Origin: an uncultured beta proteobacterium
GTDB lineage: Bacteria > Pseudomonadota > Gammaproteobacteria > Burkholderiales > Burkholderiaceae_C
Assembly: GCA_903920695.1 (NCBI GenBank)
Contig: CAIXNB010000070.1
Coordinates: 1-38,635, forward strand
Reading direction: 5' to 3'
DNA: 38,635 bases
Part shown: in pieces, positions 1 through 38,635 of the stretch
Layout of the letters: each line of letters begins with the position of its first letter
How positions within the stretch are numbered: the stretch's first letter is position 1
Made by a program: the position numbers and the translations under genes
Notes under the pieces: model-generated
What the model was told of the DNA's origin: nothing
Database searches by the model: none
What the model saw: the letters and a program-made list of their open reading frames with translations, nothing else

Positions 1-232
1 GAATGTAGACACCGGAGTCATGCGACCGAAGAGGACCACAGAACAACGAAGGGATGTGGACCCCCCGACCATCAACAGCCGGAGCCGTCACAGCAGGAGC
101 CGCCGAATTTACATCGGAGGGACCACAAACAGAAAAGGCCATCCCCGCAGAGGGAGAACCTTGTTTTAAGAAAAGAGACATGACGGCATCCTGTAAAGTA
201 AAGAAACGTTAAAAAACCACGGGACCAAAAAT
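1..232. other. A-rich left edge, no confident gene
   Basis: All three plus-strand frames stay open for 55 to 67 codons, because this stretch has few T-containing stop codons, so an open frame is weak evidence here. The most protein-like frame runs from about position 9 to a TAA at 210-212, with an internal ATG at 54 that would give 52 residues. That ATG has no properly spaced ribosome binding site. The stretch may be the 3' end of a gene cut by the window edge. Composition matches the next two small genes rather than the GC-rich chromosome that starts near 1061. Confidence 0.3.
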
Positions 233-634
233 ATGGAAACAATTCTCAAAATTGCAGTAGGGGTTTTTATCGGCGCACTTGCTGCGGCCTTCACGTGGGA
301 AGGTGTGCAAACCGTGCAAGTTGAAATTGCGCTTAAACAAGCCAGCGACAAGATGAAACAAACCGCAATGGAAATCGACGCCAGAAACAAAGCGCAACAT
401 ATAGCCGAACAGACCCAGCGCGACAAAAACGCCAGGGAACAACAACAGCGACAGCAACAAGCAGAAGAGACCCGCCAGTTGCAAAGCATGCGAGACGACG
501 ACAAAAAAGCCGCGTTTAGCCGATTCTTTCAACCCACACCAGAATGCCAGCGAGACCGAGCGCAAGCCATTTGCGCAAACGCGTACATGAAGGCCCGAAC
601 GACTTTCGAGAGTCAATACCAGCCGACGAGATAG
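233..634 (+). CDS. Small membrane-anchored coiled-coil protein of unknown function
   Basis: 133 residues. I do not recognise the family. One hydrophobic segment lies at about residues 4-22, followed by a highly polar Lys/Gln/Glu/Arg-rich stretch (about 30-105) with runs of Gln that should form a helix or coiled coil, and a short C-terminal part with two Cys. The layout suggests an inner-membrane anchor with a long soluble rod. A purine-rich GGGA lies about 8 bases upstream of the ATG. Codons are A-rich and unlike the genes from 1061 on, which points to acquired DNA. The gene sits just before a DUF3693-like regulator, so a filamentous-phage accessory protein is possible, but this is inferred from context only. 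The opposite strand is also open (209-646), but the plus frame has the more natural composition. Confidence 0.55.
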   Translation: METILKIAVGVFIGALAAAFTWEGVQTVQVEIALKQASDKMKQTAMEIDARNKAQHIAEQTQRDKNAREQQQRQQQAEETRQLQSMRDDDKKAAFSRFFQPTPECQRDRAQAICANAYMKARTTFESQYQPTR

Positions 635-660
635 CGAATAAGACAATTGGCACCTATGGT

Positions 661-716
661 GTTAAAGTTGCAATAACAGCAATAAAAAGCTGTGAAGCAA
701 TAATAGCAACTTAAAC
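661..716. repeat. Nested inverted repeat with 9-bp phased GCAATAA repeats
   Basis: Seen directly: outer arms 661-671 (GTTAAAGTTGC) and 706-716 (GCAACTTAAAC) pair at 10 of 11 positions. Inner arms 676-680 (ACAGC) and 689-693 (GCTGT) pair perfectly. GCAATAA occurs at 670, 679 and 697, and a diverged GCAACTT at 706, so starts fall on a 9-bp grid with one slot (688) not matching. It lies 36 bp before the likely ATG of the HTH gene. It may be an operator, a replication iteron array or a single-strand hairpin; which one is not known. Confidence 0.6.
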
Positions 717-751
717 CACATTTGTGGAGCTATCTACAATTGGATTTAACT

Positions 752-1033
752 ATGGATATCGCAGAACTAATAGCCCTAGCGAAAGTAAGAAGCGGCAAAA
801 CGCAAAAAGAAATGGCAGAAGAAATGGGCCACAAAGTTAAGACCCGAATCAGCAAGCTAGGCACAGGACGCCTAAAAGCCGATGCATCTGAAATCATCTA
901 TCTGGCAGAAGCCGCAAAGATGCCGCCGATTGATGTACTGGCACAAATCGAGAGCGAACGACACCCGGAACTAGCGCAGGTTTGGCAATCCCTTATCAAG
1001 AAGATGACCCACGCCGCCAATCAAGTAAAGTGA
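752..1033 (+). CDS. DUF3693-like small helix-turn-helix phage-type protein
   Basis: 93 residues from ATG 752; in-frame TTG codons at 722 and 740 are alternative starts, and no start has a convincing Shine-Dalgarno. Residues 1-45 look like an XRE/lambda-repressor-type helix-turn-helix: a helix, the KTQKEMAEEMG segment, then ISKLGTGR as recognition region. The rest (IIYLAEAAKMPPIDVLAQIESER) resembles the C-terminal part of DUF3693 proteins, which are common in filamentous phages and related elements. The probable role is DNA binding. The phased repeat at 661-716 immediately upstream is a natural target, which would imply autoregulation (inference). Codon use is A-rich, unlike the chromosome that follows only 27 bp after its stop. 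Confidence 0.6.
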   Translation: MDIAELIALAKVRSGKTQKEMAEEMGHKVKTRISKLGTGRLKADASEIIYLAEAAKMPPIDVLAQIESERHPELAQVWQSLIKKMTHAANQVK

Positions 1034-1060
1034 CATGGTGTTTATTTTCCTTGTTGCTTA

Positions 1061-2350
1061 ATGGATTTCCTGCTGATTGTCTTCCTGACCCTGCTCAACG
1101 GTGTCTTTGCCATGTCGGAACTGGCGCTGGCGGCCAGCCGCAAGGTGCGTCTGAACGCCATGGCGGAAGGCGGCGACAAGGGGGCACAGGCGGCGTTGAC
1201 GCTGCTGGGCAATCCGAATCAGTTTCTCTCAACGGTGCAGGTTGGCATCACCTCGATTGGTGTCCTCAACGGCATTGTCGGTGAGGCCGCTTTCAGCGCC
1301 GGGGTCGCCACCTGGCTGCATGGTTTTGGCGTGGCCGATAAAGCCGCCGCCATTTCCGCCACGGCCATCGTCGTCACGTTGATCACCTTTACCACCATCA
1401 TCTTTGGCGAACTCGTGCCCAAGCGCATCGGTCAGCTGCATCCGGAGCCGGTGGCGCGCTGGGTCGCGCGGCCGATGCTGTGGCTTGCGACGGCGGCCAA
1501 GCCGTTTGTGAAATTGCTTTCCGGCACCACGGCTGGCGTGCTCCAACTGCTGCGCATCGACACCAATGCTTTGCGCCCGGTGACGGAGGAGGAAATCAGC
1601 GCCAGTCTGGAAGAGGGGGTGGACGCTGGCGTGATCGAGCAGCATGAGCATCAGATGGTGCAAAACGTGTTCCAGCTCGATGACCGGCCACTGACTTCGC
1701 TGATGGTGCCGCGCACCGATGTCGAATGGCTGGACGCGAGCAGTACCGTCGCGCAGGGTCTGCGTCGGGCCGGCAGCGGTGGCGAAAATGGCGCGCATTC
1801 CTGGTACCCGGTGTGCCGTGGTTCACTCGACGACGTGGTGGGCGTGATCAGCGTTGGCCGCTTGTTGGAGTTGGGTGTCGATACACCGGGCACGATCGAG
1901 GCCTATGCGATGCCGGCCTCCTTCGTGCCGGAGACTCTCAGCGGCATGGAGTTGCTGGAACAGTTCCGGGCCAAGGCCGGGCGTTTTGTTTTTGTGGTGG
2001 ATGAGTATGGTGTGGTGCAAGGCCTGCTAACACCGCGCGACCTGCTGGAGGCGATTACCGGCGAGTTGCAACCGGGCGCGCAAATCGATGCCTGGGCTAC
2101 CGAGCGCGACGATGGTTCCTGGCTGCTTGACGGTTTGATGCCGGTGCCCGAACTCAAGGTCCGCCTCAAAATTGATGAACTGCCGGACGAAGACCGCGGC
2201 CGCTACAACACGGTGGCGGGTTTGCTGATGTCGGTGTCCGGCCATCTACCGGCGGTGGGCGAACGGATCGAATGCGCCGGTTGGCGCTTTGAAGTGGTGG
2301 ATCTGGATGGCAAGCGCATTGACAAGGTGCTGGCCAGCGAGATGCGCTGA
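1061..2350 (+). CDS. CNNM/CBS/CorC-domain membrane protein (hemolysin-related, TlyC/CorB type)
   Basis: 429 residues. Hydrophobic segments at about 1-22, 55-80, 93-120 and 140-155 form the CNNM (DUF21) membrane domain. A pair of CBS domains follows (about 215-340; second repeat around FVFVVDEYGVVQGLLTPRD). The C-terminal CorC_HlyC domain is at about 350-425, with the family's G-RYNTVAGLL segment. The family takes part in Mg/Co or other divalent cation efflux; the old hemolysin label is historical. Length is normal. The ATG at 1061 starts directly with the first membrane helix and lacks a strong Shine-Dalgarno. Its TGA at 2348-2350 abuts the stop codon of the convergent DUF218 gene with no gap. 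This is the first gene with typical chromosomal GC-rich codons. Confidence 0.88.
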   Translation: MDFLLIVFLTLLNGVFAMSELALAASRKVRLNAMAEGGDKGAQAALTLLGNPNQFLSTVQVGITSIGVLNGIVGEAAFSAGVATWLHGFGVADKAAAISATAIVVTLITFTTIIFGELVPKRIGQLHPEPVARWVARPMLWLATAAKPFVKLLSGTTAGVLQLLRIDTNALRPVTEEEISASLEEGVDAGVIEQHEHQMVQNVFQLDDRPLTSLMVPRTDVEWLDASSTVAQGLRRAGSGGENGAHSWYPVCRGSLDDVVGVISVGRLLELGVDTPGTIEAYAMPASFVPETLSGMELLEQFRAKAGRFVFVVDEYGVVQGLLTPRDLLEAITGELQPGAQIDAWATERDDGSWLLDGLMPVPELKVRLKIDELPDEDRGRYNTVAGLLMSVSGHLPAVGERIECAGWRFEVVDLDGKRIDKVLASEMR

Positions 2351-3121
2351 TCAAACCCGTCCGGCCAGACGGTAGGCCAGTAGGCCGGCGAGTTCGTGTA
2401 GCGCCATCTGCCATTTTTGGGCTCCCTGCCAGAGCGAGTACTCGGTCCATGGCGTGTTGGTGCCGGTGCGAAAGTCAACCGGGTAGGGTGTGACGTTCCA
2501 GCCCGCTTTCCGAAAGGTGGCGAAGGCGCGCGGCATATGCCAGGCTGAAGTCAGTAAGAGCCAGGGCTGCTTCGGATCGACGCCGGGCAGGGCGGCGCTG
2601 AAACGGGCGTTCTCGTAGGTGGTTCGGGAAGCAGATTCGTAGATGATCTGTTGTGGCGGCACACCCATGCTGTCGAAGAAGCGCTTGGCCAATGCCGCTT
2701 CGGCCGTTCCTTCGGCCAGCAGGTTCCCTTCGCCACCCGTGAACAGCAGGCGCAACTGCGGGTTTTGCCGCAGCAGCGTGATCGGCACGGTCATGCGTTC
2801 AGCGGCGTCGTTCAGAGCGACCTGATGGTGGCCCTGCCAGACATGGACTGGCTCCAGCGCGCCGCCCAACATCACGATGCCGGCGTAATGGTCGAATCGA
2901 CTGTCGGCTAGCGGCTCCGTGTATTGGGCTTCGAGCTGCCGCAGCAGGGCATCGGGCAGCGGCTGCCAGCCCTGCAACAACAGCAGGGCGAGTGCGAGCC
3001 AGGCCAGGCGCATGCCGCAGCGGCGGCGGCCCGGCAAACATAGCAGCGCGCCGCACAGCAGCAGAGCAACCCAGGCCAGTGGTTGCGTGATAAACGAGAG
3101 CAATTTTGAAGTGATGAACAT
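2351..3121 (-). CDS. DUF218 (YdcF/ElyC/SanA-like) membrane protein
   Basis: 256 residues from the ATG at 3121; an in-frame ATG at 3157 would add 12 residues that do not look like a membrane-protein N terminus. Two hydrophobic segments at about 10-30 and 38-55 place it in the inner membrane, with the DUF218 domain (about 78-240) probably periplasmic. Family motifs are visible: IVMLGGAL at its start, the FTGGEGN loop, E-S-AS-RTTYENARF, and LLTSAWHMPRA near the end. E. coli ElyC and SanA of this family affect peptidoglycan or envelope barrier function; the reaction is not established. It converges with the CNNM gene with directly abutting stops. It is divergent from the universal stress protein gene, sharing about 170 bp upstream. 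Confidence 0.85.
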   Translation of the reverse strand: MFITSKLLSFITQPLAWVALLLCGALLCLPGRRRCGMRLAWLALALLLLQGWQPLPDALLRQLEAQYTEPLADSRFDHYAGIVMLGGALEPVHVWQGHHQVALNDAAERMTVPITLLRQNPQLRLLFTGGEGNLLAEGTAEAALAKRFFDSMGVPPQQIIYESASRTTYENARFSAALPGVDPKQPWLLLTSAWHMPRAFATFRKAGWNVTPYPVDFRTGTNTPWTEYSLWQGAQKWQMALHELAGLLAYRLAGRV

Positions 3122-3226
3122 GGGGTGCGTCTTGAAGCGGCTGCATACCTGGCACAAGCAGGGGCACTATAGCTTGTCGCTGTGTGCGGTGTCATTAAGA
3201 TGGTGGTGCAGGATAATTAAGCGATA

Positions 3227-3268
3227 CTGACAACAGTCAAGGTCTTGCCGCCCGTGAGACTGGATACT
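3227..3268 (+). promoter_or_regulatory. Probable FNR/ANR-type promoter of the universal stress gene
   Basis: CTGAC-AACA-GTCAA at 3227-3240 is an imperfect FNR/ANR-type 14-mer (consensus TTGAT-N4-ATCAA), centred at 3233.5. GATACT at 3263-3268 matches four of six positions of a -10 hexamer. If transcription starts near 3275 the box is centred at -41.5, the standard class II activator position. The fit of sequence and spacing is what is seen; use by FNR is inferred. Confidence 0.45.
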
Positions 3269-3292
3269 GTTCAACATAAAAGGAGTTCCGTC

Positions 3293-3730
3293 ATGTTCAA
3301 ACACATTCTCGTTCCAGTGGATGGCTCGTCAACGGCGCAATTGGCGGTCGACAAGGCGATTGGACTGGCCAAGGCGTTTGGCAGCCGCGTCACAACCATC
3401 TTTGTCATCGACCCCTATCCGTTTACCGGTGTCGGCACCGATTTCGCCTATGGCCAGGCCGAGTACCTGAGCGCTGCGACGGCCGAAGCCAATGCGGCGA
3501 TTAAGGCGGCGCGGATCGCTATCGAAGCCGCCGGTGTTGCGGTCAGCAGTTCCGTCGTTGAGTCGCATGCAGCCTGGCGTGGCGTGGTCGAGACCGCTAC
3601 CTCAATCCCGGCCGACCTCATTGTCATGGGTTCGCACGGCCGCAGCGGCCTGGAAAAACTCGTACTGGGCAGTGTCACCCAAGCTGTTCTGTCGCACACC
3701 CACCTGCCGGTGCTGGTGGTGCGCGACTGA
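3293..3730 (+). CDS. Universal stress protein, UspA family
   Basis: 145 residues. The start is the ATG at 3293, preceded by AGGAG at 3281-3285 with 7-base spacing. A single Usp domain fills the protein: N-terminal strand FKHILVPVDGS, then near the C terminus the ATP-binding loop pattern G-x2-G-x9-G-S (VMGSHGRSG ... GSVTQ) and the final strand PVLVVRD. Small Usp proteins bind ATP and help survival under stress or slow growth; in several denitrifiers they are induced without oxygen by FNR/ANR homologues. The FNR-like box upstream and the nitrate respiration block nearby suggest the same here (inference). It is monocistronic as far as can be seen; 3731-3850 holds no clear feature. Confidence 0.92.
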   Translation: MFKHILVPVDGSSTAQLAVDKAIGLAKAFGSRVTTIFVIDPYPFTGVGTDFAYGQAEYLSAATAEANAAIKAARIAIEAAGVAVSSSVVESHAAWRGVVETATSIPADLIVMGSHGRSGLEKLVLGSVTQAVLSHTHLPVLVVRD

Positions 3731-3850
3731 ACTCATTCCATTTCTAAACCATCCCTGTCGTTGTTGCAACGCCCTGCCGTGCTGGCGCACTGTCTGCGGC
3801 GTCGCGCCTAGACAGGAATGTTTTGGAAACCGAATCAGACGGCTGGTGTT

Positions 3851-6751
3851 CTAGCCGCACTGGCCTACATAGCCACAGGCGGTGCAGAAATCGCAGCCGT
3901 CCTTGTGGATAACGGTCGGGTTGCCGCATTCCGGGCAGACTTTGCCGGCCATGGTACTGACCGTTTCATGGTTCTTCGGCGCATCGAGCACACCCATCTC
4001 GCGCAGCGGGAAGCCCTCTTCATCGAGCACGCCGAGCATGGCGTAGCGGTGGATGATGAGGCGCGCGATATAGGCCACGGTTGATGGCCAGGTCTGCTGG
4101 CGCCGCTCGCCGTGCGGCAGCCCCGGCACAAAGGCCATGAAGTGACCAAGCGGCTCGGCGTAGTTGAGCAGCTTGCGCAGCTTCATGCCGATCCAGGCCG
4201 GGTCGATCACGCGCATGTCGAGTGACAGCAGACGCGCCACGCCGTCGAGGGCACGCGGGTAGTTGCCGGAGAAACCGACGGCGCAGGGCCTTGTCACGAT
4301 GGCACCATCGTGGCCCGGCAGGTTCACTTCCTTGAGCGTGACTGTCAGCGCTTCGCCGGTGGCAGGGTTTTCCACATCGACCGACCAGGCCAGTGTGCCC
4401 GACGGGCCGGTCTGCGGCTCACCGCGGCTGAACATGGCGTCGATCACCGGTGTCTCGCCCTTGCCATTGCTGCCCGGCAAGGCCTTGAGCTGATCGCAGC
4501 GCCAGCGGATCACGGCCGCCGTGGCAGCTACCACGCCGGGGAACAGGCGCTGTTCGCCGTGCGGCGGGAACGGCATCTCAAACGAGTGTTCTTCGGCCAC
4601 CGTGGCCAGGGCGTCAAGTTTGAGCTCAAGCCAGGCCGGGTCGTTGGCGCGCAAGTCCATCGACAGCGTTTTGGCCAGCGCACCCAAACCGCGCGGCTGA
4701 TCCGTGCCGTTGACCCAGACTTCAAAGGGCTTCGGTGCGCCGCCTTCTTCGGGTGAGATCTCGCCGACGAACAGGGCAAAGTCGCCAAACGGATGGTGCA
4801 TCATGAAGGTCCAGGCCGAGTTGCCACCGGGCAGTTGCGGCCGACTCGGCCAGCGCAGCGAGGACAGCACCGGCACCGGCAGGCGCTCCAGCGACAGGCG
4901 GTGATTGGCGCCATCGATATGCAGCGGTGTTGCGGTCGTTGGCGCGCTGGCGCTGGGCGTGACGCTCAGGACCGAGCCCAGGATTGAATTGGGACGGTAG
5001 GTGGCCAGACCCTTTAGGCCGGACTGCCAGGCTTCCATGTACAGGTTCTGGAAATCCGCGTACGGGTAGTCGGCCGGCACGTTGACGGTCTTCGAGATCG
5101 CGGTGTCGATGTAGGGCGCGACGGCGGCGACCATCGATTCATGGGCCTGCGCGCTCATCTCCAGTGCCGTGACAAAGGCCGGCGTGAGTTCTCTGTCTTC
5201 GCCGAACAGATGACGGTACAGGCGCCAAGCGTGGTCTTCGACCGCGTACTCCTTGAAACTGCCGTCGGTCATGCGCTTCTTGCGTGTGTAAGTCCAGCTG
5301 AAGGCCGGCTCGATGCCGTTGCTGGCGTTGTCAGCAAAGGCCAGGCTGATGGTGCCGGTCGGTGCGATTGAGAGCAGGTGTGAATTGCGCAGACCGTGCG
5401 TGCGCACGCGCTCTTTCAGGCCGGCGGGCAGGCGCGACGCAAAGGTTTGGCCGCTTAAGTACAGGTCAGCATTGAAGAGCGGGAAGGCGCCGCGTTCGCG
5501 TGCCAACTCGACCGAGGCATCGTAGGCCGTGTCGCGCATCCATTCGGAAATCTGACGCGCCATGTCGCGCGCTTCCTGCGTGTCATAGCGCAGGTTGAGC
5601 ATCACCAGCGCATCGCCCAATCCGGTAAAGCCCAGGCCGACACGGCGCTTGCTGCGCGCTTCTTCCTGTTGCTGTGGCAGTGGCCAGACGGTGACGTCTA
5701 GCACGTTGTCGAGCATGCGCGTGGCCACGCGCGCCACATCGGCAAACGCGGCCTGGTTGAAGCGCGCGTTGGCTTCAAACGGATTTTCAATGAAGCGCGT
5801 CAGGTCGATTGAACCGAGGCAGCAGCAGCCATACGGTGGCAGCGGCTGTTCGGCGCAGGGGTTGGTGCTGGCAATCGTCTCGCAATACGACAGGTTGTTG
5901 TCGCGGTTGATTTGGTCCAGGAACAGCACGCCCGGCTCGGCGTGGTCGTAGGTGGATCGCATGATCTGGTCCCACAACTCGCGCGCCGCCAGTTTGCGGT
6001 AGATCCACTGGCCGCTGACTTTGTCCTGGTAGGCGCCGGTTGCCTTTTGCGCCACGCCGGGTTCCGCACGGTGCACCAGCGTGAACTCGCTGTTCTTTTG
6101 CACGGCTTCCATGAAGGCATCGGTGACACCGACGGAGATATTGAAATTCTTCAGGTCGCCGGTATCTTTGGCGTGGATGAAGGCTTCAATATCAGGATGA
6201 TCGCAGCGCAGAACGCCCATTTGTGCACCACGACGGGCACCGGCGGACTCGACGGTTTCGCAGGAGCGGTCAAACACGCGCATGTAACTCACAGGGCCCG
6301 AGGCGCTGCTTTGCGTGCTGCCGACCCAAGCGCCGTGCGGACGGATGCGCGAGAAGTCGTAACCGACGCCGCCACCGCGGCGCATGGTCTCAGCCGCTTC
6401 GGTCAGCGCAGTGTAGATACCGGGGTGGCCGTCTTCGATATGGGCAATCGAATCACCGACCGGCTGCACAAAGCAGTTGATCAGGGTCGCTGACAGGTTG
6501 GTGCCCGCAGCCGACTGGATGCGTCCGGCCGGCAGAAAGCCGTTTTGCAGCGCTTGCAGAAACTTGGCTTCCCATTGCTTTTGATGTTCCGGTGCTTCGA
6601 CGGCTGCCAAGGCGCGTGCGACGCGCTGGTTGACGTCCAGAATGGTCTTCTCGTTTCCTTTGCCGTACTTCTCAAGCAGGACTTCTTCGCTGATTTGCTG
6701 AGGGGCGAGCGCGAGCAGGGGTCTTGTTCTCTCGGGTGTCTTTTGGTTCAT
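3851..6751 (-). CDS. nrdJ: Adenosylcobalamin-dependent (class II) ribonucleotide reductase
   Basis: 966 residues. The ATG at 6751 has an AGGA about 8 bases upstream; a longer frame from 6796 lacks support. It reduces ribonucleotides to deoxyribonucleotides using adenosylcobalamin, independent of oxygen. Visible features: redox Cys93 in LINCFVQP; active-site segment N297-P-C299-A-E301, where the Asn, Cys and Glu correspond to the catalytic residues of class I/II enzymes; substrate-phosphate loop APTGTISLAFAD. After the barrel come two related modules (about 650-770 and 800-920), each with an R-xL ... LSMDLR/LSLDMR-xxDPAW core and a PHGE segment. They look like tandem TSCPD-type domains. The tail (939-965) has C939, C942, C953, C956, C959 and C965, a zinc-ribbon-like, possibly redox-active element. 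Two NrdR-like boxes lie upstream. Confidence 0.94.
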   Translation of the reverse strand: MNQKTPERTRPLLALAPQQISEEVLLEKYGKGNEKTILDVNQRVARALAAVEAPEHQKQWEAKFLQALQNGFLPAGRIQSAAGTNLSATLINCFVQPVGDSIAHIEDGHPGIYTALTEAAETMRRGGGVGYDFSRIRPHGAWVGSTQSSASGPVSYMRVFDRSCETVESAGARRGAQMGVLRCDHPDIEAFIHAKDTGDLKNFNISVGVTDAFMEAVQKNSEFTLVHRAEPGVAQKATGAYQDKVSGQWIYRKLAARELWDQIMRSTYDHAEPGVLFLDQINRDNNLSYCETIASTNPCAEQPLPPYGCCCLGSIDLTRFIENPFEANARFNQAAFADVARVATRMLDNVLDVTVWPLPQQQEEARSKRRVGLGFTGLGDALVMLNLRYDTQEARDMARQISEWMRDTAYDASVELARERGAFPLFNADLYLSGQTFASRLPAGLKERVRTHGLRNSHLLSIAPTGTISLAFADNASNGIEPAFSWTYTRKKRMTDGSFKEYAVEDHAWRLYRHLFGEDRELTPAFVTALEMSAQAHESMVAAVAPYIDTAISKTVNVPADYPYADFQNLYMEAWQSGLKGLATYRPNSILGSVLSVTPSASAPTTATPLHIDGANHRLSLERLPVPVLSSLRWPSRPQLPGGNSAWTFMMHHPFGDFALFVGEISPEEGGAPKPFEVWVNGTDQPRGLGALAKTLSMDLRANDPAWLELKLDALATVAEEHSFEMPFPPHGEQRLFPGVVAATAAVIRWRCDQLKALPGSNGKGETPVIDAMFSRGEPQTGPSGTLAWSVDVENPATGEALTVTLKEVNLPGHDGAIVTRPCAVGFSGNYPRALDGVARLLSLDMRVIDPAWIGMKLRKLLNYAEPLGHFMAFVPGLPHGERRQQTWPSTVAYIARLIIHRYAMLGVLDEEGFPLREMGVLDAPKNHETVSTMAGKVCPECGNPTVIHKDGCDFCTACGYVGQCG

Positions 6752-6859
6752 GTTTATTCCTGGAAAAAGGTGTCGAATAGGCGGCTCGCGCAGCACGCGA
6801 ATGACAACTTTACGGCAACCGCAACGGTATGTCTTTTATTGATCGGGGTAACTACTTGG

Positions 6860-6907
6860 GCACTAGGGGTAGTGGCGAATTGCTTTATCCGGCACTACAT
6901 CTAGCGT
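6860..6907. promoter_or_regulatory. Pair of NrdR-box-like palindromes 32 bp apart
   Basis: Box A (6860-6875) contains the perfect palindrome CACTA-GGGG-TAGTG at 6861-6874. Box B (6892-6907) reads GCACTACATCTAGCGT. Both match the NrdR consensus (ACACWA-N4-TWGTGT) in most conserved positions. Starts are 32 bp apart, about three helical turns, the spacing known for NrdR pairs ahead of RNR operons. They lie between nrdJ and the divergent gene at 6993. TATTAT at 6907-6912 could be a plus-strand -10 touching box B. NrdR itself is not encoded in the window. Confidence 0.72.
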
Positions 6908-6992
6908 ATTATGACCACAAAAGGAAATCGCCCTGTGTTGCTTTTTGCATTTATTTTTTTGCATATTCTTCCCTGAAATAAGAGACCCTGTA

Positions 6993-7400
6993 ATGAACAT
7001 TTCCAGTTTTGACGACCTGTTACAAGCAGCGCGTCAGCAAAGCACGCCGCAGCGCCTGCTTTTTGTGTTTGTCACGGTTGAATTGCCGAGCGACAGCACG
7101 CCGGCGCAGCGCGAAAACTTCCTGGCGGGGCAGGGCGGTTCGCTGGCGCCGGTAATGAGCCTGGACCGCACGGCGCAGGAACTGCGGTCGTTCGCCGACC
7201 TGGTCGAAGAATCGGCCCAGTTCGGACACGACTGGCGATTGGTCTTTGTGGCGGCCCTAGCGGGCAGCGCCGGCGTGATGCCGACGTCCGAGGCGGCAGA
7301 AAAGCCGCTGCAGGCCATGGTCGAGGCCATCAAGGCCGGAACCTTCGGCAACTATATCCCCTTCGACCGGGAGGGATATGCCGTGCAGCTCGATCACTGA
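6993..7400 (+). CDS. Small ribonucleotide-reductase-associated protein, function unknown
   Basis: 135 residues from the ATG at 6993; no strong Shine-Dalgarno (AGAGACC about 6-12 bases upstream). Soluble, with no signal or membrane segment. It resembles the small protein that sits next to nrdJ in many Burkholderiales and is often labelled ribonucleotide reductase subunit alpha. It has none of the catalytic residues of an RNR, so that label is misleading. Readable landmarks are RLLFVFVTVELP near the N terminus, a central DLVEESAQFG-DWRLVFVAAL segment, and a C-terminal MVEAIKAGTFGNYIPFDREG. It is divergent from nrdJ and shares the NrdR-box region, so co-regulation is likely. Its stop overlaps the 3' end of the convergent ppiC gene by 7 bp. 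Confidence 0.7.
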   Translation: MNISSFDDLLQAARQQSTPQRLLFVFVTVELPSDSTPAQRENFLAGQGGSLAPVMSLDRTAQELRSFADLVEESAQFGHDWRLVFVAALAGSAGVMPTSEAAEKPLQAMVEAIKAGTFGNYIPFDREGYAVQLDH

Positions 7401-8185
7401 ACCAGTGGCGTCTCGGCAGCGTCGAGTTCGACCCCGATGAGTTCGGCCTGGCCGGCCAACAGGCTCAGGTACTGGCGCAGCGCCGTGACATAGCTGGCCT
7501 GGCGCAAGGCCATGGAAACGGCGCCCAGCACCGCTTCGAAGGGTTGATGGATGCCGGGTTGACGCTCCAGCACCTCAACCACATGAAAGCCGAAGCGGCT
7601 GTGCACTAGGCGCGGCAGCACGCCGACGTCGGTCTGCCCGAACAATTCCTTGCCGAACTCGGGTGCGCAGTCGCTGGCGCCGAGCCAGCCCAGCTCGCCG
7701 CCTTGCTTGCCGCTCGGGCAGTTTGACAGCGTGCTGGCAGCCTTGGCAAAGCCACTGTTGGCCGCGCTGCCATCGTGACAACGCACGTCGAGCAGGCAGC
7801 CTTCGGCACGCTGGCGCAAGGCAGCGACATCGACGCCGGGTGTGACGGCGAACAGGATGTGGCGCACCCTCACCTTTTCACCGCTGCTGTAGTTGCTTTG
7901 GTGCGCCGCATGATGGCGCCGGCAGGCGGCCTCCGACGGCTCGGGAATCGTAAGCGCCTGTTCCAGCAGCAGTTCGATGGCGTTGCTCGCCGCTTCGCTC
8001 AGGATGCCGTCCGGCGCGCCGGTGTCGTCGGCGTCCAGCAGGTCTTCGGCGATGGCAGCCTGGCGCAGCAGCTCGGCGCAGGCGCGCTGGCGCAACTCGT
8101 CGGCCGTGAGTGTTTCGTCTTCGGTATTGAGCGCAACGCCGTTGATGCTGGCGATGGGAGTGCGAACGGGAGATTGGAGTTCCAT
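7394..8185 (-). CDS. PpiC/parvulin-type peptidyl-prolyl isomerase of the nar cluster
   Basis: 263 residues. The ATG at 8185 has a GAGG 8 bases upstream, which overlaps the narI stop region (10 bp between genes), so translation is probably coupled. The N-terminal half (about 25-100) is helical and SurA/NifM-like. The parvulin domain (about 103-210) starts at VRVRHILFAV and contains KQGGELGWLG and the FGFHVVEVLE end strand. No signal peptide is visible, so it should act in the cytoplasm. A PPIase at the end of narGHJI is frequent in beta- and gammaproteobacteria; helping fold or mature the nitrate reductase is the usual guess, not proven. Five Cys in the isomerase part are more than usual. Its 3' end overlaps the convergent gene by 7 bp. 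Confidence 0.85.
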   Translation of the reverse strand: MELQSPVRTPIASINGVALNTEDETLTADELRQRACAELLRQAAIAEDLLDADDTGAPDGILSEAASNAIELLLEQALTIPEPSEAACRRHHAAHQSNYSSGEKVRVRHILFAVTPGVDVAALRQRAEGCLLDVRCHDGSAANSGFAKAASTLSNCPSGKQGGELGWLGASDCAPEFGKELFGQTDVGVLPRLVHSRFGFHVVEVLERQPGIHQPFEAVLGAVSMALRQASYVTALRQYLSLLAGQAELIGVELDAAETPLVQ

Positions 8186-8195
8186 GTTGAAGTCC

Positions 8196-8930
8196 TCAAA
8201 CGCCGGCGCCAGGACGGCGCGGCTGGTTCTGCCCGGCGGGCACATTCAGGCGGCGTGCGCGCACGACCTGGTACGGGCGGAACAGGTAGGCCACCGTGCC
8301 AAACCCGCTCCAGACATGGACCAGGCGTGTGAACGGGAAGATCAGGAAGATGCTCATGCCCAGCAGTATGTGCGCCTTGAAAATCCAGCCGACCTCGGCC
8401 AGCAGTTCCGGCGCGCCGCTGCGCAAGGTCACGATGCGCTGCGCCCATTCGCCCAGCACCATCATCATGCCGCCGTCCAGGTGCTGACCCGAAACCGGCA
8501 CCGTGGCCAGGCCGAGCGCGAACTGCAGCCAGAGCAGGATCAGCAGCACGATGTCACTGGTCTTGGAGTTGATGCGGATGCGCGGCTCCGAGAGGCGCCG
8601 GTGCAGCAGCAGGCTGGCGCCGATGAAGCCCAGCAGACCCGCCGTGCCGCCGCTGATCATGGCCATCAGCTGCTTGTCATGCGCGCTGGTGAAGTGCTCA
8701 TAGACGAAGTGCGGTGTCAAGAGGCCGGCGAAGTGCCCCATGAACAGGAACAGCGCGCCGATGTGGAACAGGTTGGAGCCCCAGCGCAGCTGACCCGCCT
8801 TGAGCAACTGCGAGGAGTCGCTCTTCCAAGTGTACTGGTCGCGGTCGAAGCGGATCAGGCTGCCCAGGAAGAAGACGGTCAGGCAGATGTAGGGATACAG
8901 GCCAAACAGGAAATGGTCGAGTGCGTTCAT
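8196..8930 (-). CDS. narI: Respiratory nitrate reductase gamma subunit (cytochrome b)
   Basis: 244 residues, the usual NarI length is about 225. Five hydrophobic segments (about 5-26, 53-75, 88-110, 127-147, 183-205). It anchors NarGH to the inner membrane, oxidises quinol and passes electrons through two b hemes to NarH. The four heme ligands are present at H56, H66, H187 and H205, the same numbers as in E. coli NarI. The start overlaps the narJ stop in an ATGA arrangement, with a GGAG 8 bases upstream. The extra C-terminal tail (RRLNVPAGQNQPRRPGAGV) is basic and cytoplasmic. Confidence 0.96.
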   Translation of the reverse strand: MNALDHFLFGLYPYICLTVFFLGSLIRFDRDQYTWKSDSSQLLKAGQLRWGSNLFHIGALFLFMGHFAGLLTPHFVYEHFTSAHDKQLMAMISGGTAGLLGFIGASLLLHRRLSEPRIRINSKTSDIVLLILLWLQFALGLATVPVSGQHLDGGMMMVLGEWAQRIVTLRSGAPELLAEVGWIFKAHILLGMSIFLIFPFTRLVHVWSGFGTVAYLFRPYQVVRARRLNVPAGQNQPRRPGAGV

Positions 8931-9649
8931 GGTGTGACTCCGGCGTGTGCGGCGGCGTTCGCGTTGGAGCGCGCCGTCTCGTTCCTGACAAAGTGAATCG
9001 GTTGAACCTGGCCCGGCTTGGCCTGGCCCTTGATCGAGCAGCCGTCGAACACGACCGGCTCTTCCCAGCTGGCGTCGATGGTCTCGTCGGGCACGACCTT
9101 GACCGCGTGCGCCTTCTCACCGCTGAGTTCGAGCAGCGCGCCCAGCACGCTGGCGTGGGCGCTGCTGCGCTGTTGCAGAGCATTGAAGATGGCGTTGAAG
9201 ATGTGCGCCATCTCGCTGAGGAAGGCGCGCGCCTCGCGCGGCGGCTGGGTCGAGACGAACTCCAGCACCACCGGCAGGTAGTCCGGCAGCTCGCCCGGCG
9301 CCAGGTAGAGACCGGCTTTCTCATAGGTCTGCGTCAGGTCGATCATGGCCGGGCCGCGATCGCGTGAGTCGCCGTGCACGTGCTCGAACAAATGCAGCGA
9401 GGTCGCATGGCCGCGGTCGAACAGCTCGACGTAAGTGCTTTCCGTTTCCAGCGGATTGCCACGTTTGAGCGCGCCAATCAGCGCATCCAACTCGCCTCGG
9501 CGGTTGACGGATAACGTTGCTTCGGCGTGCAGGACCTGCTGCATTTCATCAAGATGCGCGCGCAATTGCGCATCCGGATACGACAGCAGCCGCGCAAACA
9601 CCTTGAGAGTTTGCGATGCGGGTATGGGGTTGTTTTCAAACAGCTTCAT
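8927..9649 (-). CDS. narJ: Nitrate reductase molybdenum cofactor assembly chaperone
   Basis: 240 residues, the usual NarJ size. It is a cytoplasmic TorD/DmsD-type chaperone that binds apo-NarG and allows cofactor insertion and membrane attachment; it is not part of the final enzyme. Recognisable stretches: FARLLSYPDAQLRAH near the N terminus, ESTYVELFDRGHATSLHLFEHVHGDSRDRG in two parts (about 70-100), and PGELPDYLPVVLEF (about 120). The frame is open further upstream into narH, but family length and the fit of MKLFENN fix the ATG at 9649. Unusually for nar operons it is separated from narH by 140 bp that hold a palindromic repeat, and the start has only a weak Shine-Dalgarno. Confidence 0.95.
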   Translation of the reverse strand: MKLFENNPIPASQTLKVFARLLSYPDAQLRAHLDEMQQVLHAEATLSVNRRGELDALIGALKRGNPLETESTYVELFDRGHATSLHLFEHVHGDSRDRGPAMIDLTQTYEKAGLYLAPGELPDYLPVVLEFVSTQPPREARAFLSEMAHIFNAIFNALQQRSSAHASVLGALLELSGEKAHAVKVVPDETIDASWEEPVVFDGCSIKGQAKPGQVQPIHFVRNETARSNANAAAHAGVTP

Positions 9650-9688
9650 AAAACGTGCTTTCGGAGAAGAGCGGGTATTGAGGCCAGG

Positions 9689-9741
9689 AACACCGCGGAA
9701 CCGGCTTTGCCGGGCCGCTGGTGTTGCCCCCTGCAAGGGGG
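9689..9741. repeat. Palindromic dispersed-repeat-like element between narH and narJ
   Basis: Seen: arms AACACC (9689-9694) and GGTGTT (9720-9725) enclose GCGG/CCGC and a CCGGC-TTT-GCCGG hairpin (9701-9713), giving a stem of about 15 bp with one bulge. A second hairpin, CCCCCT-GCA-AGGGGG, follows at 9727-9741. Together with the flanking stretch to about 9780 it resembles intergenic repeats I recall from Comamonadaceae genomes; copy number cannot be checked here. It lies inside the narGHJI transcript. Confidence 0.6.
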
Positions 9742-9789
9742 GTGGCGGAGCGACACGAAGTGCGCGCAGCCTGGGGGTGTGCCATATTT

Positions 9790-11313
9790 CTAGACTCTTG
9801 CCTTGATGGGTATCGTGCGGCGTTTGGTGCCGCCGAACAGGCTCGTTTCGCTGGCGCCGTCGGAGCAGCCGTTGCCAAACGAGAAGCCGCAGCCGCCGCG
9901 CATGTCGAAGGTGTTCTCGGCGTATTCGCGGTGCGTGGTCGGGATCACGAAGCGGTCTTCGTAGTTGGCGATCGCCATCACGTGGTACATCTCCTCGACC
10001 TCGGCCTGCGTCATCTGCACCTGGTCCAGTGCCGCTGTGTTGATGCGGCCGTCGACATGTTTCTCGCGCTGGTAGGCGCGCATGGCAAGCATGCGCTCGA
10101 GCGCGCGCTCGACCGGCTGCGTGTCGCCGGCGGTCAGCAGATTCGCCAGGTACTTGACCGGGATGCGCAACTGCTTGACGTCCGGGATCTCTCCGTTGAT
10201 GCCGATCTGGCCTGCGTTGGCCGCGGCGCTGATGGGGCAGAGCGGCGGCACGTACCAGACCATCGGCAGCGTGCGGTACTCGGGGTGCAGCGGCAGCGCC
10301 ACCTTCCACTCGACCGCCATCTTGTAGACCGGGCTCTTGCGGGCGGCCTGCATCCATTGGTCGGGGATGCCGTCGATGCGTGCCTGCTCGATCACCTTGG
10401 GGTCGTTCGGATCGAGGAAGATGTCGAGCTGCGCCTGGTACAGGTCGCGGTCATGCTCGACGCTGGCGGCGGCTTCGATGCGGTCCGCATCGTAGAGCAG
10501 CACGCCGAGGTAGCGGATGCGCCCGACGCAGGTTTCCGAACAAACGGTCGGTTGCCCAGCTTCGATGCGTGGGTAGCAGAAGATGCACTTCTCGGCCTTG
10601 CCGGATTTCCAGTTGTAGTAGATCTTCTTGTACGGGCAGGCGCTCACGCACATGCGCCAGCCGCGGCACTTGTCCTGGTCGATCAGCACGATGCCGTCTT
10701 CCTCGCGCTTGTAGATTGAGCCCGACGGGCAGCTCGCGACACAGGCCGGGTTCAGGCAGTGCTCGCACAGGCGCGGCAGGTACATCATGAAGGTGTTTTC
10801 GAACTGGCCGTAGATATCGTTCTGGATGTCGTCGAAGTTCTTATCCTTGCGCCGTTTCGAGAACTCGCCGCCGAGCAGTTCCTCCCAGTTCGGACCCCAC
10901 TCGATCTTCTCCATGCGCTGGCCCGTGATCAGGCTGCGCGCGCGCGCCGTCGGCAGCGTCTTGGACTCGGGCGCCGACTGCAGGTGCGCGTAGTCGAAGG
11001 TGAAAGGTTCGTAGTAATCGTCGATCTGCGGCAGGTTCGGATTGGCGAAGATGCGCATCAGCAGCTTCCAGCGCGCGCCCTGGCGCGGCTCGATCTTGCC
11101 GTTGGCCTTGCGGATCCAGCCGCCATTCCATTTGTCCTGGTTCTCCCATTCCTTGGGGTAGCCGATGCCGGGTTTGGTCTCGACGTTGTTGAACCAGGCG
11201 TATTCCATGCCGGGGCGGCTGGTCCAGACGTTCTTGCAGGTGACCGAGCAGGTGTGGCAGCCGATGCACTTGTCGAGGTTGAGCACCATGCCGATTTGAG
11301 CGCGTATTTTCAT
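9790..11313 (-). CDS. narH: Respiratory nitrate reductase beta subunit (iron-sulfur)
   Basis: 507 residues; ATG at 11313 with AAGGAG upstream and 11 bp after narG. It carries electrons from NarI hemes to NarG. The first cluster motif has C16, C19, C22 and C26 (IGCHTCSVTCKNVW). Further ferredoxin-type Cys groups follow at about 185-275: CEHCLNPACVASCPSG, CRGWRMCVSACPYKK and CIFCYP ... CSETCVGR. The CRGW group, with Trp in place of a Cys, marks the 3Fe-4S cluster as in E. coli NarH. The C-terminal DMRGGCGFSFGNGC motif is typical of the family. It is cytoplasmic-side, bound to NarG and NarI. Nothing is missing. Confidence 0.97.
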   Translation of the reverse strand: MKIRAQIGMVLNLDKCIGCHTCSVTCKNVWTSRPGMEYAWFNNVETKPGIGYPKEWENQDKWNGGWIRKANGKIEPRQGARWKLLMRIFANPNLPQIDDYYEPFTFDYAHLQSAPESKTLPTARARSLITGQRMEKIEWGPNWEELLGGEFSKRRKDKNFDDIQNDIYGQFENTFMMYLPRLCEHCLNPACVASCPSGSIYKREEDGIVLIDQDKCRGWRMCVSACPYKKIYYNWKSGKAEKCIFCYPRIEAGQPTVCSETCVGRIRYLGVLLYDADRIEAAASVEHDRDLYQAQLDIFLDPNDPKVIEQARIDGIPDQWMQAARKSPVYKMAVEWKVALPLHPEYRTLPMVWYVPPLCPISAAANAGQIGINGEIPDVKQLRIPVKYLANLLTAGDTQPVERALERMLAMRAYQREKHVDGRINTAALDQVQMTQAEVEEMYHVMAIANYEDRFVIPTTHREYAENTFDMRGGCGFSFGNGCSDGASETSLFGGTKRRTIPIKARV

Positions 11314-11324
11314 CAGTGTTCTCC

Positions 11325-14300
11325 TTAGGCGTGGGCTGCGGCTGAGTCGGCGCTCGTGCCCGATTCCTCTTCCATCCAGTCAACCTTGTTCATCTTGCGC
11401 ACCACCACGAACTCGTCGCGGTTCGTGCCGATCGTTCCGTAGTAATTGAAGCCGTAGCTGAACTGCGCGTAGCCGCCGATCATGTGGGTCGGTTTGAGCA
11501 CGATGCGCGTCACCGAGTTGTGGATGCCGCCGCGCTGGCCGGTGATCTCGGAGCCGGGCGTGTTGATGATCTTCTCCTGCGCGTGGTACATCATGACCAT
11601 GCCGGGATTGACGCGCTGGCTGACGATGGCGCGCGCCGCGATCGCGCCGTTGAGGTTGAACAGTTCGATCCAGTCGTTGTCGACAATGCCGGCGCGTTTC
11701 GCGTCGTCCTCGCTGAGCCAGACCACCGGTCCGCCGCGGCTCAGCGTGAGCATCATCAGGTTGTCGCTGTAGGTCGAGTGAATGCCCCATTTCTGGTGCG
11801 GCGTGATGAAGTTCAGCGCAATCTCGGTGTTGCCGTTGGGCTTGATACCGTGGATACCGGCCGTGGTCTTGAGATCAACGGGCGGCCGGTAGCTGCAAAA
11901 GCCCTCGCCGAAAGCCGTCATCCACGGGTGGTCCATGTAGAACTGCTGGCGCCCGGTCAGTGTGCGCCATGGGATCATCTCGTGAACGTTGGTGTAGCCG
12001 GCGTTGTAGGACACGGTCTCGGATTCGATACCGCTCCAGGTCGGCGAGCTGATGATCTTGCGCGGCTGCGCCTGGATGTCACGGAAGCGGATCTTCTCGT
12101 CCTCGCGGTACAGCGCGAGGTGCGTGTGATCGAGGCCGGTCTGCTTGCCCAGCGCCTGCCAGGCCTTCACCGCAACGTGGCCGTTGGTCTCGGGCGCGAG
12201 CTGCAGCACGACCTCGCAGGCGTCGATGTCGGTGTCGATTTTCGGCATGCCGCAGGTCACGCCTTCAGCGAGCTCCAGGCCGTTGAGTTCGCCGAGTTGC
12301 CTGACTTCGGTCTGCGTGTTCCAGCCGATGCCCTTGCCACCGTTGCCGATCTTGTTCATCAGCGGGCCCAGCGCCGTGAAGCGCTTGTAGGTGTTGGGGT
12401 AGTCGCGTTCCACCACCACCATGTTGGGCGCAGTCTTGCCCGGGATCAGGTCGATCTCGCCGCGCTTCCAGTCCTGCACGCCAAAGGGCTGCGCCAGTTC
12501 GGCCGGCGAGTCGTGCATCAGGGGTGAGAGCACCATCTCGCGCTCGACGCCCAGATGGCCGACGCAGACCTCGCTGAACTTCTTCGCAAAGCCCTTGTAA
12601 ATCTCCCAGTCGCTGCGCGACTGCCAGGCCGGGTCGACCGCGGTGGAGAGCGGGTGGATGAAGGGGTGCATGTCGCTGGTGTTGAGGTCGTTCTTCTCGT
12701 ACCAGGTGGCGGTCGGCAGCACGATGTCGGAGTAGAGACAGGTCGTGCTCATGCGGAAGTCGAGCGTCACGATAAGGTCGAGCTTGCCCTCGGGTGCCTC
12801 TGTGTGCCAGACGACCTCGGTCGGTTTGGCTTCATCCTTGCCTAAGTCCTTGCCTTGCACGCCATGCGCCGTGCCGAGCAGGTGTTTCAGGAAGTACTCG
12901 TGGCCCTTGCCGCTGGAACCCAGGATGTTGGAGCGCCAGACAAACATATTGCGTGGCCAGTTGTCGGGATGGTCCGGGTCTTCGCAGCTCATCGCCAGCG
13001 AGCCGTCCTTCAGGCTCTTGACCGTGTAGTCTTTCGCCTCCATGCCGGCGGCTGCGGCGTCGCGCACCACCTGCAGCGGATTGGTCTTGAGCTGCGGTGC
13101 CGAAGGCAGCCAGCCCATGCGCTCGGCGCGCACGTTGTAGTCGATCATGCTGCCCGCGTAAAGCTTCTTGTCGGCCAGCGGCGAGAGCACTTCTTCCATG
13201 CCGAGCTTCTCGTAGCGCCACTGGTCGGTGTGCGCGTAGAAGAAACTCGTCGAGTTCATCTGGCGCGGCGGGCGGATCCAGTCCAGCGCAAAGGCCAACG
13301 CGGTCCAGCCGGTCTGCGGGCGCAGCTTCTCCTGGCCAACGTAGTGCGCCCAGCCGCCGCCGCTCTGGCCGATGCAGCCGCACATCATGAGCATGTTGAT
13401 GACGCCGCGGTAGTTCATGTCGGCGTGGTACCAGTGGTTCATCGCCGCGCCGATGATGACCATCGACTTGCCGTGCGTCTTGTCGGCGTTGTCGGCGAAC
13501 TGGCGCGCCACCGTGATCAGCTGCTCGCGCGGCGTGCCGGTGATGCGCTCCTGCCAGGCCGGTGTGTAGGGCGTGTCGTCGTTGAAGTCCTTGGCCGCCA
13601 TCTCGCCCGGCAGGCCGCGCGCCACACCGTAGTTGGCGACCTGCAGGTCGAACACGGTGGCCACCAGCGCCTCGCGCTTGTCGCCTTCCTTGCCCAGCGC
13701 GATGCGCTGCACCGGCACCGTGCGCACCAGCACGTTGTTGCTGGCGTCACCCGAGGCGTTGTTCGGGAAGTGCTCGCTGACGATGCCGCCGAAGTAAGGG
13801 AAGCCGACCTTTGCCGTTTCGCTGCTCGCGTTCTCACCTTCCATCACTGTGAGCTTGAGCTTCACATTGTTGCCATGGCGCGCTTCCTTGGCCTGCAGGT
13901 TCCACTGGCCTTCATCGGCTCGGCCGTCCGCACCCCAGCGAAAGCCAATGGCCCCCATCGGCAGCACGACCTTGCCGCTCTCATCGAGCGCAACCGTTTT
14001 CCATTCCGGGTTGTTGGCGGCGCCGAGCTTGCCGTTGAAGTCGGAAGCGCGCAGGTAGCGGTCGGGCACCAGAACCGTTTCGCCGCTGGGTAGTTGATGT
14101 TCTTTCAGCATCACCAGCATCGGCATGTCGGTATAGCGGCGCACGTAGTTGTCAAAGTAAGCACTGCGCTGTTTACCGCCATCGGGGAAATAAAACTCCT
14201 TGAGGATCACGTGGCCCATGGCCATGGCAACGGCAGCATCGGTGCCTTGCTTGGGCTTCATCCAGATGTCGGAGAGCTTGGCCACTTCGGAATAGTCGGG

Positions 14301-15143
14301 CGTCACCGCCACCGTCTTCGTGCCCTTGTAGCGCACTTCGGTGAAGAAGTGCGCGTCCGGCGTGCGCGTCTGCGGTACGTTCGAGCCCCAGGCGATGATG
14401 TAGCTCGAGTTGTACCAGTCGGCCGATTCCGGCACGTCGGTCTGCTCGCCCCAGACCTGCGGGCTGGCCGGCGGCAGGTCGCAGTACCAGTCGTAGAAGC
14501 TCATGTTGACGCCGCCGATCAGGCTCAGGTAGCGGCTGCCGGCCGCGTACGAGATCATCGACATCGCGGGGATCGGCGAGAAGCCGATGATGCGGTCCGG
14601 TCCGTATTTCTTGATGGTGTGGACGTTGGCCGCGGCCACCATCTCGTTGACTTCATCCCAGCTCGAGCGCACAAAGCCGCCCAGGCCACGCACGCTCTGG
14701 TATTCCTTGCGCTTTTCGTCGGACTGCGCAATCGAGGCCCAGGCATCGACCGGGTCGTTCGACAGGCGCGCCTCGCGCCAGAGCTTGAGCAGGCGACCGC
14801 GCACCATCGGGTACTTGACGCGGTTCGCGCTGTACAGATACCAGCTGTAGCTCGCACCACGCGCGCAGCCGCGCGGCTCGTGGTTGGGCATGTCCCAGCG
14901 CGTGCGCGGGTAGTCGGTCTGCTGCGTCTCCCAGGTCACGATGCCGCCCTTGACGTAGATCTTCCAGGAGCACGAGCCGGTGCAGTTGACGCCGTGCGTG
15001 GAACGCACGATCTTGTCGTGTGCCCAGCGGTCACGGTAGGCGTCCTCCCAGGTGCGGTCTTCTCCAGTGGTGAGGCCGTGCTCGCCGGAGAACGGCTCTT
15101 TGGGTTGGGAAAAGTAGCTCAGTCGATCAAGAAAATGGCTCAT
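11325..15143 (-). CDS. narG: Respiratory nitrate reductase alpha subunit (molybdenum catalytic)
   Basis: 1272 residues; ATG at 15143 with GGAGG upstream. It reduces nitrate to nitrite on the cytoplasmic face using a bis-MGD molybdenum centre. The FS0 cluster ligands H50, C54, C58 and C93 are present (HGVNCTGSC; EPRGC). The conserved YCDLPPASPQ segment supplies the Mo ligand Asp220, equivalent to Asp222 of E. coli NarG. WYNSSYIIAWGSN and TPDAHFF follow. The C-terminal molybdopterin-binding region (about 1080-1230) includes PHQKWGIHSTYSDN. The N terminus has no twin-arginine signal, so it is the cytoplasmic-facing Nar type, not Nap. The extended opposite-strand frames over this gene are shadows of its high GC content. 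Confidence 0.97.
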   Translation of the reverse strand: MSHFLDRLSYFSQPKEPFSGEHGLTTGEDRTWEDAYRDRWAHDKIVRSTHGVNCTGSCSWKIYVKGGIVTWETQQTDYPRTRWDMPNHEPRGCARGASYSWYLYSANRVKYPMVRGRLLKLWREARLSNDPVDAWASIAQSDEKRKEYQSVRGLGGFVRSSWDEVNEMVAAANVHTIKKYGPDRIIGFSPIPAMSMISYAAGSRYLSLIGGVNMSFYDWYCDLPPASPQVWGEQTDVPESADWYNSSYIIAWGSNVPQTRTPDAHFFTEVRYKGTKTVAVTPDYSEVAKLSDIWMKPKQGTDAAVAMAMGHVILKEFYFPDGGKQRSAYFDNYVRRYTDMPMLVMLKEHQLPSGETVLVPDRYLRASDFNGKLGAANNPEWKTVALDESGKVVLPMGAIGFRWGADGRADEGQWNLQAKEARHGNNVKLKLTVMEGENASSETAKVGFPYFGGIVSEHFPNNASGDASNNVLVRTVPVQRIALGKEGDKREALVATVFDLQVANYGVARGLPGEMAAKDFNDDTPYTPAWQERITGTPREQLITVARQFADNADKTHGKSMVIIGAAMNHWYHADMNYRGVINMLMMCGCIGQSGGGWAHYVGQEKLRPQTGWTALAFALDWIRPPRQMNSTSFFYAHTDQWRYEKLGMEEVLSPLADKKLYAGSMIDYNVRAERMGWLPSAPQLKTNPLQVVRDAAAAGMEAKDYTVKSLKDGSLAMSCEDPDHPDNWPRNMFVWRSNILGSSGKGHEYFLKHLLGTAHGVQGKDLGKDEAKPTEVVWHTEAPEGKLDLIVTLDFRMSTTCLYSDIVLPTATWYEKNDLNTSDMHPFIHPLSTAVDPAWQSRSDWEIYKGFAKKFSEVCVGHLGVEREMVLSPLMHDSPAELAQPFGVQDWKRGEIDLIPGKTAPNMVVVERDYPNTYKRFTALGPLMNKIGNGGKGIGWNTQTEVRQLGELNGLELAEGVTCGMPKIDTDIDACEVVLQLAPETNGHVAVKAWQALGKQTGLDHTHLALYREDEKIRFRDIQAQPRKIISSPTWSGIESETVSYNAGYTNVHEMIPWRTLTGRQQFYMDHPWMTAFGEGFCSYRPPVDLKTTAGIHGIKPNGNTEIALNFITPHQKWGIHSTYSDNLMMLTLSRGGPVVWLSEDDAKRAGIVDNDWIELFNLNGAIAARAIVSQRVNPGMVMMYHAQEKIINTPGSEITGQRGGIHNSVTRIVLKPTHMIGGYAQFSYGFNYYGTIGTNRDEFVVVRKMNKVDWMEEESGTSADSAAAHA

Positions 15144-15180
15144 TGAATGCCTCCGAAATATGTTTCAAGTCGTATTGACC

Positions 15181-15236
15181 TGTCATTGCGGACTTGATCC
15201 GCAATCCATGGATCCCGGATCAGGTCCGGGATGACA
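15181..15236. repeat. Double-hairpin dispersed repeat, copy 1
   Basis: A 56-bp unit bounded by TGTCAT (15181-15186) and ATGACA (15231-15236). It holds two hairpins: TTGCGG ... CCGCAA (15186-15204) and ATCCCGG ... CCGGGAT (15212-15232). It lies between narG and the upstream narK. A diverged second copy is at 32266-32353. The type (TCATTGCGG ... CCGGGATGAC) is widespread between genes in alpha- and betaproteobacteria. Confidence 0.75.
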
Positions 15237-15264
15237 GCCTTTATCCGCCGTGCTGGTGTCTGGG

Positions 15265-16893
15265 TCATGGGTTTTTTATTTCCGAGCCGGCGCGCAGGTA
15301 GAACCACCAGTTCAGCACCAGGCACAGGGCGTAGAAGATGGCAAAGCCGTACATCGCCATCTCGGGTGTGCCGGCCTTGATCTGGGCACCGATCACCACT
15401 GGCGCGATGAAGGCGCCGTAGGCGGCGACGGCCGAGGTCCAGCCCAGCACCGGGCCGGCCTGCTGGCGATCGAAGATGACGCCGATGGTGCGGAAGGTCG
15501 AGCCGTTGCCGATGCCGCTGGCCGCGAACAGCAGCACGAACAGCCACATGAAGCTCGAGAAGTACTGCTCCGGCGTGGCCGAGCCATAGGCCTGCATCAT
15601 CACGTAGCCGACCGCTACCGAGGCCAAGACCATGACGGCCGAGATCACCTGCGTCACGATGGAGCCGCCGACCTTGTCCGAGATCCAGCCGCCGACCGGA
15701 CGGATCAGCGCGCCGACGAAGGGACCGATCCAGGCGTAGGTCAGGGCCGACGGCGCATTTGGATTCTTCAGCGTGTGTTGCAGCACGCCGGCCGCATCGG
15801 GAACGTGACTGATGCCGAAAATCACCGTGATGGAGAGCGGCAGCGCCATCGAGAAGCCGATGAAGGAGCCGAAGGTCACGATGTAGAGCAGGGTGAGCGA
15901 CCAGGTGTGCTTGTTGCGGAAGATCGCGAACTGCTTGGCGATGTTGTCCTTCATGGTGCCGAAGGCCGCGAGCTTCATCAGGAACAGCGTGCCGGCGATG
16001 ATCAGCGGCATCGCGATCCACATGTTGAGCAGGCCCAGTCCGGTCGGCGCCGGCATGTAGAGGTACAGGCCGATGCCGGCCGGGATGAAGGTCAGCGTGT
16101 AGATCCAGGTGACCTTGACGAAGGCCATGATGGTGCCGCCGATGTCGGGCGAAATCGGCAGCAGGTTGTTCATGCCGAACCAGCACAGGGCCGCGAGCGG
16201 CACCAGCGACAGGACCCAGGCAAAGCCGGCGTTCTGGATGTAGGTGGGCGTGCCGGCGGCGATCTTGCCGAAGATCCAGCCGCTGTCCTTGACCAGCGGC
16301 ATCGGGTCGCCGCCGAGCGCGCCGAACATGCCGACCGTCATCACCAGCGGGATGATGATCTGCATGCTGGTGACGCCGAAATTGCCCAGGCCGGCATTGA
16401 GACCGAGCGCCGTGCCCTGCAGGCGCTTCGGGAAGAAGGTCGTGATGTTGGACATCGAACTGGCGAAGTTGCCGCCGCCGACGCCCGACCACAGGGCCAG
16501 CATCTGGAACACCCAGAGCGGCCAGTCCTTGTGCTGCAGGGCGATGCCCGTGCCCAGCGCGGGCGCGAGCAGCATGGCGGTGGTCAGGAAGATGGTGTTG
16601 CGCCCGCCGGCCAGACGGATGTAGAACGAGGACGGGATGCGCATGGTGGCGCCGGCCAGGCCCGAGATCGCCGTCAGCGTGAACAGCTCGGCCTGCTTGA
16701 ACGGAAAGCCCAGGTTGAGCATCTGCACCGTGATGATGCCCCACATTCCCCAGACCGCGAAGCCGCACAGCAGGCTCGGGATCGAGATCCACAGGTTGCG
16801 GTAGGCGATCTTCTTGCCGGTGCTTTCCCAGAACTGCTCGTCTTCCGGGCGCCAGTCGGCGATGTCGGCGCTGGAGGTCTTGTGGTTGGCCAT
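15265..16893 (-). CDS. narK: NarK-type nitrate/nitrite transporter with central membrane insertion
   Basis: 542 residues; ATG at 16893 with GAGG upstream, 33 bp after narK1. A major facilitator superfamily protein of the inner membrane. The N terminus (DWRPEDEQFW ... RNLWISIPSLL) is that of E. coli NarK, a nitrate/nitrite exchanger. The nitrate signature GLNAGLGNFGV is at about 165-175, and the second half has GIGNGSTFRTIGVIFDR. Between the two six-helix halves (about 255-313) there is an added stretch with two more hydrophobic segments (IYTLTFIPAGIGLYLYM and MWIAMPLIIAGTLFLMKLAAFG), absent from the 463-residue E. coli protein, so 14 membrane helices are likely. Role by family: nitrate uptake coupled to nitrite export for NarG. 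Confidence 0.92.
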   Translation of the reverse strand: MANHKTSSADIADWRPEDEQFWESTGKKIAYRNLWISIPSLLCGFAVWGMWGIITVQMLNLGFPFKQAELFTLTAISGLAGATMRIPSSFYIRLAGGRNTIFLTTAMLLAPALGTGIALQHKDWPLWVFQMLALWSGVGGGNFASSMSNITTFFPKRLQGTALGLNAGLGNFGVTSMQIIIPLVMTVGMFGALGGDPMPLVKDSGWIFGKIAAGTPTYIQNAGFAWVLSLVPLAALCWFGMNNLLPISPDIGGTIMAFVKVTWIYTLTFIPAGIGLYLYMPAPTGLGLLNMWIAMPLIIAGTLFLMKLAAFGTMKDNIAKQFAIFRNKHTWSLTLLYIVTFGSFIGFSMALPLSITVIFGISHVPDAAGVLQHTLKNPNAPSALTYAWIGPFVGALIRPVGGWISDKVGGSIVTQVISAVMVLASVAVGYVMMQAYGSATPEQYFSSFMWLFVLLFAASGIGNGSTFRTIGVIFDRQQAGPVLGWTSAVAAYGAFIAPVVIGAQIKAGTPEMAMYGFAIFYALCLVLNWWFYLRAGSEIKNP

Positions 16894-16926
16894 GATGGTT
16901 TCCTCGGGAAATGAAAATTGCTTGCG

Positions 16927-18177
16927 CTACAGGGTGAATGGCTTGGCGTTGTGGCCCATGACTTCGCGGCCGCGCACCTCGGTCCAGAACATCCAGATCA
17001 GCGAGACCCAGACCACGCCGTACATCAGCATGAAGGCACTGGAGCGGATGCCGGTCAGGTCCATCAGTCCGCCGAACATGATCGGCAGCACGAAGCCGCC
17101 CATGCCGCCGGCCAGGCCGACGATGCCGCTGATGGTGCCGATGTTGGTCGGATAGTCGTCGCTGATGTACTTGAAGACGCTGGCCTTGCCGAAGGCGAAG
17201 GCGATGCCCAGAATGAACATCAGGGCTGTGAACAGGTAGACGTTCAGGCCGATGTGGAAGGTCTTCGGACCGTTGACGGTGGCGACGGTGAAGTCGAACT
17301 GCGGATAGCTCAGCAGGAACAGGCAGACCCAGCTCACCCACAGCACCCACCAGGTGACGCTGTGCGCGCCCCATTTGTCCGACATCCAGCCGCCCACCGC
17401 GCGCAGCACGCCGCCGGGCAGGCTGAAGCAGGCCGCCAGCAGGGCAGCCGAGCGGATGTCCAGGCCGAACTCGCCCACGTAGTACTGCACCATCCAGAGC
17501 GAGAGCGCCACATAGCCGCCGAACACGATGCTGTAGTACTGGCAGTACTTGAGCACGGTCGGATCCTTCAGGGCCTTGAGCTGGTCGCTGAACTTGACGT
17601 GGCTGGGCACGAGGTGCCCCGGGTCGCTGTGGCTGAAAAGCCAGAACAGCACGAGGGCGCCGAACATGATGGCGGCATAGACCTGCGGCACCATGGTCCA
17701 GCCAAAGGCCACGACCAGTGCCGGTGCGACGAACTTGTTGACGGCCGCGCCCGAGTTGCCGGCGCCGTAGATGCCCATGGCAAAGCCTTGCTGCGACTTT
17801 GGAAACCAGCGCGCCACATAAGGCGTGCCAACCGAAAAGGCGCCGCCGGCGAGGCCGACAAAGAGGCCGATGGTCAGGAAGTGCCAGTAGCTCGTGGCGT
17901 AGCTCATGAGCCAGATGGCGGGGACGGTCAGTGCCATCAGCAGCGCCATGACGATGCGACCACCGTACTTGTCGGTCCAGATGCCCAGCGGCACGCGGAT
18001 CAGCGAGCCGGTCAGCACGGGCATGGCAGTCAGCAGACCGAATTCAGTCGCGTTGAGGCCCAGCGTCTTCTTGATCGGAATGCCGATCACGCCGAACATC
18101 ATCCAGACCATGAAGCACACCGTAAAGGCCAGCGTGCTGACCACCAGCACCGAGAGTGCCTGCCCTTTTTTCGTCAT
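16927..18177 (-). CDS. narK1: NarK1-type nitrate transporter
   Basis: 416 residues from ATG 18177 (MTKKGQALSVL); a longer frame from 18291 would run through the promoter region. Twelve hydrophobic segments, major facilitator superfamily. Nitrate-signature-like loops are present: GIYGAGNSGAAVNKF in the first half and GLAGGMGGFVLPIMFGG in the second. It lacks the DWRPED N terminus of the NarK2 type, which places it with NarK1 proteins, thought to be proton-nitrate symporters that start respiration before nitrite accumulates. A narK1-narK2 pair ahead of narG is a known arrangement in denitrifiers such as Paracoccus and Pseudomonas. It is probably the first gene of the narK-narK-narGHJI-ppiC transcript, from the promoter region at 18288-18344. 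Confidence 0.9.
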   Translation of the reverse strand: MTKKGQALSVLVVSTLAFTVCFMVWMMFGVIGIPIKKTLGLNATEFGLLTAMPVLTGSLIRVPLGIWTDKYGGRIVMALLMALTVPAIWLMSYATSYWHFLTIGLFVGLAGGAFSVGTPYVARWFPKSQQGFAMGIYGAGNSGAAVNKFVAPALVVAFGWTMVPQVYAAIMFGALVLFWLFSHSDPGHLVPSHVKFSDQLKALKDPTVLKYCQYYSIVFGGYVALSLWMVQYYVGEFGLDIRSAALLAACFSLPGGVLRAVGGWMSDKWGAHSVTWWVLWVSWVCLFLLSYPQFDFTVATVNGPKTFHIGLNVYLFTALMFILGIAFAFGKASVFKYISDDYPTNIGTISGIVGLAGGMGGFVLPIMFGGLMDLTGIRSSAFMLMYGVVWVSLIWMFWTEVRGREVMGHNAKPFTL

Positions 18178-18234
18178 GTCAAAGACTCCTGTTGTCCATG
18201 CGATGACTGTAGGGAGCACGGCGTGTGTGCGCCA

Positions 18235-18344
18235 TCCCTCTGAGGGAGCGGAAGTGCAATTCAATGGAACTACACCACTGACCATCCCCATAGTTCGGAA
18301 GAACTATGGAGGGCTCAGGCAGTCAATGACTTGCGATTGATCAA
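18235..18344 (-). promoter_or_regulatory. Probable narK-narGHJI promoter with FNR-like box and two dyads
   Basis: Read on the minus strand, 18344-18331 is TTGAT-CAAT-CGCAA, one perfect and one 3-of-5 FNR half site, overlapping the narL stop codon. Placing its centre at -41.5 puts the start near 18296 and the -10 at 18308-18303 (CATAGT, 4 of 6). A perfect dyad with 9-bp arms (18288-18296 and 18301-18309, spacer GGAA) covers exactly that -10/+1 region. A second dyad, TCCCTC-T-GAGGGA, is at 18235-18247 in the leader. No clean 7-2-7 NarL pair was recognised. Confidence 0.5.
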
Positions 18345-19024
18345 AGCAGGCCGTGTTCCGTCGCGATGACGGCGGCGTGCACGCGCGAGCTGACGTCGAG
18401 CTTGCGCAGGATGTGCTGCACGTGGATCTTGACCGTGGTCTCGACGATGCCGTGTTCGCGCGCAATTTCCTTGTTGCTGGCGCCGCGCGCGATGCTGCGC
18501 AGGATGTCGAGCTCGCGCGGCGACAGGCCGGCAATGGCGGCCTCGATGGCGCTCGGTGCCGGCGCGCTGGCCGCTGGCGTGCCCGCGGCGGCGCCGCGGT
18601 AGGCCGACACCAGTTTGCTCATCATCTCGGGCGCGATGACGCTGTCGCCCTGCATGGCGCGCTGGATGGCCGCGGTCAGGGCGTCGCCCTCGATCGTCTT
18701 GAGCAGGTAGCCGGCCGCTCCGCCGCGCAGGGCGGCCGCGAGGTCGGTCTCGTCCTCGCTCACGGTGAGCATCAGGATGCGCGCCTTCGGCGCGGCTTCG
18801 CGCAGCGCGGGCAGGGCGTCCACGCCGTTGACGCCCGGCAGGTGGTTGTCGAGCAGGATCAGGTCGGGTTGCAGTTCCTGGGCCTTGCGCTGTGCCTGGC
18901 CGGCATCGGCGGCGTCGCCGATCACGCACAGCAGCGGGTCGCGCGCGAGCAGGGCGGTCAGCCCGCGCCGGAACAGCGTGTGGTCGTCGACCACCAGAAT
19001 GCGGATGGGTGCCGGGGCTTGCAT
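18341..19024 (-). CDS. narL: Nitrate/nitrite response regulator, NarL/FixJ type
   Basis: 227 residues from ATG 19024, 8 bp after the narX stop. The receiver domain (about 7-125) has acidic residues D13 and D14, phospho-acceptor D59 (LILLDNHLPG), the T-V-S switch (MLTVSED) and the conserved Lys in YLLKTIEG. An Ala/Pro-rich linker (about 145-160) leads to a LuxR-type helix-turn-helix (about 165-225: LSPRELDILRSIARGASNKEIA ... TVKIHVQHILRKLDV, in two parts). It binds DNA when phosphorylated by NarX and controls nitrate respiration genes; the narK/narG promoter just downstream is the obvious target. A frame extending to 19270 lies inside narX and is not used. Confidence 0.94.
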   Translation of the reverse strand: MQAPAPIRILVVDDHTLFRRGLTALLARDPLLCVIGDAADAGQAQRKAQELQPDLILLDNHLPGVNGVDALPALREAAPKARILMLTVSEDETDLAAALRGGAAGYLLKTIEGDALTAAIQRAMQGDSVIAPEMMSKLVSAYRGAAAGTPAASAPAPSAIEAAIAGLSPRELDILRSIARGASNKEIAREHGIVETTVKIHVQHILRKLDVSSRVHAAVIATEHGLL

Positions 19025-19032
19025 GGGCGTGC

Positions 19033-20955
19033 TCAGGCCTCGCTCGCGCTGGTCTCGCGCGACAGCGCCGCGGTCGGCGGCATCGGGTGCGCCGGGCGCG
19101 GCAGCGTCAGGATCACGGAGCTGCCGTGCCCCGGCGTCGAGATCACCTCGACCACGGCACCGATGCGCTGCGCGCGCTCGCTCATGATGCGCAGGCCGAC
19201 ATGGGTTTCGTCGAGCGGGTTGTCGCTTGTGACAAAACCGACGCCGTCGTCGCGCACCTCGAAGCGCCACTCCGGCTGCTGGTGCACGTCGAGCCAGACC
19301 TGCGAGGCGCGCGCGTGCTTGCGCACGTTGGACAGGGCTTCCTGGATGATGTGCAGCACCTGGATCTGCAGGTCCGGCGACAGCGGCATGCCCTGGCCCT
19401 GCATGCTGAGCGACGCTTTGAGGCCGCTCTGGTGTTCGAACTTGCGCAGGGTGGTCTCCAGCGCCGGCGCGATGTCCTCGGTGTTGGTGCGCGTGCGGAA
19501 GTGCAGCAGCAGTTCACGCACGTCGCCATAGCTCTCGCGCACGCCGGTGTCGATTTCCTCGAGCACTTTTTCGATCTCGGCGGCGTTGCCGGATTGCACG
19601 GCGTCGCGCATCAATTGCACCTGGATCTTCAGGAACGCCAGCGACTGCGCGATCGAGTCGTGCAGTTCGCGCGCCAGCAGGTGGCGCTCCTGCGACACGG
19701 CCGCTTCCTTCTCGAGCGAGTTCAGGCGCAGGTTCTCCATTGCGCCGGCCAGGTGGCTGCTCAGGGCTTCGAGCAGCGAGCGCTCGGGCGGCGACAGGTT
19801 GACGCGCGCGTGGTAGAACAGGTCGACCTCGCCCATCAGGTGGTCATGCTGGCAGACCGGCACATTGACCACGGTCTCGAAGCCGGCTTTGGCGCAATGC
19901 TGGAGCGAGGTCTTTTCGATCTCGCGGATCGGGATCACGCGCAGCCCCGGCCCGACCGCGTCGGCGCCGCAGTGGCAGTCGCCCTTGTTGACGCACAGCT
20001 CGTCGTTGACCATGGCGCCGGGCAGGCCGTGCGCGGCCAGCATCAGGTAGCGCTGGTTCTCCTGATCCGACCAGCGCACCGCAACGCCATCGGCGTGTGC
20101 AATCCGGGCAACGCTCTTGGCAAAACCCTGCGCCAGCTCATCGAGCGTCGTGGCCTTGGCGACCAGCGCCGTGACTTCGTACAGGCTCTCCAGCCGTTCA
20201 TGTTTTTCTTCGAGCTGGGCGGTCTTCTCGGCCACCTTGTGCTCCAGGTTCCGGTACATCGACTGCAGGTGTTCGGCCATGCCGTTGAAGCCTTCGGCCA
20301 GGGTGCCGAACTCGTCGCTGGTGACCCGCTCGACGCGGGCGTCGAAATCGCCGCCTTGGATTTTTTCGATCGCCTGCTTGAGCTGGCCGACCGGCTCCAG
20401 AACGAACAGGTAGCCGGTGTAGAGCAGCACGGCCGCGCCCAGGATTGCCATCGCCAGCATGCTCATCTGCAGCAGGTGCAGCATGGCGGTCCAGTGCGCC
20501 ATGTGCGCCTCGATGCTGGAGACGAACGCGTCGATATCGGAGGCAAAGGTCACGGTCTGCGCGCGCAGCTCCTGCAAGGCGCTGGGCTTGCCGTCGATCC
20601 AGCGCGCGCGGTAGCGCGCCCAGTCCTGCTCGACGCTGGCAAAACGCGTGTGCACCGTGTCGTCCCAGGGCACGAACAGCGGGCGCTCGGGGTCGCCGCT
20701 GCGCAGTGTCGCCAGACTGTCGTTGAATTCCTGCACCTGCTGCGCCAGAGCGCTGGTTTCACCGGTGCCGATCGAGAGGGCCATGCGGTAGGACTGCATG
20801 CGCATGCGGCCGGCCTCGTTGACGGCGGCCGCGCCGCCGTCGAGCTGCCACGAGACCCACAGCGTCGCCGCGGTGGACAGCAGCGCCAGCAACAGAAAGG
20901 GCAGACCCACCAGCGCCAGTTTGGCGCCCAGACTCCAGTGCTTGGGCACGGTCAT
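19033..20955 (-). CDS. narX: Nitrate/nitrite sensor histidine kinase
   Basis: 640 residues. Membrane segments at about 11-36 and 163-187 enclose a periplasmic sensor domain. It carries the P-box-like RMRMQSYRMAL (50-60), the nitrate-binding element of NarX/NarQ. HAMP follows (about 188-240), then a GAF-like central domain (about 255-405). The HisKA_3 domain has phospho-acceptor H432 (ARELHDSIAQ), and the ATPase domain shows EALSNVRKHA, DDGVGF and HVGLRIM. The central domain contains C321, C327, C329, C354 and C368 with nearby H328, H353, H370 and H372, reminiscent of the Cys cluster of NarX. It phosphorylates NarL when nitrate binds. It sits 28 bp after the thiolase gene, so transcription may enter from there. 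Confidence 0.94.
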   Translation of the reverse strand: MTVPKHWSLGAKLALVGLPFLLLALLSTAATLWVSWQLDGGAAAVNEAGRMRMQSYRMALSIGTGETSALAQQVQEFNDSLATLRSGDPERPLFVPWDDTVHTRFASVEQDWARYRARWIDGKPSALQELRAQTVTFASDIDAFVSSIEAHMAHWTAMLHLLQMSMLAMAILGAAVLLYTGYLFVLEPVGQLKQAIEKIQGGDFDARVERVTSDEFGTLAEGFNGMAEHLQSMYRNLEHKVAEKTAQLEEKHERLESLYEVTALVAKATTLDELAQGFAKSVARIAHADGVAVRWSDQENQRYLMLAAHGLPGAMVNDELCVNKGDCHCGADAVGPGLRVIPIREIEKTSLQHCAKAGFETVVNVPVCQHDHLMGEVDLFYHARVNLSPPERSLLEALSSHLAGAMENLRLNSLEKEAAVSQERHLLARELHDSIAQSLAFLKIQVQLMRDAVQSGNAAEIEKVLEEIDTGVRESYGDVRELLLHFRTRTNTEDIAPALETTLRKFEHQSGLKASLSMQGQGMPLSPDLQIQVLHIIQEALSNVRKHARASQVWLDVHQQPEWRFEVRDDGVGFVTSDNPLDETHVGLRIMSERAQRIGAVVEVISTPGHGSSVILTLPRPAHPMPPTAALSRETSASEA

Positions 20956-20983
20956 GGCGGTTCGCTGGCGCGGCGCTCGCTGG

Positions 20984-22171
20984 TCAGGCCTGGCGCTCGA
21001 AGATCGCGGCGATGCCCTGGCCGCCGCCGATGCACATGGTCACCAGGGCATAGCGGCCACCGATGCGTTCCAGTTCGTACAGCGCCTTGACCGTGATCAG
21101 GGCGCCGGTGGCGCCGATCGGATGACCCAGTGAAATGCCCGAACCGTTCGGGTTGACCTTGGCCGGGTCCAGCCCGAGGTCCTTGGCAACCGCGCAGGCC
21201 TGTGCGGCGAAGGCCTCGTTGGCCTCGATCACGTCGAGGTCCTTGACGGTCAGTCCGGCCTTCTTAAGCGCGAGCTGCGAGGCCGGCACCGGGCCGATGC
21301 CCATGTACTTGGGGTCGACGCCGGCATGGGCATAGGCTACCAGGCGTGCCAGGGGTTTGAGGCCGCGCGCCTTGGCGGTGGCTGCCTCCATCAGCACGAC
21401 GGCTGCGGCGGCGTCGTTGATGCCGGAGGCATTGCCGGCGGTCACCGTGCCGTTTTCCTTCAGGAAGGCGGGCTTGAGCTTGGCCAGTTCGGCCAGCGAG
21501 CAGTTGGGGCGGAAATGCTCGTCGGTGGCGTAGGCGATATCGCCCTTCTTGCTCTTGAGGATGACGGGCATGATCTGCGACTTGAAGTAGCCGGCCTCGG
21601 TCGCGCGCTGAGCGCGGTTGTGGCTTTCGACGGCCAGCGCATCCTGCTGCTCGCGCGTGATGCCCCACTTGGCCGCGATGTTCTCGGCCGTTACGCCCAT
21701 GTGGATGTTCTGGAACGGATCGTGCAGCGCGCCAATCATCATGTCGACCATCTTGGTGTCGCCCATGCGTGCGCCCCAGCGCATGTTCAGGCTGGCAAAG
21801 GGTACGCGGCTCATGACTTCCGCACCGCCGCCAATGGCAATGTCGGCATCGCCGAGCAGGATGGACTGGCTGGCCGAGACGATGGCCTGCAGGCCCGAGC
21901 CGCACAGGCGGTTCACGTTGAAGGCAGGCGTGCCTTCGGCGCAGCCACCGTTGATGGCCGCCACGCGCGACAGGTACATGTCTTTCGGCTCGGTATTGAC
22001 AACGTGCCCGAACACGACATGGCCGACGTCGGCGCCGGCCACCTGGGCGCGTGCGAGCGATTCGCGCACGACCTGCGCAGCCAGCTCGGTCGGGGCGATG
22101 TCCTTCAGGCTACCGCCAAAGGTTCCAATGGCGGTGCGCACGGCACTGACGACAACTACATCACGGCTCAT
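20984..22171 (-). CDS. Acetyl-CoA C-acetyltransferase / beta-ketothiolase
   Basis: 395 residues; ATG at 22171 with AGGAG 6 bases upstream. A cytosolic thiolase that condenses two acetyl-CoA, or cleaves 3-ketoacyl-CoA. The nucleophile is C90 in NVNRLCGSGLQAIV. The GHPIGATGA motif with the catalytic His is near 350, and CIGGGQGIA with the second catalytic Cys is near 380. Length and motifs match biosynthetic thiolases such as PhaA/BktB/AtoB; which substrate length is preferred cannot be read. No phaB or phaC lies next to it. It is upstream of and co-directional with narX, an odd neighbour for a metabolic enzyme. Confidence 0.93.
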   Translation of the reverse strand: MSRDVVVVSAVRTAIGTFGGSLKDIAPTELAAQVVRESLARAQVAGADVGHVVFGHVVNTEPKDMYLSRVAAINGGCAEGTPAFNVNRLCGSGLQAIVSASQSILLGDADIAIGGGAEVMSRVPFASLNMRWGARMGDTKMVDMMIGALHDPFQNIHMGVTAENIAAKWGITREQQDALAVESHNRAQRATEAGYFKSQIMPVILKSKKGDIAYATDEHFRPNCSLAELAKLKPAFLKENGTVTAGNASGINDAAAAVVLMEAATAKARGLKPLARLVAYAHAGVDPKYMGIGPVPASQLALKKAGLTVKDLDVIEANEAFAAQACAVAKDLGLDPAKVNPNGSGISLGHPIGATGALITVKALYELERIGGRYALVTMCIGGGQGIAAIFERQA

Positions 22172-22303
22172 AGCAAACTCCTGAATTGAGAAAGGTTGGG
22201 AATATTTTTTCACACGCTGGGCTGGCGCTGCGTCACCCCGCATTTTGCGCCAGCGCGATAGCGCCGCTAGCGGACCGTCCTGATGCAGGGCTCGCCAGCC
22301 TTG

Positions 22304-23422
22304 TCAGGCCTGGGCGGTGTGGGCGCAGGCTACGCTGTTTCGGCCTTTGTCTTTGGCCAGGTACAGGCCCTCATCGGCGGCCTTGATCAAAGCCTCGAAA
22401 TGCTGCATCTCGGGTCCCTTTTCAGCGACGCCGACGCTGATGCTGCCCGACCATTCCCCACCGCTGACCGGAACGCGCAGCTTGGCAACGCCCTGGCGCA
22501 TCGTTTCTGCCACTCGCAGCGCGCCATCGAGTGCCGTGCCTGGGCAGATGATCAGGAATTCGTCGCCACCCAGCCGGCACACGATGTCGTTGCGGCGCAC
22601 GCAGCCGCGCAGGTGGGCGGCCAGGGCGCGTAACACCTCGTCGCCTGCCGCGTGGCCATGTTGATCATTGATCTGCTTGAAATAATCGGCGTCGATCATC
22701 ATGCAGGCCAGCGGCGAGGCGTCACGTTCCGATTGCGCCCAGGCCTGCCCGAGCCAGGCCATCGCTTGGCGGCGGTTGGGCAAGCCGGTCAGTACGTCGG
22801 TCAGGGCAAGCCGCTCGAGAAACTCATTCGTTTTCGATAGCGCGCGTGTCCGTTCGGCCACCTTCACCTCAAGCGTGCGGTTGAGTTCCTGCAGCTCACG
22901 GTTGCGCTGGGAAACTTGCTGGAACAGGCCGTTGAGCGCGTTGAGTAGCGGGCCGGTCGCGCCTTCCTGTTGCGTCGCTTCGGCGGCCAGCGCGTCCTGC
23001 GGTGCCTTGCCGGCTTTGATGGCAGTGATCTGTTTGGCCATCGACTGATCGATGCCCAGGATGTGGTAAGTCAGCCAGGAGGTCAGGAATTTCAGCAGTG
23101 CCTCGGACGTCTCCTTGCGCTCATTGGAGCGCCCGTGCAGCGCGGTCACGTCCTGTACGAAATCCGTGTGTGATTGCGTGTGCTGCTGGATGTGGCGTGG
23201 ATCTAGTCCGGCCTGCAGCATCAGTTTTTCTTCCTCCTTGAAGTGGTGTATCGCGTAGGTGGCCAGTTCGTTGAACAAGCTGTTGACGTCGGCCTGGGAT
23301 GCGCCCTCGGGCTGAATCAGCAGGTCGCCAAGCCGGTTGATCAGATCGACCAGGCCGCGGTGCTGCCGGTCGACGGTCGCAAGCCCGGTTTCAAAATACT
23401 TGTTCCAGTGGAACGACTCCAT
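22304..23422 (-). CDS. Hemerythrin-GGDEF diguanylate cyclase
   Basis: 372 residues. Residues 1-130 form a bacteriohemerythrin domain with all seven di-iron ligands: H21, H60, E64, H81, H85, H120 and D125. A helical linker (about 160-200) leads to a GGDEF domain (about 205-368) with intact GGDEF at 284-288 and an inhibitory RxxD site (R275-D278) five residues before it. It should make c-di-GMP from two GTP, with activity tuned by oxygen or redox state at the di-iron site, as shown for the Vibrio Bhr-DGC family. No membrane segment or signal peptide, so it is cytoplasmic. It lies next to nitrate respiration genes. In the 132 bp to the thiolase, arms 22221-22228 and 22247-22254 form a perfect 8-bp hairpin of unknown use. 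Confidence 0.93.
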   Translation of the reverse strand: MESFHWNKYFETGLATVDRQHRGLVDLINRLGDLLIQPEGASQADVNSLFNELATYAIHHFKEEEKLMLQAGLDPRHIQQHTQSHTDFVQDVTALHGRSNERKETSEALLKFLTSWLTYHILGIDQSMAKQITAIKAGKAPQDALAAEATQQEGATGPLLNALNGLFQQVSQRNRELQELNRTLEVKVAERTRALSKTNEFLERLALTDVLTGLPNRRQAMAWLGQAWAQSERDASPLACMMIDADYFKQINDQHGHAAGDEVLRALAAHLRGCVRRNDIVCRLGGDEFLIICPGTALDGALRVAETMRQGVAKLRVPVSGGEWSGSISVGVAEKGPEMQHFEALIKAADEGLYLAKDKGRNSVACAHTAQA

Positions 23423-23527
23423 GCCGGTCTCCAGCGATTCTATGGTGCGGAATTATGGCACCGCGCTTGTTGATCCGTAGTCACGGGCCCGCGATGCCCG
23501 TGCCGCCTTGCACGTTAATATCCCGGC

Positions 23528-25015
23528 ATGGACAATGTCGATTCACTGCCGCGTGACGCCCAGAGCATCCTGGAGCTGGCCGCTCGCTCGATGTTTGAAC
23601 TGTTTGCCAGTGCCAGCGAAGGCATGCTGCTGGTTGACCGGCAGGCGCGGGTGGTCTGGATCAACGAACAGTACAAGCGATTTCTGCCAGCGCTGGGCTT
23701 TGAGCGGGTCGAGGACTTTGTCGGGCACCCGGTGGCCAGCGTCGTGCAGAACACGCAGATGCACCATGTGCTTGAGAGCGGCAAGCCGATCCTGATTGAC
23801 CTGCTGACGAATCGCGCCGGCACCTTTGTCGTCAGCCGCATTCCTTTGCGCGACAGTGCTGGCGAGGTGATCGGTGCGCTCGGCATCGTGCTGTTTGATC
23901 ATGCCGAGACCAGCTTGCAGCCGCTGGTAGGCAAATTTGCACTGTTGCAGCGCGATCTCGACGATGCCCGGCGTGAACTCGCCAGTCAGCGCGTCAGCCA
24001 GCAAAAGGGCGAGCGCAACGGCCAGCGCCAGTCGCGTTACACCTTCGCCAGTTTTGTCGGCACCAGTCCGGCTGCCGTCGAAGTCAAACGCCAGGCGCGC
24101 CGTGCCGCGCAGACCGCCAGTACGGTGCTGCTGCTGGGTGAGACCGGCACCGGCAAGGAATTGCTGGCGCATGCGATCCACGCCGCTTCGGCGCGCGCCG
24201 CCAAGCCCTTCATCAGCCTGAACATCGCGGCCGTGCCAGACACGCTGCTGGAGGCCGAATTCTTCGGCGTCGCGCCCGGTGCCTACACCGGTGCCGACCG
24301 CAAGGGGCGCGAAGGGAAGTTCCGTCTGGCCCATGGTGGCACTTTGTTTCTCGATGAAATCGGTGACATGCCGCTGGCCCTGCAAGCCAAACTGCTGCGC
24401 GCGTTGCAGGAGGGTGAGATCGAGCCGCTCGGTTCGAACAAACTGCTGTCTTTCGATGCGCGCGTGATTGCGGCAACCTCGCGCGATCTGGCTGCACTGG
24501 TGCGCCAGGGCGAGTTCCGCGAAGACTTGTTCTACCGCCTCAATGTGCTGCCGATCCGGGTGCCGCCGCTGCGCGAGCGGCGTACCGACATCGCCGCCCT
24601 GGTCGAAGTGCTCGGCGAAGACATGGCACTGCGCAACGGTGCCCAGCCACCCGAGCTCAGCACCGAGGCGCTGGAACTGCTGACGGCGCAGGTCTGGCGC
24701 GGCAACATCCGCGAGTTGCGCAACGTGCTCGAACAGGCCACCATGCGCAGCGATTCGCATCGCATCGAGGCCGCGCAACTGGCAGCGGTGCTGCGCGAGT
24801 CCGGCGTTGAGCTACCGCCAGCGCTGGCAGCGAGTCCGGCCCCGGAGAAGGCTGCGCCTGCAGCACTGCCACTGGCGCAGCAGCGTGCGGCACTGGAGCG
24901 TGATGCCATCAGTGCCGCCATGGCGCAGGTCCGCGGCAACAAGGCGGCTGCGGCGCGGCTGCTTGGAATTTCCCGCGCCACGCTGTATGGACGGCTTGGG
25001 AATACTGTTCAGTAA
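23528..25015 (+). CDS. Sigma-54 enhancer-binding transcriptional regulator with PAS sensor
   Basis: 495 residues. An N-terminal PAS-like domain (about 20-130: SEGMLLVDRQARVVWINEQY) probably senses a small molecule. The AAA+ domain (about 173-405) has Walker A GETGTGKE (204-211), the sigma-54 contact loop GAYTGA (251-256, a usual variant of GAFTGA), Walker B GTLFLDEIGD (271-280), and arginine-finger segment REDLFYRLNVLPIRVPPLRER (in two parts, near 325-345). A Fis-type helix-turn-helix (about 460-492: AAAARLLGISRATLYGRL) ends the protein. It activates sigma-54 promoters from a distance. Its stop codon lies inside a 13-bp perfect dyad, and a -24/-12 promoter follows about 100 bp later in front of the ABC operon, so it is very likely the dedicated activator of that operon. 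Confidence 0.93.
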   Translation: MDNVDSLPRDAQSILELAARSMFELFASASEGMLLVDRQARVVWINEQYKRFLPALGFERVEDFVGHPVASVVQNTQMHHVLESGKPILIDLLTNRAGTFVVSRIPLRDSAGEVIGALGIVLFDHAETSLQPLVGKFALLQRDLDDARRELASQRVSQQKGERNGQRQSRYTFASFVGTSPAAVEVKRQARRAAQTASTVLLLGETGTGKELLAHAIHAASARAAKPFISLNIAAVPDTLLEAEFFGVAPGAYTGADRKGREGKFRLAHGGTLFLDEIGDMPLALQAKLLRALQEGEIEPLGSNKLLSFDARVIAATSRDLAALVRQGEFREDLFYRLNVLPIRVPPLRERRTDIAALVEVLGEDMALRNGAQPPELSTEALELLTAQVWRGNIRELRNVLEQATMRSDSHRIEAAQLAAVLRESGVELPPALAASPAPEKAAPAALPLAQQRAALERDAISAAMAQVRGNKAAAARLLGISRATLYGRLGNTVQ

Positions 25016-25041
25016 TCAGGCGTTGTGTCTGATTACTGAAC
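25007..25041. promoter_or_regulatory. 13-bp perfect dyad, candidate enhancer site for the sigma-54 regulator
   Basis: Arms GTTCAGTAATCAG (25007-25019) and CTGATTACTGAAC (25029-25041) with a 9-bp spacer; the regulator stop TAA (25013-25015) is in the left arm. Each arm region also has the short palindrome ACTG-TT-CAGT or its relative. The distance to the predicted start near 25143 puts it at about -136 to -102, the usual place for an upstream activator site. It lacks a T run on either side, so a terminator is less likely. Confidence 0.7.
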
Positions 25042-25098
25042 GTATTGAAATGCCTGAAATATGGACACTTTGCCTGGCGTGGAAATTTTTCCAAATAA

Positions 25099-25111
25099 AA
25101 TCAATGGCTTG
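25099..25111 (+). promoter_or_regulatory. IHF-like binding site
   Basis: AATCAA-TGGC-TTG matches the IHF consensus WATCAA-N4-TTR at every defined position. It lies between the 13-bp dyad and the sigma-54 promoter, where DNA bending commonly brings the enhancer-bound activator to the polymerase. The match is short, so location is what gives it weight. Confidence 0.5.
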
Positions 25112-25115
25112 CAAA

Positions 25116-25132
25116 TTGGCATATTTGGTGCA
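25116..25132 (+). promoter_or_regulatory. Sigma-54 (-24/-12) promoter of the ABC transporter operon
   Basis: TTGGCATATTTGGTGCA fits YTGGCACG-N4-TTGCW in 10 of 13 defined positions, with the essential GG and GC at correct spacing. Predicted start near 25143, leaving a leader of about 28 bases before the ATG at 25171. The leader holds a GGAG at 25161-25164. Confidence 0.75.
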
Positions 25133-25170
25133 TAGTCAACTCTGATCAATCAACCCATCTGGAGACATAT

Positions 25171-26373
25171 ATGGATCGTCGTACTTGGGTCACGTGCACC
25201 GCACTGACCACCGCCGCGCTGGCTTGTGCGCTGGCTTCGCCGCTGGCTTTGGCGCAGTCCAAGGAAATCAGGATCGCCCATATCTACAGCAAGACCGGCC
25301 CGCTCGAAGCCTATGGCAAGCAGACCGCGACCGGCTTCATGATGGGTCTCGATTACGCGACCGGTGGCACCATGATGGTGGCCGGCAAGAAACTGGTGGT
25401 GATCGAGAAGGACGATCAAGGCAAGCCCGATTTGGGCAAGTCATTGCTGGCAACCGCCTATTCCGACGACAAGGCTGATCTGGCGGTCGGTCCGACCGCT
25501 TCCGGTGTGGCGCTGGCCATGCTGCCAGTGGCCGAGGAGTACAAGAAGATCCTGCTGGTCGAGCCGGCAGTGGCCGATTCCATCACCGGCGAAAAGTGGA
25601 ACAAGTACATCTTCCGCACCGGTCGCAACAGCTCGCAGGACGCCATCTCCAACGCGGTTGCCGTGGACAAGGCTGGCGTGACGCTGGCCACGCTGGCGCA
25701 GGACAATGCCTTCGGCCGTGACGGTGTCAAGGCGTTCAAGGATGCCATCAAGAAAGCCAAGCTGGTGCATGAGGAATACCTGCCGGCAGCCACTACCGAC
25801 TTCACGGCGGGGGCGCAGCGCCTGATCGACAAACTGAAAGACCAACCGGGACGCAAGATCATCTGGATCGTCTGGGCCGGTGCTGGCAACCCGTTCAAGA
25901 TCGTCGATCTGGACCTGAAGCGCTACGGCATCGAGATCGCGACCGGCGGCAACATCCTGCCGGCGATGGCGGCCTACAAGAACCTGCCCGGCATGGAAGG
26001 CGCGGCTTACTACTACTTCGGTATCCCGAAGAACGCGGTCAATGAAGCTATGGTGGCGCGTCATTACAGCCAGTTCAAGACACCGCCGGACTTCTTCACG
26101 GCAGGTGGTTTCTCGGCAGCCATGGCGGTCGTGACGGCGCTGACCAACAGCAAGGGCGATGCCACGGCCAACACCCTGATCAAGACCATGGAAGGCATGA
26201 GCTTCGAGACGCCCAAAGGCAAGATGACCTTCCGCAAGGAAGATCATCAGGCGATGCAGAGCATGTACCACTTCAAGATCAAGGTTGATCCTGCTTTTGC
26301 CTGGGGCGTGCCGGAACTGGTGCGCGAGATCAAGGCCGAAGAGATGCAGATTCCGATTAGAAACAAGCGTTAA
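25171..26373 (+). CDS. LIV-family ABC transporter substrate-binding protein
   Basis: 400 residues with a Sec signal peptide (about 1-28: basic start, hydrophobic core, ALA cleavage before QS). The mature protein is a periplasmic type I binding protein (Peripla_BP_6): IRIAHIYSKTGPLEAYGKQ at the start, VGPTASGVALAMLPVAEEY in the first lobe, FGRDGVKAFKDA in the hinge region. It captures a ligand for the permease encoded downstream. Relatives bind branched-chain amino acids, amides, urea or aromatic acids; the residues seen do not decide which. It is the first gene after the sigma-54 promoter. A 145-bp structured repeat ending in a T run separates it from the ATPase gene, which would favour more binding protein than membrane parts. 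Confidence 0.92.
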   Translation: MDRRTWVTCTALTTAALACALASPLALAQSKEIRIAHIYSKTGPLEAYGKQTATGFMMGLDYATGGTMMVAGKKLVVIEKDDQGKPDLGKSLLATAYSDDKADLAVGPTASGVALAMLPVAEEYKKILLVEPAVADSITGEKWNKYIFRTGRNSSQDAISNAVAVDKAGVTLATLAQDNAFGRDGVKAFKDAIKKAKLVHEEYLPAATTDFTAGAQRLIDKLKDQPGRKIIWIVWAGAGNPFKIVDLDLKRYGIEIATGGNILPAMAAYKNLPGMEGAAYYYFGIPKNAVNEAMVARHYSQFKTPPDFFTAGGFSAAMAVVTALTNSKGDATANTLIKTMEGMSFETPKGKMTFRKEDHQAMQSMYHFKIKVDPAFAWGVPELVREIKAEEMQIPIRNKR

Positions 26374-26516
26374 AAAGGGCGTGCTCGGCTACTGCGCAGT
26401 CGCCATGCGGCGTTGCGCGGTGCTCGCAATCCTCAAGTACGGGTGTACGTTCCGGTTGCTGCGCTCCGTGCGCCTTGCCTGACGACTGCTCGCTACGCCG
26501 CTCCCACCCTTTTTTT
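26372..26516. repeat. Large structured intergenic repeat, possible attenuator
   Basis: Left arm 26372-26402 and right arm 26483-26516 are imperfect inverted repeats: the outer 8 bases (AAAAAGGG against CCCTTTTT) and inner 7 (GCAGTCG against CGACTGC) pair exactly. The right arm ends in CCCACCC followed by seven T. The middle (26403-26482) has further partly complementary GC-rich segments around GTACGGGTGTAC. It starts in the stop codon of the binding-protein gene. It resembles multi-copy intergenic repeats of related genomes (recollection, not checked). It may partly terminate transcription. Confidence 0.65.
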
Positions 26517-26548
26517 GTTGGCTGGTTCGATCACAGGCGAACTCAAAA

Positions 26549-27379
26549 ATGCTTGAAACCAAAGAACTCACGGTTCGCTTCGGCGGCCACGTGGCGGTCA
26601 ACGCTGTCAGTTGTGCGTTCCAGCCCGGTACGCTGACGGCCATCGTCGGGCCCAACGGCGCTGGCAAGACCACTTATTTCAATCTGATCTCCGGGCAGCT
26701 CAAGGCGACGTCGGGCGAGGTCTTCTTGAACGGCAACAGCCTGGCCGGCAAGAGTCCGTCGGCGCGTACGCGCGCCGGTCTCGGTCGCGCTTTTCAGCTC
26801 ACCAATCTGTTTCCCAACCTCACGGTGCTGGAGAACGTGCGCCTGGCCGTGCAGGCAGCGCGCGCGGGCGCCCATTTGCGCGGCCTGAACCTGTGGTCTG
26901 TCTGGAGCGACCACAGGGCGCTGACGCAACTGGCCGAGGAAGTGCTCGACGCCGTCGCCATGAACGATCAGCAGGACACGACCGTGGCCAGCCTGCCGCA
27001 CGGCGACCAGCGCAAGCTGGAGGTCGCGCTGCTGATGGCGCTGGAGCCCGATGTCTTCATGTTCGACGAACCCACCGCTGGCATGAGCCACGACGAAGCG
27101 CCGGTCATCCTGAACCTGATTCGCAAACTCAAGGACGACAAGCGCAAAACCATTTTGCTGGTAGAGCACAAGATGGACGTGGTGCGCGAACTGGCCGACC
27201 GCATCATCGTGCTGCACAACGGCAAACTGGTGGCCGATGGCGAACCGGCGCAGGTCATCGCCTCGCCGGTGGTGCAGGAGGCTTACCTTGGGGTTGCCCC
27301 CAAGGACGCCTTGGCGCAAGATGGGACGCCCCCCTATCCCGGCCTTTCCCCTCGACGGGAAAGGCGCGAGAAATCATGA
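26549..27379 (+). CDS. livG: LivG-type ABC transporter ATPase
   Basis: 276 residues, about 20 more than usual. Walker A GPNGAGKTT (about 34-42), Q-loop in GRAFQLTNLFPNLTVLENV, the LivG-specific insert after it, a signature written as LPHGDQRKLE instead of the standard LSGGQ (common in LivG proteins), Walker B VFMFDEPTAGM, and switch His in LLVEHKMD. It powers uptake with the LivF-type partner. The family end is near EAYLG; the remaining residues (about 249-276) are encoded by DNA with two perfect hairpins (27286-27305 and 27342-27365) and look like an added, repeat-derived tail. The stop overlaps the next start (ATGA). Symbol by family; substrate not known. Confidence 0.9.
   Translation: MLETKELTVRFGGHVAVNAVSCAFQPGTLTAIVGPNGAGKTTYFNLISGQLKATSGEVFLNGNSLAGKSPSARTRAGLGRAFQLTNLFPNLTVLENVRLAVQAARAGAHLRGLNLWSVWSDHRALTQLAEEVLDAVAMNDQQDTTVASLPHGDQRKLEVALLMALEPDVFMFDEPTAGMSHDEAPVILNLIRKLKDDKRKTILLVEHKMDVVRELADRIIVLHNGKLVADGEPAQVIASPVVQEAYLGVAPKDALAQDGTPPYPGLSPRRERREKS
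27286..27365. repeat. Two perfect hairpins inside the livG 3' end
   Basis: CCTTGGGG-TTGC-CCCCAAGG at 27286-27305 (8-bp stem, 4-base loop) and arms GCCTTTCCC (27342-27350) and GGGAAAGGC (27357-27365) with a 6-base loop. Both are within coding sequence and just before the livF start at 27376. The second resembles the CCTTTCCC-type palindromes often found between genes in Burkholderiales. Confidence 0.7.
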
Positions 27380-28101
27380 ACGAAGTTTTGCTTAAGCTCG
27401 AAGGCGTGCACACGCACATTGGCGCCTACCATATCCTGCATGGCGTTGACCTTGTAGTGCCGCGCGGACAACTGACGATGCTGCTCGGCCGTAACGGCGC
27501 CGGCAAGACCACCACGCTGCGCACCATCATGGGTCTGTGGCACGCGAGCCAGGGCCGGGTGACATTCGGTCAGCGCGACATCACACAGCTCACAACGCCG
27601 GATATTGCCGGCCTGAACATCGCCTACGTGCCGGAGAACATGGGTATCTTTTCTGACCTCACGGTCAAGGAAAACATGCTGCTGGCGGCACGCCAGGCCA
27701 AACGCGCGGCGCAGATGGACGCCAGCCGCTTGCAGTGGATCTTTTCGCTGTTCCCGGCGGTCGAGAAATTCTGGGACCATCCGGCCGGCAAGCTTTCGGG
27801 CGGGCAAAAGCAGATGCTGGCGGTGGCGCGCGCCATCGTCGAGCCGCGTGAACTGCTGATCGTCGACGAGCCCAGCAAGGGTCTGGCCCCGGCCATCATC
27901 AACAACATGATCGACGCCTTCGCCCAACTCAAGGCCACCGGCTCCACCATCCTGCTGGTGGAGCAGAACATCAACTGTGCCAAGCGCCTGGGCGATCACG
28001 TGGCGGTCATGGACAACGGCCGCGTTGTCCACGCCGGCGCCATGCAGGCGCTGGCCGAGGACGAAGCACTGCAGCGTTCGCTGCTGGGGTTGGCGATATG
28101 A
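27376..28101 (+). CDS. livF: LivF-type ABC transporter ATPase
   Basis: 241 residues. The start ATG at 27376 overlaps the livG stop (ATGA). It lies in a frame that stays open far upstream through livG, but the N terminus NEVLLKLEGVHTHIGAYHILHGV fixes the start. Walker A GRNGAGKTT, Q-loop/YVPENMGIFSDLTVKEN, canonical signature LSGGQKQML, Walker B LLIVDEPSKGLAP and switch His replaced by Gln in the LLVEQNIN motif, which is normal for LivF. Its stop overlaps the permease start (ATGA at 28098). It forms the ATPase pair with LivG on the cytoplasmic side. Confidence 0.92.
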   Translation: MNEVLLKLEGVHTHIGAYHILHGVDLVVPRGQLTMLLGRNGAGKTTTLRTIMGLWHASQGRVTFGQRDITQLTTPDIAGLNIAYVPENMGIFSDLTVKENMLLAARQAKRAAQMDASRLQWIFSLFPAVEKFWDHPAGKLSGGQKQMLAVARAIVEPRELLIVDEPSKGLAPAIINNMIDAFAQLKATGSTILLVEQNINCAKRLGDHVAVMDNGRVVHAGAMQALAEDEALQRSLLGLAI

Positions 28102-29081
28102 AAAATCTTGACTTCGACTGGAAGCCACTGACTTTGGTGCCAATCCTGGCGCTACTGGTTGCACCCTTCATCGGCTCGGCCTCGACCTGGCTCACGCTCA
28201 CGGTCGCGGGACTGGCCATGGGCATGATCATCTTTGTCATCGCCTCCGGCCTGACCTTGGTGTTCGGTTTGATGGACGTGCTCAATTTTGGTCATGGCGT
28301 TTTCATTGCGCTCGGCGCCTTCGTCGCCACCACGGTGCTGGGCATGATGGGTAACTGGACCGGCTCACCCGATCTGTGGCGCAACCTGGTGGCGGTGTTT
28401 CCGGCCATGCTGGTCGCGATGGCCGTGGCCGGCGCGCTCGGTCTGGCCTTCGAGCGCTTCATCGTGCGCCCGGTCTACGGTCAGCACTTGAAGCAGATCC
28501 TGATCACCATGGGCGGCATGATCATCGGCGAAGAACTGATCAAGGTGATCTGGGGCCCGCAGCAGATCCCTCTGCCGCTGCCCGAAGGCCTGCGCGGCGC
28601 CGTGCTGTTCGGTGACGCTGCCATCGAGCGCTATCGCCTGCTGGCGGTTGTGGTTGGCCTCTTGGTTTTCGCGCTGCTGGCCTGGACCCTGAGCCGCACC
28701 AAGATCGGACTGCTGATCCGCGCCGGTGTGCAGGACCGCGAGATGGTTGAGTCGCTCGGCTACCGCATTCGGCGCCTGTTTGTCGGCGTCTTTGTCGTCG
28801 GCAGCGCGCTGGCCGGTCTGGGCGGCGTCATGTGGGGCCTGTACCAGCAGAACGTAACGCCGCAGATGGGCGCACAGGTCAACGTGCTGATCTTCATCGT
28901 CATCATCATCGGCGGTCTGGGTTCGACCGGTGGCGCGCTGATTGGTGCCCTGTTGGTCGGTCTGATGGCGAACTACACCGGCTTTCTGCTGCCCAAGGTG
29001 GCGCTGTTCTCGAACATTGCGCTGATGGTGGCGATCCTGCTGTGGCGACCGCAGGGTGTCTACCCGGTGGCGAATCGTTAG
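28098..29081 (+). CDS. livH: LivH-type ABC transporter permease
   Basis: 327 residues with about eight to nine hydrophobic segments. The family landmarks are present: GLTLVFGLMDVLNFGHGVFIALGAF near the N terminus (in E. coli LivH, G-L-N-x2-HG), and the EAA-like loop around GVQDREMVESLGYRIRRLFVGVF that contacts the ATPase. The C-terminal half ends LGSTGGALIGALLVGLMANYTGF. It forms the membrane channel with the LivM-type partner. Overlaps livF by 4 bp; 9 bp to the next gene. It has a short N-terminal extension with one extra hydrophobic stretch (about 13-30). Confidence 0.92.
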   Translation: MKNLDFDWKPLTLVPILALLVAPFIGSASTWLTLTVAGLAMGMIIFVIASGLTLVFGLMDVLNFGHGVFIALGAFVATTVLGMMGNWTGSPDLWRNLVAVFPAMLVAMAVAGALGLAFERFIVRPVYGQHLKQILITMGGMIIGEELIKVIWGPQQIPLPLPEGLRGAVLFGDAAIERYRLLAVVVGLLVFALLAWTLSRTKIGLLIRAGVQDREMVESLGYRIRRLFVGVFVVGSALAGLGGVMWGLYQQNVTPQMGAQVNVLIFIVIIIGGLGSTGGALIGALLVGLMANYTGFLLPKVALFSNIALMVAILLWRPQGVYPVANR

Positions 29082-29090
29082 GACTGAACC

Positions 29091-30164
29091 ATGCTCAACC
29101 GTATCCTTTCCCACGACCACCCGCGCAGCCGCGTGCTCGCGTTCATGCTGATCGTGCTGCTGATTGCACTGGCTGGCGCACCGTTCATTTTTCCGGGTGT
29201 CAAGGCGCTCAATGTCGCGGCCAAGGTGTTGGTCTTCATCGTGCTGGTCGCCAGTTTCGATTTGCTGCTTGGCTACACCGGCATCGTCAGCTTTGCCCAC
29301 ACCATGTTCTTTGGCATCGGCGCCTACGGCATCGCGGTGGCGATGACGCGCCTGGGTCCAACGTGGGAGGCGCTGGGCCTGGGTTTGCTGGCTTCGTTGG
29401 GTCTCTCGTTTGTGCTGGCCTTGCTGGTCGGTCTGTTCTCGCTGCGCGTGCGTGCCATCTTCTTTGCCATGATCACGCTGGCGGTGGCCTCGGCCTTCCT
29501 GACGCTGGCCTCGCAGTTGTCCGACATCACCGGCGGGGAAGACGGCCTGACCTTCAAAGTGCCGGAACTGCTATCGCCCAGCCTTGAGTTCGCAGATCAG
29601 CCCTTTCTCGGCGTCACGCTCGACGGCCGCTTGCTGTGCTACTACCTGCTGTTCGTGACCGCATTGTTGCTGCTGCTGGCGCTGCTGCGCATCGTGAACT
29701 CGCCGTTCGGGCGCGTGTTGCAGGCGATCCGAGAGAACGAATTTAGGGCCGAGGCGATTGGCTACCGCGTCGTCGTCTACCGCACCACGTCGAGCATCCT
29801 GTCGGCGCTTTTTGCCTGCCTGGCCGGCACCATGCTGGCGATCTGGTTGCGCTACAGCGGACCCGACACCTCGCTCTCGTTTGAGGTCATGATGGACGTG
29901 CTGCTGATCGTCGTGATCGGCGGCATGGGCACGATCTACGGCTCGGCCATCGGCGCCGCGCTGTTCCTGGTGGCGCAGAGCTATCTGCAGGATCTGCTGC
30001 GCCTGGGCAGCGAGGCAGCCGCCGGTTGGCCCTGGCTGTCGGCCCTGTTGTCGCCGGATCGCTGGCTGCTCTGGCTCGGCGTCTTGTTTGTGCTGTCGGT
30101 GTATTACTTCCCGACCGGCGTCGTGGGTCGTTTGCGAGCCAATGCTGCTGGAGGCCGGCTATGA
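29091..30164 (+). CDS. livM: LivM-type ABC transporter permease
   Basis: 357 residues, about nine to ten hydrophobic segments. LLGYTGIVSFAHTMFFGIGAYGIA is the LivM equivalent of the LSLGHAAFFGIGAY motif. The cytoplasmic coupling loop is IRENEFRAEAIGYRV. The later GGMGTIYGSAIGAALF segment is typical. A loop after TDITGGEDGL-type residues (SDITGGEDGLTFKVP) is conserved in the family. Second half of the channel. Its TGA overlaps the ATG of the hydrolase gene (ATGA at 30161), so the hydrolase is translated from the same message. Confidence 0.92.
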   Translation: MLNRILSHDHPRSRVLAFMLIVLLIALAGAPFIFPGVKALNVAAKVLVFIVLVASFDLLLGYTGIVSFAHTMFFGIGAYGIAVAMTRLGPTWEALGLGLLASLGLSFVLALLVGLFSLRVRAIFFAMITLAVASAFLTLASQLSDITGGEDGLTFKVPELLSPSLEFADQPFLGVTLDGRLLCYYLLFVTALLLLLALLRIVNSPFGRVLQAIRENEFRAEAIGYRVVVYRTTSSILSALFACLAGTMLAIWLRYSGPDTSLSFEVMMDVLLIVVIGGMGTIYGSAIGAALFLVAQSYLQDLLRLGSEAAAGWPWLSALLSPDRWLLWLGVLFVLSVYYFPTGVVGRLRANAAGGRL

Positions 30165-31036
30165 ATGCAGCACCGGTTTCGCGTTACCTGACCTGCGCCG
30201 GGCGCGAGATCCACCTCACCGAGTGGGGCGCCGAGCATAGCAACACCGTCGTCGCCTGGCACGGCCTGGCGCGCACCGGGCGTGACATGGATGAACTCGC
30301 CGAACATTTGTGCGAGCGTGGTTATCGCGTGATCTGTCCCGATACGCCGGGCCGTGGCCTGAGCCAGTGGAGTCCGCTGCCAGCCCAGGAATACTGCCTG
30401 GCGTTTTACGCGCGCCTGGCGCAGGAATTGTTCGATCAGCTCGGAATCGAGCGTGCGCACTGGGTTGGCACTTCGATGGGCGGCGCCATCGGCACGGTCT
30501 GCGCGGCCGGTCTGCTGCTGCCGGGCATGGCCCGGCGCATCCAGAGCCTCACGCTCAACGACAATGCGCCGGAGTTGGCGCAGTCGGCGATTGCGCGCAT
30601 CCGCGCCTACGCCGGCAGTCCGCCGGCGTTCGACACGATGCTCGAACTCGAAGCCTTTTTCCGCCAGGTCTACAAGCCCTACGGTTGGCTGAGCGCCGCG
30701 CAATGGCGGCGTTTGACCGAGACCTCGACACGGCGCCTGCCTGACGGACGCGTCACGCCGCACTACGACCCGGCGATGGTGCAGCAGTTCATCAGCCACC
30801 CCAATGATTACCTGATCTGGGACCACTACGACGCGATCAGGATCCCCGTGCTCTGTCTGCATGGCGTCGAATCGGATCTGGTCCTGCCTGAAACCATTCG
30901 TGCCATGCAGGCTCGCGGCCCGGGTGCGCGCGGCTTGCTGCAGGTACTCGAAGTGGCGGGATGCGGACATGCGCCCGCGCTCAACGTGGCGGATCAGCTT
31001 GATCCGATCGCAGCGTTCATCGCTGCCGCTGACTGA
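30161..31036 (+). CDS. Alpha/beta-fold hydrolase tied to the ABC transporter
   Basis: 291 residues, cytoplasmic (no signal). Alpha/beta hydrolase fold with oxyanion HG segment VAWHGLARTGRDM (about 31-43), nucleophile S105 in GTSMGG, acid D239 in VESDLV and H270 in CGHAP, a complete triad. A cap region lies at about 135-225. Family members cleave esters, lactones, amides, thioesters or C-C bonds. The specific reaction is not readable. Because it is the last gene of the sigma-54-controlled transporter operon, with a 4-bp overlap, its substrate is probably the imported compound or a product of it (inference). Converges on ferrochelatase, with 60 bp between stops. Confidence 0.85.
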   Translation: MNAAPVSRYLTCAGREIHLTEWGAEHSNTVVAWHGLARTGRDMDELAEHLCERGYRVICPDTPGRGLSQWSPLPAQEYCLAFYARLAQELFDQLGIERAHWVGTSMGGAIGTVCAAGLLLPGMARRIQSLTLNDNAPELAQSAIARIRAYAGSPPAFDTMLELEAFFRQVYKPYGWLSAAQWRRLTETSTRRLPDGRVTPHYDPAMVQQFISHPNDYLIWDHYDAIRIPVLCLHGVESDLVLPETIRAMQARGPGARGLLQVLEVAGCGHAPALNVADQLDPIAAFIAAAD

Positions 31037-31096
31037 ATATCGAATACCTGGATCGCCATGTCGCTGACAGTCACGAGGTGGCCATGGGCCTGTGCT

Positions 31097-32191
31097 CTAT
31101 TGTTTGGCGCCCAGTGCCAATGCCGCGGCGCGTGAGGCTGCCAGCGTTTGCGGATCAGGCGCGTTCTGGGTCGGCCAGCCGGCCAGGTGCGTTTGCGTGA
31201 GTTCGCACAGCGCGCCGATCCACGCCGGGTCATCGTTGAGGCAGGGGATGTAATGGAATTGCTGACCGCCGGCCTGCAAGAATGCGGCGCGCCCTTCCAT
31301 ATTGATTTCTTCGAGCGTCTCAAGGCAGTCGCTGGTGAAGCCGGGACAAATTACATCGACGCGTTTGACGCCGGACTTTGCGAGCGCGATCAGGCTTGGT
31401 TCGGTATAGGGTTGCAGCCATTTGGCGCGACCCAGGCGCGACTGGAACGTGACCTTGTATTGGTCTGGCAGCAGCCCCAGCTGCGCGCCTAGCAGGCGCG
31501 CGGTCTTGAAGCATTCGCAGTGGTAGGGGTCACCCAGGTGAAGGCTGCGCTCGGGTATGCCATGAAAACTCATCACCAGTTGTTCCGGCCGACCGTTGGC
31601 CTTCCAGTAGGTCTCAATGCTCGCGGCGAGCGAGGCGATGTAGCCGGCGTCGTCGTGGTAGCGGTTGACAAAGCGCAGCTCGGGCAGGTTGCGAACCGTG
31701 GCGGCCCAGGCATAGACGGCGTCGAACAGGCTGGCCGTGGTGGTGGCGGAATACTGCGGATAGGCCGGCAGCACCAGCACACGCGTCACACCTTCGGCCT
31801 TGAGCGCGTCGAGCTGTTCGGCAATCGAAGTACTGCCGTAGCGCATGGCGTAACGCACGCGCACATCATGCCCGCGCTGCGCCATCCAGCCTTGCAGCAT
31901 GAGGGCCTGCTTCTCGGTCCATATCTTCAGGGGAGAGCCCTCGGGGGTCCAGATGCTGGCGTACTTGGCGGCCGACTTGGCGGGCCGAAACGGCAGGATC
32001 ACGCCGTGCAGGATCAGCCACCACAGCAGTCGCGGAATTTCGACCACGCGCGGGTCACTGAGAAACTCTTTCAGGTAACGGCGCACGTCCGTGGTCGTGG
32101 GCGAGTCGGGTGTGCCGAGGTTGCAGAACAGCACGGCGTTGCGCGCACTCTGGCCGTGCTGGAAAGGAGGTTCTGGTTTGAATGCGGTCAT
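31097..32191 (-). CDS. hemH: Ferrochelatase
   Basis: 364 residues. Inserts ferrous iron into protoporphyrin IX, the last step of protoheme synthesis. The N-terminal LFCNLGTPDSP segment, the metal-binding His in VMSFHGIPERS and the catalytic Glu in DCLETLEEINMEG identify the family, along with QSRLGRAKWLQPYT. Length is normal for proteobacteria. Several Cys near CECFKTA and VICPGFTSDC exist, but I do not see the C-terminal four-Cys iron-sulfur motif with confidence. The start ATG at 32191 has GGAGG close upstream (AAAGGAGGTTCTGGTTTGA is inside the gene, so the upstream signal is weak). No heme neighbours in the window. Confidence 0.95.
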   Translation of the reverse strand: MTAFKPEPPFQHGQSARNAVLFCNLGTPDSPTTTDVRRYLKEFLSDPRVVEIPRLLWWLILHGVILPFRPAKSAAKYASIWTPEGSPLKIWTEKQALMLQGWMAQRGHDVRVRYAMRYGSTSIAEQLDALKAEGVTRVLVLPAYPQYSATTTASLFDAVYAWAATVRNLPELRFVNRYHDDAGYIASLAASIETYWKANGRPEQLVMSFHGIPERSLHLGDPYHCECFKTARLLGAQLGLLPDQYKVTFQSRLGRAKWLQPYTEPSLIALAKSGVKRVDVICPGFTSDCLETLEEINMEGRAAFLQAGGQQFHYIPCLNDDPAWIGALCELTQTHLAGWPTQNAPDPQTLAASRAAALALGAKQ

Positions 32192-32265
32192 ACGCTATTT
32201 TCACGCATGATGGCCTGCGCTGTCCGGCCTAAGGTCAAGCCTCTTTCTTGCATTTTGTCTTGCCC

Positions 32266-32353
32266 TGTTCATTGCCGGCTCCGACCCGCAATCCATGCTT
32301 CGCGTGGCACTGGCAGAAGGCATGGATCCCCCGGATCGGAGTCCGGGATGACA
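32266..32353. repeat. Double-hairpin dispersed repeat, copy 2, with 27-bp insertion
   Basis: An 88-bp relative of the 15181-15236 unit. Shared blocks are CATTGC at the left, CCCGCAATCCATG (32285-32297) and GGATC ... GTCCGGGATGACA at the right. A 27-bp insertion (32298-32324) is bounded by CATG at 32294-32297 and 32321-32324. It fills the gap between ferrochelatase and the acylase gene; the rest of 32192-32399 shows no other feature. Confidence 0.72.
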
Positions 32354-32399
32354 AATGTGAGGCGGGGTGACAAATTGCATCAGCGCGTGGGCGAGAGCA

Positions 32400-34805
32400 T
32401 CAACGTGTTGGCGCCAGCGTCAGCGTGCTGTGTGTGTTGGCGGCAACATCGGCCTCGGCCAGATGTTGCGCCACATAGCCGCCGCTGATGAAAGTTTGTG
32501 CCTGATCCTTGTAATGGGCGTCAAACAGCACACCGCTCTGACCGATCGGGTTGATGCCGACCGCCTTGCCAGCGTCGGCAAAATCAATCACGCGCCGGGT
32601 TGATGGACCGTAGCTGACAGCCCAGGGCGCCGGACCGATGTTGCTGCCCAGGTTGTTGGGCAGTTCGCGCCCGCCCGGTGCCGCGAAGGGCCCGATATTG
32701 AACAGCTTGTCGAGCGGCTTTTGTGCCGCCAGCGGGTGGCCGTGCGTCAGCGTGTGGGCTTTGCCCCAGGTCCAGCCAGTACTGTCGGCACCCAGCGTGG
32801 TGCGCAGGTGCGAGAGCGTTGCGCGCCAGGCCTCTTTGATGGTGTCGGTCCGGCTCTCGACGGTCGGCGTGTTGCGGTTGTCCCACCACGGGGACGTTAC
32901 GTCGCTGACAAGACGCGGCAGGGCAAATTCCAGTGCCCGTGTGGCCAGCAGATTCTTGAACTGTACTTCGCCCATCTCGTCGGCCATGGCGGCGCGCGCG
33001 AGCTCGTAGACAAATTGGGTGTAGAGCGTGGTGGCAACGCTCTCGGTGTTTTGCTGGCCGTCCCAGCTTGCCAGCAATTGCAACAGGGCACGTTCGCCTG
33101 GATCGGTGACGACGCCCTGCAGCACGGGCAGTACCGGTTTGAGGATGCGTGCTGCGTAGTCGGTCTTGACGTCCAGCTGCAAGGCCTGACTGGCTTTGCT
33201 GTCCCATTTCACGCCAGGTTGTCGCAGGCGCTCGTCGAGCCGCTGCACGCGCTCGGGCACGCAGTAGTAGCCGGGAATTGCGACGCCATTGGGTGATCGC
33301 GGTTCATGGTTGGCAGAGACGATGTAGCCGCGTGCCGGATTGACTTCGTGCGGGTTCTCGCTGAAGGGGTAGAAGCCGAGTTTGTCGGCCTCGGGCAGGC
33401 TGCCATCCAGAATGAAGGACGGGTTCACGTTGGCCGGGCGGATCGGCAGCTTGGCGGCTGCCCACCAGCCGATGTCACCGCTGGCGTTGGCCCAGACCAC
33501 GTTCAACCCCGGGGCGTGGATCTTGCTGGCGGCCTGGCTGGCTTTGGCCGCTGTATCGGCGCGGTTGAGTTCATAAATGGCGTCCAGGATCGGGTTCTCG
33601 GTTTCGAGAAAAGCCCACCACATCGCGACTGGCGTCTTGCCCAGCAGAGTCGGGTAGGCATCGGTGATGATGGGGCCGTGCGGTGAGCGCCGCAGCGTGA
33701 GCTTGATCGGTGCCGCGCCCTTGACCACGATTGTTTCTTCACTGCTTTGCAGTTCCACCCATTGATCGTGGTACCAAATCTGGTTCGGATTGGCCGGGTT
33801 GGCTTTTTCGGCGATCAGGTCGATGTCGTCGTTTTCGAACATGGTCAGGCTCCAGCCGAACTGGCTGTTGTGGCCGAGCAGTGCGGTCGGCACGAGGCCC
33901 TGATGATGACCGTACAACTCGAAGCCCGGCGCTGACAGATGGGCTTCGTACCAGACCGAAGGTGCCGAGTAGGCAATGTGCGGGTCACCGGCGAGCATCG
34001 GTTTGCCGCTGGCCGTGCGACTGCCCGCGATCGCCCAGGCGTTGCTGCCCTCGTAACGCGGCAGACCGGCGTCGGCCAGCGCCTGTTCGCTGACTTGCGC
34101 CAACTGTGCCAGCACCTGCCAATCGGGCCGGTTCATCGCACTGCTGCCACTGGCTTGCAGCACACCCTCGGGGCGCGTGTCCAGATCAAAGGCTTTCAGG
34201 TAGGCGGCGCCGAGTTTGTCGCGCACGTAACTCAAGGCCGGCTCGGTGCGGAAGGTGGCGGCAAAACTGTAGGCCAGGTAACCGGTGACGGCAAAAGTGT
34301 CCTGCACGGTAAAGGGGCGCTTCGGGATGCCGATCAAGTCGAATTCCAACGGCGCCGGGTGCGTGGCCTGAAACTGGTTGATGCCGTCCAGGTAGGCGAT
34401 CAACGCCTTGGATGCGGGGCTCAACGGGTTCATTTTGGCGGCCGACTCCTGCGCGTGGGCGCGGATGCCGAGCGTGCGAAAGAGCCGGTCCACGTCGGCG
34501 AGTTTGGGACCCAGCACCTCGGCCAGTTCACCCTGCGCCAGGCGGCGCATCATCTCCATCTGGAACAGACGGTCCTGTGCCTGCACGTAGCCCAGCGCGC
34601 GGTACAGATCGGCTTCGTTTTCGGCCCGGATGTGTGGCACGCCGTGCTCGTCATAACGCACGCTCACGGGCGCGTGCAGCTGTTTGAGGCTCAGCGATCC
34701 CGAGCGTTGCGGCTGCTTGCTGTGCAGATACCAGGCGCTGCCCGCACCGCCGAGCAGCAACAGCACAGCGATTAGCAGGGCGACTAGCTTGAGGGCGCGT
34801 TTCAT
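32400..34805 (-). CDS. Penicillin acylase family (Ntn) amidohydrolase
   Basis: 801 residues; ATG at 34805 with AAGGAG 9 bases upstream. An N-terminal hydrophobic segment (about 6-27) acts as signal or anchor, so the enzyme should be periplasmic. The proenzyme layout is alpha chain (about 28-240), spacer, then beta chain beginning at S254 in YEGSNAWAIAG, the autocatalytic G-S cleavage site and N-terminal nucleophile. In the beta chain GDPHIAYSAPSVWYEAHL and the Asn in AWGNASGD-type ANASGDIGWW support the family. Members cleave penicillins, N-acyl-homoserine lactones or other acyl amides. Which applies here cannot be read, so quorum quenching is possible but not shown. Confidence 0.9.
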   Translation of the reverse strand: MKRALKLVALLIAVLLLLGGAGSAWYLHSKQPQRSGSLSLKQLHAPVSVRYDEHGVPHIRAENEADLYRALGYVQAQDRLFQMEMMRRLAQGELAEVLGPKLADVDRLFRTLGIRAHAQESAAKMNPLSPASKALIAYLDGINQFQATHPAPLEFDLIGIPKRPFTVQDTFAVTGYLAYSFAATFRTEPALSYVRDKLGAAYLKAFDLDTRPEGVLQASGSSAMNRPDWQVLAQLAQVSEQALADAGLPRYEGSNAWAIAGSRTASGKPMLAGDPHIAYSAPSVWYEAHLSAPGFELYGHHQGLVPTALLGHNSQFGWSLTMFENDDIDLIAEKANPANPNQIWYHDQWVELQSSEETIVVKGAAPIKLTLRRSPHGPIITDAYPTLLGKTPVAMWWAFLETENPILDAIYELNRADTAAKASQAASKIHAPGLNVVWANASGDIGWWAAAKLPIRPANVNPSFILDGSLPEADKLGFYPFSENPHEVNPARGYIVSANHEPRSPNGVAIPGYYCVPERVQRLDERLRQPGVKWDSKASQALQLDVKTDYAARILKPVLPVLQGVVTDPGERALLQLLASWDGQQNTESVATTLYTQFVYELARAAMADEMGEVQFKNLLATRALEFALPRLVSDVTSPWWDNRNTPTVESRTDTIKEAWRATLSHLRTTLGADSTGWTWGKAHTLTHGHPLAAQKPLDKLFNIGPFAAPGGRELPNNLGSNIGPAPWAVSYGPSTRRVIDFADAGKAVGINPIGQSGVLFDAHYKDQAQTFISGGYVAQHLAEADVAANTHSTLTLAPTR

Positions 34806-34859
34806 CGGCGGGTCTCCTTCATGATTTTTATCAGGCCAAGCATAGCAAGTTTGTCAAAT

Positions 34860-34947
34860 GGATTGCCACGCCTCGCTCGCAACGACGAAACCCTTGGCCT
34901 TCATTGCGAGATGCGTAGTCCGTATGCAGCGCAGCGCAATACGGGGT
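34860..34947. repeat. Dispersed intergenic repeat fragments
   Basis: Two common repeat types lie side by side between the acylase gene and hpnE. Reversed, 34861-34885 reads as the GTTGCGAGCGAGGCGTGGCAAT type (split into two motifs: TTGCGAGCGAGG and GCGTGGCAATCC). 34915-34947 is the GTAGTCCGTATGCAGC ... ATACGGGGT type, with stem CCGTAT (34920-34925) and ATACGG (34939-34944). Both patterns recur between genes in many proteobacteria. No gene is visible in 34806-35016. Confidence 0.6.
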
Positions 34948-35016
34948 CGGCAACATAGCGTTGTCCCCGCATTACACCTGCGGCTTCATGCGCGCTACAC
35001 ACGTGGTGACGACGGC

Positions 35017-36318
35017 TCATGGAGAGGAAAAATCCAGCGCTGCTACCGCCGCCACACCACTGCGCACGGCGCCCTCCAGCGTGGCCGGGTAGGGTCCGGC
35101 GACGTAATCGCCACAGGCCAGCAGAGCGGGCGCGATTCTCTGCGCCGGTCGCTGCAATCTTGGTGTGCAGGCGAAGGTGGCGTGCTTCTCCACGATGGTC
35201 TGCACCGGCTGCAGGTTGAGGCCCAGTTGTGCGCTGGCCTGACGCAGCACCTGCGTTTGCAGCGTTGCGCGATCCGCTTGGCTGGCGCTCACGACAAAGG
35301 CGAGCAGTCCTGGCGGCCCACCGAGCCGAGCGCGGTCAAACACAAACTGCGCCGGGAAAGTCGCATCTGAGCGCAAGGCCAGCATCGGCGAGCTCAGCCT
35401 GGCGCTTGGGTGCCACGCATAGACCGTGGTGATCGCTTCGAAACGCAGGGCCTGCGTGACAACGCAGCATCGCAGCATGGCTTGTGCCGTTGCTGCGTCG
35501 GCACTGGCGGCACTGCGGCTGAGCAGTCGCGCCGCTGCGCTGGCACTGGTGGCGACGATTACCGCGTCGAAAGACTCACCATCGACCTGCCAGTGCGGAC
35601 CTTGCGGCACCACTGTGTTGACGCGGGCCGCCAGACGCAGTTGCGCGCCACGCGCCAGCAGGTAACGCGCGCCGGCCGTCGGAAACAGCGCCGACAGATC
35701 GCACCGTGGCAGCAGCAGATTGGATGTACCAGCGCCGCCGAATAGCGCGTCCTGCATGACACGCAGAAAAACCTGCGCGCTGGCGTCTCGCGCCGGGGTG
35801 TTGAGGGCCGATACGCACAGCGGCTCGATCAGATCGCTCAGCACGCGCGGGCTTAAACCCTGGCACAACCGTGTAACCGATGCATTTACGTCGCAGGCAA
35901 ATCCTTGCCGGCGCCAACGCTCTGCCAGACGCAGCAGAGCCCACTTGTCGGCCCAGCGCCAGCCGCGTGCGCCGGCGATGGCGCCGAGCGCATTGAGCGG
36001 CGCCGGCCAGCGCGGGAACCGCAGGCCGCTGCCATCGGGGAAGCGCAGCGTCAGCGGCAGACGCAGCAGCGCGGTCTTGGGATCAACGCCGACCTGTTGC
36101 AGCAATCGCAGCGTCTCGCTGTAGGCGCCAATCAGGATGTGCTGGCCGTTGTCCAGTGTCAGCGGTGTGCCGTCGGGCAACTGACCGGCCACGGCTCGGG
36201 CGCGCCCGCCGACGGCATGCGTGGCTTCAAAGAGAACGACCGGGTGACCGGCAGCGGTGGCCGAAACCGCCGCCGCGATACCCGCCCAGCCGGCGCCGAT
36301 GACGGCGATCCGGCTCAT
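35017..36318 (-). CDS. hpnE: Hydroxysqualene dehydroxylase
   Basis: 433 residues from ATG 36318, which overlaps the hpnD stop (ATGA). An FAD-dependent amine-oxidase-fold enzyme that reduces hydroxysqualene to squalene. The dinucleotide-binding motif is at the N terminus: IAVIGAGWAGIAAA, then VVLFEATHAVGGRAR. The substrate-domain segment LDNGQHILIGAY (about 65-78) is characteristic of HpnE. A C-terminal FAD-contact segment is CGDYVAGPYPATLEGAVRSG (split at GPYPATLEG). An upstream in-frame ATG at 36354 would overlap hpnD further and is not needed. Last gene of hpnCDE. Confidence 0.93.
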   Translation of the reverse strand: MSRIAVIGAGWAGIAAAVSATAAGHPVVLFEATHAVGGRARAVAGQLPDGTPLTLDNGQHILIGAYSETLRLLQQVGVDPKTALLRLPLTLRFPDGSGLRFPRWPAPLNALGAIAGARGWRWADKWALLRLAERWRRQGFACDVNASVTRLCQGLSPRVLSDLIEPLCVSALNTPARDASAQVFLRVMQDALFGGAGTSNLLLPRCDLSALFPTAGARYLLARGAQLRLAARVNTVVPQGPHWQVDGESFDAVIVATSASAAARLLSRSAASADAATAQAMLRCCVVTQALRFEAITTVYAWHPSARLSSPMLALRSDATFPAQFVFDRARLGGPPGLLAFVVSASQADRATLQTQVLRQASAQLGLNLQPVQTIVEKHATFACTPRLQRPAQRIAPALLACGDYVAGPYPATLEGAVRSGVAAVAALDFSSP

Positions 36319-37154
36319 ATCCGGCCCAGCGCCTGCACCTTCCACGCCAGCCACAGCTTGCGCAAGGGCGTCAGGCTGATGCGCTGGTGCAGCACCTGGA
36401 ACTTGTCATGCTCGATTTCGGTGAGCAGCGTGCGGTAGATGCTGGCCATCATCAAACCGGGTTTTTGCGTGCGCCGGTCAGCCGCTGGCAGCAGCGCCAG
36501 CGCCTCGTTGTACAGGCCCTGGGCGCGGCGCGCCTGGAACTGCATGAGGGCGGTGAAGCGATCAGAGTAGACGCATTTGAGAATCTCATGGGCCTTGACG
36601 TCAAACTTCTGCAACTCGGTCATCGGCAGATAGATGCGTCCGCGCCGCGCATCCTCGCCGACGTCGCGGATGATGTTGGTCAGTTGCAGCGCCAGGCCGA
36701 GCTTGTGCGCGTACAAGGTCGTGCTGGTCTGCGTCTGGCCGAAGATGTTGGCTGCCACTTCACCCACGACGCCGGCCACGAGATGGCAATAGCGTTGCAG
36801 TCCGGGGTAGTCAAGGTAGCGGGTCTGGTTCAGGTCCATCTGGCAGCCTTCGATCACGGCTTGCAAATGCGCCTGCTCGATATGAAATTCGCTGGTCAGT
36901 GGCAAGAGCGCGTGCAGCACCGGGTGACTGGGTTGGCCGGCAAAGGCCTGCGCCACTTCCGCCTGCCACCAGGCCAGTTTGGAGGCGGCCACGCCGGGGT
37001 CCACGGCGTCATCCACCACATCATCGATTTCGCGGCAAAACGCATAGAACGCCGTGATAGCGGCGCGGCGCTTTTTCGGCAGGAACAGAAAGGCGTAATA
37101 GAAGCTGCTGCCCGAAGCGGCGGTCTTTTGCTGAACGTATTCTTGTGGCGTCAT
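36315..37154 (-). CDS. hpnD: Presqualene diphosphate synthase
   Basis: 279 residues. Joins two farnesyl diphosphates into presqualene diphosphate. The squalene/phytoene synthase fold shows both aspartate-rich motifs: EIDDVVDD (about 42-49) and NIIRDVGEDARRGRIYLP (about 160-178). The N-terminal SSFYYAFLFLPKKRRAAITAFYAFCR is typical of HpnD. Cytosolic, membrane-associated. 32 bp after hpnC and overlapping hpnE by 4 bp. Confidence 0.95.
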   Translation of the reverse strand: MTPQEYVQQKTAASGSSFYYAFLFLPKKRRAAITAFYAFCREIDDVVDDAVDPGVAASKLAWWQAEVAQAFAGQPSHPVLHALLPLTSEFHIEQAHLQAVIEGCQMDLNQTRYLDYPGLQRYCHLVAGVVGEVAANIFGQTQTSTTLYAHKLGLALQLTNIIRDVGEDARRGRIYLPMTELQKFDVKAHEILKCVYSDRFTALMQFQARRAQGLYNEALALLPAADRRTQKPGLMMASIYRTLLTEIEHDKFQVLHQRISLTPLRKLWLAWKVQALGRI

Positions 37155-37186
37155 GTAAAGGCGAGTTTAAAGGCGTTGCCGGCGCA

Positions 37187-38020
37187 TCAGTTCATACGCC
37201 AGGCGCGCCACAGCAGCAGCGGAAAATCGAAGGCGCCCAGGTGCACCCGTTGGCGCCAGCTCTCATGCCCGATGGCCTCAATCTTGTCGAGTATGCGCAG
37301 GCCGCCTTGTACCACCAGGCGCAGTTCCCAGCCGGCGCGCCCCGGAATGCGCAGTGCCAACGCTGCGCCTTGCGCCATCATGTCCCGGGCCTGGGCGACG
37401 CCGGCAGCGATCAGTGCGCAAGCGTTCGCGCAGGGACGGTCCGCCAGCAAATCGGCCTCAAGCACGGCATGCTGCTGCATGGCCTCTACGCTGGGATACC
37501 AGCGGTCACGGTGAACATCGGGCCCCAGGTCCTGCCAGAAGTTGATCAGTTGCAACGCGCTGCAGATCTGGTCGCTTTGTGCCAGAGAGACCGCGTCATC
37601 GATGCCGTACAGGTGCAGCAGCAGGCGCCCGACCGGGTTGGCCGAGCGCGTGCAGTAGTTCAGTAATTCAGCATCGGTCTGGTAGCGCTGGCCGCTGGCG
37701 CTGTAGCGCACGTCCTGCTCGAATGCGCTTAGCAGTTGCGCCAGCAGCGCAGGGGGCAGGGCGAAGACCTGTAGTACGCTGCGCAAGGGGTTGAAGATCT
37801 GCGGCCAGCGCCCGCTGTGCGGCGCTCCGCTGGTGATGGCGGCCAAGTCGGCGCGCAGTGCCGCGAGATCGGCCAGGCGTGCGGCGGGTGCGGCCTCGCC
37901 TTCATCGGCGATGTCGTCGGCATTACGGGCGAAGTGGTAGATCGCCGTAATCGCCGGGCGCAGCCGGGGCGGGCAGAGCCAGGAGGCGACCGGGAAGTTT
38001 TCGTAGTGGTCGATTTTCAC
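37187..38020 (-). CDS. hpnC: Hydroxysqualene synthase
   Basis: 277 residues from a GTG at 38020, chosen because family members begin a few residues before HYENFPVASWL. The frame is open to an ATG at 38062 (291 residues), but those 14 residues would overlap the predicted -10 and operator of the divergent efflux gene, and they do not look conserved. It converts presqualene diphosphate to hydroxysqualene. Squalene/phytoene synthase fold with motifs NADDIADE (about 33-40) and INFWQDLGPD (about 160). First gene of hpnCDE. No squalene-hopene cyclase is in the window. Confidence 0.9.
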   Translation of the reverse strand: MKIDHYENFPVASWLCPPRLRPAITAIYHFARNADDIADEGEAAPAARLADLAALRADLAAITSGAPHSGRWPQIFNPLRSVLQVFALPPALLAQLLSAFEQDVRYSASGQRYQTDAELLNYCTRSANPVGRLLLHLYGIDDAVSLAQSDQICSALQLINFWQDLGPDVHRDRWYPSVEAMQQHAVLEADLLADRPCANACALIAAGVAQARDMMAQGAALALRIPGRAGWELRLVVQGGLRILDKIEAIGHESWRQRVHLGAFDFPLLLWRAWRMN

Positions 38021-38041
38021 AAGGATTGACCGTGGCCCGAA

Positions 38042-38092
38042 TTGACAAGCCCAGCAAAGCATTTAGAATTAATAACCCCCTGGTCATTAATT
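38042..38092 (+). promoter_or_regulatory. Sigma-70 promoter with overlapping dyad operator for the efflux gene
   Basis: TTGACA at 38042-38047, 16-bp spacer, TAGAAT at 38064-38069 (6 of 6 and 5 of 6 consensus). A 26-bp dyad at 38067-38092 has outer arms AATTAAT and ATTAATT and inner ACC/GGT, with 10 of 13 pairs matching. It covers the -10 and the expected start near 38076, so a bound repressor would block the promoter. A TetR-family repressor is the usual partner for such genes, but none is encoded in the window. Confidence 0.7.
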
Positions 38093-38122
38093 TGATTCTC
38101 CGTCTCTGAAACGAATGCTGTC

Positions 38123-38635
38123 ATGACGTCTGTCGATTCCTTCAAGTTATTCTGTGCCCTGATTGTCTCTCTGACAGCGGCCGGCTTGACGGCCTGCTCC
38201 AAGCCGGCGCCGCCCGAGGAGCCGGTGCGTGCCGTCAAGCTGCTCACGGTCGGCGAGCAAAGTCTGCAGTCGGGCCTGGAGTTCCCCGGCGAAGTGCGCT
38301 CCCGCGTCGAATCGCGGCTTGGTTTTCGCGTTGCCGGCAAGCTCACGCAGCGCCCGGTCGAGGTCGGTCAGCATGTCAAGGCCGGGCAACTGCTGGCGCA
38401 GCTCGACCCGCAGGACTACCGTTTGGCGAGCGATGCCGCCCAGGCGCAGATGAACGCGGCCCGGATCAATCGTGATCTGGCCGGCGCCGACTTCAAGCGC
38501 TACAAGGAACTCAAGGCGCAGAACTTCATCAGCGGCACGGAACTCGATCGCCGTGAAGCCGGTCTGCAAGCGGCGCAGGCGCAACTGGAACAGGCGCAGG
38601 CGCAGCTCTCGGGCCAGCACAACCAGGCGAGCTAC
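38123..38635 (+). CDS. RND efflux membrane fusion (periplasmic adaptor) lipoprotein, cut at window end
   Basis: 171 codons are present with no stop before the window edge, so the gene is partial. The N terminus is a lipoprotein signal with lipobox LTAC (Cys25 as the lipidated residue; C-terminal neighbours SKP). Residues about 45-110 form the first half of the lipoyl/barrel-sandwich domain (EFPGEVRSRVESRLGFRVAGKL, split after RSRVE; VEVGQHVKAGQLLAQLDPQDY). From about 105 a long Ala/Gln-rich alpha-helical hairpin starts. It should link an inner-membrane RND pump to an outer-membrane channel and export toxic compounds. The pump gene is expected just past the edge. An earlier ATG at 38115 stops after three codons, so 38123 is the start. 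Confidence 0.93.
   Translation, partial: MTSVDSFKLFCALIVSLTAAGLTACSKPAPPEEPVRAVKLLTVGEQSLQSGLEFPGEVRSRVESRLGFRVAGKLTQRPVEVGQHVKAGQLLAQLDPQDYRLASDAAQAQMNAARINRDLAGADFKRYKELKAQNFISGTELDRREAGLQAAQAQLEQAQAQLSGQHNQASY

Follow-up and report, generated by a model that had tools for sequence, protein, structure and literature searches.

A conserved LIV-type importer and hydrolase operon with a predicted sigma-54 switch, probably serving the uptake of soluble poly(3-hydroxybutyrate) products, in an uncultured beta proteobacterium

Described systems and the locus

According to a 2021 review (PMC8000602), the bacterial transporter for 3-hydroxybutyrate (3HB) uptake was not known, and HbuT of Bacillus subtilis was only presumed to be one. 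Further papers present HbcR (PA2005) of Pseudomonas as a PAS activator of (R)-3HB catabolism that acts with RpoN (PMC10482368, PMC8694187), list PhaY1 and PhaY2 of Ralstonia eutropha in a table as 3HB-oligomer hydrolases (PMC3430594), and report that many LIV-type proteins of Rhodopseudomonas palustris bound aromatic, fatty or dicarboxylic acids (PMC3223731). With the LIV-type importers LivJFGHM and UrtABCDE, the operon described here shares a type I binding protein, two ATPases and two permeases, whereas it differs from them in its own sigma-54 activator, its hydrolase and a probable hydroxy-acid ligand.

The locus occupies positions 23528-31036 of contig CAIXNB010000070.1 (GCA_903920695.1; 38,635 nt) from an uncultured beta proteobacterium, and this whole stretch of DNA is called the window below. 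Regulator, promoter elements, importer genes and hydrolase were all found where a preliminary description had placed them:

23528..25015, + strand: sigma-54 activator (PAS-AAA+-Fis), 495 aa; PF08448, PF00158, PF25601, PF02954
25005..25023, + strand: operator (UAS) site 3, weak, 5.5 bits, centre -103; third-best match in the whole window
25025..25043, + strand: operator (UAS) site 2, 7.8 bits, centre -83; second-best match in the whole window
25050..25068, + strand: operator (UAS) site 1, 16.4 bits, centre -58 from the -24 element; best match in the whole window
25007-25019/25029-25041, no strand: perfect inverted repeat, 13+13 bp, spanning operator sites 3 and 2
25099..25111, + strand: IHF-like site, pattern match in the window
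25117..25132, + strand: sigma-54 type -24/-12 promoter, TGGCATATTTGGTGCA, pattern match
25171..26373, + strand: LIV-type periplasmic binding protein, 400 aa; PF13458; N-terminal signal-like segment by eye
26549..27379, + strand: ABC ATPase, LivG-like; PF00005, PF12399
27376..28101, + strand: ABC ATPase, LivF-like; PF00005
28098..29081, + strand: permease, LivH-like; PF02653
29091..30164, + strand: permease, LivM-like; PF02653
30161..31036, + strand: alpha/beta hydrolase, 291 aa; PF00561; signal peptide not seen by eye

The six genes stand in the order first described, and the hydrolase gene does overlap the last permease gene by 4 bp (30161 vs 30164), but the spacing is not tight throughout, as a 175-bp gap holding a dispersed repeat separates the binding-protein and first ATPase genes. 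No terminator was apparent 3' of the hydrolase gene, where the fold of 31030-31100 was not better than shuffles (z 0.23). A sigma-70-like site was likewise absent from 24950-26600, which says little because just 0.5 would be expected by chance.

Conservation of the unit, its promoter region and its regulator

Loci L009-L088 are the best 80 of 272 relatives, picked by similarity to the window hydrolase, so that their counts describe hydrolase-containing loci. Among them, 52 loci have both the regulator and the binding-protein gene, and in 50 of these the former immediately precedes the latter; all five importer genes plus the hydrolase gene were present in 66/80, some of the others being cut by contig ends. 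Across 198 genomes of relatives, binding protein and hydrolase orthologue occurred together in 43, while two and four genomes had one only; a hydrolase orthologue was thus present in 43/45 binding-protein genomes. The neighbour analysis that the preliminary description had proposed as a check therefore finds the regulator conserved with the transporter, and these comparisons support its view that a sigma-54 switch, importer and dedicated hydrolase would form a self-contained unit.

Within the window, the promoter and IHF matches are not significant, because the -24/-12 pattern has two matches against 0.90 expected and the IHF pattern one against 0.25. Conservation across loci is decisive for both predicted elements. 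From all 117 loci, those whose regulator gene neighbours the binding-protein gene at a distance of up to 700 bp were taken and exact duplicates alone were dropped, leaving 66 intergenic regions (49 from named contigs, 16 from further genomes and the window's own), among which near-identical species may remain. A -24/-12 score of at least 10/12 was reached in 66/66 of these distinct regulator-importer regions, compared with 118/3300 shuffles and 182/4967 real control windows, the score presupposing GG and GC (4 of 12 points) in data and controls alike. A strict IHF match lay 16-20 bp upstream of the -24 element in 34/66 regions; shuffled 40-bp segments gave 9/6600. Both elements of the original reading are thus borne out.

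An operator motif, TTGTCTGAnnnTCAGACAA, occurs in at least two copies in 65/66 regions, near -58, -82 and -102. It was obtained first from random starting points and then refined with a palindromic seed written from it, and the window's sites were scored with a leave-out matrix from which L001, L009 and L010 had been dropped; the fourth-best match in the window (5.3 bits) lies elsewhere, at 31029. The dyad noted earlier exists as a perfect 13+13 bp repeat, but it is part of the three-site operator array and not one palindrome. As a conserved element it was rejected, its sequence being found in 1/66 regions, the window itself, while the conserved part is the operator motif inside. No regulon is readable in the own genome, because the operator pattern with up to two mismatches gave 35 forward matches there and a control pattern 27. 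The own 3HB dehydrogenase region contains no operator match.

PAS_4, Sigma54_activat, AAA lid and HTH_8/Fis domains agree with the proposed PAS-AAA+-Fis regulator. PF00158 matched at 223 bits, the Walker motifs (GETGTGKE, FLDE) and GAYTGA were recognised by eye, the last being a Y variant of the GAFTGA loop at residues 251-256, and the PDB relatives are NifA, ZraR and FleQ. These features are those of a sigma-54 enhancer-binding protein, as is the arrangement in front of the target genes, where operator sites precede a predicted -24/-12 promoter. Pfam and NCBIfam assign the ABC genes to the LIV/Urt group. Even so, it is hardly credible that they form a plain constitutive amino-acid importer with an unrelated regulator next to it, given the -24/-12 element in every region, the operator sites in all but one, and LIV and urea models that score far below their cut-offs.

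Seven regulator matches fell outside the window's family, and six of their regions were examined. One relative (L191, 55%) precedes genes for an acetoacetyl-CoA reductase (TIGR01829, 386.9, cut-off 302) and a GntP permease; another (L194, 50%) stands after TRAP genes, with a 3HB dehydrogenase gene (TIGR01963, 352.5) 1.9 kb away; a third (L192, 51%) is followed by TRAP genes and a gene for a CoA transferase, with the same operators and a -24/-12 element in front of them. The remaining three were found with TRAP genes only (L195), with LIV-type ATPase genes (L193) or with no link (L196). HbcR, which is reported to respond to (R)-3HB, is likewise a PAS-type sigma-54 activator, and two relatives of our regulator (L191, L194) adjoin or neighbour 3HB-linked genes; the likeness to HbcR is one of description. 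The target in the window is an ABC importer with a hydrolase, whereas that of HbcR is presumably bdhA, going by the gene order PA2003-PA2005.

Importer, hydrolase and the PHB enzymes of relatives

The preliminary description held that the substrate was not readable, but it can be read in part from relatives' operons with a poly(3-hydroxybutyrate) (PHB) depolymerase and a 3HB-oligomer hydrolase. From these gene neighbourhoods we infer that the operon is likely to import soluble PHB breakdown products under sigma-54 control and to carry out their first hydrolysis; the compounds would most likely be (R)-3HB oligomers, the dimer for example, with the monomer as a possible further substrate. Among the best 80 of 272 relatives, a PHB depolymerase lies between the binding-protein and ATPase genes in 12/66 loci (example: NCBIfam NF050059, 412.6 bits, cut-off 280; PDB 2d80, E 1.8e-68), and a 3HB-oligomer hydrolase lies between the permease and hydrolase genes in 17/79 (example: PF10605, E 2.7e-282), a carboxylesterase replacing it in 5/79. 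The remaining copies were assigned to the examples by tblastn, at 53-100% identity for the depolymerase and 48-100% for the oligomer hydrolase. All 34 inserts of at least 800 bp in the permease-hydrolase gap encode an oligomer hydrolase, a carboxylesterase or a second binding protein. A lipobox pattern, which is loose, fits 17/17 oligomer hydrolases and 5/5 carboxylesterases, and also 5/12 depolymerases and 4/23 second binding proteins. On the hydrolase tree the enzyme label changes at least 12 times, and well-supported branches force seven of these changes, which makes the link a recurrent one.

In the scan of 198 relatives, not chosen by operon, eight carry both the binding protein and PF10605, and the latter is placed between the permease and hydrolase genes in 8/8; two of the eight PF10605 copies are fragments, and G059 has its binding-protein gene on a separate contig. 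In G106, a PF10605 enzyme adjoins the hydrolase with no importer-gene match in 16 kb, and in another family of the order (L197) an oligomer-hydrolase gene comes after those for the permease and a CoA ligase. Binding protein and depolymerase occur together in six relatives, adjacent in four and not in two. At the genome level, importer carriers did not differ significantly from the rest in oligomer hydrolase (8/45 vs 18/153, p 0.32) or depolymerase (6/45 vs 9/153, p 0.11), so that only position is linked. Neither PHB enzyme is encoded in 45/66 complete operons of the best 80 of 272, nor in the window's operon, and searches of the own genome with PF10605 and NF050059 gave no match, type-1 PHB depolymerases being covered there through PF10503. 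A weak Esterase_PHB match in that genome (C83) more probably represents a different esterase, because Peptidase_S9 and PF00756 score higher.

The transporter qualifies as a LIV-type importer because a single operon encodes a Peripla_BP_6 binding protein together with two ATPases and two BPD_transp_2 permeases. It does not belong with the branched-chain amino acid (LivJFGHM) or urea (Urt) importers in the strict sense, as the NCBIfam scores lie far below the cut-offs for both the first ATPase (UrtD 208, cut-off 304; LivG 196, cut-off 362) and the second (UrtE 206, cut-off 286; LivF 195, cut-off 441). The binding protein is 69% identical to RPA4397 of R. palustris, for which a structure has been solved (PDB 3n0x, E 5.6e-171; also 3nnd, same species); our literature search found no paper naming RPA4397, and the R. 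palustris ligand screen does not mention it in its main text. In the own genome, a paralogous importer (54% for the binding protein) lies beside CoA ligase and enoyl-CoA hydratase genes, so the importer family probably also serves other acids.

The hydrolase matches general alpha/beta hydrolase families only and not PF10605, the family of the secreted 3HB-oligomer hydrolase that is its operon neighbour in relatives. Its model (pLDDT 86.8; nearest folds 4ose and 3bwx) and its candidate triad Ser105/Asp239/His270, which is among the residues conserved in 98.5% or more of 81 sequences, would fit a putative cytosolic Ser-Asp-His enzyme, the absence of a signal peptide being judged by eye. With PhaY-type 3HB-oligomer hydrolases it would share the reaction, and its likeness to PhaY2 is by description, not sequence. 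Its only near paralogue in the own genome (E<=1e-25, among the matches listed) is divergent to the gene for the 3HB dehydrogenase (TIGR01963, 343.9 bits, cut-off 307). The paralogue survey used 18 of 20 regions, the two others serving other checks, and the same arrangement was found in 4/4 other same-family regions and in 0/14 outside the family; hits of at least 60% identity are those among the matches listed, and very short partial copies may be missed.

These observations bear on whether monomeric (R)-3HB or short hydroxy acids are all that the importer carries, the hydrolase acting on something else in the cell, e.g. oligomers from its own PHB granules. Two loci from another class of the phylum (L198, L200) keep the regulator, binding protein and ABC genes with no hydrolase match, and the GntP or TRAP carrier genes beside regulator relatives would fit monomeric acids. 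Against this, the hydrolase is tied to the importer in the window's family (43/45) and overlaps the permease gene, it also follows the permease gene in the distant L202 and L206 (52% and 49%), and a separate paralogue already sits beside the 3HB dehydrogenase. We regard the monomer-only reading as less likely than uptake that includes oligomers.

Still less probable, in our estimate, is the import of another ester or acid, such as oligomers of lactate or other hydroxyacids or aromatic or fatty acid esters, with the PHB enzymes of relatives as passengers. It could draw on the near folds of the binding protein, 4ey3 (26%) and 4evs (21%), with p-hydroxybenzoate or 4-hydroxybenzoate, on the acids bound by R. 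palustris LIV-type proteins (PMC3223731) and on the carboxylesterase in the place of the oligomer hydrolase. Against it stand two distinct PHB enzymes, each in a gap of its own and recurring across the tree, and the 8/8 placement of PF10605; both the hydrolase paralogue and the regulator relatives are moreover linked to 3HB enzymes.

Proposed working and significance

For the uptake of 3HB oligomers, the operon might work as follows. Inside the cell, the PAS domain would sense 3HB or some signal related to it, the regulator would bind the array of TTGTCTGAnnnTCAGACAA sites, IHF would bend the DNA, and sigma-54 polymerase would be activated at the -24/-12 promoter. The binding protein, two ATPases and two permeases would then bring the compound in, and the putative cytosolic serine hydrolase would cut imported oligomers to the monomer. 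The 3HB dehydrogenase, encoded elsewhere in the genome as judged by family score, would convert 3HB to acetoacetate, an established pathway. The operons of several relatives additionally encode enzymes that would make oligomers outside the cytoplasm, whereas neither secreted family is matched in the own genome, so that the bacterium may scavenge products released by others.

We tentatively suggest, at a strength short of a firm preference, a dedicated 3HB-oligomer ABC importer with its own sigma-54 activator in a modular cassette. Complete degraders would hold depolymerase, oligomer hydrolase and importer in one operon; in window-like lineages the secreted enzymes would have been lost, leaving uptake, hydrolysis inside the cell and the switch, and these lineages would scavenge PHB that neighbours degrade. 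The oligomer-hydrolase gene fragments in G015 and G115 look like losses in progress. An ABC importer for 3HB oligomers may be new, as no title or abstract start describing one was found; since subscription papers were mostly outside the literature search, the evidence for novelty is weak.

If the proposal is true, the question of the 3HB transporter would become testable on an operon that can be recognised and whose promoter and operator are defined, and the solved structure of RPA4397 would gain a ligand hypothesis. It would also link the breakdown of a bioplastic outside the cell to its use inside, scavengers included.

Operon architecture and conservation

The window makes up one contig (C70) of an own-genome assembly of 4.88 Mb in 231 contigs (99.4% complete). 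All genes named in the preliminary description were recovered: that of the activator, whose domains are PAS, sigma-54 AAA+ and Fis, and those for a periplasmic binding protein, for two ATPases and two permeases of ABC type, and for an alpha/beta hydrolase. The hydrolase start indeed lies 4 bp ahead of the end of the permease gene. Read by eye, the sigma-54 contact loop of the regulator is GAYTGA and its Walker motifs are intact. Around and within the operon are found:

20984-22243, minus strand, BktB beta-ketothiolase (758 bits, cut-off 725)
22304-23422, minus strand, hemerythrin-GGDEF protein, upstream of the operon on the opposite strand
26376-26520, dispersed repeat in the gap between the binding-protein and first ATPase genes, with two more own-genome copies
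31097-32191, minus strand, ferrochelatase, next after the hydrolase

The BktB thiolase possibly belongs with the operon. The further repeat copies lie on contigs C163 and C50 (84% and 79% identity). A ferrochelatase gene occurs at most 1.5 kb downstream of the operon in 23 of the 64 loci with enough sequence, and the operon is therefore often at the same chromosomal place. The own genome also holds a second importer (L189, C107:15000-33000) with genes 51-66% identical; its flanking genes encode an acyl-CoA ligase and an enoyl-CoA hydratase, and neither the operon's regulator nor its hydrolase has a match there.

The closest relatives of the hydrolase come from uncultured beta-proteobacterial, Burkholderiales and Rhodoferax assemblies. 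Among the best 80 of 272 loci found by hydrolase similarity in species-representative genomes, 66 carry all six genes from binding protein through hydrolase, and 52 carry both regulator and binding protein, adjacent and in order in 50, so that the regulator is conserved with the importer. Co-occurrence extends to 198 relatives, where the binding protein (E<=1e-60) is present in 45, an orthologue of the hydrolase (identity of 60% or more) in 47 and both in 43 (Fisher p 2.4e-36); G065 and G173 hold the binding protein alone, and G018, G084, G106 and G176 the hydrolase alone. In another class of the phylum, two loci (L198, L200) retain the regulator, the binding protein and the ABC genes but have no hydrolase match, and their intergenic sequence contains TGGCGC-N5-TTGC-like elements, seen by eye only. 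In L202 and L206, a relative of the hydrolase (52% and 49%, respectively) follows the permease gene.

Promoter element and predicted operator array

In the window taken alone, the -24/-12 and IHF matches are each within chance. The loci with adjacent regulator and binding-protein genes provide 66 distinct intergenic regions, and the predicted -24/-12 promoter is upheld by its conservation: a score of at least 10/12 is reached in 66/66 regions, compared with 118/3300 shuffled regions and 182/4967 other real 250-bp windows. The element starts with TGGCA in 65/66 regions and carries TGC at -12 in all 66. Likewise, a strict match to the putative IHF site precedes TGGCA by 16-20 bp in 34/66 regions versus 9/6600 shuffled 40-bp segments.

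Motif search returned a single palindrome, TTGTCTGAnnnTCAGACAA, with a log-likelihood of 646; a shuffled set gave no more than 35. Sites above 7 bits are concentrated at centres of about -58, -82 and -102 from TGGCA, at a rate of 0.0105 per position versus 0.0001 in shuffles. Most promoters (44) have three such sites and 20 have two, while one has four and one has none. When the window and the two relatives closest to it were left out of matrix training (63 promoters used), the top three places across all 38.6 kb of the window were 25050, 25025 and 25005 (-58, -83 and -103), the third of which, at 5.5 bits, is barely over the next place elsewhere in the window (5.3 bits). The perfect dyad described previously is present and covers the two upstream sites of this three-site predicted array. 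The enhancer-like layout of the predicted array is the strongest evidence for the switch being real.

PHB enzymes inserted in the operons of relatives

Relatives carry extra genes in gaps that, in the window, are short. One example per family was run against family libraries, and the remaining copies were assigned by tblastn to that example (identities of 48-100% for the oligomer hydrolase, 53-100% for the depolymerase, 76-100% for the carboxylesterase and 67-100% for the second binding protein). A PHB depolymerase, which in the tested example has an Fn3 domain and belongs to catalytic type 2, lies between the binding-protein and ATPase genes in 12/66 loci; the dispersed repeat of the window occupies this same gap. 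Inserts of 800 bp or more separate the permease and hydrolase genes in 34/79 loci. A 3HB-oligomer hydrolase is present in 17 of them, a carboxylesterase in 5 and a second binding protein in 21, and every insert has at least one of the three. Without the length limit, the gene for this second LIV-type binding protein, which differs from the first, is found between livM and hydrolase in 22/79 loci (e.g., L038, L040, L045); it may give one importer a wider ligand range. Of the 66 complete operons, 21 contain at least one of the two PHB enzymes.

Mapped on the tree of the hydrolase, the label for the oligomer hydrolase requires at least 12 changes, and well-supported branches force 7 of these; shuffled labels average 15.6; the enzyme is thus somewhat clustered, yet repeatedly gained or lost. 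Fragments of its gene between permease and hydrolase genes in L152 (G015) and L150/L155 (G115) look as if the gene were under loss.

The 198 relatives, not chosen by the operon, were scanned for the oligomer-hydrolase family PF10605, which was found in 26. The binding protein is also present in eight of the 26 (G001, G015, G059, G075, G091, G098, G101, G115), and in 8/8 the enzyme lies between the permease and hydrolase genes, although the gene is fragmentary in G015 and G115 and the binding-protein gene of G059 is on another contig. G106 lacks a binding-protein match, and there the PF10605 enzyme adjoins the hydrolase orthologue; in L197, which belongs to a different family of the order, the enzyme is found past the permease gene and a CoA ligase gene. 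A depolymerase over cut-off occurs in 15 relatives, six of them with the binding protein, to which it is adjacent in four (G091, G098, G108, G115) and not in two (G075, G109). Genome-level presence of the importer across the 198 relatives is uncorrelated with oligomer hydrolase (p 0.32) or depolymerase (p 0.11); the link between importer and PHB enzymes is one of place, not presence.

Links to 3HB and proposed working

The only other own-genome relative of the hydrolase at E<=1e-25 (38%) adjoins, in divergent orientation, a 3HB dehydrogenase above family cut-off; this pair recurs in 4/4 same-family regions examined and in 0/14 outside the family. Regulator matches (E<=1e-100) were obtained in 8 of 369 genomes of a class-wide sample, two of them being the own genome and a member of its family. 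Outside the family, the regulator gene of L191 (55% identity) is followed by genes for an acetoacetyl-CoA reductase (TIGR01829, 386.9 bits, cut-off 302) and a GntP permease; that of L192 (51%) is ahead of the TRAP genes DctP, DctQ and DctM and a CoA transferase, before which the operator motif occurs three times, together with a -24/-12 element, at 8974-9166. In L194 (50%) it follows TRAP genes, with a 3HB dehydrogenase (TIGR01963, 352.5, cut-off 307) 1.9 kb away and another gene between; L195 (50%) has TRAP genes nearby, L193 LIV-type ATPase genes (36-38% identity), and L196, one of these six regions, no link. The L192 arrangement suggests that the regulator family switches different carrier types. 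The binding protein is 69% identical to RPA4397 of R. palustris, whose structure is solved and which is named in no paper of the literature searched.

HbcR (PA2005), described in two reports (PMC10482368, PMC8694187) as a PAS activator that responds to (R)-3HB and works with RpoN, is the nearest described regulator known to us, the likeness being one of function. A 2021 review (PMC8000602) calls the bacterial 3HB transporter unknown, and the literature searched yielded no such operon combination as a PHB-product uptake system. The kinds of components are known.

The substrate class is probably PHB breakdown products, and, more tentatively, oligomer rather than monomer. The own genome has no PF10605 match, by the method that found the family in 26 relatives, and no match to the PHB depolymerase model NF050059; hence the organism is tentatively read as a scavenger, although it may have a depolymerase of another type. 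3HB would signal to the regulator, which would bind at the operators while IHF bends the DNA; the ABC system would then import 3HB oligomers or monomer, and the cytosolic hydrolase may cleave the imported product for oxidation by 3HB dehydrogenase.
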